A stretch of DNA of 64,000 nucleotides from Nocardioidaceae bacterium (GTDB lineage: Bacteria > Actinomycetota > Actinomycetes > Propionibacteriales > Nocardioidaceae), in the NCBI GenBank assembly GCA_025980475.1, contig JAICXL010000003.1, forward strand, positions 23,289-87,288, written 5' to 3'. Within the stretch, counting starts at the first letter, position 1. Each line of letters opens with the position of its first letter. The notes below the pieces were generated by a model, which was not told the DNA's origin, made no database searches, and saw only the letters and a list, made by a program, of their open reading frames with translations. A program made the position numbers and the translations under genes. Shown piece by piece: positions 1 to 64,000 of the stretch.

Positions 1-648
1 CGTGGAGGCGTTCACGGCTGCCGGGACCGGGATGCCGTGCACCTGCCCGCCTGCAGACCGCACGTCGGTGACGTAGACCAGGCCGGCGTCGACCTCGCCG
101 ATGGCGACCTTGGTGAGCACCGAAGTGACGTCGACCTCCTCGGTGACCGGGTGCACGCTGATGCCGGCCCTGGCGAAGACCTCCCGCGCGACCGACCCAC
201 ACGGCACCTGCGGCTGGCAGAGCGCGACCTTGACGCCGTCGCGGGCCAGGTCGTCGAGGCCGTGGACGTGCCCAGGGTTGTCCGGCGGCACGGCGATCTC
301 CATCGTGTTGCGGGCGAACGGCCTGGGCCTCCGGGCATTGCCGGCCCGCACCACCTGCCGCATGTTGACCGGGCTCGCCGAGGCGAAGACGTCGGCCGGC
401 GCACCGTTGTCGATCTGCTCTGCGAGGTCGGAGCTGCCGCCGAAGCTGAGCTCGACGGTACTGCCCGGGTGCTGCCGCTCGAAGTCGTGGGCCAGAGTGG
501 TGAAGGACCGGGTCAGCGATGCGGCGGCGAAGACGCGGATGGTGCCACCGACGCCGGACGCCGCGCCGCCGGGAGGGGGCGCCTGGCCGCACCCGGCCAC
601 CAGCAGCAGCACGATCAGCAGCCACGGCAGCCGGAGCAGGCGTGTCAT
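1..648 (-). CDS. modA: Molybdate ABC transporter substrate-binding lipoprotein ModA (partial, C-terminus off window)
   Basis: Periplasmic-type molybdate/tungstate binding lipoprotein that would feed a ModBC permease lying beyond the left edge. The 216 visible residues open with a lipoprotein signal ending in VAGC (Cys20). They continue with the ModA pattern: an IRVFAAASLT strand, GGSSDLAEQI, GAPADVFASA, and the second-lobe segments VYVTDV and IPVP. The frame is open to the window edge, so the ORF track does not list it. The ATG at 648 overlaps the stop of the HTH-TOBE gene (ATGA), which implies translational coupling. Family assignment is by motif recognition and is strong. Confidence 0.92.
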   Translation of the reverse strand, partial: MTRLLRLPWLLIVLLLVAGCGQAPPPGGAASGVGGTIRVFAAASLTRSFTTLAHDFERQHPGSTVELSFGGSSDLAEQIDNGAPADVFASASPVNMRQVVRAGNARRPRPFARNTMEIAVPPDNPGHVHGLDDLARDGVKVALCQPQVPCGSVAREVFARAGISVHPVTEEVDVTSVLTKVAIGEVDAGLVYVTDVRSAGGQVHGIPVPAAVNAST

Positions 649-1049
649 CGCGCGGGCAGCTCGAGGACGACGTTGGTGGACTTCACCGAGGCGATAGCCA
701 GGACGCCGGGCCTGAGGCGGAGGTCGTCGGCGGCTTCGCGGCTCATCAGGGACACCACCCGGTGCGGTCCGGACTGGATCTCCACCTTCGCCATCACGGT
801 GTCACGCACGACTTTGGTGACCAGCCCGACGAAGCGGTTGCGGGCGGACTGGGCGACCACCGGGCCGGGGTCGGCCCGCTCCCCTGCGTCGGCCAGCTCC
901 TGGGCGAAGGTGGCCAGCGCGGCCCCGTCGACGACCTGGCGGGAGCCCTCGCTGTGGCTGGACAGCCGGCCGGCGTCGACCCACCGACGGACGGTGTCGT
1001 CGCTGACGCCGAGCAGTTCGGCCGCCTCGCGGATCCGGTAGCTGGGCAC
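645..1049 (-). CDS. HTH-TOBE molybdate-responsive regulator / molbindin
   Basis: A protein of 134 aa. The N-terminus is a MerR/excisionase-type winged HTH (YRIREAAELLGVSDDTVRRW, about residues 4-25). The C-terminus is a single TOBE (Mop-like) domain from RNRFVGLVTKV to the end, the fold that binds molybdate. It most likely senses oxyanion and regulates the coupled modA. The start is GTG at 1049: the hexamer TAGACT lies 7 nt upstream, which fits a leaderless transcript. The longer 605-codon ORF in the track is an upstream read-through antisense to the histidine kinase and was discarded. It is first in the operon, with modA overlapping by 4 bp. Confidence 0.88.
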   Translation of the reverse strand: MPSYRIREAAELLGVSDDTVRRWVDAGRLSSHSEGSRQVVDGAALATFAQELADAGERADPGPVVAQSARNRFVGLVTKVVRDTVMAKVEIQSGPHRVVSLMSREAADDLRLRPGVLAIASVKSTNVVLELPAR

Positions 1050-1160
1050 GACCGGCAGTCTACCCGCATCTGCGGTGAAAGGCGCCCTCAAAGTCCTCAT
1101 CTGCGGATCGGAGCCCGGTCTAGGCTCAGGGGTGGGTGCCGCGGAGGAGGTCGTGAGGAG

Positions 1161-2615
1161 ATGGCGTCCGGCCCGTCCACGCTGCGCCGGCTCCGCGCCG
1201 GCGTGCGCAGCCGGTCGGCAGCGTTCGCCACGCTGGTCGTCGCCGTGGTGATGGTGATCGGCTCGGTGGTGCTGGTCCTGCTGCTGCAGGCCGGCGTCCG
1301 TTCCGACGTCCGCGCCGCAGCCCAGGCCCGCCTCGGCGAGGTGGCCGGCCGCCTGCACGAGGGCACCGGCCGGCCGCTGCAGCGCGACCTCGAGCTGCGC
1401 ACCCATGAGGGCCAGCTGGTCCAGGTGATCGCTCCGGACGGCACCATCACCGCCGCGTCGTCCGCGCGCGCCCGGCTCACCCAGCTGACCAGCATGCGCC
1501 CGGCGCCGGGCACCACCCGCAGCATCCGTGCCCAGCTGCCGGTGCTTGGCGGCGACCACTCCTACCTGCTCGTGGCCCGGGGGGTGCGGCATGCCGGGCA
1601 GACCTGGACGGTGGTGGTCGCCAGCTCCCTGGAGACTGCGACCGACTCGGTGGAGAAGCTGCTCGGCTACCTCCTCGCAGCCCTCCCGATCACGATGCTG
1701 CTGGTGGCGGCGGGCACCTGGGTGGTCGTCGGCCGGGCACTGGGCCCGGTGGAGCAGATCCGGCGCCAGGTCGCCACGATCGAGAGCACCGACCTCGGCC
1801 GGCGCGTGCCGGTGCCGGTGACCTACGACGAGGTGCAGCGACTGGCCGACACGATGAACCAGATGCTTGTCCGGCTCGAGCAGGGTCAGCAGCGCCAGCG
1901 CCGTTTCGTCTCCGATGCCAGCCACGAGCTGCGCAGCCCGCTGGCCACCTTGTCGGCATCGCTGGAGCTCAGCGCGGTCCACGGGCAGGAGCCGGCAGGG
2001 CTCCCGATCATGCAGGCCGAGGTCGTGCGGATGCAGCGGCTGGTCGACGACCTGCTGCTGCTGGCCAGGGCCGACGACAACGGCCTGCGGCTGGCGTTCG
2101 GCGACGTCGACCTCGACGACCTCGTGTGGCTGGAGGTCGAGCGGCTGCGCACCAGCAGCCAGCTCCGCGTCGAGGGCTCGATCACGCCCGCGCGCGTGCA
2201 GGGGGACCGGGTCCGCCTCGACCAGATGCTGCGCAACCTGGTCGAGAACGCTGCCCACGCTGCGCGCAGCACGGTGCGGGTGTCCCTCGGCGCCAGAGGC
2301 GGTGAGGCGGTGCTCACCGTGGACGACGACGGCCCCGGCATCCCACCCGAGGACCGGGCGCGCGTCTTCGAGCGCTTCGTCCGGCTCGACCGCGGCCGCA
2401 GCCGGGACCACGGCGGCAGCGGCCTGGGCCTGGCGATCGTCCGCGAGGTTGCCCGCGGGCACGGCATCACCACGGTGGTCGGCGACTCACCGCTGGGTGG
2501 TGCCCGCTTCGAGCTCCGGATGGCGTGCGAGCTGGAGGTCCCCGAGGAGGAGGACGCCACCCGCGGTCAGCTGCCGGACCCGACCATCGCCCCGCCGTCG
2601 GGGTCGAGCCGGTAG
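1161..2615 (+). CDS. Two-component sensor histidine kinase
   Basis: A 484-aa membrane histidine kinase. TM1 is at about 20-44, an extracytoplasmic sensor of about 110 residues follows, and TM2 (LAALPITMLLVAAGTWVVVG) leads into a HAMP linker. The HisKA box is SDASHELRSPL (phospho-acceptor His near 255). The ATPase has an N box (NLVENAAHAA), G1 (DDDGPGIPPED), F (FERFVR) and G2 (GSGLGLAIV). The start is ATG 1161, preceded by a GGAGG/GAGGAG ribosome site; TAGGCT at 1121-1126 is a likely -10. Upstream ORF codons are rejected because they cover the divergent regulator. Its 3' end overlaps the response regulator on the opposite strand by 49 bp. Confidence 0.93.
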   Translation: MASGPSTLRRLRAGVRSRSAAFATLVVAVVMVIGSVVLVLLLQAGVRSDVRAAAQARLGEVAGRLHEGTGRPLQRDLELRTHEGQLVQVIAPDGTITAASSARARLTQLTSMRPAPGTTRSIRAQLPVLGGDHSYLLVARGVRHAGQTWTVVVASSLETATDSVEKLLGYLLAALPITMLLVAAGTWVVVGRALGPVEQIRRQVATIESTDLGRRVPVPVTYDEVQRLADTMNQMLVRLEQGQQRQRRFVSDASHELRSPLATLSASLELSAVHGQEPAGLPIMQAEVVRMQRLVDDLLLLARADDNGLRLAFGDVDLDDLVWLEVERLRTSSQLRVEGSITPARVQGDRVRLDQMLRNLVENAAHAARSTVRVSLGARGGEAVLTVDDDGPGIPPEDRARVFERFVRLDRGRSRDHGGSGLGLAIVREVARGHGITTVVGDSPLGGARFELRMACELEVPEEEDATRGQLPDPTIAPPSGSSR

Positions 2616-3265
2616 CCCACACCCCGGATCGTCTCGATGCAGTCGGTGCCGAACGGGTGGTCGAGCTTGCGGCGCAGGTAGCGCACATAGACCTCGACGA
2701 TGTTCAGGTCGCCGTCGAACGACGGGTCCCAGACGTTGCGAAGGATCTCGGACTTGCTGACCGCGTCACCACGATGCTGCATCAGGAACTCCAGCAGGTT
2801 GAACTCCCTCGGGGTCAACCGGACGTCGACGCCGTTGCGGCTCACCCGGTGCGAGACCGGGTCGAGGACCAGGTCACCGGCGGTGAGCACGACCGGACGC
2901 TCGCTGACCCCACGGCGGATCAGCGCCCGCAGCCGGGCCACCAGCACCATGAAGCTGAACGGCTTGGTGAGGTAGTCGTCAGCACCGAGGTCGAAGGCGT
3001 CGACCTGGTCGTACTCACCGTCCTTGGCGGTCAGCATCAGCACCGGCGTCCAGATGCCGCGGTCGCGCAGCTCACCCAGCACGGTGTAGCCGCTCTTGCC
3101 GGGCAGCATGATGTCGAGGACGATCACGTCGAAGTCGCGCTCGGTCAGCGCCCACAGGCCCTGCTCGCCCGTGTGCGCAACCTCCACCACGAAGCCCTCG
3201 TCGGCCAGACCCCTGCGGACCGTCTCCGCAAGGCGGCTCTCATCCTCGACGACCAGCACACGCAT
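2567..3265 (-). CDS. OmpR-family response regulator
   Basis: A 232-aa regulator. Its receiver domain has the acidic pair near residues 7-9 and phospho-acceptor Asp51 (VIVLDIMLPG), TAKD with the conserved Lys in LTKPF, and a C-terminal winged helix (LTPREFNLLEFL ... VEVYVRYLRRKLD ... IRGVGYRL). It is almost certainly the partner of the adjacent kinase, although the two genes converge and overlap tail to tail instead of forming an operon. A CACCAT hexamer sits 6 nt before the ATG, so the mRNA may be leaderless. The target genes are unknown. Confidence 0.93.
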   Translation of the reverse strand: MRVLVVEDESRLAETVRRGLADEGFVVEVAHTGEQGLWALTERDFDVIVLDIMLPGKSGYTVLGELRDRGIWTPVLMLTAKDGEYDQVDAFDLGADDYLTKPFSFMVLVARLRALIRRGVSERPVVLTAGDLVLDPVSHRVSRNGVDVRLTPREFNLLEFLMQHRGDAVSKSEILRNVWDPSFDGDLNIVEVYVRYLRRKLDHPFGTDCIETIRGVGYRLDPDGGAMVGSGS

Positions 3266-3355
3266 GCGTCCATGGTGGGGCCCCCACCTGACAGGCCCCT
3301 GAGAACCGAGTCGTCGTTCAGCGCAGTCTCAGCCCGGCCGCCCTAGCGTGGCCCG

Positions 3356-4216
3356 GTGCTGGTCATCGCCAGGCTCGTCGTCGCAGGCTGGGCGCTGCTG
3401 CTCGTCGGCGGCTGCGGCCAGGGCGCCTCGCCAGCGGCCGCCCCGACGCCGGTGCCGACGAAGGCGCCGACCGAGACGCCGACCAAGGTGCCGACCGAGG
3501 CGGCGACCACGGCTGGGCCCTGGCACGTGGTGGCCCTCGGCGACTCCGTGACCGCGGGTGCCCGTTGTGACTGCACGGCCTTCCCGCAGCTCTACGCTCG
3601 CGACCTCGGGCGCGCGCGTGGGGCGCGGGTCACGGTCCAGAACCTCGGCGCCGACGGTCAGGACACCTCCGGGCTGCTGGCCCAGCTGCGTCGGGCCGGC
3701 TCCGCGCAACGCCAGGCCGTACGCCGCTCCGACATCGTGCTGCTCACGATCGGGGCCAACGACTTCGGCGATCACCACGACGACGTGGTCGCCGACCGCT
3801 GCGCCCTGGAGCAGCGCGACTCGTGCGTCGACGGTGAGCTTCACCAGCTGCGCCGCAACATGGCCGCCCTGCTGGGGATCATCCACGACCTCCGTCGCGG
3901 ACATCCGACAGCGGTGCTGGTCACCGGCTACTGGAACGTCTTCGAGGACGGCGCGGTGGCCCGCCAGGAGTTCTCAGCAGCCGGGGTCCGGGCCACGCGG
4001 ACGCTCACCCTGAGGGCCGACACCATCCTCCGGGACGTCGCCCGGCGGGAGCGCGTCACCTTCGTCGGCCTGTACGCCGCTTTCCACGGTCCAGCGGCGC
4101 ACGGGGACGTGACCCACCTGCTGAGCGGGGACGGTGACCATCCCGATGCGGCGGGTCAGGCGCTGATCGCCCAGCGGCTGCTCGCGGCCGGGCTCGCGGG
4201 GCTGGTCTCCGGTTGA
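3356..4216 (+). CDS. SGNH/GDSL-family lipoprotein hydrolase
   Basis: A 286-aa secreted esterase/lipase-type protein. The signal peptide ends in a lipobox (LLVGGC) and is followed by a Thr/Pro-rich linker built of imperfect four-residue repeats (PTKAPTETPTKVPTEA). The SGNH blocks are GDSVTAG (catalytic Ser), GANDFGDH (block III Asn) and DGDHPDAAG (Asp and His of block V). The substrate is unknown; envelope acyl esters are likely. The GTG start is chosen because TAGCGT lies exactly 6 nt upstream, a leaderless arrangement. The last 243 bp overlap the antisense DMT-like gene. Confidence 0.9.
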   Translation: MLVIARLVVAGWALLLVGGCGQGASPAAAPTPVPTKAPTETPTKVPTEAATTAGPWHVVALGDSVTAGARCDCTAFPQLYARDLGRARGARVTVQNLGADGQDTSGLLAQLRRAGSAQRQAVRRSDIVLLTIGANDFGDHHDDVVADRCALEQRDSCVDGELHQLRRNMAALLGIIHDLRRGHPTAVLVTGYWNVFEDGAVARQEFSAAGVRATRTLTLRADTILRDVARRERVTFVGLYAAFHGPAAHGDVTHLLSGDGDHPDAAGQALIAQRLLAAGLAGLVSG

Positions 4217-5032
4217 GCCCCGGGCGGCGGCCGCGAAGTCGGCACCCAGCACGACGCAGGCGGCCAGCGCGGCGACCACGCATCCAGCGGCCAGTCCCCC
4301 GGTGCCGGTGCGCACGCCGTCGCCCAGCGCAAGGATCCCGACGGCACCGGAGACCAGCACCTCGACGACCCACATGGTGGCCGTCACCGGCCCGACGCGA
4401 CCGCGCTGCACTGCCCGGGCGAAGGCGAGCGTGCCCAGGACCCCGAAGGCCGCGACCGCCCAGGCCAGCGGCTCGGTGGCAGCCGCCCGCACGGCGGCCC
4501 CCAGCCCCGGCGGGAGCGGCAGCGCCCGGACGCAGACGGCCAGCCACGAGAACGCCCAGCCGGCGAGCAGGGCGTGCTCGACGCCGCCACCGGCGCGGGC
4601 CCGGCCCACGAACCAGCCGATGCCGAGGACCAGCGCCCCCACCACGGCGGCCAGCAAGCCGCCGCCCGACGCACCGGCAACCTCCGGACCTGCGGACCAG
4701 GCCAGGCCGATGAGCGTGAGCACCACGACGCCGATCGCCAACGCGTCGCGCCGGGCGGGTCGATGGCCGAGCACCGGCCAGGCAAGCAGCACCGTCACGG
4801 CCAGGGAGGTGGCCAGCAGCGACTGCACCACGAAGAGTGGCAGCGACCGCATCGCGAGGATCGACGCGACCCAGGCGAGCAGGTCGGCGACCAGGCCGGC
4901 GGCGTACCACGGCTTCGCCACCACGCCCAGACCGTCGTCGTCGCGGGCGGCGCGCGCCTGCACGACCGAGGCCGCGCCGTAGCCGACCGCACCGGCGGCG
5001 GCCTCCGCCAACGCCAGGACCTCAGCGCTCAC
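3974..5032 (-). CDS. DMT-superfamily-like integral membrane protein with a long overlapping tail
   Basis: A 352-residue ORF whose first 270 or so residues are a ten-helix-like hydrophobic protein (VGYGAASVVQARAAR, LFVVQSLLATSLAVTVLLA, GPVTATMWVVEVLVSG), like the DMT/EamA type. The substrate cannot be deduced. The start is GTG 5032, overlapping the stop of the MprF-like gene (GTGA), so it is the third gene of a coupled operon. After the expected end near FAAAARG (about 4217) the frame stays open for about 80 polar codons antisense to the SGNH gene. That tail looks unlike the family and may result from loss of a stop codon or a sequencing slip. Confidence 0.75.
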   Translation of the reverse strand: MSAEVLALAEAAAGAVGYGAASVVQARAARDDDGLGVVAKPWYAAGLVADLLAWVASILAMRSLPLFVVQSLLATSLAVTVLLAWPVLGHRPARRDALAIGVVVLTLIGLAWSAGPEVAGASGGGLLAAVVGALVLGIGWFVGRARAGGGVEHALLAGWAFSWLAVCVRALPLPPGLGAAVRAAATEPLAWAVAAFGVLGTLAFARAVQRGRVGPVTATMWVVEVLVSGAVGILALGDGVRTGTGGLAAGCVVAALAACVVLGADFAAAARGSTGDQPREPGREQPLGDQRLTRRIGMVTVPAQQVGHVPVRRWTVESGVQADEGDALPPGDVPEDGVGPQGERPRGPDPGC

Positions 5033-6714
5033 CGGATGCCGTTCATGAAGCGGCCGAGCAGTGGCAGCTCGCTGATCCCCTCGACGTCGGCGATCACCAG
5101 CCCCTGCGCGGCGATGCCGTCCATTCCCGAGGTGAGCACGTAGCGGGGTACCCAGGTGGGTCCGAATTTCGCGTTGAAGCGCCACAGCGACTCCAGCTGG
5201 GAGTTGGCGCCGGCGCGGCGCAGCACCGCCCGGCCCATGCGCGCCAGTCGGCCGCCGTTCTCGCCGGCGACCACGCTGCGGAGCACCGCGAAGTTGAGCC
5301 CCAGCCCCGACTGCCCGCGAGCGGCGAGACAGCCGATGGTCTCGACGATCAGGTAGTCGATGACGCCGTTGGGGAGGGTGGGGTCGGTGTTGCGCCGCAT
5401 CACGTCGAGCGACCAGCCGTCGATGCCCGGCGCGGGCACCCACTGGATGAAGGCCTGCGGCGTGCCCTCGGCGTCGCGGGCGATGCTCATCAGGAAGCCG
5501 GTGTCGTCGGGGTCGAACAGCCGTGACAGGGTCATCGAGAACCCGCGCTCGACCTCACCGCGGCGGCTCTGCGAGGCGAGGGCGACGAGCTGGTCGCGCA
5601 GCTCGGGCGCGAGCAGGGCCGGGTCCTCGAGGCTGACCGTGTAGCCGGCCCGGATCACCCGGTTGTGCGCCTGCCGCAACCCTCGCATCGCCCGGCCCTC
5701 GAGGCTGAAGGCGCGGCAGTCCAGCACCCCCTCGTCGCCGAGGTAGAAGGCCCGCATGCCCGATGCCTGGTAGGTGGGCAGCCAGTCGGCGGAGGCAGCC
5801 AGCACGCTCAGCGACCAGCCGTGCGCCTCCACGAAGGCCCGGAAGTCGGCCCACACCTGGGCGCGCTCCGACCGTGGCCCGACCGGGTCGGGGGAGACGA
5901 TGCAGACACCGGCGCGGACGGCATAGGCGACCACGCTGTCGCGGGAGAAGAACCACCGCTTGTCGTCGCGCAGCGCGAAGTGGTCCAGGGTGCCGGCCCC
6001 GTGCTCCGTGACCACCCGGCGGGCCCGTTCGCGCTCGGCGCGGTGCACGTCGGCGGCGACGAGCAGGCACTTGCGTGGCGACAGCAGCACCCACAGCGCG
6101 GCCGCGACGATCAGGCCGCCGAAGCCGGCGAGCAGCGGCGTCACCAGCGCGGAACCGTAGCCGAGCGGGACCCAGGTGCCGCCGAAGAGCCGCAGCGCCG
6201 CGGCGGCGATCGCGGCGTCGATGTCCTGCCGGTCCTGCCCGGCCACGACCGCGGCGCAGAACAGGGCCACGACCGTGCCGCCACCGGCGACCGCCGCCGC
6301 GCGCCACACGGCCCCCCGGCTCGGGCGCACCGGGAAGGCGCGCCGGTGGCGGCCCAGCCACCACGCGCCGGCGGCCGACAGCACGGCCTCCTCCACGTCG
6401 ATGCCCTTGACCAGGTGGAGCACCACCGAGACGCCCAGCAGCAGCATCGTGCTGACCCAGGCCAGCTGCTGCCCCTGGCGCAGGCCGCGCGCGGTGAGCA
6501 GCAGGGCGAGCGAGACGAAGACCAGGGTGACCGCGGCGGTCTGCGGGATCACGAACGGCACCACGGACAACAGGTCCTGGAGCCGGTTGCGCATCGGCGG
6601 CGACAGCGCGGAGAGGAGCCCGACCAGGGCGACCACGGTGACGCCGTACGACGCGAGCTTGCGCGACCGCTGCCGCGAGCCGAGCAACGCGAGGGGCAGG
6701 GCCTGGACCGTCAC
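5029..6714 (-). CDS. MprF-like aminoacyl-phospholipid synthase (DUF2156 domain)
   Basis: A 561-aa membrane protein. About six N-terminal helices (residues 20-230) precede a cytosolic GNAT-fold DUF2156 domain (LDHFALRDDKRWFFSRD ... FIQWVPAPG ... LNFAVLRSVV) that in MprF transfers an aminoacyl group from tRNA to phosphatidylglycerol. It is shorter than classical MprF (about 840 aa), so the flippase half is reduced. The amino acid used (Lys, Ala or other) cannot be read from sequence. The GTG start at 6714 overlaps the esterase stop. The pairing with a membrane-anchored esterase recalls aminoacyl-PG synthase/hydrolase pairs known elsewhere. Confidence 0.85.
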   Translation of the reverse strand: MTVQALPLALLGSRQRSRKLASYGVTVVALVGLLSALSPPMRNRLQDLLSVVPFVIPQTAAVTLVFVSLALLLTARGLRQGQQLAWVSTMLLLGVSVVLHLVKGIDVEEAVLSAAGAWWLGRHRRAFPVRPSRGAVWRAAAVAGGGTVVALFCAAVVAGQDRQDIDAAIAAAALRLFGGTWVPLGYGSALVTPLLAGFGGLIVAAALWVLLSPRKCLLVAADVHRAERERARRVVTEHGAGTLDHFALRDDKRWFFSRDSVVAYAVRAGVCIVSPDPVGPRSERAQVWADFRAFVEAHGWSLSVLAASADWLPTYQASGMRAFYLGDEGVLDCRAFSLEGRAMRGLRQAHNRVIRAGYTVSLEDPALLAPELRDQLVALASQSRRGEVERGFSMTLSRLFDPDDTGFLMSIARDAEGTPQAFIQWVPAPGIDGWSLDVMRRNTDPTLPNGVIDYLIVETIGCLAARGQSGLGLNFAVLRSVVAGENGGRLARMGRAVLRRAGANSQLESLWRFNAKFGPTWVPRYVLTSGMDGIAAQGLVIADVEGISELPLLGRFMNGIR

Positions 6715-7862
6715 TGTGAGCTCCGGGTGGAGTAGAGGTGGCGCGAGAGCCAGCCGAGCGACTCGGGGATGACCGGCCTCCAGGTGCTGAAGGTGTGCCC
6801 ACCACGCGGCTCGATGATCGAGTCGACGGTCATCGGCGGCTTCACCAGGCTGATGAATCGTTGGCTGTTCAGGTGGCCGTAGGGACCACCCTCACCCAGC
6901 GAGGTCATCACCAGCAGTGCGACGTCGGGGGCGGGCTGGTGCTGGAGCCGCCAGTCGAGGTTGTTGAGGTTGCGGACCATCCGCGACCCACCCCAGAGGC
7001 TACCGGTCGTGTTGTCCGCGAGTGTGGTGAAGTAGCCGGAGAACGACACTGCGGCCCGGAACCGGCTGGGCGTCGTCATGGCGAGCTTGGCTGCGCAGTA
7101 GCCGCCCGTCGAGTCGCCCGCCGCCCCCCACTGGTCCGGCAGCGTGCGGAAGTGGGCGTCGATGGCGCTCGGGACGTCCTGGGCGAAGAAGCTGAGTGCC
7201 TGGGGGCCGCCGGGCACGTCGGTGCACTCGGTGTCACGCGGGAAGGTCACCGCCGGCCGCATCATCACCAGCACCATCGGGCGGGCGGCGCGGTGCCGGA
7301 TCTCCTCGCGCAGCGCCGACGGGTACTTCAACCGCACCGTCTGCTGCAGGCCGATGCCGGGATAGCCGGTCAGCACGAGCACCGCCGGGAGGCGCCGGTG
7401 CGGCTGGGTGAAGTAGGCCGGGGGCAGGTAGACGAAGGCTCGCTCCTCCAGCTGCGAGTTGGCGCCCTGGATCCGGAGGGCCTCGAGCCGGCCTCGAGCG
7501 CGCCAGACCGCGGGGTTGCGGTAGGCCGGCAGCGGGTGGACGTCGGTGACCGAACCCGGGCGGTGACCCGGTGTCCAGGCGACACCCTGGCTCCCCGCGC
7601 CGGTGGCCGGCGCGGTGATCCCCGCCGCCTCGGCCGTTCCGCTGAACAGGTCGCTCCACGAGCCGTAGAAGTAGCCGTAGTCGTTGAGCAGCACCGCGAC
7701 CAGCAGCACTGCCGAGACCTGGCTGGCGATGACGAGCCCGAGCCGGCCGAGCCGGCCCAGGACGGGGTACCGCAGCCGCGACCACGAGAAGAACACCAGC
7801 AGCGGGAAAGCGACCGTGCACAGCACGAGGAGCACGACCAGCGGACGTCCCATCAGGCTCAC
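6711..7862 (-). CDS. Membrane-anchored alpha/beta-hydrolase esterase (esterase D / antigen 85-like)
   Basis: A 383-aa protein. Two or three N-terminal helices (LVVLLVLCTVAFPLLVFF; LGLVIASQVSAVLLVAVLL) place a C-terminal alpha/beta-hydrolase outside the membrane. The nucleophile elbow is GDSTGG, with YFTTLADNTTG and the late His in RGGHTFSTWR. It is the first gene of a three-gene operon with GTGA overlaps. The GTG at 7862 has CACCCT 6 nt upstream, supporting a leaderless start; ATG 7853 is the alternative. A plausible role is hydrolysis of aminoacyl-lipid or another envelope ester, inferred from the partner gene. Confidence 0.82.
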   Translation of the reverse strand: MSLMGRPLVVLLVLCTVAFPLLVFFSWSRLRYPVLGRLGRLGLVIASQVSAVLLVAVLLNDYGYFYGSWSDLFSGTAEAAGITAPATGAGSQGVAWTPGHRPGSVTDVHPLPAYRNPAVWRARGRLEALRIQGANSQLEERAFVYLPPAYFTQPHRRLPAVLVLTGYPGIGLQQTVRLKYPSALREEIRHRAARPMVLVMMRPAVTFPRDTECTDVPGGPQALSFFAQDVPSAIDAHFRTLPDQWGAAGDSTGGYCAAKLAMTTPSRFRAAVSFSGYFTTLADNTTGSLWGGSRMVRNLNNLDWRLQHQPAPDVALLVMTSLGEGGPYGHLNSQRFISLVKPPMTVDSIIEPRGGHTFSTWRPVIPESLGWLSRHLYSTRSSQ

Positions 7863-7998
7863 GGCGCAAGGGTGCCGCGGAGGTGCTGAGCCCCCGCTGA
7901 GGCGCTCAGCGGACCCTCAGCGGAGGGGGTCGCATGCGAGGTTTGGCTCCGCCCGGCACGGGCACCGCGAGGTGGTGCCCCCGAAGGAAGGAGACACC

Positions 7999-8271
7999 AT
8001 GCCCGGCGGCAAGAGTCCTGGACCCAGCGTCAAGGACAAGAAGATGTACGAGGAGATCCGCGACGAGGGCGCCAGCAAGCAGAAGGCGGCCCGGATCGCC
8101 AACGCGTCGGCGAACAGCTCGCGATCCTCGGTCGGCAAGAAGGGCGGCCAGTCCGCGTCCTACGAGGACTGGAGCGTCAAGGACCTGCGCAAGCGGGCCG
8201 GGGAGATCGGCATCGACGGCCGGTCGAAGATGAACAAGGGCGAGCTGGTCAAGGCCCTGCGCAATCACTGA
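7999..8271 (+). CDS. Small basic Rho-N/SAP-like protein (DUF7218 type)
   Basis: A 90-aa, Lys-rich protein. The N-terminal half (KSPGPSVKDKKMYEEIRDEG, SKQKAARIANA) is the short conserved actinobacterial motif; the C-terminal half (WSVKDLRKRAGEIGIDGRSK MNKGELVKALR) resembles the helix-extended-helix of Rho N-terminal/SAP nucleic-acid-binding domains. A strong GGAAGGAG ribosome site lies 8 nt before the ATG. A GTTT-N15-GGGCAC pair at 7941-7965 could be a general-stress-sigma promoter, at low confidence. It converges with the next small gene, the two stops being adjacent. Precise function is unknown. Confidence 0.82.
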   Translation: MPGGKSPGPSVKDKKMYEEIRDEGASKQKAARIANASANSSRSSVGKKGGQSASYEDWSVKDLRKRAGEIGIDGRSKMNKGELVKALRNH

Positions 8272-8415
8272 TCAGGTGAAGATGCTGACCCCGCCGGGAC
8301 CGACGAGCAGCCCGATGATGATCAGCGCGACCCCCCAGAGGATGCCTCCCCGGATGATCGTGATGCAGCCGAAGATCACCAGGATCACCGCGATGATCCA
8401 CAGAACGAAGTCCAT
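8272..8415 (-). CDS. GPGG-motif small membrane protein
   Basis: A 47-codon gene missing from the ORF track. It encodes two short hydrophobic helices (MDFVLWIIAVILVIFGCITI and ILWGVALIIIGLLVGPGG) ending in the GPGG motif that names a family of tiny actinobacterial membrane proteins. A clear GGAGG ribosome site precedes the ATG (GGGAGGAGTCAG). The stop directly abuts the stop of the convergent Rho-N-like gene. Function is unknown; similar proteins often sit beside stress genes. Confidence 0.8.
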   Translation of the reverse strand: MDFVLWIIAVILVIFGCITIIRGGILWGVALIIIGLLVGPGGVSIFT

Positions 8416-8623
8416 CTGACTCCTCCCTTCCCTCGCGGGCAAGGCTTCCCCCTGCCAACGGCCCGAAACCCCGCGCGCCGGCTAGGGCCGAGCCGGCGTC
8501 GATGACGCCCGGCACCGGAGTGCCGGTCCCCGACTCGTCGGCCAGCGGGTACCCGCCGTCGCGGTCCCCAATCAACCGCCGGCCGACGGGAATAGCCGGT
8601 GCCCGCTCCGGCGCTCTCCTGAC

Positions 8624-9043
8624 ATGGAGCTCGAGGAGGCGCTGGTCGCGGCGCGCGCAACCAACCAGTCGGTGCTGACCACCATCCGCCGCAACGGACG
8701 ACCGCAGCTCTCCAACGTGGTGCACGCCGTCGGTGACGACGGGCTCGTCCGGGTGTCCACCGCGGCCGACCGGGCCAAGTACCACAACCTGCGGCGCACC
8801 CCCTGGGCCGCGCTGAAGGTCGACGGCGAGAGCTTCTGGTCCTACGCGGTGATCGAGGGCGATGTCGAGCTCTCCGCCGTGGCCGAGCGGCCGGACGACC
8901 CCACGGTGGAGGAGCTGGTGGCGCTCTACCGCTCGATCAGCGGTGAGCACCCGGACTGGGAGGAGTACCGGACGGCGATGGTGACCGAGCGTCGGGTCGT
9001 CCTACGACTCCGCCCCACCAAGGCGTACGGCGCCCTGCGCTGA
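8624..9043 (+). CDS. PPOX-class (F420/FMN split-barrel) oxidoreductase
   Basis: A 139-aa single-domain flavin-reductase-fold protein of the pyridoxamine 5'-phosphate oxidase class. The split barrel is recognisable from SVLTTIRRNGRPQLSN, VRVSTAADRAKYHNLRRTP and WAALKV, and the C-terminal strand ends in LRPTKAYG. In Actinobacteria such proteins commonly use F420H2 or bind heme/FMN; the cofactor is not readable here. There is no obvious ribosome site before the ATG. It is transcribed towards the hemerythrin gene, 69 bp away. Confidence 0.88.
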   Translation: MELEEALVAARATNQSVLTTIRRNGRPQLSNVVHAVGDDGLVRVSTAADRAKYHNLRRTPWAALKVDGESFWSYAVIEGDVELSAVAERPDDPTVEELVALYRSISGEHPDWEEYRTAMVTERRVVLRLRPTKAYGALR

Positions 9044-9112
9044 CTGTCGGAGAAGACTGTCGACCCGTCGGTTCGTCGCATGGCTGCTGCCGCCCTCGGG
9101 TACCCGCTGGCC

Positions 9113-9676
9113 ATGACTGAGAACACCGGAAATGCCCAGCACGACGTCGTCGACCTGCTGATGCAGCAGCACGACCGGGTCCGCCAGCTCTTCGCGGCGG
9201 TGGAGTCGACGAGCGGTGATGCACGCAAGGACAGCTTCGAGGAGCTGCGCGCCCTGCTCGCTGTGCACGAGACCGCCGAGGAGATGGTCGTCCATCCGTC
9301 GGTGAAGAACCAGGGCGGCGCCGGCGAGGGGGTCGTGGAGTCGCGGCTGCAGGAGGAGCACGACGCCAAGGAGGTGCTCTCCGACCTCGACGGCATGGAC
9401 GTCAACGACGCCAACTTCACCGAGAAGTTCGCCACGCTCAAGCAGATGGTGACCGACCACGCGGAGAGCGAGGAGCGCGAGGAGTTCCCGCTGGTGAGGC
9501 AGATCAACGACGCCGACCAGCTCGCCAAGATGGCCCGGGCGGTGCAGAGCGCGGAGAAGATCGCGCCGACCCACCCACACCCGGGCGTGGAGTCGCAGGG
9601 CGCCAACATGGCGGCCGGCCCGATCGCGGGGCTGATCGACCGCACCCGCGACGCGGTCAAGTCCGCGCTGTCCTGA
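9113..9676 (+). CDS. Hemerythrin/HHE-domain protein
   Basis: A 187-aa cytosolic four-helix-bundle protein with the iron-binding His/Glu series typical of HHE domains: QQHDRVRQLF, VHETAEEMVVHP, LQEEHDAKEVL and DHAESEEREEFP. Such proteins bind a di-iron centre and act in oxygen, NO or redox sensing and detoxification. The start is set at ATG 9113 (MTENTGN), not the upstream 9080 ATG, because the extra 11 codons are unlike the family. The C-terminal 40 residues are a flexible tail. Confidence 0.88.
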   Translation: MTENTGNAQHDVVDLLMQQHDRVRQLFAAVESTSGDARKDSFEELRALLAVHETAEEMVVHPSVKNQGGAGEGVVESRLQEEHDAKEVLSDLDGMDVNDANFTEKFATLKQMVTDHAESEEREEFPLVRQINDADQLAKMARAVQSAEKIAPTHPHPGVESQGANMAAGPIAGLIDRTRDAVKSALS

Positions 9677-9733
9677 GGCGCTGGTTGCCCACGAACTGAC
9701 CCTGGCGGCCTGCCCCGGCCGACCTGCCCCGCG

Positions 9734-10525
9734 TCAACTGGCGCCGGCGGTCGGGGAGGCCGACGGGCTCAGCGACGGCGTCGGCGCCTCGGTCGTCGGG
9801 ATCTCCGAGGGGCTCGGCGTCGGTGGCACCGACGCGGTCGGCGACGGGGTGGGTGCCTGGGTCGCCGTCGTGCCGGCGGTCGGCACGACCGTCGGGGTGC
9901 CCTTGGAAGTGGGGAGGTCACGCGGCGCCGGCGTGGCGGGCTGCTTCTTGCCGCCTCCGCCGATGTCGGAGAAGGTGGTCCCGTGGCGCTGGTGGGAGCC
10001 GCCGGTGAGGTTGGACACCGGCTGGCCGGCGATCAGCTCGAAGACGGTGATCGCGACCATGGCCACCACGAAGAGGCCGACGGTCAGCAGCGCGATCCGC
10101 TTCCACGGCAGGGCAGCCAGCCGCTCCCCCCACGAGCGCGTCGCTGCCCCTTCCGAGGTGAGCTCGTCGAGCTCGGCCTGGGCCTGGGCGAGCTGCTCGT
10201 CGGCATGCCCGAGGTGGCCCTCCACCGCCGTGTCGCTGGCCCGCCGGCGGTTGGCCCGTCGTACCTCCGCCTGGGCGACGCCGACCCTCTGCAGTGCGAG
10301 CCCCTGGGCCCGTGCCACCCGCTCCCTGCTGCGGGCGAGACCAGTGCTGTAGAGGCTGCTGCTCACCGAGACGACGACGCTGCCGAGGGCCGCGCCGACG
10401 ATCGTGCCCGCTGCGCCCAGGGTGGACAGCACGACGGCCGAGGAGACCGCCGCCAGCGCGCCGGCGAAGATCTTCACCCAGTCGATCTGGACACGTGGCT
10501 TCTCGTCGGGGATCTGGTCGGGCAT
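9734..10525 (-). CDS. Hypothetical membrane protein with coiled coil and Pro/Thr/Ser-rich tail
   Basis: 263 aa, not recognised as a named family. Order: a polar N-terminus, a hydrophobic Ala/Gly/Val-rich segment (about residues 15-50), a charged helical or coiled-coil stretch with heptad-like Gln/Glu/Ala (VAQAEVRRANRRR ... QLAQAQAELDELT), a clear TM helix (IALLTVGLFVVAMVAITVFEL), and an extracellular Pro/Thr/Ser-rich tail. This architecture suggests a wall-spanning or signalling protein. ATG 10525 is preferred; the 23 upstream codons overlap the serA promoter side. Divergent from serA. Confidence 0.7.
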   Translation of the reverse strand: MPDQIPDEKPRVQIDWVKIFAGALAAVSSAVVLSTLGAAGTIVGAALGSVVVSVSSSLYSTGLARSRERVARAQGLALQRVGVAQAEVRRANRRRASDTAVEGHLGHADEQLAQAQAELDELTSEGAATRSWGERLAALPWKRIALLTVGLFVVAMVAITVFELIAGQPVSNLTGGSHQRHGTTFSDIGGGGKKQPATPAPRDLPTSKGTPTVVPTAGTTATQAPTPSPTASVPPTPSPSEIPTTEAPTPSLSPSASPTAGAS

Positions 10526-10610
10526 CGCGTTCCAGTATGGCCACGGGCCCAAGGTGTTCCGGACCTTGGCCGCGGGCCGTGAGAGGCAGGTCACGCCCTA
10601 CGCTGGAGGA

Positions 10611-11822
10611 GTGACTGGCCAGCCCGTGAAAGCCCTGCTCCTCGAGAGCATCCATCCGTCTGCGAGCGAGGTGTTCGCCGCCGCCGGCGTCGAGGTCGAG
10701 ACCCGTCCGGGCGCGCTCTCGGAGGAGGAGCTCGTTGCCTCTCTCCCGGGGTTCGCGCTGCTCGGGATCCGCTCGGGGACCAACCTGACCGTGCGCGCCC
10801 TCGAGGAGGCGCCCGACCTGATGGCGGTCGGCGCGTTCTGCATCGGCACCAACCAGATCGACCTGCCCGCCGCCGCCCGCGCCGGCATCGCCGCCTTCAA
10901 CGCGCCCTACTCCAACACCCGCAGCGTCGTCGAGCTGGTGATCGGGGAGATCATCGCGCTGGCCCGTCGGCTGCCGGAGAAGAACCAGCGGATGCACGAC
11001 GGCATCTGGGACAAGTCCGCGAAGGGCAGCCACGAGATCCGCGGCCGGGTGCTGGGCATCGTCGGCTACGGCAACATCGGCTCGCAGCTGTCGGTGCTGG
11101 CCGAGGCGGTCGGGCTCCGGGTGATCTTCCACGACACCGCCGACGTGCTCGCGCACGGAAACGCCGAGCGGGTCGCGACGATGGACGAGCTGCTCGCCCG
11201 CTCCGACGTCGTCTCGTTGCACGTCGACGGGCGGCCCGGCAACGCCGGACTCTTCGGTGACGCGCAGTTCCGCAAGATGAAGCCGCGGTCGATGCTGATC
11301 AACGCCTCGCGCGGGATGGTGGTCGACAACCAGGCCCTGAGGGAGCACATCCTCTCCGGCCACCTCGCCGGCGCGGCCCTGGACGTCTTCCCGGTCGAGC
11401 CGAAGCGGCAGGGCGAGCCGTTCGAGTCGCCACTGCGCGGGCTGGACAACGTCATCCTCACCCCCCATGTCGGCGGTTCCACCCAGGAGGCGCAGGAGGA
11501 GATCGGCCGCTTCGTCTCGAGCAAGCTGGTGTCGTTCCTCAACCGCGGCGACACGGCGCTGTCGGTCGACCTGCCCGAGCTCTCGGTGCCGCCGCTCGAC
11601 GGCAGCTTCCGACTGGCGCACCTGCACCGCAATGTCCCGGGCGTGGTCGCAGAGATCAACCGCGTGCTGCTGGAGGAGGGTGCCAACGTCGTCGCGCAGT
11701 ACCTCTCCACGCTGGGCGAGCACGGTTATGTCGTCACCGACGTCGCCACTCCGCTGCCGGACAAGGTGATCGACCAGCTCGCCGGGCTGCCCGAGACGAT
11801 CTGGCTGCGCACGCACGACTGA
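10611..11822 (+). CDS. serA: D-3-phosphoglycerate dehydrogenase
   Basis: A 403-aa short-form SerA catalysing the first step of serine synthesis (3-phosphoglycerate to 3-phosphohydroxypyruvate). The Rossmann loop is GIVGYGNIGSQL, the catalytic segment NASRGMVVDN, and the catalytic His is in LTPHVGGST. A C-terminal ACT domain (VAEINRVLLEEGANVVAQYL) is expected to give serine feedback. The GTG at 10611 has TACGCT exactly 6 nt upstream, a leaderless promoter arrangement; the intervening GGAGGA is too close to act as a ribosome site. Its 3' end abuts an aminotransferase remnant. Confidence 0.95.
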   Translation: MTGQPVKALLLESIHPSASEVFAAAGVEVETRPGALSEEELVASLPGFALLGIRSGTNLTVRALEEAPDLMAVGAFCIGTNQIDLPAAARAGIAAFNAPYSNTRSVVELVIGEIIALARRLPEKNQRMHDGIWDKSAKGSHEIRGRVLGIVGYGNIGSQLSVLAEAVGLRVIFHDTADVLAHGNAERVATMDELLARSDVVSLHVDGRPGNAGLFGDAQFRKMKPRSMLINASRGMVVDNQALREHILSGHLAGAALDVFPVEPKRQGEPFESPLRGLDNVILTPHVGGSTQEAQEEIGRFVSSKLVSFLNRGDTALSVDLPELSVPPLDGSFRLAHLHRNVPGVVAEINRVLLEEGANVVAQYLSTLGEHGYVVTDVATPLPDKVIDQLAGLPETIWLRTHD

Positions 11823-11829
11823 CACGCGG

Positions 11830-12060
11830 GCTCAGCGGGTCAGCGCCTGCCGGACCAGGGTCCCGCTCCAGCGCCGACAGGTCCCCGAACGCCACCCGGG
11901 CGCCGGGCAGCAGCGGCTCGAACCCGTGTCGACGCGACGTCGGCGGGTCGCCGCCCGGGTGAACTTCAGCGCCGCCTCGACCGCTTCGGCGCCGCTGTTG
12001 TCGAAGAAGGCCCGGTCCAGGGGACCCTCCGCGAGGTGGTTCAGGCGCCGGCGGTGGTGC
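11830..12060 (-). pseudogene. Class III aminotransferase remnant (frameshifted and deleted)
   Basis: This gene-poor gap holds a decayed fragment of a class III PLP aminotransferase. One reverse frame reads LNHLAEGPLDRAFFDNSGAE and continues AVEAALKFTRAATRR, the family motif before the PLP site. Another frame then reads GFEPLLPGARVAFGDLSALE, which in intact enzymes lies about 30 residues further on. The intervening segment is missing and the frames differ. Neither the N-terminal third nor the PLP lysine region is present. It overlaps the very end of serA. Family assignment is by motif and is confident; the boundaries are approximate. Confidence 0.7.
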
Positions 12061-12083
12061 TGAAGCGGCGCAGGAGCACCGGC

Positions 12084-12788
12084 TCACAGCAGGGTCGCGG
12101 TGTCACCCACCTGGATCCGGCCGGTCTCCTCGACGTCCACCATCAGCCCGAAGTCGAGGTCGTGGATGGCCGCCAGCGCCTTGAGCAGTCGGCCGTCGTC
12201 CGGCAGCCCCTCGTGCGGCTGGGCCATGTCGACCATCACGCAACGCGGCATCCCGGGCCCCAGGCGTACGACGACCTCGCTCCCGATCGCCATCCGCCGG
12301 CCGCGCCAGTCGTCCTCGACGAAGCCGGTCCCGTCGACGTCGAGGAGCAGGTTGGCCCGGAACCGGGCCGGCTCGGGCGCCGCCCCGGCGAGCTCCTCGA
12401 CCCGACGCACCGCAGCGGTGGTCACCAGGTGCAGCGGGGAGTCGTCGTGGTGCTGGACGGTCGTCTCCCGGGCCAGCCGAAGTGGCCGGCCCAGGAGATC
12501 GCTGACCGCGTCGCCGGCCCGGTCGGCGGTCAGCTCGCGTCCGTCCGGGAAGGTGATCGTCGGGACGTCGCCGTCCAGCCTCGCCCGCAGGTCGAGCAAG
12601 CCCTCGATGCGGCGGAAACGGCGGGTGGTCTTGCCGCTGCCGATCCCGCCGTCGGGCGTGTAGACCGCCCAGACCCGGTCACCGACCGCCCCGCGCTCCT
12701 CGATGTCGAGCCGGTCGAGGTGCTCACCGGCCATCGACTTCACCGGATAGCGCGCCAGCGCCGCGACCCTGCCCACGCGCTCTGCCAC
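12084..12788 (-). CDS. MOSC-domain protein (molybdenum cofactor sulfurase C-terminal type)
   Basis: A 234-aa protein with the MOSC N-terminal beta-barrel (VAALARYPVKSMAGEHLD) followed by the MOSC core (ARFRANLLLDVDG, RMAIGSEVVVRLG, PRCVMVDM containing the conserved Cys). MOSC proteins carry sulfur or reduce N-hydroxylated compounds with molybdenum cofactor; the substrate here is unknown. The GTG start has TAGGCT 6 nt upstream, so the gene has its own leaderless promoter although the ArsR-type regulator lies just upstream on the same strand. Confidence 0.9.
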   Translation of the reverse strand: MAERVGRVAALARYPVKSMAGEHLDRLDIEERGAVGDRVWAVYTPDGGIGSGKTTRRFRRIEGLLDLRARLDGDVPTITFPDGRELTADRAGDAVSDLLGRPLRLARETTVQHHDDSPLHLVTTAAVRRVEELAGAAPEPARFRANLLLDVDGTGFVEDDWRGRRMAIGSEVVVRLGPGMPRCVMVDMAQPHEGLPDDGRLLKALAAIHDLDFGLMVDVEETGRIQVGDTATLL

Positions 12789-12807
12789 CGCGCCAGCCTA
12801 GGGCCGA

Positions 12808-13488
12808 TCAGTCGCGCTCCAACCGGGCCAGGCACTCCTGACCGGTCACGAAGGGATCCAGCCCGACCACCTCGAGCGGCGCGCGCAGCTCCTCCAGGGC
12901 GCCCTGCATCAGTCCGAGGTGCACGGCACAGACCACGCCGGGCTTCTCCTGGGCCACCTCGTGGAAGGGGCAGTGGTGGATGCGCACCCGCGGCTCCCCG
13001 CCGTCGAACAGCTCGGGCTCGAAGCCGACCTGGGCCATCAGCTCCTGCAGACGGCGCAGCGCCTCGTCGGCGTCGAGGTCCTCGCCCGGCGCGGGCCCGT
13101 CGACGAGGTGGTGGCCCCACATCCGGCCCGCGGCGGCCGCACTGGCCCCCTTCGGGTCCAGGGCCGCGACCAGCTCGGCCAGCATCCGGGCCAGCAGGCG
13201 GTAGCTGCGCACGTCGGCGGCCCGCGACCGGGCGGAGTAGAGGATGCGCGGGCGGCCCGGCCCTGCCGCCTCCTCGGTCCGCCGCTCGGCCAGCCCGTCG
13301 TCGACCAGCGCGTCGAGGTGGAACCGCGCCGTGTTCACGTGCAGGCCGGCCGCCTCCGCCGCCTCGGTGACCCCGACCGGGCCGTCGGCCTCCCGGAGGC
13401 AGGCGAGCACCGCCGACCGGCTGCGCCCGAGCGGCCGGGGAGCGGCGTCCACCGGGTCGGTGAGCAAGGTCCGGTCGGGTATTGACAT
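12808..13488 (-). CDS. ArsR/SufR-like transcriptional regulator with C-terminal Cys cluster
   Basis: A 226-aa regulator. The N-terminal winged HTH (VTEAAEAAGLHVNTARFHLD, VDDGLAERR) precedes a C-terminal domain with the pattern HHCPFHE, VVCAVHLGLM and a final Cys (GQECLARLE), like Fe-S-binding SufR-type regulators. It probably senses iron-sulfur status or redox. No suf genes are in the window; the downstream neighbour is MOSC. The ATG at 13488 is preferred to the longer 296-codon ORF because AACAAT lies 6 nt upstream and the extra residues are low-complexity antisense sequence. Confidence 0.82.
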   Translation of the reverse strand: MSIPDRTLLTDPVDAAPRPLGRSRSAVLACLREADGPVGVTEAAEAAGLHVNTARFHLDALVDDGLAERRTEEAAGPGRPRILYSARSRAADVRSYRLLARMLAELVAALDPKGASAAAAGRMWGHHLVDGPAPGEDLDADEALRRLQELMAQVGFEPELFDGGEPRVRIHHCPFHEVAQEKPGVVCAVHLGLMQGALEELRAPLEVVGLDPFVTGQECLARLERD

Positions 13489-13569
13489 ATCGGCATTGTT
13501 GTAACGAAACTTTCTCGTGTCAATGGCCCTGAGGGGGCCCGAACCAGACTGCACGGGGGATGGAGCGAG

Positions 13570-13818
13570 ATGTCGAGGAGCTTCAACGAGAAAGAGCCAC
13601 GGACGGCCCGGCGGCACCGCTGGGTCGGCGCGGCGCTGGTCGGACTGGGCGACGGGGTCAGCCGGCGCGCCGAGCACGCCGCCCGCACCGGGCGGCACAT
13701 CCTGCCGGGAGCGACCCGGGTCGACGTGCTCGAGGTCTACTGCGGCGACTGCCGGGTTTCCTATAGCGACCAGGCCGGAAACTGGCCCTGCAGCGGGGTG
13801 GCTGCGCGGCCTGCTTGA
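13570..13818 (+). CDS. Hypothetical small CxxC protein
   Basis: An 82-aa ORF, not recognised. The N-terminal half is basic (RTARRHRW) with a short Gly/Ala/Val segment. The C-terminal half contains VLEVYCGDCRVSYSDQ and a third Cys (NWPC), suggesting a small metal-binding or redox knuckle. GGAG sits about 8 nt before the ATG and CAGACT at 13545-13550 is a possible -10. A competing 68-codon ORF in another frame is pure Arg/Gly and was rejected. Whether it is expressed is uncertain. Confidence 0.5.
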   Translation: MSRSFNEKEPRTARRHRWVGAALVGLGDGVSRRAEHAARTGRHILPGATRVDVLEVYCGDCRVSYSDQAGNWPCSGVAARPA

Positions 13819-13838
13819 CGATCGGCCAGCATGGGAGG

Positions 13839-14375
13839 ATGCACCCGTTGCTGACCTTCGGTCACGGCACGGCGTCGCAGGACGAGATCACCGCTCTCCT
13901 GCAGGGCGCCGGCGTCGGGTCGGTCGTCGACGTGCGCACCGCACCGGGAAGCAGGCGGCACCCGCACGTCTCCCGGGAGGCGCTCGCGGCCTGGCTGCCC
14001 GAGTCCGGCATCGACTACCGCTGGGAGAGGCGGCTCGGCGGGTTCCGCAGGCTCGAGCCTGGTTCGCCGGACGTGGTCTGGCGACACCCGTCGTTCCGGG
14101 CCTATGCGGGCCACATGCGCACGCCGGAGTTCGTCGCTGCCATCGACGAGGTGCTGGCCTCCTCCTCGGGGACCACCGTGGTCATGTGCAGCGAGTCGGT
14201 CTGGTGGCGCTGTCATCGCCGGCTGATCGCGGACTTCGTCGCTGTGGCCCGCCGGGCCGGCGTGCGCCACCTCATGCACGACGGGAGGCTGGCGGAGCAC
14301 CGGCTGGGAGAGGGTGTGCGTCTGCGGGAGGACGGCCTTCTGGTCTACGACGCCGGGCCGCGGCCATCGGGATGA
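13839..14375 (+). CDS. DUF488-family protein
   Basis: A 178-aa DUF488 protein. The family hallmarks are the opening LLTFGHGTASQDEITALL, VVDVRTAPGSRRHPH and the conserved Cys/Trp segment VVMCSESVWWRCHRRLIADF. The biochemical role is unknown. The start is placed at ATG 13839 because CAGCAT lies 6 nt upstream, the spacing seen at other leaderless genes here. The alternative TTG 13815 overlaps the previous stop but lacks a ribosome site. Convergent with the dienelactone hydrolase gene, 6 bp apart. Confidence 0.85.
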   Translation: MHPLLTFGHGTASQDEITALLQGAGVGSVVDVRTAPGSRRHPHVSREALAAWLPESGIDYRWERRLGGFRRLEPGSPDVVWRHPSFRAYAGHMRTPEFVAAIDEVLASSSGTTVVMCSESVWWRCHRRLIADFVAVARRAGVRHLMHDGRLAEHRLGEGVRLREDGLLVYDAGPRPSG

Positions 14376-14381
14376 GCCCGT

Positions 14382-14954
14382 TCAGCGGGCGGCGAGGAAG
14401 TCCAGCACGCGCCCGGTGAGCAGGCCCGCAGCGTCGGCGTCGTACGACGGCAGCGAGCTGTCGGTGAACAGGTGCCGGTCTCCGGGGTAGAGGAAGAGCT
14501 CGCCCTCGTCGACGGAGGCGACCAGCTCCCGGGCGGCGTCGACGTCGCCCTCACCGCTGAAGAACGGGTCGGCGTCCATGCCGTGCACCTGGAGCGGGAC
14601 TCCCTCGGGCCAGCTGCCGAACTCGGCCGCCGGCGCGCAGGACTCGAAGAACAGCGCTCCGACCGCCCCCGGCCGGGTGATGGCCAGCTTCTCAGCCGGC
14701 ATCACGCCGAAGGAGAACCCGGCGTAGACGACGGCTGCCGGCAGGTCGACGACCGCGTCGACCGCGCGCTGGACCATGGCTCCGAAGCCGGCCGCCTCGA
14801 GGTGGGCCATCCCCTCGTCGACGCTGTCGAAGGTCCGCCCGTCGAACAGGTCCGGCGTGTGCACGGTGTGGCCGGCTCCGCGAAGGCGGTCGGCGAACGC
14901 GACGACCCCGGGGGTCAGTCCGCAGACGTGGTGAAAGAGCACGACCTCAGCCAC
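14382..14954 (-). CDS. Dienelactone hydrolase family protein
   Basis: A 190-aa alpha/beta-hydrolase of the dienelactone hydrolase family. It shows VVLFHHVCGLTPGVVAFADR, LFDGRTFDSV, the nucleophile region VVYAGFSFGVMPAEKLA, the acid in MDADPFF and His in YPGDRHLF. In this copy the usual catalytic Cys position (GFCxGG) reads GFSFG, so a Ser nucleophile is likely. The GTG start at 14954 overlaps the dinB-like stop by 8 bp, making a two-gene operon with the DinB protein. Confidence 0.85.
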   Translation of the reverse strand: MAEVVLFHHVCGLTPGVVAFADRLRGAGHTVHTPDLFDGRTFDSVDEGMAHLEAAGFGAMVQRAVDAVVDLPAAVVYAGFSFGVMPAEKLAITRPGAVGALFFESCAPAAEFGSWPEGVPLQVHGMDADPFFSGEGDVDAARELVASVDEGELFLYPGDRHLFTDSSLPSYDADAAGLLTGRVLDFLAAR

Positions 14955-15525
14955 GGCTCGACCCGCCCGCCGGTCGCCAGTCCGCCGGCGGGTCCTCACC
15001 GACGCGGCCGTCGATGGCCTCCCGGATCAGGTCGGCGTGCCCCGTGTGCCGGCCGTACTCCTCGAGCAGGTCGCACAGCAGCCGCCGCAGGCTGGGCCGG
15101 CGACCGTCAGGCCAGGACAGGTTGACCGGCTGGTCGAGGCCGCCACCCTCGAGCGCGGCCGCGAGCCGGGCCCGGGAGCGTTGCACCGCCGCGTCGTAGA
15201 GCGCGTAGAGCGTCCCCGGCCGGTCGTCGGCAGCGGAGTGCCACTCCCAGTCGGGATCCGACTCCAGGTCTGCGGTCTCCCAGGGTGCGCCGAGGGACTC
15301 GCCGGCGAGCTTGCCGGTGAAGTAGTGGTCCTCGACCAGCGCGAGGTGCTTGAGCAACCCGCCGAGCGTCATGGTGGAGGCGCCGACGGGGACGGCCAGG
15401 CCGACGGCGTCGAGGCCGTCGGCCTTCCAGCGGAAGGTGGCGCGCAGTCGCTCCAGCGAGCCGGTGAGGTGCTCGGCCTCGGTTCCGGCGATCGGCGGTT
15501 CCCAAGGGGTGGTCGTCGTGGTCAT
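14947..15525 (-). CDS. DinB/DUF664-family protein
   Basis: A 192-aa DinB-like four-helix protein of the mycothiol-dependent-enzyme-like group. The recognisable parts are an N-terminal LERLRATFRWKADGL, the metal-ligand segment GGLLKHLALVEDHYF and the last His pair in EYGRHTGHADLIREAI. Likely a metal-dependent thiol-linked transferase or isomerase; the substrate is unknown. The ATG has TACGGT 6 nt upstream and so is probably leaderless. It is first in an operon with the dienelactone hydrolase. A perfect palindrome upstream is shared with the divergent WYL regulator. Confidence 0.88.
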   Translation of the reverse strand: MTTTTTPWEPPIAGTEAEHLTGSLERLRATFRWKADGLDAVGLAVPVGASTMTLGGLLKHLALVEDHYFTGKLAGESLGAPWETADLESDPDWEWHSAADDRPGTLYALYDAAVQRSRARLAAALEGGGLDQPVNLSWPDGRRPSLRRLLCDLLEEYGRHTGHADLIREAIDGRVGEDPPADWRPAGGSSRG

Positions 15526-15543
15526 GGGTCGACCGTAGGACCG

Positions 15544-15568
15544 GTTCCGGACGGATCGCGTCCGGAAC
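15544..15568. promoter_or_regulatory. Palindromic operator between dinB-like gene and WYL regulator
   Basis: A perfect 10-bp inverted repeat GTTCCGGACG with a 5-bp spacer (GATCG) and the exact complement CGTCCGGAAC. Its centre (15556) is equidistant from the two divergent starts (15525 and 15588), each of which carries a -10-like hexamer 6-7 nt before its start codon. The arms would cover both -35 regions, so binding by the WYL regulator could repress or switch both promoters together. The palindrome is directly visible; the assignment to the WYL protein is inference. Confidence 0.75.
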
Positions 15569-15587
15569 TCGTGCCATTCTGTTGCCC

Positions 15588-16550
15588 ATGCACGCGGAGA
15601 ACCCCACCGCCCGGGCGCTGCTGGCCCTGGAGGTCCTCCAGGGCTCGCCCGGGATCACTGCGGAGCGGCTCGCCGACCGGCTCGGCGTCTCGGAGCGGGC
15701 GGCGCGGCGGTATGTGGGCACCCTGCGCGAGGCCGGCATCCCGATCGACTCGGTGCGCGGCCCGTACGGCGGCTACCGCCTCGGCCGTGGCGTCCGGCTG
15801 CCCCCGCTCGTGTTCGACTCCACCGAGGCCCTCGGCCTGGTGATGGCGGTGCTCGACGGGCACCACGACGCGGGAGATCCCAGCGACCCGGTCGGTAGTG
15901 CGCTCGGCAAGCTGATGCGCGCCCTGCCCGAGCCGGTGGTGGCCCAGGCAGAGGCGGTGCGTCGTACGACCTCCCCCGCGCCCGACCGCAGCGCGGCACG
16001 GCCCGAGCCGGCCACCACAGCCGCCCTGGTCGAGGCGTGCACGTCACGGCGCCGGGTGCGGCTCGACTACCGCTCCGAGGCCGGCTCCGAGTGGCTGATG
16101 GACGTCGACCCGTGGGCGGTCGTCGTGCGACACGGCCGGTGGTACCTGCTGTGCCGCTCGTGCCAGGCCGACGCCCGACGCGCCTACCGGGTCGACCGGG
16201 TCCGCTCCGTCGAGCTGCTCGACGACGCCTTCACCCCACCTGCCGGCCTGGACCCGGTCGCCACGCTCGACGAGCACCTCGCCAGCGGCTGGGAGTACGA
16301 CACCGAGGTGGTCATCGACGCGCCCCTCGAGGCGGTGGCCAGGTGCGTGCCGAGGACGCTGGGTCGGCTCTCAGCGGTCGGCCCGCAGACCACGCAGCTG
16401 ACCGGCAGCACCAGCAACCCAAGGTGGTACGCCGAGTGCCTGGCCGCCGTCCCGGTGCCCTACCGGATCGTGCGCTGCGCCGAGCTGCGGGAGGCGGCCC
16501 GGGCCATCGGCCAGCGGTTGCTCGATGCCGCTGCCGCTGCCGAGCGATAG
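15588..16550 (+). CDS. HTH-WYL-domain transcriptional regulator
   Basis: A 320-aa YafY-type regulator. The N-terminal HTH_11 (ARALLALEVLQGSPGITAER, LGVSERAARRYVGTL) and wing GPYGGYRLG are followed by a WYL ligand domain (RRRVRLDYRS, VDPWAVVVRHGRWYLLCR), then a C-terminal extension. It likely controls itself and the divergent dinB/dienelactone operon through the palindrome between them. The start is ATG 15588 (MHAENPTAR) with CATTCT 7 nt upstream, preferred to the TTG at 15582 two codons earlier. Confidence 0.9.
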   Translation: MHAENPTARALLALEVLQGSPGITAERLADRLGVSERAARRYVGTLREAGIPIDSVRGPYGGYRLGRGVRLPPLVFDSTEALGLVMAVLDGHHDAGDPSDPVGSALGKLMRALPEPVVAQAEAVRRTTSPAPDRSAARPEPATTAALVEACTSRRRVRLDYRSEAGSEWLMDVDPWAVVVRHGRWYLLCRSCQADARRAYRVDRVRSVELLDDAFTPPAGLDPVATLDEHLASGWEYDTEVVIDAPLEAVARCVPRTLGRLSAVGPQTTQLTGSTSNPRWYAECLAAVPVPYRIVRCAELREAARAIGQRLLDAAAAAER

Positions 16551-16556
16551 CGCTCG
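16541..16556. terminator. Short hairpin between convergent WYL gene and dnaB
   Basis: CGAGCG-ATAG-CGCTCG forms a 6-bp GC stem with a 4-nt loop containing the TAG stop of the WYL gene. It lies in the 13-bp gap between the convergent stops and could serve both directions. There is no U-run, so terminator function is uncertain. Confidence 0.35.
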
Positions 16557-16563
16557 TCTCCGC

Positions 16564-17976
16564 TCAGTGGGCCATGTCGACGAACCGGCTGTAGTGGCCC
16601 TGGAAGAGCACGGTCACGTCGCGGGTGGGACCGTTGCGGTGCTTGGCCACGATGATGTCCGCCTCGCCGGGACGGGCCGACTCCTTCTCGTAGGCGTCGT
16701 CGCGGTGCAGCAGCATCACGATGTCGGCGTCCTGCTCCAGGCTGCCGGACTCGCGCAGATCAGACATCATCGGCCTCTTGTCCGAGCGCTGCTCGGGCCC
16801 CCGGTTGAGCTGCGAGAGCGCGACAACCGGAACCTCGAGCTCCTTGGCGAGCAGCTTCATCTGCCGGGAGAACTCCGAGACCTCGATCTGGCGGGACTCG
16901 ACCCTGCGTCCCGACGTCATCAGCTGCAGGTAGTCGACCACGATCAGCCTCAGGTCGTGGCGCTGCTTCAACCGGCGCGCCTTGGCCCGGATCTCCATCA
17001 TCGTCATGTTGGGGCTGTCGTCGATGAACAGCGGCGCGCCGGAGACCTCGCCCATCTTGCGGGCCAGCTTGGTCCAGTCGTCGTCGGTCATCGGGCCGTT
17101 GCGGATGTGGTTGAGCGGGATCTTCGCCTCGGCCGAGAGCAGCCGCATGGTGATCTCGGACTTGGTCATCTCCAGGCTGAAGATCACCGAGGTCATGTTG
17201 TTGTGGATCGACGCCGCCCGGCACAGGTCCAGCCCGAGGGTGGACTTGCCCATCGCCGGCCGGGCCGCCACGATCACCATCTGCCCGCCGTGCAGGCCGT
17301 TGGTGAGCTCGTCGAGGTCGGCGAAGCCCGTCGGGACACCGACCAGCTGGCCGTCCCGGTTGGAGATCGCCTCGATCTCGTCGAGGGTCGACTCCATGAT
17401 CTCCGACAGCGCCGTGTAGTCCTCCGCCTGCCGCTTCTCGGTGATCGCGTAGATCTCGGCCTGGGCCCGGTCGACGGTGTCGTCGACCTGGCCCTCACCG
17501 GCATAGCCCATCTGCGCGATCTTCGTGCCCGCGTCGACCAGCCTGCGCAGGATCGCCTTCTCGCGCACGATGGAGGCGTAGTAGCCGGCGTTGGCGGCGA
17601 TCGGCACGCTGGCCGAGAGGGTGTGCAGGTAGGGCGCCCCGCCGACCCGCTCGAGCACCCCGCGGCGCTGCAGCTCGGCCGCCACCGTGACCGGGTCGGC
17701 CGGCTCGCCGCGGCCGTAGAGGTCGACGATCGCGTCATAGATCGTCTCGTGCGCCGGGCGGTAGAAGTCCGGGCCCTTGACCTGCTCGTTGACGTCGGCG
17801 ATCGCGTCCTTGCTGATCAGCATCGAGCCGATGACGCTCTGCTCCGCGTCGGAGTCCTGCGGCGGCATCCGGCCGCCCCAGTGCTCCTGGCTGCCGGCCT
17901 CCGGCCCGAAGTCGTACGCCGCTCCCCCGTCGTCTCGCCAGCCCTGGTCGGTCTGGCTCGACTCGGTCATGCTCAT
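16564..17976 (-). CDS. dnaB: Replicative DNA helicase
   Basis: A 470-aa hexameric fork helicase. The N-terminal DnaB domain (PPQDSDAEQSVIGSMLI) precedes a RecA-like core with Walker A ARPAMGKST, Walker B LIVVDYLQLM and the DnaB segments SLEMTKSEI and SQLNRGPEQR. No intein interrupts the Walker A or other intein-prone sites. A second in-frame ATG lies at 17970 (MTESSQ). The leader is long: TAGCGT (reverse strand, 18062-18067) is a probable -10, giving an approximately 80-nt 5' UTR, and the region upstream contains DnaA-box-like sites. Confidence 0.97.
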   Translation of the reverse strand: MSMTESSQTDQGWRDDGGAAYDFGPEAGSQEHWGGRMPPQDSDAEQSVIGSMLISKDAIADVNEQVKGPDFYRPAHETIYDAIVDLYGRGEPADPVTVAAELQRRGVLERVGGAPYLHTLSASVPIAANAGYYASIVREKAILRRLVDAGTKIAQMGYAGEGQVDDTVDRAQAEIYAITEKRQAEDYTALSEIMESTLDEIEAISNRDGQLVGVPTGFADLDELTNGLHGGQMVIVAARPAMGKSTLGLDLCRAASIHNNMTSVIFSLEMTKSEITMRLLSAEAKIPLNHIRNGPMTDDDWTKLARKMGEVSGAPLFIDDSPNMTMMEIRAKARRLKQRHDLRLIVVDYLQLMTSGRRVESRQIEVSEFSRQMKLLAKELEVPVVALSQLNRGPEQRSDKRPMMSDLRESGSLEQDADIVMLLHRDDAYEKESARPGEADIIVAKHRNGPTRDVTVLFQGHYSRFVDMAH

Positions 17977-18408
17977 CGGTTGGCCGCCTTCCCCGCCGTC
18001 GTCGCACCCACTGCCGGGCGCGGTCCTGCAGCCCGGTGTCGCTGCCTGACCTCACCCGGTCACGCTAGGGCCGAGCACCCCCAACGCCGCCGAACCGCCT
18101 TCCGCCCGGTGGACACTAAGCCCGGAACCGGCGGTCACCAAGCGCCGAATCCACAGCCCCCTGTGGACAACTCGGAGGTCGGTGTGGAACACGCCGACGT
18201 AGGTGTGCACAGCCTGTAGACACCGCTGTGGACGGTGAAATCGGATCAGTCGCCATCCCGACGCTGACCTGCGGAAACGCCGCGTACCCGGGTGTGGAGC
18301 GAAGAAAGTTAGACCACCCGGTGACCACCGTCCCGGCATCTGGGACGGGCCCGGTCTGTTTGTCGACAAAGGCCCGCGACTTGGCGGAATCCCCAGATTC
18401 CCGAGGTT
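17977..18408. promoter_or_regulatory. dnaB upstream region with DnaA-box-like sites and a TTTGTCGACAAA palindrome
   Basis: This 430-bp gap has no credible gene. It contains a perfect actinobacterial DnaA box TGTGGACAA (18162-18170), an opposed TCCACAG a few bases before it, TGTGGACGG near 18230, and TTATGCACA at the right end. The 12-bp palindrome TTTGTCGACAAA lies at 18359-18370; an extended 14-bp version recurs between plsC and parB. DnaA may therefore regulate dnaB or bind here as a secondary site; that is inference. Confidence 0.55.
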
Positions 18409-19284
18409 ATGCACAGGTATGTTGACCGGTTCAGGCTCGCCCGCGTGCAGGGAGTCGGGCAACACCGCCACGGGCTCGACCGGGAGATCCTCCGGCTCGC
18501 CGTGCCCGCCTTCCTCGCCCTGGTCGCCGAGCCGCTCTACCTCCTCGCCGACTCCGCCATCGTCGGCCGCCTGGGCATCGACGGGATCTGGCTGGCCGTG
18601 CTCATCGGCGCGGCCGCCACCGCGCTCGGCATCCCGCTGACCCGGTGGCTGGTCGGCCTCTACCGCCCCGGCAGCAGTGTCGCCGACCAGGCCGCGTCGT
18701 ACCTCCACGTCGGGTGGCTCGGCAATGCTCCTGGTCTACGGCCTGGCCGGCCTGCCCGCGCTCGGCATCCGCGGCTCCGCCCTGGGCACCGTGGTCGCCC
18801 AGACGGGCACCGCGGTCGCCCTGCTGGCCGTCGTGGTGCGGGCGGCCCGAGCACACCGGGTGCCGCTGCTCCCCGACCCGGCCGGGATCCGCAGCGCGGG
18901 CGGCGCCGGGGTCCCGCTGCTGCTGCGCACGGTCACCCTGCGCGGGTAGCGGCCGGCCGGGACCCGTGCGGTGACCCGCCGGATGCTGCGCTGGGGGCTG
19001 CTCAGCGGCGTCGTCACCGGTGCGGGACTGGCGGTCCTGGCACCCTTCCTCGGCGGCCTGTTCACCTGCGCGTCCAGGCGCTGCTGCTGCCCGTGCTGCT
19101 GGCCTTCGCGCCGGCTGCCTGGGCAGCGACGGGTCTCGCGACCGGCCCCGCCACTGGGCCCACCACTGGGCCCGCCTCCCTCGTCCTGCTCTGGGTGGCC
19201 TTCGGGGTCGCCTTCATGGGCGGCCGCGCGATGGTGCTGCTGCTGCGCGAGCGCTCCGACGGCTGGCTGCGCGTCGGCGCCTGA
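18409..19284 (+). pseudogene. MATE (DinF-type) efflux transporter, broken by several internal deletions
   Basis: Recognisable MATE pieces occur in the right order but in different frames and with missing blocks. DREILRLAVPAFLALVAEPL and ADSAIVGRLG run straight into IDGIWLAVLIGAAA, about 45 residues being absent. Then YLHVGWLG jumps in another frame to LLVYGLAGLP, SALGTVVAQTGTAVAL, PLLLRTVTLRG and a stop. TRRMLRWGLLSGVVTGAGLA follows, and the last frame ends WVAFGVAFMGGRAMVLLLRE. Intact relatives have about 440 aa; about 290 codons remain. Surviving segments are well conserved, so the damage is recent or partly a sequencing artefact. Confidence 0.85.
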
Positions 19285-19285
19285 G

Positions 19286-19780
19286 TCAGCGGTCGACCGG
19301 GATCGGCCGCATCGCCTCGGCCACCGCGACGACGGCGAAGAGCACGACGGTGATGACGTGCACCGAGGTGCACCACAGGCAGATCCGGTCGATCCTGAAC
19401 AGCTCGGCATAGACGAGCCACAGCACCATCAGCACCCCGGCGCCGAGGGAGACCAACCGCAGCAGGTCGACCCCGCGGGAGCGGCCCCACAGCTGGGGCA
19501 GGCACAGCAGCGTGATGCCGATGTAGAACAGCAGGCCGATCAGGGCGACCGGGACGCCCGCGATGGCGGCGTACTGGCTCTTGGTCACCGCGCCGCAGTT
19601 GACGATTCCGTTCTCCGAGCAGGCCAGCGTCGTCGAGCCGGTGAAGTGCTCGTAGGTGAGGTACGCCGAGACACCCAGCCCCAGCACGGCGAGTACGAGC
19701 GAGGCCGGCCGCACCCAGGCGGGAGGCCAGCCCACCGCCTTCATCGCAGCGGCCGGAGACGCGTTGCGGGCGGTGCTCAT
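19286..19780 (-). CDS. Vitamin K epoxide reductase (VKOR) family membrane protein
   Basis: A 164-aa four-helix membrane protein that reoxidises a DsbA-like partner using quinone. It shows the loop cysteines in ACSENGIVNC and the active-site CLWC before the last helix (VHVITVVLFAVVAVAEA). The ATG at 19780 overlaps the stop of the DUF929 thiol protein (ATGA), so the two are co-translated, consistent with a disulfide-forming pair outside the membrane. The 3' end abuts the MATE pseudogene tail. Confidence 0.93.
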   Translation of the reverse strand: MSTARNASPAAAMKAVGWPPAWVRPASLVLAVLGLGVSAYLTYEHFTGSTTLACSENGIVNCGAVTKSQYAAIAGVPVALIGLLFYIGITLLCLPQLWGRSRGVDLLRLVSLGAGVLMVLWLVYAELFRIDRICLWCTSVHVITVVLFAVVAVAEAMRPIPVDR

Positions 19781-20685
19781 GACGCCGGCTGCAGCTTCGA
19801 GGCCGCTGCCTGAACACCGGTGGCGGAGCAGACGTTGGCGGGCTTGTTGCCGGTCAGCCTGCAGACGGCGGCGGTGATGGTGTTGGCCGAGCCGTCGACG
19901 GCCTTGGCCACGTCGCTGCTCGGGTCGTGCATCGCCTTGGCGACCTGGGCGTGCGTCAGGCCCTTCAGCACACCCGGGTCGTAGCTCGCCCCGCTGCTGA
20001 GGAACTTGCCGCCGAAGTAGATGAACGGGATCGGCGGCTGCCCCGGCTGGGCGCCGGGGACGTAGGGCTCGACGCCGTACTTGTTGAGGATCTTCTTGTC
20101 GGCCGACGGCAGGCTGTCCAGCGGCTGCTGGTTGCGGTCGGTGGTCTCGTAGCCGGCGAAGGCGACGTAGTCGCTGGAGTAGCTCGCGCCGTGGAACGAC
20201 AGCGTCGGGGTGTTCGGGAAGACGTCGGTGGACGAGGAGCTGGTCAGCCCGACGTTCGACCAGGTGCCGAACCGGGAGAGGGCCGCGACCACGGCCCAGC
20301 GCTCAGCCGCGCAGTAGGGGCAGAACTCGCCCCCGACGTAGAGGATCTTCGGCTTGCCGTTCTCGGTCAGGGAGGTGCCGTTGATGCCCTTCGGGGGGTT
20401 GCTGACCGAGCCCGCCCCGATCTTGGCGAAGACGCCGGCCGGCACACTGGTGACCTTGCCGACCACGCGGCCGGCCCCGGCGTCGGAGACCGCAGCGCCG
20501 TTGTCGCTGTTGCCGGTGCCGAGCTTGATGCCGACCATGATCAGCACGATCACGATGATCACCCCGACGGCGCCGAGGCTGCCGATCACCCGGGCGCGGC
20601 GGCGTCGCTCGGCAGCCTTCAGCTGCGCCAGCTTGGCCTGGCGGGCATTGTCGGCACGCCTCTGCTTGGCGGTGCGTTGAGCCAT
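19777..20685 (-). CDS. DUF929-family membrane-anchored thiol-disulfide protein
   Basis: A 302-aa protein. A basic N-terminus (RRADNARQAKLAQLKAAERR) precedes one TM helix (VIIVIVLIMVGIKLG), then an extracellular thioredoxin-like DUF929 domain with the active-site motif GGEFCPYCAAERW. A second cysteine pair lies near the C-terminus (AVCRLTG, ANVCSATG). It likely acts as the DsbA-like donor to exported proteins, recycled by the overlapping VKOR gene. ATG 20685 has GGAGGA upstream; the 31 earlier ORF codons are rejected. Confidence 0.85.
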   Translation of the reverse strand: MAQRTAKQRRADNARQAKLAQLKAAERRRRARVIGSLGAVGVIIVIVLIMVGIKLGTGNSDNGAAVSDAGAGRVVGKVTSVPAGVFAKIGAGSVSNPPKGINGTSLTENGKPKILYVGGEFCPYCAAERWAVVAALSRFGTWSNVGLTSSSSTDVFPNTPTLSFHGASYSSDYVAFAGYETTDRNQQPLDSLPSADKKILNKYGVEPYVPGAQPGQPPIPFIYFGGKFLSSGASYDPGVLKGLTHAQVAKAMHDPSSDVAKAVDGSANTITAAVCRLTGNKPANVCSATGVQAAASKLQPAS

Positions 20686-20795
20686 TGGTGTCCTCCTCCT
20701 GCGCCCCAAGGCTAGCGAGAGCCTAGACAGGCACCATGTGGAACCGCTGAGAGGCGTCCGGATCACCCCTGCCGCCAAGCCCTACGCTTGCCGCC

Positions 20796-21368
20796 GTGAC
20801 GCCGCTGCAGAGGATCGCCCTGGGTCTGGTGGTGGTCTTCGGCTCCGCGACGTTCCCCGCGCACCCGCAGCCGGCCTGGCACACCTGGGACGCGCTGCCC
20901 GACCCACTCGGCTGGGCGCTCGTCGTCGCCGGCCTCGTGCCGCTGCGCCACCTGCACCCGTCGTTCACCACCCCGCTCGCGCTGGCCGTCCTCGCCGGAC
21001 TGGTCAGCGTGCCGCTGTGGTTCCCGCAGCTGCGGATGCACCTGGACGCGTCCGGGAGCTGGGCGGCCAGCCTGCCGCAGGCGGTGTGCTGCCTCCTGCT
21101 GGCCCGCGAGATCGCCGCGGTCGGAGCGGTCCAGCACCCGCCGGACCGCTACCTCGCCCAGCGGTTCGGGCTGCTCGGCTGGGCATTCGCGGTGGTCGCC
21201 GTCCTCCCCGCGGTGGTGCTGGGGGCGCACCTGACAGCACTGCAGAGCACGACGCTGACCTTCTCGATGCTGTTCAACGTCGCGCTGGTGTGGCACCTCT
21301 TCATGGCGCACCGGCGCCCGGCCCTCTGCGGACCGGGGCCCCGGGAGATCCGGCCCAGGAAGGGCTAG
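20796..21368 (+). CDS. Hypothetical integral membrane protein
   Basis: A 190-aa protein not recognised as a named family. Four to five hydrophobic helices are visible (IALGLVVVFGSATF, LGWALVVAGLVPL, PLALAVLAGLVSVPLWF, AVCCLLLAREIAAVG, LLGWAFAVVAVLPAVVLGA, TFSMLFNVALVWHLFMA), ending in a basic tail. Related actinobacterial genes often sit beside rplI. The GTG start at 20796 has TACGCT 7 nt upstream, indicating leaderless expression. It converges with rplI with a 12-bp gap. Confidence 0.8.
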   Translation: MTPLQRIALGLVVVFGSATFPAHPQPAWHTWDALPDPLGWALVVAGLVPLRHLHPSFTTPLALAVLAGLVSVPLWFPQLRMHLDASGSWAASLPQAVCCLLLAREIAAVGAVQHPPDRYLAQRFGLLGWAFAVVAVLPAVVLGAHLTALQSTTLTFSMLFNVALVWHLFMAHRRPALCGPGPREIRPRKG

Positions 21369-21380
21369 ACCCAGAAAGAG

Positions 21381-21824
21381 TCAGGCCGAGACGACGTTGA
21401 GGCTGACCGTTGCCTCCACGTCGTCGTGCACCTTGACCTTGACCGTGTGCGCTCCGAGCGACTTGATCGGGTTGTCGACGATGATCGTGCGCCGGTCGAC
21501 GGTGGCGCCGCCCTCGCCGATGGCCTCGGCGATGTCCGCCGGCGTGACCGCACCGAAGAGCCGGCCGCCCTGTCCGGACCGGACCTTGACGTTGAAGGTG
21601 GAGCCCTCGAGCTGCGCCTTCACCTGGCTGGCCTGGTCGGCGTCGCGGACCGCGCGGGAGTTGCGGGCCTTCTTGATCGCGTCGATGGTGGACTGGCCAC
21701 CCTTGGTCCAGCGGATCCCGAGGCCACGAGGCACGAGGTAGTTGCGGCCGTAGCCGTCCTTGACCTCGACCACGTCGCCCGGGGCGCCGAGCCCGGTGAC
21801 CTCCTGGGTCAGGATGAGCTTCAT
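21381..21824 (-). CDS. rplI: 50S ribosomal protein L9
   Basis: 147 aa, the usual length. The N-terminal L9 signature [20 protein letters not shown] and [13 protein letters not shown] (rRNA-binding lobe) is joined by the long helix ([15 protein letters not shown]) to the C-terminal lobe ([17 protein letters not shown]). Last gene of the rpsF-ssb-rpsR-rplI operon, 17 bp after rpsR, with an AAGGA ribosome site. Confidence 0.98.
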
Positions 21825-21841
21825 CGCGGGAGAGTCCTTCC

Positions 21842-22078
21842 TCAGCGAGCCGTGGACGTGTAGGGCAGCAGCGCCACCTCACGGGCGTTCTTGACCGCGA
21901 CGGCGACGTCGCGCTGGTGCTGGACGCAGTTGCCGGTCACCCGACGAGCGCGGATCTTGCCGCGGTCGGAGATGAACTTGCGCAACAGGTTGGTGTCCTT
22001 GTAGTCGACGTAGGTCACCTTGTCCTTGCAGAACTGGCAGACCTTCTTCTTCGGCTTGCGGATCACTGCCTTGGCCAT
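21842..22078 (-). CDS. rpsR: 30S ribosomal protein S18
   Basis: 78 aa. Shows the S18 core [20 protein letters not shown] and [20 protein letters not shown]. The CxxC pair (CQFC) plus the later Cys (GNC) marks a C+ (zinc-binding type) S18 paralog. Within the rpsF-ssb-rpsR-rplI operon; it binds next to S6 in the small subunit. Confidence 0.98.
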
Positions 22079-22153
22079 TGTGGTGCTCCCTTTCAGCGAG
22101 CCCGGTCCCTGCAGTCATGGGGGCCGGAATGGTTGGGATGGACGGGGGGTGGA

Positions 22154-22735
22154 TCAGAACGGGGGCTCGTCGGTGGCGCCCGGCGTCGCCCAGGGGTCCT
22201 GCTGGGGCTGGCCCTGTGGGGCCCCCTGGGGGGCCTGGGGGGCGCCGCCCTGCTGGCCGCCCCAGGCGCCGCCGCCCTGCGTGGAGCCCGTCGCCCACGG
22301 GTCGTCGCCACCGGCACCGCCACCCGGACCACCAGCGGGCGCCCCGCCGGAGTAGCCGCCCCCACCGCTGCGGGTGGCCTTGGTGACCTTGGCGGTGGCG
22401 TACTTCAGGCTGGGGCCGACCTCGTCGACGTCGAGCTCCATGACCGTGCGCTTCTCACCCTCACGGGTCTCATAGCTGCGGGACTTGAGTCGGCCCTGCG
22501 CCACGACCCTGGTCCCCTTGGTGAGCGACTCGGCGACGTTCTCGGCCGCCTGCCGCCAGATCGAGCAGTTGAGGAAGAGCGTGTCGCCGTCCTTCCACTC
22601 GTTGCTCTGCTTGTCGAAGGTGCGCGGGGTGGACGCGATCGTGAAGTTCGCGACCGCCGCGCCCGACGGGGTGAATCGGAGCTCCGGGTCACCGGTCAGG
22701 TTGCCGATGACGGTGATGATGGTCTCGCCGGCCAT
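22154..22735 (-). CDS. ssb: Single-stranded DNA-binding protein
   Basis: 193 aa. The OB-fold domain (about residues 1-115: [52 protein letters not shown]) is followed by a Gly/Gln/Pro-rich linker and the acidic C-terminal tip DEPPF that docks partner proteins. The ATG is at 22735; the longer 317-codon ORF fuses an rpsF shadow and is wrong. Located between rpsF and rpsR, as usual in bacteria. Confidence 0.98.
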
Positions 22736-22781
22736 GCTGATCCTCCCTTGGATCTTGCCCTGGATCGGGTAGGTGTCGACG

Positions 22782-23072
22782 TCAGCGGACGTCGGGGCGG
22801 ATGACCTTAGTGCGCAGCACCGACTCATTGAGGCCGAGCTGTCGGTCGAGCTCCTTGACGGTGGCTGGCTCGGCCTGCAGCGAGACGACCGCGTAGATGC
22901 CCTCGGCGTTCTTCTCGATCTCGTAGGCGAGCCGGCGGCGGCCCCAGATGTCGATGTTGTCGATGCTGCCTCCGTCGTTGCGCACGACGTTGAGGTAGGT
23001 GTCGAGTGACGGGGCGACCGTGCGCTCTTCGAGGTCAGGGTCGAGGATGACCATGAGTTCATAGGCACGCAT
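22782..23072 (-). CDS. rpsF: 30S ribosomal protein S6
   Basis: 96 aa. The S6 fold is recognisable from [39 protein letters not shown] and [18 protein letters not shown]. First gene of the operon, with a GGAGGTGGAGA ribosome site before the ATG at 23072. Confidence 0.98.
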
Positions 23073-23235
23073 AGCGATCTCCACCTCCTTCGGACTCGGG
23101 CGGCCACGGCATCTCCGTGGCAGGAGGGCTGATGCGTTGTCGAGCTCCCACCGGAGGAGACGACGACGGGTCAGCATAGCCCGGGTCGGGCCAGCCCGCG
23201 AAATCGTCCTGCCACGGGTCACTAGGGTGGGCCGC

Positions 23236-24036
23236 ATGGTGAGCCAGCTGACGCTCGGTGCCCATGTCGACCAGGCCGACCCGGTCGCGGAGGCGGCGGC
23301 GCGCGGGGCCGACCACGTGCAGTTCTTCCTCGGGGACCCGCAGGGGTACCAGGGCCCGGAGGTGAGGTACTCCGGCGGCGCGGCCGCTCTGCGCAAGGAC
23401 GCCGAGGCTGCCGGGGTCGGGCTCTACGTGCACGCGCCCTACGTCATCAACGTGGCGACCACCAACAACCGGATCCGCATCCCCAGCCGCAAGCTGCTGC
23501 AGCAACACGTCGACGCTGCCGCAGAGATCGGCGCCCGCGGACTGATCGTCCACGGCGGCCACGTCAACAAGGCCGACGATCCGCAGGTCGGGTTCGACAA
23601 CTGGCGCAAGGCGGTCCAGGCCACCGACCTGAAGCTGCCGCTGCTGATCGAGAACACCGCCGGCGGCGACAACGCGATGACCCGGCAGCTGGAGCGCATC
23701 GAGGGCGTGTGGGCGGCGATCGGGGAAGCCACCGGGCACGAGGACGTCGGCTTCTGCCTGGACACCTGCCACGCCTGGGCCAGCGGCATCGACCTCGCCA
23801 CGATCGTCGAGGCGATCCGGGCCATCACCGGCCGGATCGACCTGGTGCACGCCAACGACAGCCGCGACGCGGCCGGCTCCGGCGCAGACCGGCACACCAG
23901 CCTCGGCGGAGGGCAGGTCGACCCTGACCTCCTCGCCGGGGTGATCCGCGACGCCGGTGCGCCCGTGGTCTGCGAAACGCCGGGCGGCGCCGACGCACAC
24001 CGCGCCGACTTCGCCTGGCTGCGTGAGCACGTCTGA
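23236..24036 (+). CDS. nfo: Deoxyribonuclease IV (AP endonuclease, Nfo type)
   Basis: A 266-aa TIM-barrel AP endonuclease of base-excision repair. Metal-binding and core motifs are [65 protein letters not shown] and [10 protein letters not shown]. The ATG at 23236 has TAGGGT 7 nt upstream and no ribosome site, consistent with a leaderless mRNA. It is divergent from the rpsF operon. Confidence 0.93.
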
Positions 24037-24084
24037 GCCACCGCTCGGCGCGTAGCCCGGGTGCCCGGCAGTCGTTGAGCAGGC

Positions 24085-25065
24085 GTGCACGTGCAGCCGC
24101 ACCGGTCCCGGCCCGCAAGCCGGCGCCGCCAGAGGCGCCGCCGCCGGATCCGCCGCGTGGTCCTGGCGGTCCTCGCCGTGCTCCTGGCCATCGTGCTCGC
24201 ACTGCTCTGGCTGCTGAACCACCTCCTCGGCGGGATCCAGCGAGCGCCACTGCTGCCGCCGTACGACGGGCCGCCCAGTGTCGGTCAGAACATCCTGCTG
24301 CTCGGGTCGGACAGCCGCGCACACAGTCTGCGCCTCGACGCCCGGTCCGACGTCATCCAGCTCGTGCACATCGCCGCCGACGGCCGCAGCGCGGCGGTCG
24401 TGCACGTGCCGCGCGACCTCTACGTGCCGATTCCCGGGCACGGGCGCAGCAAGGTCAACGCCGCCTATGCCTGGGGCGGCGCCCCGCTGGTCGTCCGCAC
24501 CCTCGAGCGGCTCCTCCACCTCAACATCGACCACGTCGCCCAGACCGGCTTCACCGGTTTCCAGAACATCACCGACACCGTGCACGGCGTCGACATGAAG
24601 GTCAGCCAGGTGACCGCCCAGGACCGGTCGCTCGGTCTCGAGCACACCGGCTGGCAGCACTTCGACGGCAAGCAGGCGCTGGCCTACGTGCGGGTGCGCT
24701 ACGGCCTGCGCCTGGGCGACATCGACCGCGGCCGCCGGCAGCAGCAGTGGCTGGCCGCGATGTTGGGGAAGGTGCACCAACCCCGCACCGTGCTCGACCC
24801 GGTCCGCCTCTTCACGCTGCTCCATGACGTGACTCCCTACGTCGTCCTCGACGACACCTTCACCAACGCCGACCTGAGGTCGCTGGCCCTGGAGATGCGG
24901 CACCTCTCGCCGGCCGACGTCACCTGGCTCACTGCACCGTGGGCCGGCTTCCGCGACGTCACGGGCGTCGGCAGCACGGTCACGCCGGACCGCACCGGGC
25001 TGCGGCAGCTCGGGACGGACCTGCGCGAGGACGACATGCCGGCGCTCAGGGCGATGACCGGCTGA
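24085..25065 (+). CDS. LytR-CpsA-Psr (LCP) family cell-envelope ligase
   Basis: A 326-aa membrane-anchored phosphotransferase that links polyprenyl-phosphate-bound glycopolymers to peptidoglycan. An Arg-rich cytoplasmic tail and one TM helix (VVLAVLAVLLAIVLALLWLL) precede the LCP domain. Catalytic Asp/Arg motifs are NILLLGSDSR, RSDVIQLVHI, VVHVPRDLYV, KVNAAYAWGG and the late Arg cluster YVRVRYGL, DIDRGRRQQ. The GTG start is tentative because no ribosome site or -10 is obvious. Confidence 0.92.
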   Translation: MHVQPHRSRPASRRRQRRRRRIRRVVLAVLAVLLAIVLALLWLLNHLLGGIQRAPLLPPYDGPPSVGQNILLLGSDSRAHSLRLDARSDVIQLVHIAADGRSAAVVHVPRDLYVPIPGHGRSKVNAAYAWGGAPLVVRTLERLLHLNIDHVAQTGFTGFQNITDTVHGVDMKVSQVTAQDRSLGLEHTGWQHFDGKQALAYVRVRYGLRLGDIDRGRRQQQWLAAMLGKVHQPRTVLDPVRLFTLLHDVTPYVVLDDTFTNADLRSLALEMRHLSPADVTWLTAPWAGFRDVTGVGSTVTPDRTGLRQLGTDLREDDMPALRAMTG

Positions 25066-25146
25066 GAAATTCCTCCCGCCGCCTCTCGACACCGTGCCCG
25101 GGCAGTGCCAAGTTGGTCTCGGCAACTACGAGCTCGGAGGCGTGGG

Positions 25147-27528
25147 ATGGTCAACGTCGGTCTCGGCAAGTCAGTCGTCTCGGCGGCCGCAACGGCCACC
25201 CTGCTCGGCGCAGCGGCGCTGGCCGGGCCGGTCAGCAGTGCAGCGGCAGGTCCCCCGGCCGAGTCAGCGGCCCACCCGGCGCGCGCGGCGACGTGCCAGC
25301 TGGGGCACGGGGTCAAGCACGTGGTCAGCCTCCTGTTCGACAACGTGCACTTCTTCCGGGACAACCCGAACGTGCCGTCGGACCTGGAGCAGATGCCGCA
25401 CCTGCGGAACTTCCTCCAGCACGACGGCACCATCTTCTCCAACACCCACACTCCGATGATCGCGCACACCGCGGACGACAGCCTGACCATCTACACCGGG
25501 CTCTACGGCGACCGGCACGGGCAGCCGCTGACCAATTCCTACCGGACCTACAACCCCGACGGCAGCAGCGATCCGGCGACGTCGTTCGCCTACTGGACCG
25601 ACCCGGTCGCCGACACCGCCGGCCCCCCGACGCCCGGCCACGACAGGGCGCCCACGATGGTCTACTCCCCTCGGACCCCGGCGAGGTCGGGCGCCACCTC
25701 GCGACAGACCCCGGCGCCCTGGGTGCCGTTCACCCGGGCGGGTTGCAGCGTCGGTGACTTCTCCACCGCCAACATGGTCCTGGAGAGCGCGAAGGCCGAC
25801 CTGCCCAACGTCTTCGGCCCGAACTCGCCGGAGGTCGCGCAGTACAGCGCGGACCAGGACAGCTACAAGGACCAGGAGACCACCGACTATGTCGGCATGG
25901 CCGTCCACTGCGCCCGGCGGGCCACCATCTGCGCCACGGCGACCGGCACCCGCGGCAACCAGACCACCGTGCGCCACACCGCGGTGCCCGACCGGCTGCC
26001 GACGGAGCCCGGCGGCTACCGCGGCTTCAAGGCGCTGTACGGCGCCAGGTACACCTCACCGCAGCTCGGCGCCGGCCGGCCGAACCTGACCCACCACGGG
26101 TTCCCCGTGACCGACGCCGCCGGCAACCTCGTCGACCTGTCGGGCAACGAGATCGACAACGAGTACTCCGGCACCCCCGGGTTCCCCGGCTTCGACCCGA
26201 CCGCCTCGCAGTCGCTCGCCTACGTCGCGGACATGCAGGAGGCCGGCATCCCGGTCACCTACGGCTACATCGCCGACCTGCACGAGGTGCTGCCCGGGGA
26301 CACCGGCTGCACGAGCAACTCCAACACCAGGGACTACGCCGCGCTGGGTCCCGGCGACCCCTGCTACACGCAGAACCTCAAGGCCTACGACCGCGCCTTC
26401 GCCATCTTCTTCAGGCGGTTGCGGGCCGACGGGATCACCAAGCGCAACACGATCTTCGAGATCGGGGCGGAGGAGAACGACCAGTTCGACGGTGCCAACG
26501 TCGGCCGGGCGATCCAGCCGTCGCCCGCCGGGTGCGACGGCGTCACCACGCCCTGCACCTACACGGACCAGCAGATCGGCGAGCTGCAGGTGAACCTCGC
26601 TGCGAAGCTCGCCGGCACGGCCAGCAGCGGCACCCCGTTCGTGCTCGAGCCGCAGGGCGCGTCGATCTACGTCCAGGGGCGCCCGGGCGCCCGGAACCCG
26701 GCGGTCCGACAGCTGCAGCGCGACACCGCGGCGATGCGTGGGGACAACCCCTACAGCGGTCGCACGCATCAGCGCATCGTGAAGTACCAGGCCGACTCGG
26801 TGGAGCAGCGCATCCTGCACATGCGCACCGCCGACCCGTTGCGCGAGCCGACCTACACGATGTTCCCGGTGCCCGACTACTACTTCTCCACCTCGGGCGC
26901 GGACGAGGCGATCACCAACGCCTACGCGTGGAACCACGGCTACTACTCGCCGAACATCGACATCACCTGGTCCGCCTTCGTCGGCCCGCACGTCGCTCGT
27001 CGAGGCATCGACGGACCCGGGCCGGCCGGGGGCAACGAGGCGCGGGACCCGAACTCCACGCACACCGTGCCGCAGGCGAGCCGGGTCGGCACCTGGGTGG
27101 AGGAGGCCGACATCAGGCCGACGCTGCTGCACCTCGTCGGGCTGCGCGACGACTACCGCTCCGACGGCGAGGTGGTTGGCCAGGCCCTGGCCCGTCCGTC
27201 ACGCTCGGTACGCGCGGTGAGGCGCCTGGCGCGCGTCTACCAGCAGCTGAACTCCTCCGTCGGCGCCTTCGCCACCCACACGCTGGTGGCCGACTCCCGG
27301 GCGCTGGCCAGCGGGTCCGCTGCTGACGACCACGTCTTCGCCACCGTCCACGACCGGCTTCTCGCCCTCGCGGGCCACCGGGACCGGCTGGCCTCCACGA
27401 TGAAGGCGGTGCTCGCCCGCGCCGACGCCGGAGCCCGGCCACGACCGCACCGCGTGCGGCACCTGGTCCGGGCGGGCCACCGGCTGATCGCCCGCTCGGC
27501 CCGCCTCTCCCGGGAGGTCGGCCGCTGA
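25147..27528 (+). CDS. Secreted alkaline-phosphatase-superfamily-like protein
   Basis: A 793-aa protein with a signal peptide (LGKSVVSAAATATLLGAAAL, cleaved near an Ala run). The mature part resembles the alkaline-phosphatase/phosphoesterase superfamily: VVSLLFDNVHFFRDNP for the first metal Asp, HTPMIAHTADDSLTIYTGLY with the nucleophile region, EIGAEENDQFDG, and a C-terminal SAFVGPHVARRG/WVEEADIRPTLLHLVGL typical of sulfatase-type folds. The substrate is unknown. ATG 25147 is preferred to the TTG/GTG codons further up. Flanked by LCP and FemAB, hence probably acts on the envelope. Confidence 0.8.
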   Translation: MVNVGLGKSVVSAAATATLLGAAALAGPVSSAAAGPPAESAAHPARAATCQLGHGVKHVVSLLFDNVHFFRDNPNVPSDLEQMPHLRNFLQHDGTIFSNTHTPMIAHTADDSLTIYTGLYGDRHGQPLTNSYRTYNPDGSSDPATSFAYWTDPVADTAGPPTPGHDRAPTMVYSPRTPARSGATSRQTPAPWVPFTRAGCSVGDFSTANMVLESAKADLPNVFGPNSPEVAQYSADQDSYKDQETTDYVGMAVHCARRATICATATGTRGNQTTVRHTAVPDRLPTEPGGYRGFKALYGARYTSPQLGAGRPNLTHHGFPVTDAAGNLVDLSGNEIDNEYSGTPGFPGFDPTASQSLAYVADMQEAGIPVTYGYIADLHEVLPGDTGCTSNSNTRDYAALGPGDPCYTQNLKAYDRAFAIFFRRLRADGITKRNTIFEIGAEENDQFDGANVGRAIQPSPAGCDGVTTPCTYTDQQIGELQVNLAAKLAGTASSGTPFVLEPQGASIYVQGRPGARNPAVRQLQRDTAAMRGDNPYSGRTHQRIVKYQADSVEQRILHMRTADPLREPTYTMFPVPDYYFSTSGADEAITNAYAWNHGYYSPNIDITWSAFVGPHVARRGIDGPGPAGGNEARDPNSTHTVPQASRVGTWVEEADIRPTLLHLVGLRDDYRSDGEVVGQALARPSRSVRAVRRLARVYQQLNSSVGAFATHTLVADSRALASGSAADDHVFATVHDRLLALAGHRDRLASTMKAVLARADAGARPRPHRVRHLVRAGHRLIARSARLSREVGR

Positions 27529-27546
27529 ACCCGTAGGCTCTGGCGC

Positions 27547-28692
27547 GTGACAGCGCCCGACCTCTCCGTCGCCACGATCACTCCCGACGAGCACCTCGCC
27601 TTCCTGGCGTCCCGCGACTCGGCGAGCTTCCTGCAGACCCCCGCCTGGGGCCGGGTCAAGGCGGAGTGGCGCAGCGAGTCCGTCGGCTGGTGGAGAGGGG
27701 ACCAGCTGGTCGGCGCCGGGCTGGTGCTGCACCGCGAGGCCCCCGTCGTACGCCGTTCGCTCGCCTACCTTCCCGAGGGGCCGGTGATCGACTGGGAGAC
27801 CGAGCATCTCGGCGCGTGGCTGCGTCCGCTCGCCGCCCACCTCAGGCAGCAGGGCGCGTTCGGCGTGCGGATCGGTCCGCCGGTGGTCACCCGGCGCTGG
27901 AGCGCGCAGCAGGTCAAGGACGGCATCGCCGACGACGGCATCGGCTCGTTGACCGAGCTGCCGCCGCTCGAACGCAGCCGAACCGGCGCCCAGCTGGTCT
28001 CCCAGCTGGTCGAGCTGGGCTGGCGACCGCAGGCGGTCACCGGCGGGTTCGCCGCCGGCCAGCCGCAGTACAACTTCGTCATCCCGCTCGTCGACGACGA
28101 CGGGAAGCCGCGCAGCGAGGACGACGTGCTGGCGGGGATGAACCAGCTCTGGCGCCGCAACATCAAGAAGGCCGCGAAGGCGGGCGTCGAGGTACGGCGC
28201 GGCGACGTGGACGACCTGCCCGCCTTCCACGACCTGTATGCCCACACCGCCGAGCGGGACCACTTCACTCCACGGCCACTGGCCTACTTCCGGCGGATGC
28301 TCGAGGCGCTGGACGCCGAGGACCCTGGCGGCGGGCGGATCCGGCTCTACCTCGCCGAGCACGAGGGCGACCTGGTCGCCAGCACGATCTGGATCCGGGT
28401 CGGCGCGCACACCTGGTACTCCTACGGCGCCAGCTCGTCGGAGGAGCGCGAGGTGCGAGGGTCCAACGCGGTGCAGTGGCAGATGATCCGCGATGCGATC
28501 GCGCTCGGCGCCGGCGTCTATGACCTGCGCGGCATCACCGACACCCTCGCGGCGAACGACTCCCACGTCGGGCTGATCCAGTTCAAGGTCGGCACCGGCG
28601 GCGAGGCGGTCGAGTACGCCGGCGAGTGGGACCTGCCCCTCAACCGTGCGCTCTACAAGGCCTTCGAGCTCTACCTGAAGAGGCGCTCTTGA
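27547..28692 (+). CDS. FemA/FemB-family peptidoglycan-bridge aminoacyltransferase
   Basis: A 381-aa tandem-GNAT FemABX protein that adds amino acids to the lipid II stem peptide from aminoacyl-tRNA. It shows FLQTPAWGRVKAEW, RSLAYLPEGPVIDW, MNQLWRRNIKKAAKAGVEVR (first GNAT to coiled arm), YGASSSEEREVRGSNAVQWQ and YDLRGITDTL. The GTG start at 27547 has TAGGCT 7 nt upstream (leaderless). The stop overlaps the TTG start of an alanine-racemase-like gene (TTGA), so the two are co-translated. Confidence 0.92.
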   Translation: MTAPDLSVATITPDEHLAFLASRDSASFLQTPAWGRVKAEWRSESVGWWRGDQLVGAGLVLHREAPVVRRSLAYLPEGPVIDWETEHLGAWLRPLAAHLRQQGAFGVRIGPPVVTRRWSAQQVKDGIADDGIGSLTELPPLERSRTGAQLVSQLVELGWRPQAVTGGFAAGQPQYNFVIPLVDDDGKPRSEDDVLAGMNQLWRRNIKKAAKAGVEVRRGDVDDLPAFHDLYAHTAERDHFTPRPLAYFRRMLEALDAEDPGGGRIRLYLAEHEGDLVASTIWIRVGAHTWYSYGASSSEEREVRGSNAVQWQMIRDAIALGAGVYDLRGITDTLAANDSHVGLIQFKVGTGGEAVEYAGEWDLPLNRALYKAFELYLKRRS

Positions 28693-29732
28693 GTGGGCTG
28701 ACGCTCTACGTGGACGGGGACCGCTGGCGCACGCACCTGCACGCGGTCCTCGAGCGGCGGCCCGGGCTGGTGCCGGTGGCGAAGGGCAACGGCTACGGCT
28801 TCGGCAACGGCCGGCTGGCCCGACGGGCGCAGTGGCTCGGCGTCGACACGCTCGCCGTGGGCACCTACGGCGAGGTCGCCGACGTCGCCCAGCGCTTCGA
28901 CGGCGACGTCCTCGTGCTCACCCCCTGGCGCCCGGGCAGTCCGCACCCGGACGACCCCCGCGTCATCCACACCGTCAGCCACGTCGAGGACGTCCGGGCA
29001 CTGGCGGCGGTTCGCGGCCTGGCCCACCCTCCCCGGGTGGTGCTCGAGCGGATGACCTCGATGCGCCGGCACGGCCTCTCCGGGAGCGGCCTGGGTGAGG
29101 CGTCCGGTCTGGCCCACGCGGCTGGGCTGGCAGTGATGGGCGCCGCCCTGCACCTGCCGCTGCCGACCCGTTCCCACCACGCCGAGGTCGACCGGCTGCT
29201 GACCGACGTCGCCGCCGCCGGGGCGACCACGGTCTGGTTGTCGCACCTGACCACGGACGAGCTGGCGAGCCTGCGCGCCCGCTGGCCGGACCTCACCTTC
29301 CGGCCCCGGGTCGGCACCGAGCTGTGGCTCGGTGACCGCCGCGCGCTGCAGGTCCGGGCCTCCGTGCTCGACGTCCACCCTCTCGGGCGCGGCGAGGCCT
29401 ACGGCTACCGCGGCCGCACCGCTTCCCGCAACGGCCACCTCGTCGTCGTGGCCGGAGGGACCGCCCACGGCATCGGCCTGGAGGCGCCCACAGGTGAGCG
29501 CAGCCTCCGGGCACGGGCAGCCTCGCTGGCCCGCGGCGGACTGGACGCCGCCGGCTTCGTGCGTTCCCCCTACACCATCGGCGGCAAGCGGAGGCTCTTC
29601 GCGGAGCCGCCGCACATGCAGGCCTCACTGCTGTTCCTGCCGGCAGGTGCGCCGCTACCCGGCGTGGGCGACGAGGTCGACGTTCGCGTGAGCCACACGA
29701 CCACCCGCGTCGACCGGGTGGTCATCGACTGA
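28689..29732 (+). CDS. Alanine-racemase-like PLP protein coupled to FemAB
   Basis: A 347-aa fold-type III PLP protein. The PLP-lysine strand is VPVAKGNGYGFGNGRLA. The region VVLERMTSMRRHGLSG matches the conserved Met-x-Arg segment of alanine racemases, and RPRVGTELWLG and GRGEAYGYRG match the phosphate-binding and catalytic-Tyr regions of the C-terminal barrel. It could racemise an amino acid used by the adjacent FemAB enzyme; the substrate is not provable from sequence. The TTG start overlaps the FemAB stop. Its 3' end overlaps the GT87 gene by 11 bp. Confidence 0.8.
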   Translation: MSGLTLYVDGDRWRTHLHAVLERRPGLVPVAKGNGYGFGNGRLARRAQWLGVDTLAVGTYGEVADVAQRFDGDVLVLTPWRPGSPHPDDPRVIHTVSHVEDVRALAAVRGLAHPPRVVLERMTSMRRHGLSGSGLGEASGLAHAAGLAVMGAALHLPLPTRSHHAEVDRLLTDVAAAGATTVWLSHLTTDELASLRARWPDLTFRPRVGTELWLGDRRALQVRASVLDVHPLGRGEAYGYRGRTASRNGHLVVVAGGTAHGIGLEAPTGERSLRARAASLARGGLDAAGFVRSPYTIGGKRRLFAEPPHMQASLLFLPAGAPLPGVGDEVDVRVSHTTTRVDRVVID

Positions 29733-31182
29733 GCGCGGGCTCCCGCAGCACCGCGTCCGTTGGCGTCATCGGGTCGTGGTCGAGGCACTCGACGCTGCCG
29801 GACCCGTCGTCACGGGCCGGGTCGTGCTGGGCCTGGACCACGTCACGGACCACCATCGCGGCCAGATAGAGCTCGGCCAGCGCCCGCACCACGATCGCCA
29901 CGTCGTAGGCCGGGGACGCGTCACCGGACGAGGCCTGCAGCCAGCCGCCCAGGTAGATCCACACCATGCCGAAGTAGAAGACCTCCGCGGCCTGCCAGAT
30001 GAGCTGGTCGCGCCAGCGCGGTCGGGCGAGCACGGCGAGCGGCAGCAGCCAGAGGACGTACTGCGGCGAGTAGACCTTGTTGACCAGCAGGAAGGCCACG
30101 GTGACCAGGAAGGCCAGCTGCGCGACCCGCGGCGGGTGCTCGACCAGGAGGCCGAGCGCCAGGATCGCCAGGCAGCAAGCCCCGAACACCGCCCACGACA
30201 CCACGTTGATCGTGTGCGGGCTGGCGGCGTGGCCGCCGTCGCCGGCGACCAGCCAGAGAGAGCCGAGGTCGGGCCCTCGCGCGGAGTTGAACGTCCAGAA
30301 GACCTTCCAGCGGTCCAGACCGCCCGTTGCCCACGCAGGCACCTGGGCCAGCACCCAGGTCACCGCCGCGGCAGCAGTCGCGGAAAACGCCCAGGGCAGC
30401 CGCCTGCGCCGCAGGGCCACGACCAGGAACGCGCCAAGCAGGAAGAGCGGGTAGAGCTTGGTCGCCGTACCGATCCCGACGAAGATCCCGGCGACCAGCG
30501 GGCGTCCGCGCGACCAGGCCCACAGGGCTCCCGCCGTCGCGGCGACCGCGAGGAGGTCCCAGTTGACCAGTCCGGCGAGGAGCAGCGCCGGCGACAGCGC
30601 GAAGGCCATCGCGTCCCACGGCCGGTGGCGGTGCGCCCTGGCCAGGAACCAGACCGCCAGCAGCCCGGCGCAGAAGAGCAGCAGTGCGGTGAGCAGGAAG
30701 TAGCGGTTGACCTCGGTGCTCATGCCGGGCAGGCCCCAGATGTCGGCCGGACGGGTGGCCGCCCGGACGCTCTCGGGCGGCCCGGTCGCGACCCGGCCGG
30801 TGAGCTCCGCGACGGCCCAGGCGAAGTAGGCGATCCCGACCGGGTACTCCATCGCCCGGTAGCGGCCGTGGTCGTGGCCGTAGGGCCACTGCCGCTCGGC
30901 GAGCCCCCGGCCGGTGTAGAGGTAGGGGACGTCGGAGTAGCACATCCGGCTGTAGCGCACGGTGTCGCTGTTCCAGTCGCTGGTGATGCAGGGCGCCTTC
31001 TGCACCAGGCCGACGGCGAAGACGATCGTGAAGACCGCCAGCAGCACCCGCACCGGCGTCCACCACCGGTGCGGCCGGCCGTGGCGCCCCACCGGTCCGC
31101 CCACGACCTCGCTCAGCGACCGGGCGACCGGGTCGGTCAGGGTCGGCGCGACCACCCGGTCGGGACGGGTCTCAGCCACCAC
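29722..31182 (-). CDS. GT87 (DUF2029) polyprenyl-linked glycosyltransferase
   Basis: A 486-aa multi-pass GT-C enzyme using a polyprenyl-phosphate sugar, of the mannosyl/arabinofuranosyl-transferase type. About ten TM helices are visible. The extracellular first loop holds SDWNSDTVRYSRMCYSDVPY and YRAMEYPVGIAYF, and the VGIGTATKLYPLFLLGAFLV and VNKVYSPQYVLWLLPLA helices are diagnostic of DUF2029. The start is one of two tandem GTG codons (31182 or 31179) that overlap the PBP stop, so it is co-translated downstream of the PBP gene. Confidence 0.88.
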   Translation of the reverse strand: MVAETRPDRVVAPTLTDPVARSLSEVVGGPVGRHGRPHRWWTPVRVLLAVFTIVFAVGLVQKAPCITSDWNSDTVRYSRMCYSDVPYLYTGRGLAERQWPYGHDHGRYRAMEYPVGIAYFAWAVAELTGRVATGPPESVRAATRPADIWGLPGMSTEVNRYFLLTALLLFCAGLLAVWFLARAHRHRPWDAMAFALSPALLLAGLVNWDLLAVAATAGALWAWSRGRPLVAGIFVGIGTATKLYPLFLLGAFLVVALRRRRLPWAFSATAAAAVTWVLAQVPAWATGGLDRWKVFWTFNSARGPDLGSLWLVAGDGGHAASPHTINVVSWAVFGACCLAILALGLLVEHPPRVAQLAFLVTVAFLLVNKVYSPQYVLWLLPLAVLARPRWRDQLIWQAAEVFYFGMVWIYLGGWLQASSGDASPAYDVAIVVRALAELYLAAMVVRDVVQAQHDPARDDGSGSVECLDHDPMTPTDAVLREPALSR

Positions 31183-33433
31183 CGCCCGACTTGGGGCCCT
31201 TGCTCGGGCCGTTGCCACCGCCGACGATCGGGGTGGGCGTCGACGTGGTGGGCTCGGTCGGGGTCGGGGAGGGCGTCGGGGTGGGCGTCGGGGTGGGCGT
31301 CGGCGTCGGGGTCGGGGTCGGGGTCGGCTGGTGGGTGGGCTTCGGCTTGGGCTGCGGCGGCGGGGCCTGGGTCGTCGGCGGGGGTGGTGGGGGGGTGTAC
31401 GGCGCGTGCCCGCTCGTCGGCGCGGTGCCGTCCACGAAGGCCGGCGGCGGGAAGTTCACGGTCGGGTAGCCGGCCATGATGGCCTTCATCGCCGCGGTCC
31501 ACGTCTGCGTCGGGTAGTCGGCGCCGAAGTAGGACGGCAGGTAGCCCTCGAGGGGCTGCCGGCCGTTGCCCCGGACATACATCACCGCGGTCGCCACCTG
31601 CGGGGTGAACCCGGCGAACCAGGAGGTGATCACGTTGCCCTTGTCGTCGGTCGCCGTGCCGGTCTTGCCCGCGGCCGGTCGGCCGAGCGCGAGGGCGTTG
31701 GTGCCGGTGCCGTGCTGGACCACCTGCTGCATGGCATAGCTGACGTCACGGGAGATCGGGTCGCTGAGCACCCGCTTCGGCTTGGGCTTGCTCGTGTAGA
31801 GCACCTTGCCGTCGGAGGCACGGGTGATCTTCTTGATCAGGAACCAGTGGTGCACCCGCCCGCCGTCGGCGATCGTCGAGTAGGCGTTGGCCAGGTCGAC
31901 CGGGCTGACCGGCGCCGAGCCCAGCGAGATGCCTGCCGTGGCCTTCAGGCTGGGCTTGTTGGGGATGCCCATCTCCACCGCGGTCCGCCGGATCCGCTCG
32001 GGGCCGTTGGGGATGGAGGCGGTCAGGTCCACGAAGACCGTGTTGATCGAGTCCTCGAGGCCCTGGAGCAGGGGCACCGACGCGCCGTAGTCGTTGCCGC
32101 CGTACGGCCCCTCGTTCACCACCGTGCTGCCGTCCGGGAACGTGTAGGGGGAGTTGCCGTCGAAGGTGTCCTTGAGGCTGAAGCCCGCCTTGAGACCGGC
32201 CGCCAGCGCGAAGGGCTTGAAGGCCGAGCCGGGCGAGTCGCTGAGCGTGGCCCAGTTGAGCTGGCTCTTCAGGTAGCTCTGGCCGCCGTAGAAGCCCAGC
32301 AGCGCACCGGTGTGTGTGTCGACGGAGGCCACCCCCACGTGCAGCTTGCGCAGGCCGGGTGGCCGCTGGCTGAGCACCGCCTTCTTGTCCGCACGCATCA
32401 CCCGGGGGTTGAAGGTCGTGGTCACCCGCAGCCCACCGCCGTCGATCTGCTCGTCGGAGAAGCCGAGGTTGCGCAGCTCGTCCCTGACCATGGTGAGCAT
32501 GAAGCCGCGCTGGCCGCCGTAGGCGTTGGTCTGCTTCTCCTTGACCTGCTTGGGCAGGTGCTGGGAGAACCGGTCGGCCTGGTCGGCGCTGATCATGCCC
32601 ATCGTCGCCATGCTGTGCAGCACGTAGTCGTAGTGGTGCAGCAGCGCCTCGGCGTGGGACTTGCCGAGGTCCGGGTCGTAGGCGGTCGGCGAGTTGAGGA
32701 TCGCAGCCAGGAATGCGGCCTGCTGGACGTCCAGGTGCTTCGCGTCGGTGCCGAACCACGACTGGGCGGCCGCCTGCACCCCGTAGGCCCCGCGCCCGAA
32801 GTAGATCGTGTTCAGGTAGCCCTGCAGGATCTCCTGCTTGCTCTGCTGCTGCTGGATCTTCAGCGACAGGAAGGCCTCCTTGATCTTGCGCTTCAGGGTC
32901 CGCTGCTGACTGAGGTAGAGGATCTTGACGTACTGCTGGGTGATCGTGGACGCGCCCTGCGTCGGGTTGCCCTGGGCGTTGGAGAAGGCAGCCCGGATGA
33001 TCCCCTTGGGGTCGATGCCGTTGTTGGTCCAGAAGGTGTGGTCCTCCGCGGCGACGACGGCCTGCTTGATGCGCGGCGACATGTCCGAGAGCGGCACCGA
33101 GACCCGGTTCTGGGTGGCGTACTGCCCGATCTTCGCCTTGCCGCCTGCGTAGTAGACGTAGGACGCCTGCGTCTGGAAGGCGGTGTTCGGGTTGGGGATC
33201 GTGGTCTTCTCGTAGGCGAAGAAGAACACCGCGACGGCGATGAGCACCAGCACGATCCCGCTGATCAGCAGCCACTTGAGCACGCGCAGGAAGCGGCCCC
33301 CGCGCCGGCTGCGGCCCTTCCCCGACCCGGTGCCTGACCCGGTGCCTGACCCGGTGCCTGATCCTGTGGACGACTTGCGGGCGCCGGCCTTGCGGGCAGC
33401 CCGCCCTTGGGGCGCACGGCGGTTGCCACTCAC
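31172..33433 (-). CDS. Class A penicillin-binding protein (GT51 + transpeptidase)
   Basis: A 753-aa bifunctional murein synthase. A basic Gly/Ser-repeat cytoplasmic tail and TM (VLKWLLISGIVLVLIAVAVFF) lead to the GT51 glycosyltransferase (AAEDHTFWTNNGID with catalytic Glu, GASTITQQYVK, NTIYFGRGAYGVQAAA). The transpeptidase follows with SxxK in SPGSAFKPFALA (near 403), SxN in EDSINTVF and KTG in AAGKTGTATDD (near 589). A long Pro/Thr tail built of TP repeats ends in GGGG. The start is GTG 33433. Confidence 0.95.
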   Translation of the reverse strand: MSGNRRAPQGRAARKAGARKSSTGSGTGSGTGSGTGSGKGRSRRGGRFLRVLKWLLISGIVLVLIAVAVFFFAYEKTTIPNPNTAFQTQASYVYYAGGKAKIGQYATQNRVSVPLSDMSPRIKQAVVAAEDHTFWTNNGIDPKGIIRAAFSNAQGNPTQGASTITQQYVKILYLSQQRTLKRKIKEAFLSLKIQQQQSKQEILQGYLNTIYFGRGAYGVQAAAQSWFGTDAKHLDVQQAAFLAAILNSPTAYDPDLGKSHAEALLHHYDYVLHSMATMGMISADQADRFSQHLPKQVKEKQTNAYGGQRGFMLTMVRDELRNLGFSDEQIDGGGLRVTTTFNPRVMRADKKAVLSQRPPGLRKLHVGVASVDTHTGALLGFYGGQSYLKSQLNWATLSDSPGSAFKPFALAAGLKAGFSLKDTFDGNSPYTFPDGSTVVNEGPYGGNDYGASVPLLQGLEDSINTVFVDLTASIPNGPERIRRTAVEMGIPNKPSLKATAGISLGSAPVSPVDLANAYSTIADGGRVHHWFLIKKITRASDGKVLYTSKPKPKRVLSDPISRDVSYAMQQVVQHGTGTNALALGRPAAGKTGTATDDKGNVITSWFAGFTPQVATAVMYVRGNGRQPLEGYLPSYFGADYPTQTWTAAMKAIMAGYPTVNFPPPAFVDGTAPTSGHAPYTPPPPPPTTQAPPPQPKPKPTHQPTPTPTPTPTPTPTPTPTPSPTPTEPTTSTPTPIVGGGNGPSKGPKSGGGG
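33324..33359 (-). repeat. Three perfect 12-bp tandem repeats in PBP N-terminus
   Basis: On the + strand the unit GACCCGGTGCCT occurs three times without a mismatch, encoding a Gly/Ser/Thr repeat in the cytoplasmic tail. In-frame unit size (four codons) allows length variation without frameshift. Confidence 0.9.
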
Positions 33434-33735
33434 GTCAGGTCACTCCACGGGTCTCGGCGGCGAAGAACGAAGGGCCCGGGTCGGCCGGTGGACGACGCGG
33501 GTCAGCGACGAGCGTACGGCGGCAGCACCGGATCGCCCAACCTCGAGCCGCTCGGCATGAGGAACCTCTCAGCGGGCTCCCAGCCACGTTTGAATCCCGG
33601 ACGGGCCGGACCCCGATTTGGCAGCGGATATATCAAGGCGATAGGTTCGGGCGATAGGATCCCCCGATAGGACCACGGGCGAGACCGGTCATCCCGACCA
33701 GACGACCCGACCAGACGACCAGGCAGGAGGCGGAC
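33434..33735. promoter_or_regulatory. padR/PBP intergenic region with 13-bp-spaced CGATAGG repeats
   Basis: No gene is seen in this 300-bp divergent gap. At 33639, 33652 and 33665 the heptamer CGATAGG recurs with exact 13-bp spacing. Just upstream, GATATATC (33628-33635) and TATC-N5-GATA (33631-33643) are dyads resembling PadR-type operators. TAGGAT and TAGGTT inside the repeats could also be -10 elements. The likely role is autoregulation of padR and control of ino1 by PadR; this is inference. Confidence 0.55.
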
Positions 33736-34317
33736 GTGGCCAGCAAGGGCGCGACCCTCGAGCTGGCAGTCCTCGGGCTGCTGCAGGAGACGCCACTGCA
33801 CGGCTACGAGTTGCGCAAGCGACTCAACCTGCTGCTCGGCTGGGGGCGGCTGCTGTCCTACGGCTCGCTCTACCCGGCGCTCAAGCGGATGCTCCGCGCG
33901 GGCTGGATCACCGAGGTCGCCTCGGTGTCCCCCGGCGTTTCGCGCAGGCAGCGGATCGTCTACCAGATCACGCCCGAGGGCGTGAAGTTCTTCGGTGACC
34001 AGATCACCGATTCCGGACCGGCCGCCTGGGAGGACGAGAACTTCAACATGAGGTTCGCGTTCTTCTCTCGCACCAACGCCGACGTCCGACTGCGGATCCT
34101 CGAGGGCCGCCGGCAGCGGCTGCAGGAGCGCCTCGACAGGGCCCGCACCACCCAGCGTGGCGGCCGCAACGGCGACCGCTATGTCACCGAGCTGCAGCGG
34201 CACTCGATCGAGTCCGTCGAACGCGAGGTGCGCTGGCTCACCGACCTGATCGACGCCGAGCGCGGCAGTCAGGTGCGTGAGCCGCACAGGCATCAGCTGA
34301 GAACCAGTCAGGAGTGA
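33736..34317 (+). CDS. PadR-family transcriptional regulator
   Basis: 193 aa. The PadR winged HTH ([50 protein letters not shown]) is followed by a helical effector domain ([20 protein letters not shown]). A GGAGG ribosome site precedes the GTG. It lies 10 bp before ino1, the same pairing as the PadR-like gene beside ino1 in mycobacteria, so it probably controls inositol synthesis. Repeats upstream are candidate operators. Confidence 0.9.
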
Positions 34318-34327
34318 AGGAGAACCC

Positions 34328-35407
34328 ATGGGATCGGTTCGAGTGGCAATAGTGGGAGTGGGCAACTGCGCCAGCTCCCTTGTGCAGGGCGTGGAGTACT
34401 ACAAGGACGCGGACCCGGCCGGCAACGTGCCCGGCCTGATGCACGTCCGGTTCGGTGACTACCACGTCTCCGACGTGGAGTTCGTCGCAGCGTTCGACGT
34501 CGACGCGAAGAAGGTCGGCTTCGACCTCTCCGAGGCGATCCTGAGCTCCGAGAACAACACGATCCGCATCTGCGACGTTCCCCCTACCGGGATCACCGTC
34601 CAGCGCGGACACACCCTCGACGGGCTGGGCAAGTACTACCAGGAGACCATCGAGGAGGCCGAGTCCGACCCCGTCGACGTCGTCCAGGTGCTCAAGGACA
34701 CGCGGGCCGACGTGCTGGTGTCCTACCTGCCGGTCGGCTCCGAGCACGCCGACAAGTTCTACGCCCAGTGCGCGATCGACGCGGGCGTGGCCTTCGTCAA
34801 CGCGCTGCCGGTCTTCATCGCCTCCGACCCCGAGTGGGCGAAGAAGTTCGAGGACGCCGGGGTGCCGATCATCGGCGACGACATCAAGAGCCAGGTCGGC
34901 GCGACCATCACCCACCGGGTGCTGGCCAAGCTGTTCGAGGACCGGGGCGTGGTCCTGGACCGCACCTACCAGCTCAACGTCGGCGGCAACATGGACTTCA
35001 AGAACATGCTCGAGCGGGAGCGGCTGGAGTCCAAGAAGATCTCCAAGACCCAGTCGGTCACGTCCAACCTCAAGCACGACCTCGGCGCCCGCAACGTGCA
35101 CATCGGGCCGTCGGACTACGTGCAGTGGCTCGACGACCGCAAGTGGGCCTACGTCCGGCTGGAGGGCCGCGCCTTCGGTGACGTCCCGCTGAACCTCGAG
35201 TACAAGCTCGAGGTGTGGGACTCGCCCAACTCGGCCGGCATCATCATCGACGCCATCCGGGCGGCGAAGATCGCCAAGGACCGCGGCATCGGTGGCCCGA
35301 TCCTGTCGGCGTCGTCGTACCTCATGAAGTCGCCGCCGCTGCAGCGCCCCGACGACGAGGGGCGCGCCTCGGTCGAGGCCTTCATCCGCGGTGACGTGGC
35401 GCGCTGA
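34328..35407 (+). CDS. ino1: Inositol-3-phosphate synthase
   Basis: A 359-aa enzyme converting glucose-6-phosphate to inositol-3-phosphate, the precursor of mycothiol and phosphatidylinositol lipids in Actinobacteria. It shows the NAD-binding [60 protein letters not shown] and the C-terminal [25 protein letters not shown] lies 6 nt before the ATG. Co-oriented with padR and followed by a strong hairpin. Confidence 0.96.
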
Positions 35408-35465
35408 AGCACCACTACCCGGTTGACACCCGGTTGACGCCCAGCTGATGCCCGGCTGATCCCGG

Positions 35466-35490
35466 CCCCGGAACCTCCCCGGTTCCGGGG
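35466..35490 (+). terminator. GC-rich hairpin terminator after ino1
   Basis: CCCCGGAACC-TCCCC-GGTTCCGGGG is a perfect 10-bp stem with a 5-nt loop, 59 bp after the ino1 stop. No U-run follows, as is common for actinobacterial L-shaped terminators. It overlaps the expected -35 region of the next gene. Before it, short GGTTGAC/GCTGAT repeats fill 35418-35460. Confidence 0.7.
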
Positions 35491-35513
35491 TCGTCGGGTC
35501 CTAGGGTGCGGGC

Positions 35514-36272
35514 ATGTCCAACGACTACCCGCCGCCACCGCCGCCCCCGCCGTCCTCGCCACCGCCCTACGGCTACGGGTACGGGTACGGCGCTCCCCCA
35601 CCTCGACCCTTCTCCGCCGGCGACGCGTTCGGCTACGGCTGGAAGACCTTCTGGCGCCATCCCGGTCCCTTCATCCTCGTCGCCCTGCTGATGATGGTGG
35701 TCAGTGCGGTGGTCAACGCCATCGGCAGCGGCCTGACCCGTGGTGAGGCGTCCACCGCCGGGCTCTTCAACGGCGCCGCCGTCACCGGCACCCTCTCCGG
35801 TGTCTCGCTGCTGTTCAGCTTCCTCGCCGCGGTCGCGACCGTCTTCTTCAACGCGGCGCTGGTGCGTGGCGCCCTCGACGCCGCCGATGGCCGGCCGGTG
35901 ACCGTCGGGTCGATGTTCGAGCGATGGGACAAGGGGGCGGTCCTGGTCGCCGCGCTGATCGTCGGGGCGCTGAGCACCATCGGCACGATCCTGTGCATCC
36001 TGCCGGGCATCGCGGTGACCTTCCTGGCCTGGTTCACCACGTTCTTCGTGATCGACCGTGGCGCAGCGGCCTGGCAGTCGGTCAAGGCCAGCTTCTCCTT
36101 CACCAGCGGCCATCTCGGCCCGCTGCTGCTGTGTGCCCTGCTCGGGGTCGTGACCCTGGTCATCGGCGCCCTGCTCTGTGGGGTCGGCCTGCTCTTCGCG
36201 GTCCCGATCGTGGTGCTCGCCGGGGCCTACGCCTTCCGGGCGCTGCACGGCCAGCAGGTCGCGGCGCCCTGA
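35514..36272 (+). CDS. Proline-rich multi-pass membrane protein
   Basis: A 252-aa protein not assigned to a named function. A Pro/Tyr/Gly-rich cytoplasmic N-terminus (YPPPPPPPPSSPPPYGYGYG) precedes GDAFGYGWKTFWRHPGPFIL and about five TM helices (LVALLMMVVSAVVNAIG; LLFSFLAAVATVFFNAALV; LVAALIVGALSTIGTILCIL; LLLCALLGVVTLVIGALLC; LFAVPIVVLAGAYAF), a layout like small Pro-rich glycerophosphoryl-phosphodiesterase-type membrane domains. ATG 35514 has TAGGGT 6 nt upstream (leaderless). Confidence 0.8.
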   Translation: MSNDYPPPPPPPPSSPPPYGYGYGYGAPPPRPFSAGDAFGYGWKTFWRHPGPFILVALLMMVVSAVVNAIGSGLTRGEASTAGLFNGAAVTGTLSGVSLLFSFLAAVATVFFNAALVRGALDAADGRPVTVGSMFERWDKGAVLVAALIVGALSTIGTILCILPGIAVTFLAWFTTFFVIDRGAAAWQSVKASFSFTSGHLGPLLLCALLGVVTLVIGALLCGVGLLFAVPIVVLAGAYAFRALHGQQVAAP

Positions 36273-36302
36273 GCCCCCGGCGGGGGGTGGGAGAATGGGG
36301 GC

Positions 36303-36911
36303 GTGAGCGACCTCCAGTGTGCGGCCACCCTCGTCGTGGCGCGGCACGGCGACGCGGACTACGTCGAGAGCTGGTTCTCCGACGAGGGCGGCACGCTGAC
36401 CGCAGCGGGCCGGCGCCAGGCCGAGCGTCTCGCGGAGTCGCTGGCGAGCCGCCGGATCGCCCGGGTGTGGAGCTCCGACAGCTCCCGCGCCGTGCAGACT
36501 GCCGAGATCGTCGCGGCTCGCCTCGACGTCGGCGTCGAGGTGCGCAAGCCGCTGCGCGAGGTCGACCTCGGTGACCTGCTGGGCAAGCCCTTCGACGTCG
36601 ACCTGATCCACCAGGTCACCGACCAGTGGTATGCCGGCGACCTCCAGCCCGGCTTCCCCGGCGGCGAGAACGGCGAGCAGGTGATCGCCCGCTACCACGA
36701 CCAGCTCGCCGAGATCGCCGACCTGCACCGCGGCGAGACCGTGCTCGTCGTCACCCACCAGACGGCCACCTGCATCGCGCTGCCGATGCTGGCCGACAAC
36801 CTGGGGCCGTCGTACGCCCGCGAGAACGAGCTCGGCAACGGTCAGGCCGCCGAGATCATGGTCGACGCTGACGGCTGGCAGGTCACCCGCTGGGCGGGAC
36901 GCGAGTGCTGA
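36303..36911 (+). CDS. Histidine phosphatase family protein
   Basis: A 202-aa phosphoglycerate-mutase-like phosphatase. The catalytic His is in LVVARHGDADY (RHG motif). SSDSSRAVQTAEIV carries the conserved Arg, and the second active-site His is in VVTHQTATCIALPM. The substrate is unknown. The GTG start has GAGAAT 6 nt upstream, compatible with leaderless translation. The MFS gene starts 7 bp after its stop. Confidence 0.9.
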   Translation: MSDLQCAATLVVARHGDADYVESWFSDEGGTLTAAGRRQAERLAESLASRRIARVWSSDSSRAVQTAEIVAARLDVGVEVRKPLREVDLGDLLGKPFDVDLIHQVTDQWYAGDLQPGFPGGENGEQVIARYHDQLAEIADLHRGETVLVVTHQTATCIALPMLADNLGPSYARENELGNGQAAEIMVDADGWQVTRWAGREC

Positions 36912-36918
36912 CCGGCCG

Positions 36919-38208
36919 GTGACCACGCCGACCCCTGCCGGCGCCGAACGGCACCGCGGCGTCCTCGCAGACACGCGCCCCCTGCGCACGCCGGCCTTCC
37001 GCCGGCTGTGGTCGGCCAACATCATCACGGTGGTCGGTGCCCAGCTGACGGTCGTCGCCGTCCCCGCCCAGATCTACGCGCTGACCCGGTCATCGGCCTA
37101 CGTCGGCCTCACCGGGGTCTTCGGCCTCGTGCCACTGGTGGTCTTCGGGCTGTACGGCGGCGCCCTCGCCGACGTGTTGGACCGACGCAAGCTGCTGATC
37201 GTCACGACGTTGGGGATGATCGCGTCGAGCGCGGCCTTCTGGCTGCAGGCGCTCTTCGCCGTCGGCAGCGTCTGGCTGCTGCTCGGCATCTTCGCGATGC
37301 AGCAGGCGTTCTTCGCGGTCAATCAGCCCACCCGCACCGCGGTGCTGCCCCGGATCATCCCGCTGGAGCAGCTGCCCGCCGCGAACGCGCTGAACATGAC
37401 CGTGATGCAGTTCGGCGCGATCGCCGGTCCGATGGTCGGCGGGGCGCTGATCCCGGTCCTCGGGTTCTCCTGGCTCTACCTCACCGACACGATCACCCTC
37501 TTCGCGACACTGTCGGCGGTGATCACCCTGCCGGCGCTGCCGCCGACCGGGCGGGTCGCGCGGGCCGGGTTCCGGTTGGTGCTCGAGGGGTTCGGCTACC
37601 TGCGCGGCCACAAGGTGCTGCTGATGTCCTTCGTCGTGGACATCATCGCGATGCTCTTCGGGATGCCGCGGGCGCTCTTCCCGCAGATCGCCCACCAGAG
37701 CTTCGGCGGGCCGGTCGACGGTGGTCTGGCGTTCGCGCTGCTCTTCGCGGCGATCCCCGCCGGTGCCGTGGTCGGGGGGATCTTCTCGGGTTGGGTCTCG
37801 CGCACCGAGCGGCAGGGGCTCGCCGTCGTGCTCGCCATCGTGGTGTGGGGACTGGCGATGACCGGCTTCGGCGTCGCGACCGGCTTCGCGCATGGAGCGC
37901 CCGGGGGTCTGCTCGCGCTCGCCTTCGTCTCCCTGGCCGTCGGCGGCGCCGCGGACATGGCCTCGGCCGCCTTCCGCTCCACGATGCTGCAGGAGGCCGC
38001 CTCCGACGACGTCCGCGGCCGGCTGCAGGGGGTCTTCATCGTCGTGGTGGGCGGCGGGCCCCGGATCGCCGACGTCGCGCACGGTGGCGCTGCCGCGCTG
38101 GTCGGCACCGCAGCCACTGCCGCGGGCGGCGGCGTGCTGGTGGTGGTGCTCGTGCTGGTCGCGGCGGTGGCCGTGCCGGCGTTCGTGCGCTACCGGGTGA
38201 GCCGGTAG
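36919..38208 (+). CDS. MFS transporter (MFS_3/enterobactin-exporter-like)
   Basis: A 429-aa, twelve-helix major-facilitator protein. It shows TPAFRRLWSANIITVVGAQL, VVFGLYGGALADVLDRRKLL (the loop 2-3 motif), NQPTRTAVLPRIIPLEQLPA and LFGMPRALFPQIA. The DRR loop and the sequence around RSTMLQEAASDDVRGRLQGV are typical of the MFS_3 branch. The substrate is unknown. GTG start, 7 bp downstream of the phosphatase gene, hence probably co-transcribed. Confidence 0.92.
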   Translation: MTTPTPAGAERHRGVLADTRPLRTPAFRRLWSANIITVVGAQLTVVAVPAQIYALTRSSAYVGLTGVFGLVPLVVFGLYGGALADVLDRRKLLIVTTLGMIASSAAFWLQALFAVGSVWLLLGIFAMQQAFFAVNQPTRTAVLPRIIPLEQLPAANALNMTVMQFGAIAGPMVGGALIPVLGFSWLYLTDTITLFATLSAVITLPALPPTGRVARAGFRLVLEGFGYLRGHKVLLMSFVVDIIAMLFGMPRALFPQIAHQSFGGPVDGGLAFALLFAAIPAGAVVGGIFSGWVSRTERQGLAVVLAIVVWGLAMTGFGVATGFAHGAPGGLLALAFVSLAVGGAADMASAAFRSTMLQEAASDDVRGRLQGVFIVVVGGGPRIADVAHGGAAALVGTAATAAGGGVLVVVLVLVAAVAVPAFVRYRVSR

Positions 38209-38223
38209 CCGGGGCGACCGGGC

Positions 38224-39660
38224 CTATCGCGCGGCCCAGTCGAGCAGGGCTGCCCTGGCCTGGTCGTAGGACATCGGTCCGTTGTCCAGGCGCAGCTCCA
38301 GCAGGTGCCGGTACGCCTCGCCGACCCCGGGGCCGGGGCCGATGCCGAGGATCTCCATGATCTGGAAGCCGCTGAGGTCCGGCCGGATCGCCGCGAGCTC
38401 CTCGGCCTCGGACAGCTGCGCGATCCGGGCCTCGAGGTCGTCGTAGGTCCGGCGCAGCCGCTCGGCCTTGCGCCGGTTGCGGGTCGTGCAGTCGGCGCGG
38501 GTGAGCACGTGCAGCCGGTCGAGCTGGTCACCGGCGTCGCGCACGTAGCGGCGGACGGCGGAGTCGGTCCACTCCCCGGACCCATAGCCGTGGAAGCGCA
38601 GGTGCAGCTCCACCAGCCTGCACACCGCGTCGGTCACGTCGCTGGAGAACCGCAGCGCCTGCATCCGCTTGCGGGTCAGCTTGGCGCCGACCACGTCGTG
38701 ATGGTGGAAGGTGACGCTGCCGTCGTCGAGGAACCGCCGGGTCCGCGGCTTGCCGACGTCGTGCATCAGCGCCGCGAAGCGGACGATGAAGTCGGGGCCG
38801 GAGCCCCCGAGCCGGTCCTCGAGCTCGATGGCCTGCTGCAGGACGGTCAGCGTGTGCTCGTAGACATCCTTGTGCCGGTGGTGCTCGTCGTGCTCGAGGG
38901 CGAGCGCAGGCAGCTCCGGGAGGACGTACGACGCCAGCCCGGTCTCGACGAGCAACCGAAGGCCCGGGAGCGGATCCGGCGCGCAGACCAGCTTGACCAG
39001 CTCGTCACGGACGCGCTCGGCCGAGACGATCGTGATCCGCTCCGCCATCGCGCGCATCGCCGCGGCGGCGGCGTCGTCGACGGTGAAGCCGAGCTGCGCG
39101 GCGAACCGGGCGGCCCGCATCATCCGCAGCGGATCGTCGCCGAAGGAGTCCTCGGCGCGGCCCGGTGTGCGCAGCACCCGCTCGGCCAGGTCGACGACCC
39201 CGCCGAACGGGTCCTCGAACCTTCGGTCGGGCAACGTGATCGCCATGGCGTTGACGGTGAAGTCCCTCCGGCCGAGGTCACCGACGAGTGAGTCGCCGTA
39301 CTCCACCGCCGGCTTGCGCGAGGCCGGGTCGTAGGCCTCCGACCGCCAAGTGGTGATCTCCACCTGCCAGCTGCCCTTGCGGGCGCCGATGGTGCCGAAG
39401 GCGCGGCCGATGTCCCAGCGGGCGTCCGCCCAGCCCTCGAGCAGCCGCTCGGTGGTCTCCGGCCGGGCCGACGTGGTCAGGTCGAGGTCGTTGTGCAGCC
39501 GGCCCAGCATCAGGTCCCGTACCGGCCCGCCGACCAGCGCCAGCTGCTCACCGGCCGTCCGGAACCGGGCGCCGAGCTCGTCGATGACCTCCGCGATCGC
39601 GTCCAGCCCGGCGAGCGTCCGGGCCTGCACCTCGCGCAGGAGGATCGGGTCGTCGGACAC
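38224..39660 (-). CDS. cca: CCA tRNA nucleotidyltransferase
   Basis: A 478-aa class II CCA-adding enzyme. The nucleotidyltransferase head has LVGGPVRDLMLGRLHNDLDL (GG and DxD), RRDFTVNAMAI and EDPFGGVVDLAERVLRTPG, then neck and body, with a C-terminal HD domain (FAALMHDVGKPRTR). Equivalent to mycobacterial pcnA in the same place. The GTG start at 39660 has TAGAGT 8 nt upstream; the 92 extra ORF codons upstream run antisense to the DUF6049 gene. Divergent from DUF6049 with a 61-bp gap. Confidence 0.95.
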   Translation of the reverse strand: MSDDPILLREVQARTLAGLDAIAEVIDELGARFRTAGEQLALVGGPVRDLMLGRLHNDLDLTTSARPETTERLLEGWADARWDIGRAFGTIGARKGSWQVEITTWRSEAYDPASRKPAVEYGDSLVGDLGRRDFTVNAMAITLPDRRFEDPFGGVVDLAERVLRTPGRAEDSFGDDPLRMMRAARFAAQLGFTVDDAAAAAMRAMAERITIVSAERVRDELVKLVCAPDPLPGLRLLVETGLASYVLPELPALALEHDEHHRHKDVYEHTLTVLQQAIELEDRLGGSGPDFIVRFAALMHDVGKPRTRRFLDDGSVTFHHHDVVGAKLTRKRMQALRFSSDVTDAVCRLVELHLRFHGYGSGEWTDSAVRRYVRDAGDQLDRLHVLTRADCTTRNRRKAERLRRTYDDLEARIAQLSEAEELAAIRPDLSGFQIMEILGIGPGPGVGEAYRHLLELRLDNGPMSYDQARAALLDWAAR

Positions 39661-39721
39661 GGGAGGCAACTCTAGTTGGCGCCCCCGGGAGCCGCGGGCA
39701 CGGGCCACTAGCATCGGCCCT

Positions 39722-41821
39722 GTGATTGCCGCCCGTCTCCTCGTGCCGGCGGTGGCACTGATGATCGCGATCCTCCCGCTCGTGGGCACGCCGCCTGCCG
39801 CGGCCGACGACGCGGACTCCACCCCGCTGTCGGTGCACATCGACAGCCTCAACCGGGCCGAGATCCCCCGGCACGGCCGGCTGGTCGTCACCGGCACCGT
39901 CACCAACGACTCGAACGAGCAGTGGCAGGACATCAACGTCCACCCGCTGACCTCCTACGACCCGATGACCACCCGCAGCGAGCTGGCCGCCGCGGCGGCC
40001 ACCCCCGCGGACATCTACATAGGTGACCGTCTCGCCGCGCCGCACACCTTCGACCCGATCGGTGACCTCGGCCCCGGGGACTCCGCCAACTTCCGGATCT
40101 CGCTGCCCGCCAGGGCGCTGCACATCTCCGGCGCCCCCGGCGTCTACTGGTTCGGCGTGCACGCGCTCGGTGCCGACGCGGCGGGGCGCGACGCCTACGC
40201 CGACGGCCGGGCGCGCACGTTCCTGCCGCTGCTGCCCCGTCACCACCCCCCGCAGACCCAGGCTGCGGTGGTGCTGCCGTTACGCGTCCAGGTCCGGCGC
40301 GACCCCAGCGGCGCGCTGCTGGACACCTCCACCCTGACCACCGACCTCGCGCCCGGCGGCCTGCTCGACCGCGAGCTCCGCTTCGCCCAGTCGGCCCAGG
40401 GGCAGCCGCTGACCTGGCTGGTCGACCCGGCGGTGCTGCAGGCCGTGGACGACCTCGCCCACGGCAATCCACCCCTGTCGTACGGCGAGCCCACCGACCA
40501 GGGGTCGTCGCCCTCCCCGTCGCCGACTGCCTCACCGACGGTGGAGCCGACGACCGCCCCCGCCGACCCGGACAGTGCCACTCCGGTGGAGAACCAGACG
40601 GCGGCCGGCTGGCTCGAGCGGCTCGAGGGCGCGATGACCGGCCAGGCCGTCCTCGGGCTGCCCTACGCAGACCCCGACGTCGCCGCCGTCGCCCGCCGGC
40701 AACCCGGTCTCCTCAAGCATGCGAGGGCCCTGGCCGACACCACCTTCCGGCAGTTCGGCGTCACCGACAGCCCGGTCGTCGCCCCGGTGGACGGCGTGCT
40801 CAACCGTGCCGCCCTGCACCGGTTGCAGCCCGAGGACATCGTGCTGGTGTCCGACCGCGGCAAGGCGCTGCACCGCAGCGAGTGGCTGACCGGCAACGGC
40901 CACGCGCTCGTCTTCACCGACGCTCGGGCCGCGAGCGGTGGTCCCGCACCGACCCCGCCTTACGACGCGCTGGCCCTGCGCCAGCGCATCGCCGCCGCCG
41001 CGGCCCTGCGGGCCCTGCACCACGACTCGGGCCCGATGGTCGTCGAGCTGCCGATGGGCTGGGACCCAGGATCTGCCTGGCAGCAGGCGCGCTTCTTCGC
41101 CGCGCTGGGCAAGCTGCCCTGGTTGCAGCTCACGTCGGTCACCCCGGACGGCACGGCGCCGGTCCACACCGGCGCACTGCCCTACCCTCACGCGGCGGAG
41201 CACCGGCAGGTGCCCGCGTCCAACGTCGCCGTCGCCCACCGGCTGGTGGTCACCGGGGCGACCCTGAGCAGCGTGCTCGCGACCGACAACGACGTGCCGC
41301 AACGCCTTACCGGGGCCGCCCTGGCAGGGGTCTCCTACCACGCGCGCGACACCCCGAGGATCGCCCGCCACCAGACCGCGGAGCTCAATCACTCCATCCA
41401 CGAGACCCTGCGGCAGATAACCATCACCGGCACGGACTTCGTCACCCTCTCCGGCGGGTCCGGCTCGCTGACCGTGTCCCTGGTCAACGGGCTCAAGGTG
41501 CCGGTCACGGTCGGCATCGCGGCGCGCAGCGAATCCCCGGGCGTGCGGATCGACACCCCCAAGCCCGTGCAGGTCGCGGCCGGACAGCGCACCACGTTGC
41601 GGGTGGGGGCCAGCTCCAGGGCGGTCGGCGTGCACCAGATCACTCTCACCCCGATCTCGGAGACCGGGCACCGGCTGGGCACGCCCCTCGTCTTCAGCCT
41701 GCGCACCAGTGACGTCGGGCGGTGGATCTGGGTCGTGCTCGGCGCCGGCGGCGCCCTCCTCGCCTTCGCGATCGCACGCCGGCTCGTCCGCCGGGCGCGC
41801 GCCGGCAGGCGGCCGGCGTGA
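39722..41821 (+). CDS. DUF6049-family secreted/membrane protein
   Basis: A 699-aa protein. A signal peptide (LLVPAVALMIAILPLVGTPP, AAADDAD) is followed by an extracellular part with LSVHIDSLNRAEIPRHGRLV and VRRDPSGALLD, a Ser/Pro/Thr-rich linker, and a C-terminal TM helix (IWVVLGAGGALLAFAIARRL) with a basic tail. It is the positional equivalent of mycobacterial Rv3909, upstream of the MurJ gene; function unknown, envelope-related by context. The GTG start has TAGCAT 7 nt upstream. The stop overlaps the murJ start (GTGA). Confidence 0.85.
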   Translation: MIAARLLVPAVALMIAILPLVGTPPAAADDADSTPLSVHIDSLNRAEIPRHGRLVVTGTVTNDSNEQWQDINVHPLTSYDPMTTRSELAAAAATPADIYIGDRLAAPHTFDPIGDLGPGDSANFRISLPARALHISGAPGVYWFGVHALGADAAGRDAYADGRARTFLPLLPRHHPPQTQAAVVLPLRVQVRRDPSGALLDTSTLTTDLAPGGLLDRELRFAQSAQGQPLTWLVDPAVLQAVDDLAHGNPPLSYGEPTDQGSSPSPSPTASPTVEPTTAPADPDSATPVENQTAAGWLERLEGAMTGQAVLGLPYADPDVAAVARRQPGLLKHARALADTTFRQFGVTDSPVVAPVDGVLNRAALHRLQPEDIVLVSDRGKALHRSEWLTGNGHALVFTDARAASGGPAPTPPYDALALRQRIAAAAALRALHHDSGPMVVELPMGWDPGSAWQQARFFAALGKLPWLQLTSVTPDGTAPVHTGALPYPHAAEHRQVPASNVAVAHRLVVTGATLSSVLATDNDVPQRLTGAALAGVSYHARDTPRIARHQTAELNHSIHETLRQITITGTDFVTLSGGSGSLTVSLVNGLKVPVTVGIAARSESPGVRIDTPKPVQVAAGQRTTLRVGASSRAVGVHQITLTPISETGHRLGTPLVFSLRTSDVGRWIWVVLGAGGALLAFAIARRLVRRARAGRRPA

Positions 41822-43593
41822 GCCCGCCCCCCGAGCGTCCCGGGCCCGACGGCACGACCGGGAAGACCGGGAAGACCGGGAAGACCCTGCTGGGTGCGAG
41901 CGCGGTGATGGCGGCCGGCACGGTCGTCTCCCGACTCAGCGGCTACGTCCGCAGCGCGATGCTGGTCGCGGCCCTCGGCGCCTACCTGCACGGCGACGTG
42001 TTCAACATCGCCAACACGATCCCGAACATGCTCTACATCCTGCTCGCGGGCGGCGTCTTCAACGCGGTGCTGGTCCCGCAGCTGGTCCGCGCGATGGAGC
42101 GGGACCCCGACCGGGGAGATGCCTACACCAGCCGGGTGATCACCCTCGCGGCGCTCTTCCTCGCGGGCGTCAGCGCGGTCCTGGTCCTCACGGCGCCGCT
42201 GTTGATGCGGATCTTCCTCGACGGCTGCTACTTCACCCCCGAGCTGGCCGCGCAGCGGGACTCCGCGATCGATTTCGCCCGCTACTGCCTGCCACAGGTC
42301 TTCTTCTACGGGATGTTCGTGCTCATCGGCCAGGTGCTCAACGCGCGGGGCACCTTCGGTCCGATGATGTGGGCCCCGATCGCCAACAACCTCGTGTCGA
42401 TCGGCGTGCTGGCCGCCTACCTCGGCGTCTTCGGCCATGCCGTGGACGTGGTCGCCCACCCGGGCCTGCACCCTGCCGCGTCCGACTCCGTCCTCGGCCC
42501 CTTCGGCAGCAGCCAGGAGCTGCTCCTGGGGCTCGGCTCGACCGTGGGCATCGCGATCCAGCTGCTCGTGCTGCTGCCCTACCTGCGTGCCGCCGGTTTC
42601 CGCTTCCGCCCGCGCTTCGACTTCCGCAATGCCGGCCTCGGCCACACCCTGCACCTCGGCCTGTGGACGGTGCTCTTCGTCGTGGCCAACCAGATCGCCT
42701 ACACGGTGGTGGTCCGCCTGGCCTCCAGCGGCACCGCCGCCGCGGGTGGCTGCGGCGCGGGGGCGGGGCACGGCACCGGCTACACCGTCTACTCCAACTC
42801 GTTCCTGCTGATCATGGCGCCGCACTCGGTGATCACCGTGTCGCTGGCCACCGCGATGCTGCCGCGACTCTCCCGGCTCGCCGCGGCGAACGACCTGCGC
42901 AGGGTCGGCCGCGAGGTCGCCCAGGCCATGCGCACGACGTACGCCCTGGTCGTCCCCATCGTGGCCCTGCTGCCGGTGCTCGCCTTCGACGTGGCGAGCA
43001 TCGTCTTCGGCTGGGGCGCCGCCGCCGACTCGGCGGCCAGCTTCAGCACGACGCTCGCGGTCTTCGCGCTCGGGCTGTTCTTCTTCACCACCCACTACCT
43101 GATGCTGCGCGGCTTCTACGCCCTCGAGCAGACCCGGCGGGTCTTCTTCATCCAGTGCGCGGTGGCGCTCACCAACATCGGCATGGCGGTGCTGCTGACC
43201 CGCGGCATCAGCCCGGTCCAGACGGCGCCGCGGCTCGCGTTCGCCTTCGCGGCCTCGTACGCCGTCGGCTCGGTGCTGTCCTTCAGCCAGCTCTCTAGGC
43301 AGCTCGGCGGGCTCGAGGGGGCCCGGCTGGCCCGCTTCGCGGTGCGGATGCTGATCGCCACCGGCATCGCCACCGGTATCGCCTGGCTCGTGCTGAACGG
43401 CATGCAGGCCGCGCTTCCGGGCACTGGCAAGCCAGCGGTGCTGGCGAGGCTCGTCGTCACCGGGTTGGCCGATGTGGCGGCTTTCGTCACGCTAGCGCGG
43501 GCCCTGCGCATCTCGGAGGTCACCGAGGTGCTGGGGCTGGTGACCAGCCGGCTCGCCCGTGGGGGGACAGCGGGCCGTCGTGGCAGCCGGTGA
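41818..43593 (+). CDS. murJ: Lipid II flippase MurJ
   Basis: A 591-aa MOP-family flippase moving lipid II across the membrane. It opens with a Gly/Lys/Thr repeat then ASAVMAAGTVVSRLSGYVRS, followed by NIANTIPNMLYILLAGGVFN, CLPQVFFYGMFVLIGQVLNA, a multi-helix core and HYLMLRGFYALEQTRRVFFI. Fourteen helices are plausible. In M. tuberculosis the same protein is fused to a pseudokinase and extracellular domain; here it ends after LVTSRLARGG and the pseudokinase is a separate gene 59 bp on. Confidence 0.95.
   Translation: MSPPPERPGPDGTTGKTGKTGKTLLGASAVMAAGTVVSRLSGYVRSAMLVAALGAYLHGDVFNIANTIPNMLYILLAGGVFNAVLVPQLVRAMERDPDRGDAYTSRVITLAALFLAGVSAVLVLTAPLLMRIFLDGCYFTPELAAQRDSAIDFARYCLPQVFFYGMFVLIGQVLNARGTFGPMMWAPIANNLVSIGVLAAYLGVFGHAVDVVAHPGLHPAASDSVLGPFGSSQELLLGLGSTVGIAIQLLVLLPYLRAAGFRFRPRFDFRNAGLGHTLHLGLWTVLFVVANQIAYTVVVRLASSGTAAAGGCGAGAGHGTGYTVYSNSFLLIMAPHSVITVSLATAMLPRLSRLAAANDLRRVGREVAQAMRTTYALVVPIVALLPVLAFDVASIVFGWGAAADSAASFSTTLAVFALGLFFFTTHYLMLRGFYALEQTRRVFFIQCAVALTNIGMAVLLTRGISPVQTAPRLAFAFAASYAVGSVLSFSQLSRQLGGLEGARLARFAVRMLIATGIATGIAWLVLNGMQAALPGTGKPAVLARLVVTGLADVAAFVTLARALRISEVTEVLGLVTSRLARGGTAGRRGSR
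41868..41894 (+). repeat. 9-bp tandem repeat at murJ N-terminus
   Basis: GGGAAGACC occurs about three times in a row, encoding the GKTGKTGK stretch before the first helix. The unit is in frame. Confidence 0.8.
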
Positions 43594-43652
43594 GCCCATC
43601 CCGGCCTACCATGGGGCGTTCGTCGGTGCCGTAGGGAGGCCGGAGGAGGAAC

Positions 43653-45557
43653 GTGACGACGAGCTCGATCGGCCCGGGCACGGTGCTCGGCGGTCGCTAC
43701 CAGCTCCAGGAGCTGCTCTCCGACCACGAGGGGGCGCGCTTCTGGCGTGCCACCGACACGGTGCTGGTGCGCAGCGTCGCCGTGCACGCGGTCTCCAGCG
43801 ACGACCCCCGAGCAGCCAGGCTCCTCGACGCTGCCCGGCTCTCGGCCACGGTCTCGGAGCCGCACCTGCTCCGGGTGCTGGACTGTGACGACGAGCCGTC
43901 CTCCGCAGACGGCCTCACCTGGGTGGTCAACGAGTGGGGCACCGGCGTCTCCCTCGATCTGATGCTGCAGCGCGGGCCGCTGCCGCCGGACCGGGCCGCC
44001 TGGCTGACCCGGGAGGTCGCCGACTGCATCGCGGCCGCTCACGCCGAGGGGGTGCCGCACGGCTGCCTGAGCCCCGAGACGGTGCTGGTCACCGAGGCGG
44101 GCGGGGTGAAGCTGATCGGCTTCGCGGTCGCCGCGGTCCTCCAGGGACCGCCCCGGACCGACCCCGGCTACGGCGTCCTCGACGACCGGGAGGCAGACGT
44201 CATCAACCTGGCCGGCCTGCTCTATGCCGGGCTGACCGGTCGCTGGCCGGGGGTCGCGCCGTCCGGTGTCCCCCCGGCCCCCCGCGAGGGCCACAGGCTG
44301 CTCCGTCCGCGCCGGGTGCGGGCAGGGATCCCCCGCACCCTCGACGCCGTGTGCACGCGGGTGCTGCTGCGCGAGGGCACCGAGCACGAGCTGGCCGTCG
44401 AGAGCGCCCACGAGGTCGCCGCGGCGCTCAGCGACTACGTGGGCGACCCGGCCGCGGCCGCGCCGCTCGGCCTGTCCGGCCTGCACGCGGAGCCCACCGT
44501 GTCCCTGCCCAGGGCCACGGGCGACCAGCCGCCGCCCGCTGCGGCTGCGGCAGTGCTCACCGCCGAGGGCCCCGCGACCGCCGAAACTGCCGCGGCGGCT
44601 CCTGACCGGGACGGCCCGGGGCAGGACCGCGAGGATGTCGAGGATGCCGAGGATGCCGAGCGCACCCAGCTGCACGACGACCTGCTGGCGGGGTCGCGCG
44701 ATGCCCCGGCGCCGCCGCCCCAGCTCGAGGAGCCACCCGCCCGCCCACTCTTCGCCACCAGCGAGCGCCGCCGCAACCTGCCACCAGGTTGGCCACCGGG
44801 CGGCGGCAACGACAGCAACCCGGCCTCGGCGTCCGGACCGCTGACCAGCAGCGGTTCCGGCACGATGCTGGCGGGCGCGGGAGGCTACTGGCCGTTCACC
44901 GACCCCGAGGACCCGGCCGCCCAGCGGTTCACCGGCCAGTTCACCGGCAAGGAAGGACGCAGCTGGCTGCGGCTGGCCGCCGTGGTCGGGGTCTGCCTGG
45001 CGCTCCTGGTGGCGATGGCGTTCGCGTTCCGACTCGGCCGAGACGGCGGCCGCCCTTCCGCGCAGCCGTCGGTCGGGGGCTCGCCCGCGGAGACGGCCGT
45101 CAGCAGCAGGGTCCAGGTCGTGTCGGCCACCGCGTTCGACCCCGAGGGTGACCACGAGGAGAACGATGCCGAGGCCGCCAACGCCATCGACGACAGCGGC
45201 ACCACGGCTTGGCGCACCAGCACCTACTACGGCAACCCAGACCTCGGCGGGTTGAAGTCCGGCGTGGGCCTGCTGCTCGACCTCGGGGCGGACCGCCGGG
45301 TCGGGTCGCTGCGCGTGCACTTCGTGGGATCGCCCACCTCGGTTCAGGTCTACGCTGCCCGCCCCGGCGTGAGCAGCCCACCGAGCACGCTCTCGGGGTT
45401 GCACCGGGTCGGGGCCAACGCGTCCGCCGGTCCTAGCGCGGTGCTCCGGCTTGCGCCCGGCACGCAGACCCGCTACCTCGTGGTCTGGCTGACCAGGCTG
45501 CCTCCGGTGCCCGGTGGCTACCGCGGCGAGATCTCAGACCTCTCGGTGTGGTCGTGA
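43653..45557 (+). CDS. MurJ-associated pseudokinase with extracellular galactose-binding-like domain
   Basis: A 634-aa protein. The N-terminal kinase fold (GTVLGGRYQLQELLSDHEGA to about residue 270) lacks catalysis: the Gly loop is eroded, VAxK is VAVH, HRD is HGCLSPETV, and DFG is IGFAV. An acidic Pro-rich linker leads to one TM helix (near 441-463) and an extracellular F5/8-type domain (VVSATAFDPEGDHEENDAEA, DDSGTTAWRTSTYY, VQVYAARPG). Counterpart of the mycobacterial MviN C-terminal half, but unfused. GGAGGAGG precedes the GTG, and TACCAT (43607) is a candidate -10. Confidence 0.88.
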   Translation: MTTSSIGPGTVLGGRYQLQELLSDHEGARFWRATDTVLVRSVAVHAVSSDDPRAARLLDAARLSATVSEPHLLRVLDCDDEPSSADGLTWVVNEWGTGVSLDLMLQRGPLPPDRAAWLTREVADCIAAAHAEGVPHGCLSPETVLVTEAGGVKLIGFAVAAVLQGPPRTDPGYGVLDDREADVINLAGLLYAGLTGRWPGVAPSGVPPAPREGHRLLRPRRVRAGIPRTLDAVCTRVLLREGTEHELAVESAHEVAAALSDYVGDPAAAAPLGLSGLHAEPTVSLPRATGDQPPPAAAAAVLTAEGPATAETAAAAPDRDGPGQDREDVEDAEDAERTQLHDDLLAGSRDAPAPPPQLEEPPARPLFATSERRRNLPPGWPPGGGNDSNPASASGPLTSSGSGTMLAGAGGYWPFTDPEDPAAQRFTGQFTGKEGRSWLRLAAVVGVCLALLVAMAFAFRLGRDGGRPSAQPSVGGSPAETAVSSRVQVVSATAFDPEGDHEENDAEAANAIDDSGTTAWRTSTYYGNPDLGGLKSGVGLLLDLGADRRVGSLRVHFVGSPTSVQVYAARPGVSSPPSTLSGLHRVGANASAGPSAVLRLAPGTQTRYLVVWLTRLPPVPGGYRGEISDLSVWS

Positions 45558-46243
45558 CCCAGTCGGGAAGCGGTGCTGCCGGCGAGCGCACCGATCCCGA
45601 GCTGATGGCTGCCCACGTCGCCGGGGACCCGGAAGCCTTCGGAATCCTCTTCCGGCGACACCGCGACCGGCTGTGGGCCGTCGCGCTGCACACCACGGGC
45701 GACCGGGAGGACGCCGCCGACGCCCTGCAGGAGGCCATGGTCGCCGCCTTCCGCAGGGCAGAGAGCTATCGCGGCGACGCCCAGGTGACGACCTGGCTGC
45801 ACCGGATCGTGGTCAACGCCTGCCTGGACCGGCTGCGCCGCAACAAGGTGCGGTCGGCGCAGCCGCTTCCCGACGACCTCGACGAGTACGCCGCCGGCCC
45901 GGCTCCCTCGCGCCAGGATCCCGAGGAGCACGTGCTCGACGCGGAGCGACGCACGTTGGTGCTCCGAGCGCTTGACCGGTTGCCCGGCGAGCAGCGCGCG
46001 GCCCTGGTCCTGGTGGACATGGAGGGGCTCCCCGTGGAAGAGGCCGCCCGGGTGCTGGGCTGTCCTGCCGGCACGGTGAAGAGCCGGTGCTCCCGGGGAC
46101 GGTCGCGGCTTGCGGTGCTGCTCGTCGGCAGCGGATTGGCCGGCGCTGGAGGCGGCGGAACCAGACAGCACCCGCCGCCGTCTCATCCAGGAGACCCACG
46201 AGAGCCCCGAGATGCCGCCACGGAAGGAGGGGTGCCCCGGTGA
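45554..46243 (+). CDS. sigM: RNA polymerase ECF sigma factor SigM
   Basis: A 229-aa ECF sigma factor. Region 2 is in AAHVAGDPEAFGILFRRHRD and ADALQEAMVAAFRRAESYRG; region 4 is in LDRLPGEQRAALVLVDMEGL and VLGCPAGTVKSRCSRGRSRL. Located between the MurJ pair and the anti-sigma/trx genes as in mycobacterial sigM. The start is taken as GTG 45554 overlapping the pseudokinase stop (GTGA); 45548 is an alternative two codons earlier. It likely drives oxidative and envelope-stress genes (inference from the locus). Confidence 0.92.
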   Translation: MTQSGSGAAGERTDPELMAAHVAGDPEAFGILFRRHRDRLWAVALHTTGDREDAADALQEAMVAAFRRAESYRGDAQVTTWLHRIVVNACLDRLRRNKVRSAQPLPDDLDEYAAGPAPSRQDPEEHVLDAERRTLVLRALDRLPGEQRAALVLVDMEGLPVEEAARVLGCPAGTVKSRCSRGRSRLAVLLVGSGLAGAGGGGTRQHPPPSHPGDPREPRDAATEGGVPR

Positions 46244-47085
46244 GCGATCTGCACGGACCGCTGCCCGAGGATGCGGACGGGCACGCCGACGTCCGGGCGC
46301 TGCTGGCCGGCCTGGGTGCCGACGAGCAGGTGCCGGCCGACGTGGCCGACCGGCTCGACGAGACCCTCGCCGCGCTGGTCGCGGACCGCGGACCGGTCGG
46401 ACGACCCGGTGCCGCCGGTGACCGGGACACCACGCGGAGCGTCGTACCCCTGGGTGGCCCGCGCGCCCGGGCGCGAACCCGTCGGTGGGCCCCTCGGCTG
46501 CTGGTCGCCGCCACCGTGGCCGCGGTCGTGGGCGGTATCGGCATCAGCATCGCGTCGATGGGCAGCAACCCCGGGACGGCGGCGATGAGTGGGGCCGGCA
46601 ACGCCGCCCGACCAGCGGACAGCTCGGGCACCGCCTCGGGCAGCACCCCGGGCAGCACCCCGGGCAGCACCCCGGGCAGCACCCCGGGCAGCACCCCGGG
46701 CAGGGCGGGCAGGACGCCGTTCGGGGTCGGTCGCGCGCGCCTCGGCACGGTGCCCAGGCTCTCGACGCACCACTTCCGCCGCGACGCAGCCCGGCTGCTC
46801 GCCTCGGGCACGCTGGACGCGCGGGCGGCCCCTGGCCTGTCGGCCGCATCGTCACCGGGGGCGAGCACGACCGTCCACGGCACGGCGGGGCAGCACTACC
46901 TCGGGGCCCTCGGCGGCTGCGGGGGGCACCCCGGGCTGCCGCCCGGGTCAGCGGTCGTCCCCGCGCGCGTCGACGGGCGGCCGGCCACGTTGGTGGTCCG
47001 CGCCACGGCCCCGGGGAACACCCGGATCACGGCCTGGTCCTGCCGCGGCGACCGGGTTCTCGCGACCGCCACCGTGCCTCGCTGA
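46240..47085 (+). CDS. Anti-sigma-M-like single-TM protein
   Basis: A 281-aa protein in the position of RsmA (Rv3912), the SigM antagonist. The cytoplasmic N-terminus (VRALLAGLGADEQVPADVAD, RLDETLAALVADR) lacks a zinc ZAS motif. One TM helix (LLVAATVAAVVGGIGISIAS) is followed by a Gly/Ser/Thr/Pro repeat and an extracellular domain with two cysteines (GGCGGHP, AWSCRGD) that could sense redox through a disulfide. The GTG start overlaps the sigM stop. Anti-sigma function is inferred from position and topology. Confidence 0.78.
   Translation: MSDLHGPLPEDADGHADVRALLAGLGADEQVPADVADRLDETLAALVADRGPVGRPGAAGDRDTTRSVVPLGGPRARARTRRWAPRLLVAATVAAVVGGIGISIASMGSNPGTAAMSGAGNAARPADSSGTASGSTPGSTPGSTPGSTPGSTPGRAGRTPFGVGRARLGTVPRLSTHHFRRDAARLLASGTLDARAAPGLSAASSPGASTTVHGTAGQHYLGALGGCGGHPGLPPGSAVVPARVDGRPATLVVRATAPGNTRITAWSCRGDRVLATATVPR
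46638..46697 (+). repeat. Five perfect 12-bp tandem repeats in the anti-sigma-like gene
   Basis: GGGCAGCACCCC is repeated five times without mismatch, encoding GSTP x5 just outside the membrane. Length can change by whole four-residue units, so the spacer between TM and sensor domain may be polymorphic. Confidence 0.95.
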
Positions 47086-47166
47086 GCCGGTCCGCGGACG
47101 GAATGTCGCGCGCATAGGATCTGTTGGAGCCCACGGAAGAGTCCAGCGCCGACAGCAAGGCAGGTC

Positions 47167-48138
47167 ATGACCGACGTACGCAACCTGATCATCATCGGTT
47201 CCGGCCCGGCGGGTTACACCGCCGCGGTCTACGCCGCTCGGGCGAGCCTCGAGCCGCTGGTCTTCGAAGGCTCCGTGACCGCAGGCGGCGCGTTGATGAA
47301 CACCACTGAGGTCGAGAACTTCCCCGGCTTCCACGAGGGCATCCAGGGCCCCGCCCTGATGGACGAGATGCGCGCCCAGGCCGAGAGGTTCGGCGCCGAG
47401 CTCGTCTCCGACGACGTGGTCGAGGTCGACCTGACCGGCGATGTCAAGAGCGTCGTCGACGGTGCCGGCAACCGGCACCAGGCGCGAGCGGTCATCCTCG
47501 CGACGGGCTCCGGCTACCGCAAGCTGGGGCTGCCCGACGAGGACCGCCTCTCCGGCCACGGCGTCAGCTGGTGCGCCACCTGCGACGGCTTCTTCTTCCG
47601 TGAGCAGCACATCGCGGTCGTCGGCGGCGGCGACTCTGCGATCGAAGAGGCGACCTTCCTCTCCCGCTTCGGCTCCAGGGTCACGCTCATCCATCGGCGC
47701 GACGACTTCCGCGCCTCGAAGATCATGCAGGCGCGGGCGTTCAACGATCCCAAGATCGACGTCGCGTGGAACTCCGAGGTGGCCCAGATCCACGGCGAGG
47801 ACAAGCTCACCGGGCTGACCCTGCGCGACACGGTCACGGGGGAGACCCGCGAGCTGCCCGCCACCGGTCTCTTCATCGCGATCGGCCACGACCCCCGCTC
47901 CGAGCTGCTGCACGGCCAGGTGCGGCTCGATGACCAGGGCTACGTACTGGTCGATCACCCCGGCACTCGCACCAACCTCTCCGGAGTGTTCGCGTGCGGC
48001 GACCTGGTGGACCACATCTACCGCCAGGCGGTCACCGCGGCCGGCACCGGCTGCGCGGCCGCCCTCGACGCCGAGCGTTACCTGGCCGACCTCGACCAGG
48101 CGCTCGCCACCCACGACCCGGTCCAGGCGACCGTCTGA
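47167..48138 (+). CDS. trxB: Thioredoxin reductase
   Basis: A 323-aa FAD/NADPH flavoprotein reducing thioredoxin. FAD motif [18 protein letters not shown], redox motif [15 protein letters not shown] motif [17 protein letters not shown], and the C-terminal [20 protein letters not shown] -10-like TAGGAT (47116-47121) lies in the 81-bp gap after the anti-sigma gene, so it may have its own promoter, possibly SigM-dependent. Followed by trxA, 99 bp downstream. Confidence 0.97.
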
Positions 48139-48237
48139 CCCGCGTCGCGGGAAGAATTGTCGGCGCGGCCGTGTTCCATGGTCGTACGACGCCGACCAGC
48201 GCATCGTCCACCCATCGCGATTTCAAGAGGAGCATCC

Positions 48238-48564
48238 ATGGCTGACCTCCAGGCCGTCACCGACGCCGACTTCGACGCAGAGGTCCTCAAGTCCGACAAG
48301 CCCGTGCTGGTGGACTTCTGGGCCGAGTGGTGCGGCCCGTGCCGCCAGGTCTCGCCGATCATCGACGAGATCGCCGCCGAGCACGGCGACAAGATCACCT
48401 TCGTCAAGATGAACGTCGACGAGAACCCGGTCACTCCCTCCAGCTACCGCGTCACCGGCATCCCGACCCTGAACCTCTACAAGGACGGCGAGGTCGTCAA
48501 GCAGATCGTCGGCGCCCGCCCGAAGGCCGCGCTGCTGCGCGAGCTCGAGGACTACCTGGCCTGA
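48238..48564 (+). CDS. trxA: Thioredoxin
   Basis: 108 aa, the usual length. [20 protein letters not shown] contains the active-site CGPC, and [15 protein letters not shown] carries the cis-Pro. ATG 48238 with AGAGGAG upstream; the 27 upstream ORF codons are not thioredoxin. In mycobacteria cwlM follows this gene; here the next gene is an antisense acetyltransferase that overlaps its last 13 bp. Confidence 0.97.
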
Positions 48565-49253
48565 CGCGCGACGCCTCGTGGCGCGCGGCGGGTGCCGCTC
48601 GCGACAGGGCGTGGCTGCTTGCCCCAGATCCCGGACAGCAGCCGGTCGAGGGCCACCTCGAACTCCTCCCGCCAGGTCAGCGACGTGCGCAGGTCCATCC
48701 GCATCCGCGGGTAGGTCGCGTGTGCGCGCTGGGTGCGGAAGCCGACGGCCAGCAGGAAGTCGGCCGCGACGACGCAGTGACCGCCGTGCCCGACAACGAC
48801 CCCGAAGACGGCCCCGGCGCGCCCGTCGTGGTGGCCGCGCGTGTCGCCGAACGCCTCGACGGCGCGCACCTGCCGCTGCAGCAGGTCCTTGGCCATCGCC
48901 TGCACGAGCACCCGCCCGAGGCCCTGCCCGCGGAAGTCGGGCGCGACCTGCACGGTGCTCAACAGCACCGCGTCGTTGCCGACCGGCGCGGTGGCGAAGC
49001 TGTCGGCCCCCGGGAAGTAGACCGGCGGGGCGTAGATGATGTGGCCGGCGAGGACGTCGTCGACGTACACCACGCGGCCGCACGATCCCCAGTCGCGCAG
49101 GACGCCGGAGAGCCAGGCCGCCTTCTCCTCGCCCTCGTGCCCGCGAACGGCCTGCCGGCGCACCGGCGCGAGCTCCCAGAAGACGCAGGAGGCACAGCCG
49201 GCCGGCAGCTCCTCGAGCTGGTCCAGTGTCAAGCGCGCGACCCGGCGTCCCAC
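48552..49253 (-). CDS. GNAT-family N-acetyltransferase
   Basis: A 233-aa single GNAT domain protein with an N-terminal Cys pair ([10 protein letters not shown]) and acetyl-CoA loop [20 protein letters not shown] (R/Q-x-x-G-x-G/A). Similar to a conserved actinobacterial protein found near parB; substrate unknown. The GTG start has TAGAAT 6 nt upstream, and the TAG of this -10 is the stop codon of the preceding aminotransferase gene. Overlaps the trxA 3' end. Confidence 0.88.
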
Positions 49254-49262
49254 GAGGAGATT

Positions 49263-50480
49263 CTAGCGGCGCAGGCTGGCGAGGAACTCCGCGATCCGGC
49301 CGATCGCCTCGGTGAGCAGGTCCACGTCCGGCAGGGTGACCAGCCGGAAGTGGTCGGGCTCGAACCAGTTGAAGCCGGTGCCGTGGGTGACCAGGAGCTT
49401 CTTCGCCCGGAGCAGCTCGAGCACGAACGCCTCGTCGTCGGTGATGCCGAACCTCTCCGTGTCGAGTCGCGGGAAGCAGTAGAGCGCTCCGCGGGGCTGC
49501 ACGCAACTGACCCCGTCGATGTCGTTGAGCAGCCGCCAGGCGACCTTGCTCTGCTCGTAGAAGCGGCCTCCGGGGGCGATCAGCTCGTTGATGGACTGGT
49601 AGCCGCCCAAGGCGGTCTGGATCGCGTGCTGGGCGGGCACGTTGGCGCACATCCGCATGTTGGCAAGCAGGGTGAGGCCCTCGAGGAAGTCACCGGCCAG
49701 GTGCTGGGGGCCGGAGATCATCACCCAGCCGGCTCGGTAGCCGCACACGCGGTAGGCCTTCGACAGGCCGCTGAAGGTCAGGCAGAGCACGTCCTCGCCG
49801 GCGTAGGAGGCGGTGTGGTGGTGCTGGGCGTCGTCGAAGAGGATCTTCTCGTAGATCTCGTCGCTGAAGAGCACCAGCTCGTGGCGACGGGCGATGTCGA
49901 CAAGCCCCTTGAGGGTCTCCTCGCTGTAGACCGCGCCCGTGGGGTTGTTCGGGTTGATCACCACCAGCCCGTGGGTGTCCTGGGTGATCTTCGACTCGAT
50001 GTCGGCCAGGTCCGGGTTCCAGCCGTCCCGCTCGTCGCAGCGGTAGTGCACCGCCGTGCCCCCGGACAGCGTGACGGCACCGGTCCACAGCGGGTAGTCA
50101 GGCGCGGGCACGAGGACCTCGTTGCCCTCGTCGAGGAAGGCCTGCAGGACCAGGCTGATCAGCTCCGAGACGCCGTTGCCGATGAAGACGTCCTCGACCG
50201 AGGTCGCGGTGAGGCCGCGCTCCTGGTAGTACTGCGCGACCGCGGTCCGGGCCTCGTAGATGCCGCGGGAGTCCGAGTAGCCCTGCGCGTCAGGCAGGTG
50301 GTGGACGATGTCGGCGACGATCGCCTCGGGCGCCTCGAAGCCGAACGGGGCGGGGTTGCCGATGTTGAGCTTGAGGATCTTGTGCCCCTCCGACTCCAGC
50401 CGTTGGGCCTCGGCCAGGATCGGGCCCCGGACGTCGTAGCGGACGTGCTGGAGCTTGCGGCTCTGGACGATGGGGCGCAT
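49263..50480 (-). CDS. Pyridoxal-phosphate aminotransferase (AlaA/AspC-type, class I)
   Basis: 405 aa. Fold-type I aminotransferase with LKLNIGNPAPFGFEAPEAIV, GYSDSRGIYEARTAVAQYY, VINPNNPTGAVYSEETL, FSDEIYEKILFDD and the PLP-lysine in LTFSGLSKAYRVCGYRAGW, closest in pattern to alanine/glutamate-pyruvate aminotransferases (AlaA). ATG 50480 has CAGACT 7 nt upstream. The stop TAG doubles as part of the GNAT -10. Divergent from plsC. Confidence 0.93.
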   Translation of the reverse strand: MRPIVQSRKLQHVRYDVRGPILAEAQRLESEGHKILKLNIGNPAPFGFEAPEAIVADIVHHLPDAQGYSDSRGIYEARTAVAQYYQERGLTATSVEDVFIGNGVSELISLVLQAFLDEGNEVLVPAPDYPLWTGAVTLSGGTAVHYRCDERDGWNPDLADIESKITQDTHGLVVINPNNPTGAVYSEETLKGLVDIARRHELVLFSDEIYEKILFDDAQHHHTASYAGEDVLCLTFSGLSKAYRVCGYRAGWVMISGPQHLAGDFLEGLTLLANMRMCANVPAQHAIQTALGGYQSINELIAPGGRFYEQSKVAWRLLNDIDGVSCVQPRGALYCFPRLDTERFGITDDEAFVLELLRAKKLLVTHGTGFNWFEPDHFRLVTLPDVDLLTEAIGRIAEFLASLRR

Positions 50481-50567
50481 GGCCCCAAGTCTGTCAGGAT
50501 GACCGCCCGCGACTGCGACCGACGTCCGCCCTCCCCCGGGCGCGCGGACTGTGCGACGATCCGGGGC

Positions 50568-51326
50568 ATGCGCGACCTCACCTACCCGGGCATCATCCTG
50601 ACCGGGAGGGCACTCTTCCGGGCGCTCGGCCTGCGCTTCCAGCTCAGCGGCACCGAGCACGTGCCCCGCGCCGGTGGCGCCCTGCTCGCCTTCAACCATG
50701 TCTCCTACGTCGACTTCATCCTCGGCGGCTACGCCGCGGTCCCGTCGAGGCGCCTGGTGCGCTTCATGGCGAAGAAGGAGATCTTCGACCATCCGGTGAT
50801 GGGTCCGGTGATGCGCTCGATGCACCACGTGCCGGTCGACCGGGCCGAGGGCGCCGCCTCGCTCGACCACGCGTTGGGGCTGCTGTCCGCAGGGGAGGTG
50901 GTGGGCATCTTCCCCGAGGCGACCATCTCCCGGTCCTTCGAGGTCAAGGGGCTCAAGTCGGGTGCGGTCCGGATCGCCGCTGCGGCGGGCGTGCCGCTGG
51001 TGCCGGTGGCGCTGTGGGGCACCCAGCGCATCGTCACCAAGGACCATCCCCGTGACCTGGGCCGGGGCAAGACGATCGCGATCAGGGTCGGCGAGCCGCT
51101 GCACCCGGCCGGCTCGGACCCGGCGGCCGAGACCGACGCGTTGCGGGTCCGGCTGGCCGGACTCGTGGACGAGGCGATCCGGGGCTATCCCGCGCGCGAG
51201 CAGCCGCCCGGCTCGTGGTGGTTGCCGGCGTCGTACGGCGGCTCCGCCCCAACTCCGGACGAGGCGCTCGCCCTCGACGCCGAGGAGCGCGAGCGCCGCC
51301 TGCGTCGGCGTTCCGGCCGCGCCTGA
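50568..51326 (+). CDS. 1-acyl-sn-glycerol-3-phosphate acyltransferase (PlsC-type)
   Basis: A 252-aa membrane-associated acyltransferase of phospholipid synthesis. Motif I (NHxxxxD) is FNHVSYVDFILGG; the later motifs are VPVDRAEG, GIFPEATISRSFEVKGLKSG (FPEG-like) and VPLVPVALWGTQ. ATG 50568 has GACGAT 7 nt upstream. The enormous 999-codon ORF in the track starts antisense to other genes; only this part is coding. Confidence 0.93.
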   Translation: MRDLTYPGIILTGRALFRALGLRFQLSGTEHVPRAGGALLAFNHVSYVDFILGGYAAVPSRRLVRFMAKKEIFDHPVMGPVMRSMHHVPVDRAEGAASLDHALGLLSAGEVVGIFPEATISRSFEVKGLKSGAVRIAAAAGVPLVPVALWGTQRIVTKDHPRDLGRGKTIAIRVGEPLHPAGSDPAAETDALRVRLAGLVDEAIRGYPAREQPPGSWWLPASYGGSAPTPDEALALDAEERERRLRRRSGRA

Positions 51327-51337
51327 CCCGCGTCACT

Positions 51338-51351
51338 CTTTGTCGACAAAG
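51338..51351. promoter_or_regulatory. CTTTGTCGACAAAG palindrome between plsC and parB
   Basis: A 14-bp perfect palindrome in an AT-rich 50-bp gap between convergent plsC and parB, followed by CAATTGATCGGCTTGTCGATTGATGG, which repeats TTGTCGA and ATTGAT. The core 12-mer also lies upstream of dnaB at 18359. Role unknown. Confidence 0.5.
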
Positions 51352-51377
51352 CAATTGATCGGCTTGTCGATTGATGG

Positions 51378-52328
51378 TCAGATCGGTCGGTCGTCACGGT
51401 TGCGCGGGTCGATGACCGCCACGATGCGCTCCAGGTCAGCGAGTGAGGCGAACTCGATCGCGATCCTGCCCTTGGCCTTGCCCAGGGTGACCTTGACCCG
51501 GGTGTCCAGGCGGTCGGAGAGCCGCTCGTTGAGCTCCTCGAGGCCCGGTGCGCTGGGCCGCCGTCCGCGCGCCCGAGGCTGGCCGTCCTCCTCGCCCGTC
51601 TCCCCCACGGTGACCAGCTCTTCCAGCCCGCGCACGGAGATGCCCTCGGCGACCACCCGCGCGGCGAGCCGGTCCTGGGCATCGGCGTCGGTGACCCCGA
51701 GCAGCGCCCGGGCATGCCCGGAGCTGAGCACGCCGGCCGCCACCCGCCGCTGGACAGCGGGCGAGAGCTTGAGCAGGCGCAGGGTGTTGCTGATCTGTGG
51801 CCGGCTGCGGCCGATCCGACCGGCCAGCTCGTCGTGGGTGCACCCGAAGTCGTCGAGCAGCTGTTGGTAGGCCGCTGCCTCCTCCAGCGGGTTCAGCTGG
51901 CTGCGGTGCAGGTTCTCCAGCAGCGCGTCGCGCAGCATCGCGGTGTCCTCGGTCTGCCGGACGATCGCCGGGATCGTGCCCAGACCGGCCTGCCGGCTGG
52001 CCCGCCACCGCCGCTCCCCCATGATCAGCTCGTAGCCCTCGGCGGCCGGACGCACCACCACCGGCTGCAGCAGCCCGACCTCGCGGATCGAGTGCACCAG
52101 CTCGGACATCGCCTCTTCGTCGAAGACCTCCCGCGGCTGCCGGGGGTTCGGGCTCACCGCGTCCACCGGGATCTCGGCGAACCACGCGCCGGCGACCGTG
52201 TCCACGGCGGGTGCTGCCGTCACCGTCGGTTCAGCGGGAGCGACGTCCTGGCTGGTGGGAATCAGCGAGCCGAGGCCCCGACCGAGTCCCCGTCGCGGAC
52301 GGGACGACTGGTCTGCGGGGGTGGTCAT
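51378..52328 (-). CDS. parB: Chromosome partitioning protein ParB
   Basis: A 316-aa CTP-dependent DNA clamp that loads at parS. Order: N-terminal ParA-interaction tail ([13 protein letters not shown]), CTPase motifs ([22 protein letters not shown]), HTH ([20 protein letters not shown]), and C-terminal dimerisation domain ([19 protein letters not shown]-like). The ATG overlaps the parA stop (ATGA). Confidence 0.97.
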
Positions 52329-53605
52329 GCGTCCGCTCCCTTCTCCTGCGAGACTCCGGCCGGGTGCCGGGTGGCCTTGTTGGTCCGGAGTGCCAGCTCG
52401 CGGGCGGCCTCGAGGTAGGACAGGGCTCCCGGCGAGCCAGGATCGTAGGTCATCACGCTCTGGCCGTAGCTGGGCGCCTCCGACACCCGCACCGAGCGGG
52501 GGATGGTGGTGCGCAGCACCGTGTCCGGGAAATGGTCACGCACCTCCTGCGCCACGCCGGCGGCGAGCTTGGTGCGGCTGTCGTACATCGTCACCAGGAT
52601 CGTGGAGATGTCCAGCCGCGGGTTCAGGTGGGTGCGCACCATCTCCACGGTCTCGACGAGCTGACCGAGGCCCTCGAGGGCGTAGTACTCCGCCTGGATC
52701 GGGATCAGCATCTCCGCTCCGGCCACCAGCGCGTTCAGGGTCAGCAGGCCGAGCGAGGGCGGGCAGTCGATCAGCACGTAGTCCAGCCTGTCCTCCCCCT
52801 CCGCGGTCACCGGCGGATGGGCTGCCAGGGCCTTGCGCAACCGGCCCTCCCGGGCCACCACGCTGACCAGCTCGATCTCCGCGCCGGCCAGGTCGATCGT
52901 CGCCGGCACCACCTCCAGGCCGGGAATGTCCGGATGTGATTGCAGAACTTCGGCGACGGGTGCGCCGTCGACCAGCACGTCATAGCTCGAGGGCGTCCCG
53001 CGGTGGTGCTCCACCGCGAGGGCGGTCGAGGCGTTGCCCTGGGGGTCCAGGTCGACCACCAGCACCCGCAGGCCGTGCTGGGCCAGGGCGGCGGCGAGGT
53101 TCACCGTGGTGGTGGTCTTGCCGACACCGCCCTTCTGGTTGGCGACCACCATCACCCGAGCCCGCGCGGGCCGCGGCAACGGCTCCCCGAACCGGCGGCC
53201 CTCGCGCACCATCAGCTGGTGCTGCACCGCCCTCGCCATCGGGGTGGAGCTGTCGTCGAAGCCAGCGGTCGCGGCGGCCACGTCAGCGGCTGTGCGCACT
53301 GCCGAGAGGGCCGCGTCTACGTCGTTGTGGTCCCCGCGCAGCGGCGGTGGCGTTTCACGTGAAACGATCACCGCCTCATCTTCTGCTCCCCCGACCGGAT
53401 CGGTGACCAACCCGGCCGGCGTTTCACGTGAAACCGGCTCCGAGCGCTCCCGAGCGCCCTGTGGAAAACCCCGGTCGAACTGTGGATTTCCACGCTCAAC
53501 AGCCCACCCCAGTCCGGTGGATAACCCTGAGCGGTCCCGGTCGCCAGTCGGACCCGCATCGGGCCAGCCGAGCCCCCCTTCATCCGGCTGCTGCTCCACC
53601 TTCAC
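52325..53605 (-). CDS. parA: Chromosome partitioning ATPase ParA
   Basis: A 426-aa Walker-type ATPase segregating origins with ParB. Deviant Walker [18 protein letters not shown], Walker A' [12 protein letters not shown] and [16 protein letters not shown]. The start is GTG 53605 overlapping the rsmG stop (GTGA), which gives a long N-terminal extension of about 150 residues before the ATPase. Within that extension two parS sites are read as VSRETP, as in Streptomyces ParA. A shorter start nearer MARAVQHQ is possible. Confidence 0.95.
53352..53365. promoter_or_regulatory. parS centromere site 1 (in parA)
   Basis: GTTTCACGTGAAAC, the core of the conserved bacterial parS 16-mer, perfect palindrome; bound by ParB. 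It lies inside the parA N-terminal extension. Confidence 0.95.
53421..53434. promoter_or_regulatory. parS centromere site 2 (in parA)
   Basis: Second perfect GTTTCACGTGAAAC, 69 bp from site 1 and also inside the parA coding extension. Confidence 0.95.
53460..53524. promoter_or_regulatory. DnaA-box-like cluster in parA 5' coding sequence
   Basis: TGTGGAAAA (53460), TGTGGATTT (53481) and GGTGGATAA (53516) are same-orientation relatives of the reverse DnaA box TGTGGAtAA; the first two are 21 bp apart. They lie next to the parS pair. Weak matches; DnaA binding is inference. Confidence 0.4.
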
Positions 53606-54258
53606 GCTCCTCGCCCCTCGTCCTTCACCACACGTACCACAGTCACCGGTGGTTCCACCACGCCGCGACCGGCGGTCAGGACCGCCACCTGACGTCCGCC
53701 GAGGCGCTGCAGCACCCCGCGGGCGACGGCCACCTCCTCGGCCGCCGACGAGCCTTTCATGGCCAGCATCAGGCCGCCACGGCGGACCAGCGGGAGGGAC
53801 CAGCCGGCGAGTCGGGCCAGCGGTGCGACGGCGCGGGAAGTGACCGCGTCGTACTCGAGCCTTCCGTGCAGCTCCTCAGCACGAGCCCGACGGACCTCGA
53901 CGTTGTCGAGCGCCAGCGCGACGACCACCTCGTCGAGGAACCGCGTACGCCGCAGCAGCGGCTCCACCAGGGTCACGGCGAGATCGGGCCGCCGGATCGC
54001 CAGCGCGATGCCCGGCAGGCCGGCGCCCGAGCCGAGGTCGGCCACCGTCGCCGCGGCAGGCAGCAGGTCGGCCACCACCGCGCAGTTGAGCAGGTGCCGG
54101 TCCCACAGCCGCGGGGCCTCCCTGGGCCCGATCAGGCCGCGATCGATCCCCTCGCCGGCCAACCGGACGGCATAGGCCTCCGCCAGCGGCAGCCGGGTAG
54201 CGAACACCCCCTGCGCCGCCGCGGGCACAGGGGGTGTTTCACGTGAAACGTCGGCCAT
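53602..54258 (-). CDS. rsmG: 16S rRNA (guanine527-N7)-methyltransferase RsmG (GidB)
   Basis: A 218-aa SAM-dependent methyltransferase. It shows IGPREAPRLWDRHLLNCAVV, the SAM loop VADLGSGAGLPGIALAI, TLVEPLLRRTRFL and VTSRAVAPLARLAGW. The N-terminus (ADVSRETPP) is encoded by parS site 3. The ATG is at 54258; earlier ORF codons overlap jag. Loss of this enzyme is known to give low-level streptomycin resistance in other bacteria. Confidence 0.95.
   Translation of the reverse strand: MADVSRETPPVPAAAQGVFATRLPLAEAYAVRLAGEGIDRGLIGPREAPRLWDRHLLNCAVVADLLPAAATVADLGSGAGLPGIALAIRRPDLAVTLVEPLLRRTRFLDEVVVALALDNVEVRRARAEELHGRLEYDAVTSRAVAPLARLAGWSLPLVRRGGLMLAMKGSSAAEEVAVARGVLQRLGGRQVAVLTAGRGVVEPPVTVVRVVKDEGRGA
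54236..54249. promoter_or_regulatory. parS centromere site 3 (in rsmG)
   Basis: Third perfect GTTTCACGTGAAAC (preceded by T, followed by G), at codons 4-8 of rsmG and about 800 bp from the parA pair. Confidence 0.95.
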
Positions 54259-54280
54259 CAGTCCGCCACCCCGGGCAGGA

Positions 54281-54916
54281 TCACGCCGGAAGCACCACGA
54301 CGCGGCGCCGCGGCTCCACGCCCTCGGACTCGGAGACGAGCCCGGCCGCGGCCACCACGTCATGCACGACCTTGCGCTCGAAGGGGCTCATCGGCTCCAG
54401 CTCGGCCCGCTCACCGGTTTCTCGAACCCGGGCCACCACCTCAGCGGCCTGCTGCTCCAACTGTGCCCGCCGCGAGGCCCGGTGGCCCGAGATGTCCAGC
54501 ATCAGCCGGGAGCGTTCGCCGGTCTCGCGATAGACGGCAAGCCGGGTCAGTTCCTGGAGCGCCTCGAGCACCTCGCCGTCGGCACCCACCAGTTGGGGCA
54601 GCTCGGCGCCGACGACGGAGACCGTCGCGCGGTCACCTTCGACGTCGAGGTCGATGTCGCCGTCGAGATCGGCGATCTCGAGCAGCTCCTCCAGGTAGTC
54701 CGCGGCGATGTCGCCCTCGGCCTCCAGCCGTTGGACGCGCTTGGACTGCTCGCCCGGGCCCGCCTGGACCACAGCACCCTGCTCGGGCTCCTCGTCAGGG
54801 TCGAGCGCGACCTCGGCGGAGTCGTCGGGCTCGATCGCGGCGCCCTCAGCCATGGGCGCCTCGTCGTCTCGGGCGCGGGCAGGTTCGCCCGTCGGATCAC
54901 TCACTTGCTCGCTCAA
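54281..54916 (-). CDS. jag: Jag/KhpB-type RNA-binding protein (KH-R3H)
   Basis: A 211-aa protein. An acidic N-terminus (DDSAEVALDPDEEPEQG) precedes a Jag KH domain (YLEELLEIADLDGDIDLDVE, VGADGEVLEALQELTRLAVY) and a C-terminal R3H domain (MSPFERKVVHDVVAAAGLVS with EGVEPRRRVV). The track start is TTG 54916 overlapping the yidC stop; GTG 54904 is an alternative. Downstream of yidC as usual. Confidence 0.93.
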   Translation of the reverse strand: MSEQVSDPTGEPARARDDEAPMAEGAAIEPDDSAEVALDPDEEPEQGAVVQAGPGEQSKRVQRLEAEGDIAADYLEELLEIADLDGDIDLDVEGDRATVSVVGAELPQLVGADGEVLEALQELTRLAVYRETGERSRLMLDISGHRASRRAQLEQQAAEVVARVRETGERAELEPMSPFERKVVHDVVAAAGLVSESEGVEPRRRVVVLPA

Positions 54917-56085
54917 TGGTCATCTCCCTTGTCTCGGGGCTTGCCTCTGGGCTTGTCCCCCGGTTTGTCCCGAGGCCTGCCCGGGGAGGTACCTGGGGGG
55001 GTGCGTCGGGGTCTGTCCTGGCGATCGCTGCCACCGCTGGCCGACGCTGCGCCGTCACCGTCGCTGTCGGCCGGGCCCTCGCCCGGTGGGCGCCCGCCGG
55101 CGGGCCCAGCGGACTTCTTCCGCTGCTGGCGCGACTGACGCCGGGGCTGCTGACGCTGGGCGGGCCGCCGGTCAGCCTTGTCCTGCACCGCGGTGGCGGT
55201 CTGGCCGCCGGTCTGCGTCTCGGCCTCCGCCAGGTCGCCGGACGTGCCGCGCCGGCCGGACTTGTCGGCGTCACGCTTCTGCTTCGCGGCGAACGCCGGC
55301 GTCCCTGGGGCGGGGTTGTTGCGGATCACGTAGAACTGCTGGCACATCGTCCAGATGTTGGAGGTGGTCCAGTAGAAGAGCACCCCGATCGGGAAGGCGA
55401 TGCCACCGACACCGAAGACCAGCGGCAGCACGTAGAGGAGCATCTTCTGCTGCTGGGCATACTGCCCGGTCATCGCTCCCGGGGGCATGTTCTTGGCCAT
55501 CAGCTGGCGCTGGGTCATGAAGGTGGTCGCGATCATCAGCACCACCAGCACGCCGGCGGCGATCTTGACGCTGATGTGGCCGCCGTCGTTGGTGAAGCTC
55601 GCCGACAGGGTGCCACCGAAGAACGGCGCGTTGGCGAAGCTCTTCGCCAGCGTCTGGGTCAGCACGCCGTGGCCCTGGTGCTCCTGGCCCGCGGCGTGGT
55701 CGATCAGCCGGAACAGCGCCCAGAAGATCGGCATCTGCACCAGCAGCGGTAAGCAGGAGGCCAGCGGATTGGTGCCGGTCTCCTTGTAGAGCGCCATCGT
55801 CTCCTGGGCGAGCCGCTCGCGGTCGTGGCCGTACTTCTTCTGCAGCTCCTTGACCTTCGGCTGCAACAGCTGCATGTTGCGCGAGGACTTGATCTGCTTG
55901 ACGAACAACGGGATGAGCGCCGCGCGGATCACTAGCGTCAGTCCTACGATCGACAGGCCCCAGGCCCAGCTCGACCCGGGCTCGAAGACCTTGCCCAGCA
56001 CCTCATGGAAGCCGACCAGCACCACCGAGATCAGGTAGTACAGCGGCGTCATGATGAAGCTGCCGATCTGGCTGAAGAAGGACAC
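54913..56085 (-). CDS. yidC: Membrane protein insertase YidC
   Basis: A 390-aa Oxa1/YidC insertase. Gram-positive-type core with LTLVIRAALIPLFVKQIKSS (conserved Arg), LQKKYGHDRERLAQETMALY, TNPLASCLPLLVQMPIFWAL and IGVLFYWTTSNIWTMCQQ, then a long basic/acidic C-terminal tail (RQQPRRQSRQQRKKSAG). GTG start directly after the yidD stop, with GAGGAG inside yidD as ribosome site. Confidence 0.96.
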   Translation of the reverse strand: MSFFSQIGSFIMTPLYYLISVVLVGFHEVLGKVFEPGSSWAWGLSIVGLTLVIRAALIPLFVKQIKSSRNMQLLQPKVKELQKKYGHDRERLAQETMALYKETGTNPLASCLPLLVQMPIFWALFRLIDHAAGQEHQGHGVLTQTLAKSFANAPFFGGTLSASFTNDGGHISVKIAAGVLVVLMIATTFMTQRQLMAKNMPPGAMTGQYAQQQKMLLYVLPLVFGVGGIAFPIGVLFYWTTSNIWTMCQQFYVIRNNPAPGTPAFAAKQKRDADKSGRRGTSGDLAEAETQTGGQTATAVQDKADRRPAQRQQPRRQSRQQRKKSAGPAGGRPPGEGPADSDGDGAASASGGSDRQDRPRRTPPGTSPGRPRDKPGDKPRGKPRDKGDDH

Positions 56086-56340
56086 TCAGACTCCTCGAGT
56101 CATGGAGGACGAAGCTGGAGGAACCGGGTCATAGCCCCCGGCAGCCCACGGGTGGCAGCGCGCCAGTCGGCGGATCGCCAGCCAGCTGCCCCGGATGCTG
56201 CCGTGAACGGTGACCGCCTCGAGCGCGTAGGTCGAGCAGGACGGGTGGTAGCGGCACACCTGGCCGTAGAGCGGGCTGATGAGTAGCCGGTAGCACCTGA
56301 GCAGTCCGATGAGCAGGTAGCGGACCGGGTCGTACCTCAT
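56086..56340 (-). CDS. yidD: Membrane protein insertion efficiency factor YidD
   Basis: An 84-aa protein, typical for the family, with [20 protein letters not shown] and [35 protein letters not shown] (conserved cysteines). The ATG overlaps the rnpA stop (ATGA). Sits between rnpA and yidC. Confidence 0.96.
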
Positions 56341-56714
56341 GTCGGCACCCGGCAGAGCAGCTGGTCGAGCTCGGCACCCAGGGAGGCGTAGGACGCCGTC
56401 CCTGCGGTCGGCAGTGCCCGGACCACGAGCATGCCCGAGGACGGCAGCGAGCCCGGGAGAGAACACAGTCGCTCCCGGAGCAGATGGCGGAGTCGTCGTT
56501 TCACGAGGTTGCGGGTGACCGCCGGACCGACCGCCCTGGAGACCACGAAGCCGATCCGGAGGGGTTCGCCGGGATCCGGCCCGGAACCGGGCGCCGGCTC
56601 CGGCGGCGGGTAGAGCAGGTGGAGCACCAGCAGCGGACCACCCACCCGTCGCCCGCGGCGGACCACGGTGCGGAAGTCGGCAGAGGGTCGCAGCCGGTGA
56701 CGAGGGGGCAGCAC
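56337..56714 (-). CDS. rnpA: Ribonuclease P protein component
   Basis: A 125-aa basic protein cofactor for tRNA 5' processing. It shows [40 protein letters not shown] and [11 protein letters not shown], the RNP signature. GTG start, 15 bp after rpmH. The RNA subunit gene is not in this window. Confidence 0.96.
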
Positions 56715-56729
56715 ATCCGGCCGGCCGGC

Positions 56730-56867
56730 TCAGGCGGCCAGTCGGTTGCGGCCCTTGCGACGGCGGTTGGACAGGACGGCGCGCCCGGCACGGGTGCGCA
56801 TCCGCAGGCGGAAGCCGTGGACCTTGTGCCGGCGACGGTTGTTCGGCTGGAACGTACGCTTGCTCAC
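56730..56867 (-). CDS. rpmH: 50S ribosomal protein L34
   Basis: 45 aa, [20 protein letters not shown] and [22 protein letters not shown] start with GGAGAGAG upstream. First gene of the rpmH-rnpA-yidD-yidC-jag-rsmG-parA-parB run, divergent from dnaA. The track ORF extends too far upstream. Confidence 0.98.
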
Positions 56868-57464
56868 GAGCTCTCTCCAGTGGCGGGGATGGGAACAGTC
56901 CGCGGACCGGGTCGGGAGACACGTGGTCACCAGCTGAGGAGTCAACTGGCACCGCGCCCCCACGCACCTGGGTCGTGGACATGCGGCACCGGTCGACACC
57001 GGTCTCGACTGCACCACGGTACGCGGTCGGCCAAGCCGGGGTCAATTTCACCAACCGCCGCAGGCTGGGTGGTGCAAACCTCGCAGGATGCCAGTCCGTC
57101 ACCGGCATGTCGGTGCGACACGCCGCGCCGGGTCGAAGTTGCTCGCCGAACCTGTGGAGAACCGGTTGATCGACGGGCCCGATGGTTGTTAGCGTCCGAA
57201 CACCGGTCGCCAGTCGACACCACCGGCCAACCGGATCCGGGACGCGCAGCAGCAACTGCCGCTGACCCCTGGAATCCGGCGCTGACCAGCGCAGATGCAT
57301 GTCGTCTCCGGGTCAGCGCACGCTTCCGGGCGTGGGACGCCGACGGCACCGGTGATGCTGCACAACCTGTGGACAAACGTGTGGACAATGCCCGCCCGCG
57401 GGCACCCCGCCCACGTGTTCGGCCACCCGCCGATCACCGAACCAACGAGGGGAGCGCGAACCGC
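56868..57464. promoter_or_regulatory. rpmH-dnaA intergenic region with DnaA boxes
   Basis: This 597-bp gap has no credible gene. It contains TGTGGAGAA (57153-57161) and two perfect TGTGGACAA boxes at 57368-57376 and 57380-57388, 12 bp apart in the same orientation, about 80-95 bp before the dnaA start. They suit DnaA autoregulation or form part of a bipartite origin. Promoters for both divergent genes must lie here; none is clear enough to assign. Confidence 0.7.
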
Positions 57465-59015
57465 GTGGAGGCAACCAATCCGGCCAGGGACGCGCTGGCG
57501 CGGCTGTGGCCGTTGATCATCGAGAACGTCGCCCCCAACCAGCGGGTCTGGCTCACCGCCAGCCAGCCGGTGATGCTCGCGGAGAACACGGCCGTGATCG
57601 CGGTGCCCAACGAGTTCACCCGCAACCAGCTCGAGGGCCGGCTCCGCACCCGCCTGGAGGACGCGCTCAGCGAACGCCTCGGCAAGCCGATCCGGATCGC
57701 GGTGAGCGTCGACGAGTCCCTCGACCAGCGACCGGTGACCACCCAGCCGCCGGCTCCCGGCCAGGTGCCCGGTGGGGTGCCGGGTCAGTTGCCGGGCCAG
57801 GTGCCGGGCCAGGTGCCGGGCCAGGTGCCCGGCCAGGCGGTTGCCAACGGCACCCGGCCGGCGCAGCCGGCTCCCGACAGCCCGCTGCCGAAGGTTGATC
57901 TGTCGACAAGTCCACTCAGCGACTTGTCGACGAATGCCCACCTGCACGGCGGGGCCAGCCTGACCACCGGCATCCCGGACAGCCCGCTGAACCCCCGGTA
58001 CAGCTTCGAGACCTTCGTGATCGGCTCCTCCAACCGCTTCGCCCACGCCGCCGCGGTGGCGGTCGCCGAGGCGCCGGGGATGGCCTACAACCCGCTGCTC
58101 GTCTACGGGGATTCCGGCCTGGGCAAGACCCACCTGCTGCACGCGATCGGCCACTACGTGCGCAGCCTCTACACCGGCGCCAAGATCCGCTACGTCTCCT
58201 CCGAGGCGTTCACCAACGACGTGATCAACGCGATCAAGGACGCCAATACCGCCGCCCTGCAGCGGCGGTACCGCGACGTGGACGTGCTGCTCATCGACGA
58301 CATCCAGTTCCTCGAAGGCAAGCAGCAGACCCAGGAGGAGTTCTTCCACACCTTCAACACGTTGCACAACGCCAACAAGCAGATCGTGATCAGCTCCGAC
58401 CGGCCGCCCAAGCGGCTGACCCAGCTCGAGGACCGGCTGCGCAATCGGTTCGAGTGGGGGCTGCTGACCGACGTGCAGCCGCCCGACCTCGAGACCAGGA
58501 TCGCGATCTTGCGCAAGAAGGCGGCCGCCGAGCGGCTCAGCGCGCCGCCGGACGTGCTGGAGTTCATCGCCAGCCGGATCCAGACCAACATCCGTGAGCT
58601 CGAAGGTGCCCTGATCCGGGTGACCGCGTTCGCGAGCATCAACCGTCAGGAGGTCGACCTGACCCTGGCCGAGATCGTGCTCAAGGACCTGATCCCCGAG
58701 GGCGGGGAGCCCGAGGTGACCGCGGGACTGATCATCGCCCAGACCGCGTCGTACTTCGGCTACTCGATCGACGACCTGTGCGGCCCGAGCCGGACCCGTG
58801 CGCTGGTCACCGCCCGGCAGATCGCGATGTACCTCTGCCGGGAGCTCACCGAGCTGTCGCTGCCCAAGATCGGCCAGCAGTTCGGCGGCCGCGACCACAC
58901 CACGGTGATGAACGCCGACCGCCGGATCCGCAAGGACCTCGCCGAGCGCCGCAACGTCTTCCACCAGGTCACCGAGCTCACCACCCGGATCAAGCAGCAG
59001 GCGAAGCAGGCCTAG
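57465..59015 (+). CDS. dnaA: Chromosomal replication initiator DnaA
   Basis: 516 aa. Domain I (about 1-85, LWPLIIENVAPNQRVWLTAS), a variable domain II with Gly/Gln/Val/Pro repeats and VDLSTSPLSDLST, AAA+ domain III (Walker A GDSGLGKTH near 218, Walker B VLLIDDIQFL, SSDRPPKRL), and domain IV (GGRDHTTVMNADRRIRKDL). The GTG at 57465 is preceded by GAGGGGAG; the ORF's upstream 326 codons are antisense to rnpA and rpmH. Confidence 0.98.
   Translation: MEATNPARDALARLWPLIIENVAPNQRVWLTASQPVMLAENTAVIAVPNEFTRNQLEGRLRTRLEDALSERLGKPIRIAVSVDESLDQRPVTTQPPAPGQVPGGVPGQLPGQVPGQVPGQVPGQAVANGTRPAQPAPDSPLPKVDLSTSPLSDLSTNAHLHGGASLTTGIPDSPLNPRYSFETFVIGSSNRFAHAAAVAVAEAPGMAYNPLLVYGDSGLGKTHLLHAIGHYVRSLYTGAKIRYVSSEAFTNDVINAIKDANTAALQRRYRDVDVLLIDDIQFLEGKQQTQEEFFHTFNTLHNANKQIVISSDRPPKRLTQLEDRLRNRFEWGLLTDVQPPDLETRIAILRKKAAAERLSAPPDVLEFIASRIQTNIRELEGALIRVTAFASINRQEVDLTLAEIVLKDLIPEGGEPEVTAGLIIAQTASYFGYSIDDLCGPSRTRALVTARQIAMYLCRELTELSLPKIGQQFGGRDHTTVMNADRRIRKDLAERRNVFHQVTELTTRIKQQAKQA
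57762..57833 (+). repeat. Six-unit 12-bp tandem repeat in dnaA domain II
   Basis: Units of CAGGTGCCGGGC with one- to two-base variations encode GQVPG-type repeats in the flexible linker between domains I and III. In-frame, so copy number could vary without breaking the protein. Confidence 0.9.
57902..57931 (+). repeat. 11-bp inverted repeat inside the dnaA linker coding sequence
   Basis: GTCGACAAGTC-CACTCAGC-GACTTGTCGAC is a perfect 11-bp stem with an 8-nt loop, encoding STSPLSDLST. Its TTGTCGA core resembles the palindromes at 18359 and 51338. Confidence 0.85.
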
Positions 59016-59369
59016 GCCCCGGTGTCCTGTGGGCTTCGCGGGACGTTCCGGTGGACGCGTTGGGGATCGGCTGTGGAGAACGGGGGCGCGCGCCGCACAC
59101 GGTCTCGCCCGCTGCACAGCACCGCGTTGCCCGTCCACCACGGCTCCACAGCCCCGGTGGACACCGGATCGACCGCTGACCTGCCCCGACACCGGTTCTC
59201 CACAGCGTCCACCGCCCCTACGACTACAACGGAATTACCAATTGCTCCTCGTCGGCCACACGTCGCTTCGCCGCCCTTCCTGGGGACAAACGACACGGCG
59301 CGTGGCAGGATGCTTTTCCCGCACCCGTGCGGACAGGCTTGTAGTTCGCTCTTCCAGGAGGCACTCGAA
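59016..59369. other. Candidate oriC in the dnaA-dnaN gap
   Basis: A 354-bp gene-free gap between dnaA and dnaN, the usual actinobacterial oriC site. DnaA-box-like sites are TGTGGAGAA (59072-59080), GGCTCCACA (59142-59150) and TTCTCCACA (59196-59204, the complement of the first), plus several GTCCACC/GGTGGAC half matches. An AT-richer stretch (ACTACAACGGAATTACCAATTG, about 59222-59243) is a plausible unwinding element. Perfect boxes are few, so the origin may also use the region upstream of dnaA. Confidence 0.7.
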
Positions 59370-60536
59370 GTGAAGTTCCGCGTCGACCGCGACGTCCTCG
59401 CCGACGCCGTCGCCTGGACCGCTCGCACCCTGCCGTTGCGCCCGAGCGCCCCGGTGCTCGCCGGCCTGCTGATCGAGGCCGGCCAGCTCGACGACGCGGC
59501 CGGCTCCGGTGACGGGCTGACCCTGTCGACCTTCGACTACGAGACCTCCGCGCGCGCGACCCTCAACGCCGACGTGAGCGAGGAGGGCCGGGCCCTGGTG
59601 TCCGGCCGACTGCTGGCCGACATCTGCCGCAGCCTGCCCAACAAGCCGGTCGAGCTGGCCATCGACGGCCCCCGAGTGACGCTGACCTGCGGGTCGGCGC
59701 GGTTCAGCCTGCAGACGATGCCGGTCGAGGAGTACCCCACCCTGCCGCAGATGCCGGAGGCCCGCGGCACCGTCAAGAGCGAGCTCTTCGCCCACGCCGT
59801 CGCCCAGGCGGTGACGGCCGCCGGCCGCGACGACATGCTCCCCGTGCTGACCGGCGTGCGGCTGGAGATCGACGGTGACTCGATCGCGATGCTGGCCACC
59901 GACCGCTTCCGGCTGGCCCAGCGAGAGCTGACCTGGGCGCCGTCCGCGCCCGACGTCAGTGCCGCCGCGCTGGTCCCCGCCCGCGTGCTGGCCGACACGG
60001 CCAAGTCGCTCACCGGCGGCGCCGACATCTCGATCGCGCTCTCCGGCGGCGGCGCCGGCGAGGGCATCATCGGGTTCGAGGGCTCGGCGGGAGGCGGCAT
60101 CCGTCGTACGACGACCCGTCTCCTCGACGGCGAGTTCCCGAAGGTGCGCAGCCTCTTCCCGTCCGAGCACCAGACCGTCGCCCGCGTCGACAAGGGCGCC
60201 CTGGTCGACTCGGTCAAGCGGGTCTCCCTGGTCGCCGAGCGCAACACCGCAGTCCAGCTGGCCTTCGCCGAGGGCGTGCTGACCCTCGACGCCGGCAACG
60301 GCGAGGAGGCGATGGCCAGCGAGTCGATCGAGGCCGCGGTCACGGGTGCGGACATCACCACCGGGTTCAACCCGCAGTTCCTCCTCGACGGCCTCACCGC
60401 GATCGAGGCGCCGTTCGTCGAGCTGGCCTTCACCCAGGCGAGCAAGCCCGTCGTAATGTCAGGGGTGGGCTCCCTCGACGGCGAGGTCGACGGCGACTTC
60501 AGGTATCTCCTGATGCCGCGCCGCCTGCTCTCCTGA
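59370..60536 (+). CDS. dnaN: DNA polymerase III beta sliding clamp
   Basis: 388 aa, three-domain clamp. VKFRVDRDVLADAVAWTART opens domain 1; DDMLPVLTGVRLEIDGDSIA and ATDRFRLAQREL lie in domain 2; the C-terminus MSGVGSLDGEVDGDFRYLLM PRRL is diagnostic (MP-R end). The start is GTG 59370 with CAGGAGG 8 nt upstream; the 116 upstream codons cover oriC. Confidence 0.98.
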   Translation: MKFRVDRDVLADAVAWTARTLPLRPSAPVLAGLLIEAGQLDDAAGSGDGLTLSTFDYETSARATLNADVSEEGRALVSGRLLADICRSLPNKPVELAIDGPRVTLTCGSARFSLQTMPVEEYPTLPQMPEARGTVKSELFAHAVAQAVTAAGRDDMLPVLTGVRLEIDGDSIAMLATDRFRLAQRELTWAPSAPDVSAAALVPARVLADTAKSLTGGADISIALSGGGAGEGIIGFEGSAGGGIRRTTTRLLDGEFPKVRSLFPSEHQTVARVDKGALVDSVKRVSLVAERNTAVQLAFAEGVLTLDAGNGEEAMASESIEAAVTGADITTGFNPQFLLDGLTAIEAPFVELAFTQASKPVVMSGVGSLDGEVDGDFRYLLMPRRLLS

Positions 60537-60587
60537 CCCTCGGCGGGGAGTCCACCGGCCCGCAGGCAACGACCGCAGGAGGAGCGC

Positions 60588-61475
60588 ATGGAGATCGGAC
60601 TCGTCGGACTCGGGAAGATGGGCGGCAACATGCGCACCCGGCTGCGCGACGCCGGCCACACCGTCGTCGGCTACGACCGCAACCCCGACGTGTCGGACGC
60701 CGCCAGCCTCCAGGAGATGGTCGGAAAGCTCGGCGGTGACGGCCGGCCCAGGGTCGTCTGGGTGATGGTGCCCGCCGGCGATCCGACCCGCGAGACGGTC
60801 AAGGAGCTGGCCGGGCTCCTCGGCGAGGGTGACCTGGTCGTCGACGGCGGCAACTCGAAGTGGACCGACGACAAGATCAACGCCGACCTGCTGGCCCAGA
60901 AGAGGGTCGGCTTCGTCGACTGCGGTGTCTCCGGCGGCGTCTGGGGCCTGAAGAACGGGTACGCCCTCATGTGCGGCGGCTCCGACGAGGACGTCGCCAA
61001 GGTGCAGCCGGCCTTCGACGCGCTGAAGCCCGAGGGCGAGTCCGGCTTCGTCCACGTCGGCCGCCAGCCCGGCGCCGGGCACTACGCCAAGATGGTCCAC
61101 AACGGCATCGAGTACGCCATCATGCAGGCCTACGCCGAGGGCTGGGAGCTGCTGGAGAAGGTCGAGCTCGTCGAGGACGTGCCGGCCACCTTCAACTCCT
61201 GGCGCGAGGGCACCGTGATCCGCTCCTGGCTGCTCGACCTGCTCACCGACGCGATCACCAGGGACCCGCACCTCGACGCGATCAGGGGTTGGGCCGAGGA
61301 CTCCGGCGAGGGCCGGTGGACGGTGCAGGAGGCGATCGACAACGCCGTGCCGATGCCGGCGATCTCCGCCGCCCTCTTCGCCCGCTTCGTCTCCCGCCAG
61401 GACGACAGCCCCGCGATGAAGGCGATCGCGGCGATGCGCAACGAGTTCGGCGGCCACGCGATCCGCTCCGAGTAG
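60588..61475 (+). CDS. gnd: 6-phosphogluconate dehydrogenase, decarboxylating (short form)
   Basis: 295-aa short-type Gnd of the pentose phosphate pathway, giving ribulose-5-phosphate, CO2 and NAD(P)H. It shows MEIGLVGLGKMGGNMRTRLR, DGGNSKWTDD, CGVSGGVWGLKNGYALMCGG and GAGHYAKMVHNGIEYAIMQA. GGAGGAG precedes the ATG. Short Gnd forms are often NAD-preferring; the cofactor is not proven here. Its place between dnaN and recF is typical of Actinobacteria. Confidence 0.95.
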   Translation: MEIGLVGLGKMGGNMRTRLRDAGHTVVGYDRNPDVSDAASLQEMVGKLGGDGRPRVVWVMVPAGDPTRETVKELAGLLGEGDLVVDGGNSKWTDDKINADLLAQKRVGFVDCGVSGGVWGLKNGYALMCGGSDEDVAKVQPAFDALKPEGESGFVHVGRQPGAGHYAKMVHNGIEYAIMQAYAEGWELLEKVELVEDVPATFNSWREGTVIRSWLLDLLTDAITRDPHLDAIRGWAEDSGEGRWTVQEAIDNAVPMPAISAALFARFVSRQDDSPAMKAIAAMRNEFGGHAIRSE

Positions 61476-61481
61476 CCGCAC

Positions 61482-62645
61482 ATGTACGTCGCCCACCTGG
61501 CCCTGCACGACTTCCGGTCGTGGCCGGTGCTCGACGTGGAGCTCGGCCCGGGTGTGACCGCCTTCGTCGGGCGCAACGGGCAGGGCAAGACCAACATCGT
61601 CGAGGCCGTCGACTACCTCTCCCGGCTGTCCTCGCACCGGGTCGCCGCGGATGCGCCGCTGGTGCGGGAGGGCGCCGACCGGGCGGTGGTCCGTGCCGCC
61701 GTGGTCCGCGACGAGCGCCGCGCCGTGCTCGAGGTCGAGATCAACCCCGGCCGGTCCAACCGGGCGCGGGTGAACCGGTCGCCGCTGCCGCGCGCCCGGG
61801 ACCTGGTCGGCCTGGTGCGCACGGTCGTCTTCGCCCCCGACGACCTGGTGCTCGTGAAGGGCGACCCCACCGAGCGCCGGCGGTTCGCCGACGACCTGCT
61901 GGTGCTGCACGGCGCGAGGTACTCTGGCACCCGCAGCGACTACGACCGGGTGCTCAGGCAGCGCAACTCGCTGCTGAAGTCGGCCCGGTCCGCGAGGTTC
62001 GGCGGCCGCCGCGGTCCTGCCGAGGACTCCGCGCTGCAGACCCTGGGCGTCTGGGACGCACATCTGGCCCGTCTGGGCGGTGAGATCATGGCCGCACGGA
62101 TCCGGCTGGTCGAGGAGCTCAACCCGCTGCTCGGCAAGGCCTACGAGGCCGTCGCCCGGGGGGCCGGCTCCGATGACGCGACGCTGGCCTACCGGCCCTC
62201 GTTCGACGCGGGTGAGGCGGCGGACGCCCACACACTCACCGAGGCGCTGCTCGCCGAGCTGGAGCGACGGCGCGCCGACGAGCTCGACCGGGGGGTGAGC
62301 CTGGTCGGGCCACACCGCGACGACCTGCTCTGCACGCTCGGCTCACTGCCGGTCCGGGGCTATGCCAGTCACGGGGAGTCCTGGTCCTTCGCGCTGGCGA
62401 TGCGGCTGGCCTCCTACGAGCTCCTCCGCGCGCCCGGGGCCGCACCCGGACCGGTCGACGACCCGATCCTGGTCCTCGACGACGTCTTCGCCGAGCTTGA
62501 CGCGGGCCGTCGCGAGCAGCTCGCCGAGCTGGTCGCCGGCGCCGAGCAGGTGCTGGTCACAGCCGCAGTGCCCGACGACGTCCCCGAAGGGCTCCGTGGC
62601 GCCCGGTTCACCGTGGCAGCAGGTCAGGTGACCCGCGATGACTGA
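61482..62645 (+). CDS. recF: DNA replication and repair protein RecF
   Basis: A 387-aa SMC-like ATPase that loads RecA at gaps. Walker A is [20 protein letters not shown]; the ABC signature region is [20 protein letters not shown]; Walker B is [20 protein letters not shown]. Starts 6 bp after gnd and overlaps dciA by 8 bp, forming an operon. Confidence 0.97.
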
Positions 62646-63183
62646 GCCCGACGGGCGCGGGGACGACGTGCCCAACCACCGCGACGACGGCCTCGAGCTG
62701 GCCAGGTCGGTGGCCCGCGGGCTCGCCGGCCGGACCAGACCCGGTCCGGCCGGCGAGCGGCGCCGCACCGGGTTCGGCAAGCGCCGGGCGGGCGCCGCCG
62801 GGAGCGCCTCGGGGGCGCACCCCGACGCCCGGGACCCGCAGACGCTCGACGCCAGCCTCGGCCGGTTCGTCAGCGACCAGGGCTGGGAGACCGAGCTGCG
62901 GGTGCACGGCGTCTTCACCCGCTGGGAGGCGCTCGTCGGCCGCGAGGTCGGCCAGCACGCCCTGCCGGAGTCCTACACCGACGGGAGGCTCGTCGTACGC
63001 ACCGACTCCACGGCGTGGGCGACCCAGATGAAGCTGCTGGCCGGCACCGTCGTGCGTCGGCTCAACGAGGAGCTTGGCGACGGCACCGTGCAGGTCATCG
63101 ACGTGGTCGGGCCACGTGCCCCGAGCTGGTCGCGCGGCCGCTTCCGGGTCAAGGGCCGCGGCCCGCGCGACACCTACGGCTGA
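62638..63183 (+). CDS. dciA: DciA-type helicase-loader protein (DUF721)
   Basis: A 181-aa protein. A basic disordered N-terminus ([20 protein letters not shown]) is followed by the DUF721 KH-like domain ([52 protein letters not shown]). DciA is the ancestral DnaB loader in bacteria lacking DnaC; here it lies between recF and gyrB while dnaB is 44 kb away. The ATG overlaps recF. Confidence 0.9.
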
Positions 63184-63505
63184 GCCGGCCCCCTTCCCCC
63201 GGGGAACCGGCCTGCTGCCGATCCGGCGGGCGGGCAGACGTAGGGGGACCCGGGTGACGCCGTGATCGGCCGTCTTAGGCACCGCTGGAGGCCTTTCCGG
63301 CGAAGTTTCCTCCCCGGTAGTCCACATCCCCGGGCCGGTGCGCGTGCTTTCGGGTCCGTGACGGGTAAACTCGACCACGAGGCCGGCCCGCAACCTGCGC
63401 GTCATGACGCTGCGAGGGACGGCCACTCCTGTGTCGGGGGCCGGATGGTCCCGCAGCCGCCCCTGGCCGGGTCCTGTGCAAGCGAAGAGAAGAGGTCAGC
63501 CGAGC
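63184..63505. promoter_or_regulatory. gyrB upstream region
   Basis: A 322-bp gene-free gap. TAAACT (63366-63371) is a convincing -10, giving an approximately 130-nt leader. A near-perfect DnaA box TAGTCCACA lies at 63318-63326, just upstream. The leader is GC-rich and includes an AAGAGAAGAGG ribosome site before gyrB. Supercoiling control is possible but not visible. Confidence 0.5.

Positions 63506-64000
<495 letters not shown>

Follow-up and report, generated by a model that had tools for sequence, protein, structure and literature searches.

The closest characterised counterpart of the locus described here is that of SiwR, a WYL protein of Mycobacterium smegmatis. According to its description (PMC10693628), SiwR recognises an imperfect palindrome of 19 bp in the promoter from which divergent DinB genes are read, and activates these genes under genotoxic stress, the -26 region being required; it also binds ssDNA. 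The same text asks whether SiwR has targets beyond its neighbours and raises the question of sigma adaptation. Some WYL proteins, e.g., the phage-defence regulators BrxR and CapW, are given there as repressors. The second relevant system is PafBC, which has a motif of the type tTGTCRgtg-8nt-TannnT (PMC5656591).

Architecture of the locus

The locus lies in a window of 64,000 nucleotides (the whole stretch of DNA that was analysed) from a Nocardioidaceae bacterium. Its features are as follows:

15588–16550, plus strand: WYL regulator of 320 aa, with HTH_11 and WYL domains (both above the Pfam cut-offs) and a WCX-type C-terminus
14947–15525, minus strand: divergent, apparently leaderless gene of the mycothiol S-transferase (MST) family (PF04978/DUF664, DinB superfamily; Pfam)
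14382–14954, minus strand: second gene, dienelactone hydrolase-like (DLH; PF01738, Pfam), its start taken from an alignment with a relative
15544–15568, no strand: predicted operator, a perfect 10-bp inverted repeat GTTCCGGACG-N5-CGTCCGGAAC, recognised from sequence
15532–15537, minus strand: TACGGT, the -10 hexamer for the MST gene, which fits TAnnnT, 11 nt beyond GTCC and 6 nt before the ATG (leaderless spacing)
15575–15580, plus strand: weak mirrored -10 hexamer CATTCT of the WYL gene, without the first T of TAnnnT, 7 nt before the ATG

The WYL and MST genes start with ATG codons at 15588 and 15525, respectively. The first-pass annotation had reported the palindrome, with its GATCG spacer, as GTTCCGGACG-GATCG-CGTCCGGAAC at 15544–15568, and both the sequence and the coordinates proved exact. 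It had also placed the centre of the palindrome exactly midway between the start codons; the two points (15556 and 15556.5) are half a base apart. The core dyad inside the palindrome is GGAC-N7-GTCC (15549–15552 and 15560–15563), and TACGGT and CATTCT are each 6 nt from the nearer arm. If the A of the MST start codon is numbered +1, GTCC occupies -27 to -24 and the -10 hexamer -12 to -7. No -35 element was found at -36 to -31 of the MST promoter, where the sequence reads ACGCGA.

The DLH-like gene probably begins at the GTG codon at 14954, which overlaps the MST stop codon; the longest ORF begins at 14999. The term "DinB-like" refers in this locus to a DUF664/mycothiol S-transferase and not to DNA polymerase IV. 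The whole genome contains only two WYL-domain matches, namely this regulator and an ORF beside a helicase-like gene. PafB and PafC were not detected in this genome (92.8% complete assembly).

Perfect 10-bp arms with a spacer of up to 10 nt arose in 33 of 20,000 random 62-bp stretches. Such arms occur at six places in the 64-kb window (10 overlapping matches), so the palindrome by itself proves little. With up to 2 mismatches allowed, the genome contains no second copy of it.

Conservation in orthologous loci

Orthologues of the regulator were drawn from relatives and named genomes, and 98 loci with enough upstream sequence were counted. The first-pass annotation had stated that its reading would be refuted if orthologous intergenic regions lacked the palindrome; it was found there in 93 of the 98 loci, as TTCCGGACGNNNNNCNTCCGGAA with no more than 4 mismatches, so that the reading passed this test. 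In control windows taken from gene bodies, the best match to TTCCGGACGNNNNNCNTCCGGAA had 4–7 mismatches. On the MST side, GTCC-N11-TAnnnT is present in 76 of the 93 palindrome-bearing loci and at none of the other offsets tested. On the WYL side, a mirrored xAnnnT at the same offset was seen in 6/93 loci of the clade, which equals the background. Where a start codon lies near the -10, it is 6–7 nt downstream in 65 of 71 loci, i.e., in a leaderless arrangement. The earlier claim that both starts carry -10-like hexamers at leaderless spacing stands for the window, with the qualification that the two promoters are unequal: TACGGT is conserved in the clade, CATTCT is weak and not conserved.

Among 59 orthologous loci, the divergent leaderless gene encodes an MST in 43, a GNAT protein in nine and a DUF1905 protein in four. 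Four loci (L058, L060, L110 and L055) have very short leaderless ORFs of 6–18 codons at the expected start; these may encode leader peptides or be what is left of an MST gene that was lost.

Conservation and geometry rule out a chance palindrome. A hairpin acting in RNA was also rejected, since neither transcript would include the palindrome if it begins at its putative start, downstream of the repeat. On this sequence evidence, the palindrome is a real and widely conserved operator, predicted to be that of the neighbouring WYL regulator. The proposed link of this operator with the regulator and with a divergent DinB-superfamily (MST)/DLH operon is likewise supported, and the MST start appears to be leaderless.

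Comparison with SiwR, PafBC and WYL repressors

As in the SiwR/dinS locus (MSMEG_1359 and MSMEG_1357–1356; PMC10693628), an HTH-WYL-WCX regulator is divergent from a DinB-superfamily gene, with about 60 bp between them. Both loci have a GGAC-N7-GTCC core between the -10 and -35 positions, the same -10 offset, a leaderless-type start and conserved Arg residues: R37/R41 of the recognition helix and R201/R204 of the WYL domain in the window's protein correspond to R38/R42/R204/R207 of SiwR. The window has these features of a SiwR-type locus: HTH and WYL (and WCX) domains, a divergent DinB-superfamily gene, a -26 palindrome upstream of the -10 and the four Arg residues. However, the neighbours are DinB_2 and DUF664 proteins in the SiwR/dinS locus and MST and DLH in the window.

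A set of mycobacterial homologues has a TAGGACAG-N3-CTGTCCTA palindrome and intergenic distances of 61–63 bp; several of its members possess R38/R42/R204/R207, and one locus has a divergent DinB_2 gene with a similar-sized ORF after it on the same strand. Judging from the operator, the spacing, the Arg residues and the DinB_2 neighbour, these homologues were taken as the SiwR group. Their loci share GGAC-N7-GTCC and the N11 offset with the window's clade, whereas the operator of the latter is TTCCGGACG-N5-CGTCCGGAA. In the phylogenetic tree, the two groups form separate branches with 100/100 support, and the identity between them is about 30%. The window's regulator belongs to the sister group and is not an orthologue of SiwR in the same clade.

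In the mycobacterial SiwR-type loci (L123, L126–L151), mirrored -10s are equidistant from the palindrome (26/26 and 24/26), which makes a symmetric two-way promoter; no mention of them was found in the available part of the SiwR description (PMC10693628). The two-way symmetry that had been claimed for the window's locus is present in this mycobacterial group (26/26), but in only 6/93 loci of the window's own clade. Three other mycobacterial loci (L122, L124 and L125) represent a third clade of WYL proteins, whose palindrome is of the CCGGGC-N7-GCCCGG type; L124 has a divergent glyoxalase gene, with TAnnnT at the same offset.

The profile of the window's WYL clade aligns to PafBC of known structure (6sj9) over positions 64–314. 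PafBC RecA-NDp promoters have GTC and TAnnnT at a spacing identical to that in the window. Compared with tTGTCRgtg-N8-TannnT, the window's site (CGTCCGGAAC arm) matches in spacing and GTC, but not in R and gtg. Unlike the window's site, which is a palindrome as expected for a homodimer, the PafBC motif is non-palindromic and is recognised by a heterodimer that does not bind DNA without RNA polymerase.

The first-pass annotation had proposed that one operator occludes both -35 regions equally; in a model of this kind, the WYL protein would be a repressor that blocks RNA polymerase at both divergent promoters until a ligand releases it. The palindrome does overlap both promoters at an equal distance, and repression is known for several WYL proteins such as BrxR and CapW (PMC10693628), which resemble the window's regulator in binding DNA near the genes they control. 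But these proteins repress defence operons, and no defence genes were identified among the window neighbours examined. Occlusion of both -35 regions, as the annotation envisaged, does not agree with the MST side, which has ACGCGA in place of a -35 and whose GTCC is in register with both the SiwR site and the -26 element of PafBC. Occlusion is unlikely because this geometry equals that of SiwR and the PafBC motif, where WYL proteins activate; a -26-type site from which a promoter lacking a -35 is activated would fit better. The clade does not conserve the -10 on the WYL side, the fixed GTCC-N11-TAnnnT register without a -35 is that of WYL-activated promoters, and SiwR itself is an activator that needs the -26 region. 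We therefore regard the repressor model as unlikely. The position of the operator suggests that the WYL regulator turns on, and does not block, a detoxification gene.

Operator sites away from the regulator gene

A search for the -10 plus operator pattern (35 bp of promoter and operator) in 395 genomes of the class gave 70 strand matches in 36 genomes. The WYL orthologue is present in 34 of these 36 genomes and in 49 of the 395 (Fisher p = 6e-35; the test ignores shared ancestry). In a tally made by hand, from which sites adjoining the WYL gene were left out, 22 of the 49 orthologue-bearing genomes had non-adjacent sites versus 2 of the 346 others (p = 1.8e-20, again ignoring shared ancestry). 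When the gap between the -10 and the operator was lengthened by one base, the 70 matches fell to 1; a backward control pattern gave no matches in the same search.

An ATG or GTG codon is located 6–7 nt after the -10 in 61/69 non-adjacent sites. The 63 proteins behind these sites include Glyoxalase_6 (30), MST (12), pentapeptide repeats (7), DUF1905 (5), GNAT (4), pterin dehydratase (2) and DLH (1). Codon artefacts, which had been considered for the palindrome alone, were rejected once sites also had to show the -10 in register and a leaderless start. Related actinobacteria thus have leaderless VOC/glyoxalase, MST, pentapeptide-repeat, DUF1905, GNAT and DLH genes with the same promoter and operator. 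The DLH of a congener (L181), 59% identical to the window's DLH, has its own operator copy, so that a gene which is part of the MST operon in the window stands behind a separate operator in the congener.

The SiwR-type mycobacteria have one site and locus per genome, whereas relatives have several sites. In one genome (L201, G267:C5:183900-189900), four operator sites lie within 5 kb; one adjoins the WYL gene, and the others precede MST, pentapeptide-repeat-like and VOC-like genes. In another (L212, G414:C20:142900-146200), an MST gene and a 431-aa gene are separated by a palindrome that is not next to the WYL gene and has good -10s in both directions. The genome of the window has only one site.

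The site in G414, with its -10s facing two genes, bears on a further possibility, in which one dimer would serve as a mirror-image activator of both promoters, combining positive autoregulation with control of the MST operon. The pattern matches the window's genome in both orientations (0 and 1 mismatch), and every SiwR-type locus (26/26) has mirrored -10s. Yet the mirrored -10 is not conserved in the window's clade, CATTCT is weak, and in many orthologues the start of the WYL gene is at a variable distance and has no mirrored -10; we find this arrangement quite improbable. That a different transcription factor binds the palindrome, the WYL gene merely adjoining it, is very improbable: non-adjacent sites often have another spacer (ATCCG vs. 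TTCTG), but the predicted WYL sites are almost confined to genomes that carry this WYL clade (34 of 36), and SiwR binds the equivalent site in its own locus (PMC10693628).

No description of such a WYL regulon was found in the literature searched. We lean towards the view that a clade of WYL activators not described before, and sister to SiwR, governs a leaderless detoxification regulon spread over the genome (VOC/glyoxalase, mycothiol S-transferase, pentapeptide repeat, DUF1905, GNAT and DLH) in many actinobacteria via a palindromic -26 operator, and that the window is a reduced form with a single site.

Proposed mechanism

The following overall scheme is, in our opinion, likely. The adjacent WYL protein would bind the palindrome, its predicted operator, as a homodimer at the -26 position of the leaderless MST–DLH promoter, which has a -10 and no -35. 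On a stress signal, probably ssDNA bound by the WYL domain, the regulator would help the housekeeping RNA polymerase to use the MST promoter, as SiwR and PafBC do. Through the weak mirrored -10 in the window's genome, this site may also promote or restrict expression of the regulator gene itself. Regulators of the same clade probably act in trans on a broader range of leaderless detoxification genes in many relatives.

Activation is preferred because the spacing is that of the PafBC motif, the core and the -10 offset are shared with SiwR, the Arg residues essential in SiwR are conserved, and a -35 is absent. Against this, given the low identity to the SiwR group and the separate clade, the mode of action could differ; another regulator could serve the non-adjacent sites with a different spacer; BrxR and CapW are WYL repressors; and the window's genome has a single site.

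Significance

The earlier interpretation of two-way occlusion is thus revised: at this locus a SiwR-like regulator probably activates a leaderless stress gene, and a broader regulon is predicted. A sensor of the DNA-damage type may control detoxification enzymes, among them families linked to resistance against genotoxic natural products. With the 35-bp promoter-plus-operator pattern, targets can be predicted to the base in many genomes, which makes the two questions posed for SiwR, on wider targets and on sigma adaptation, directly testable.
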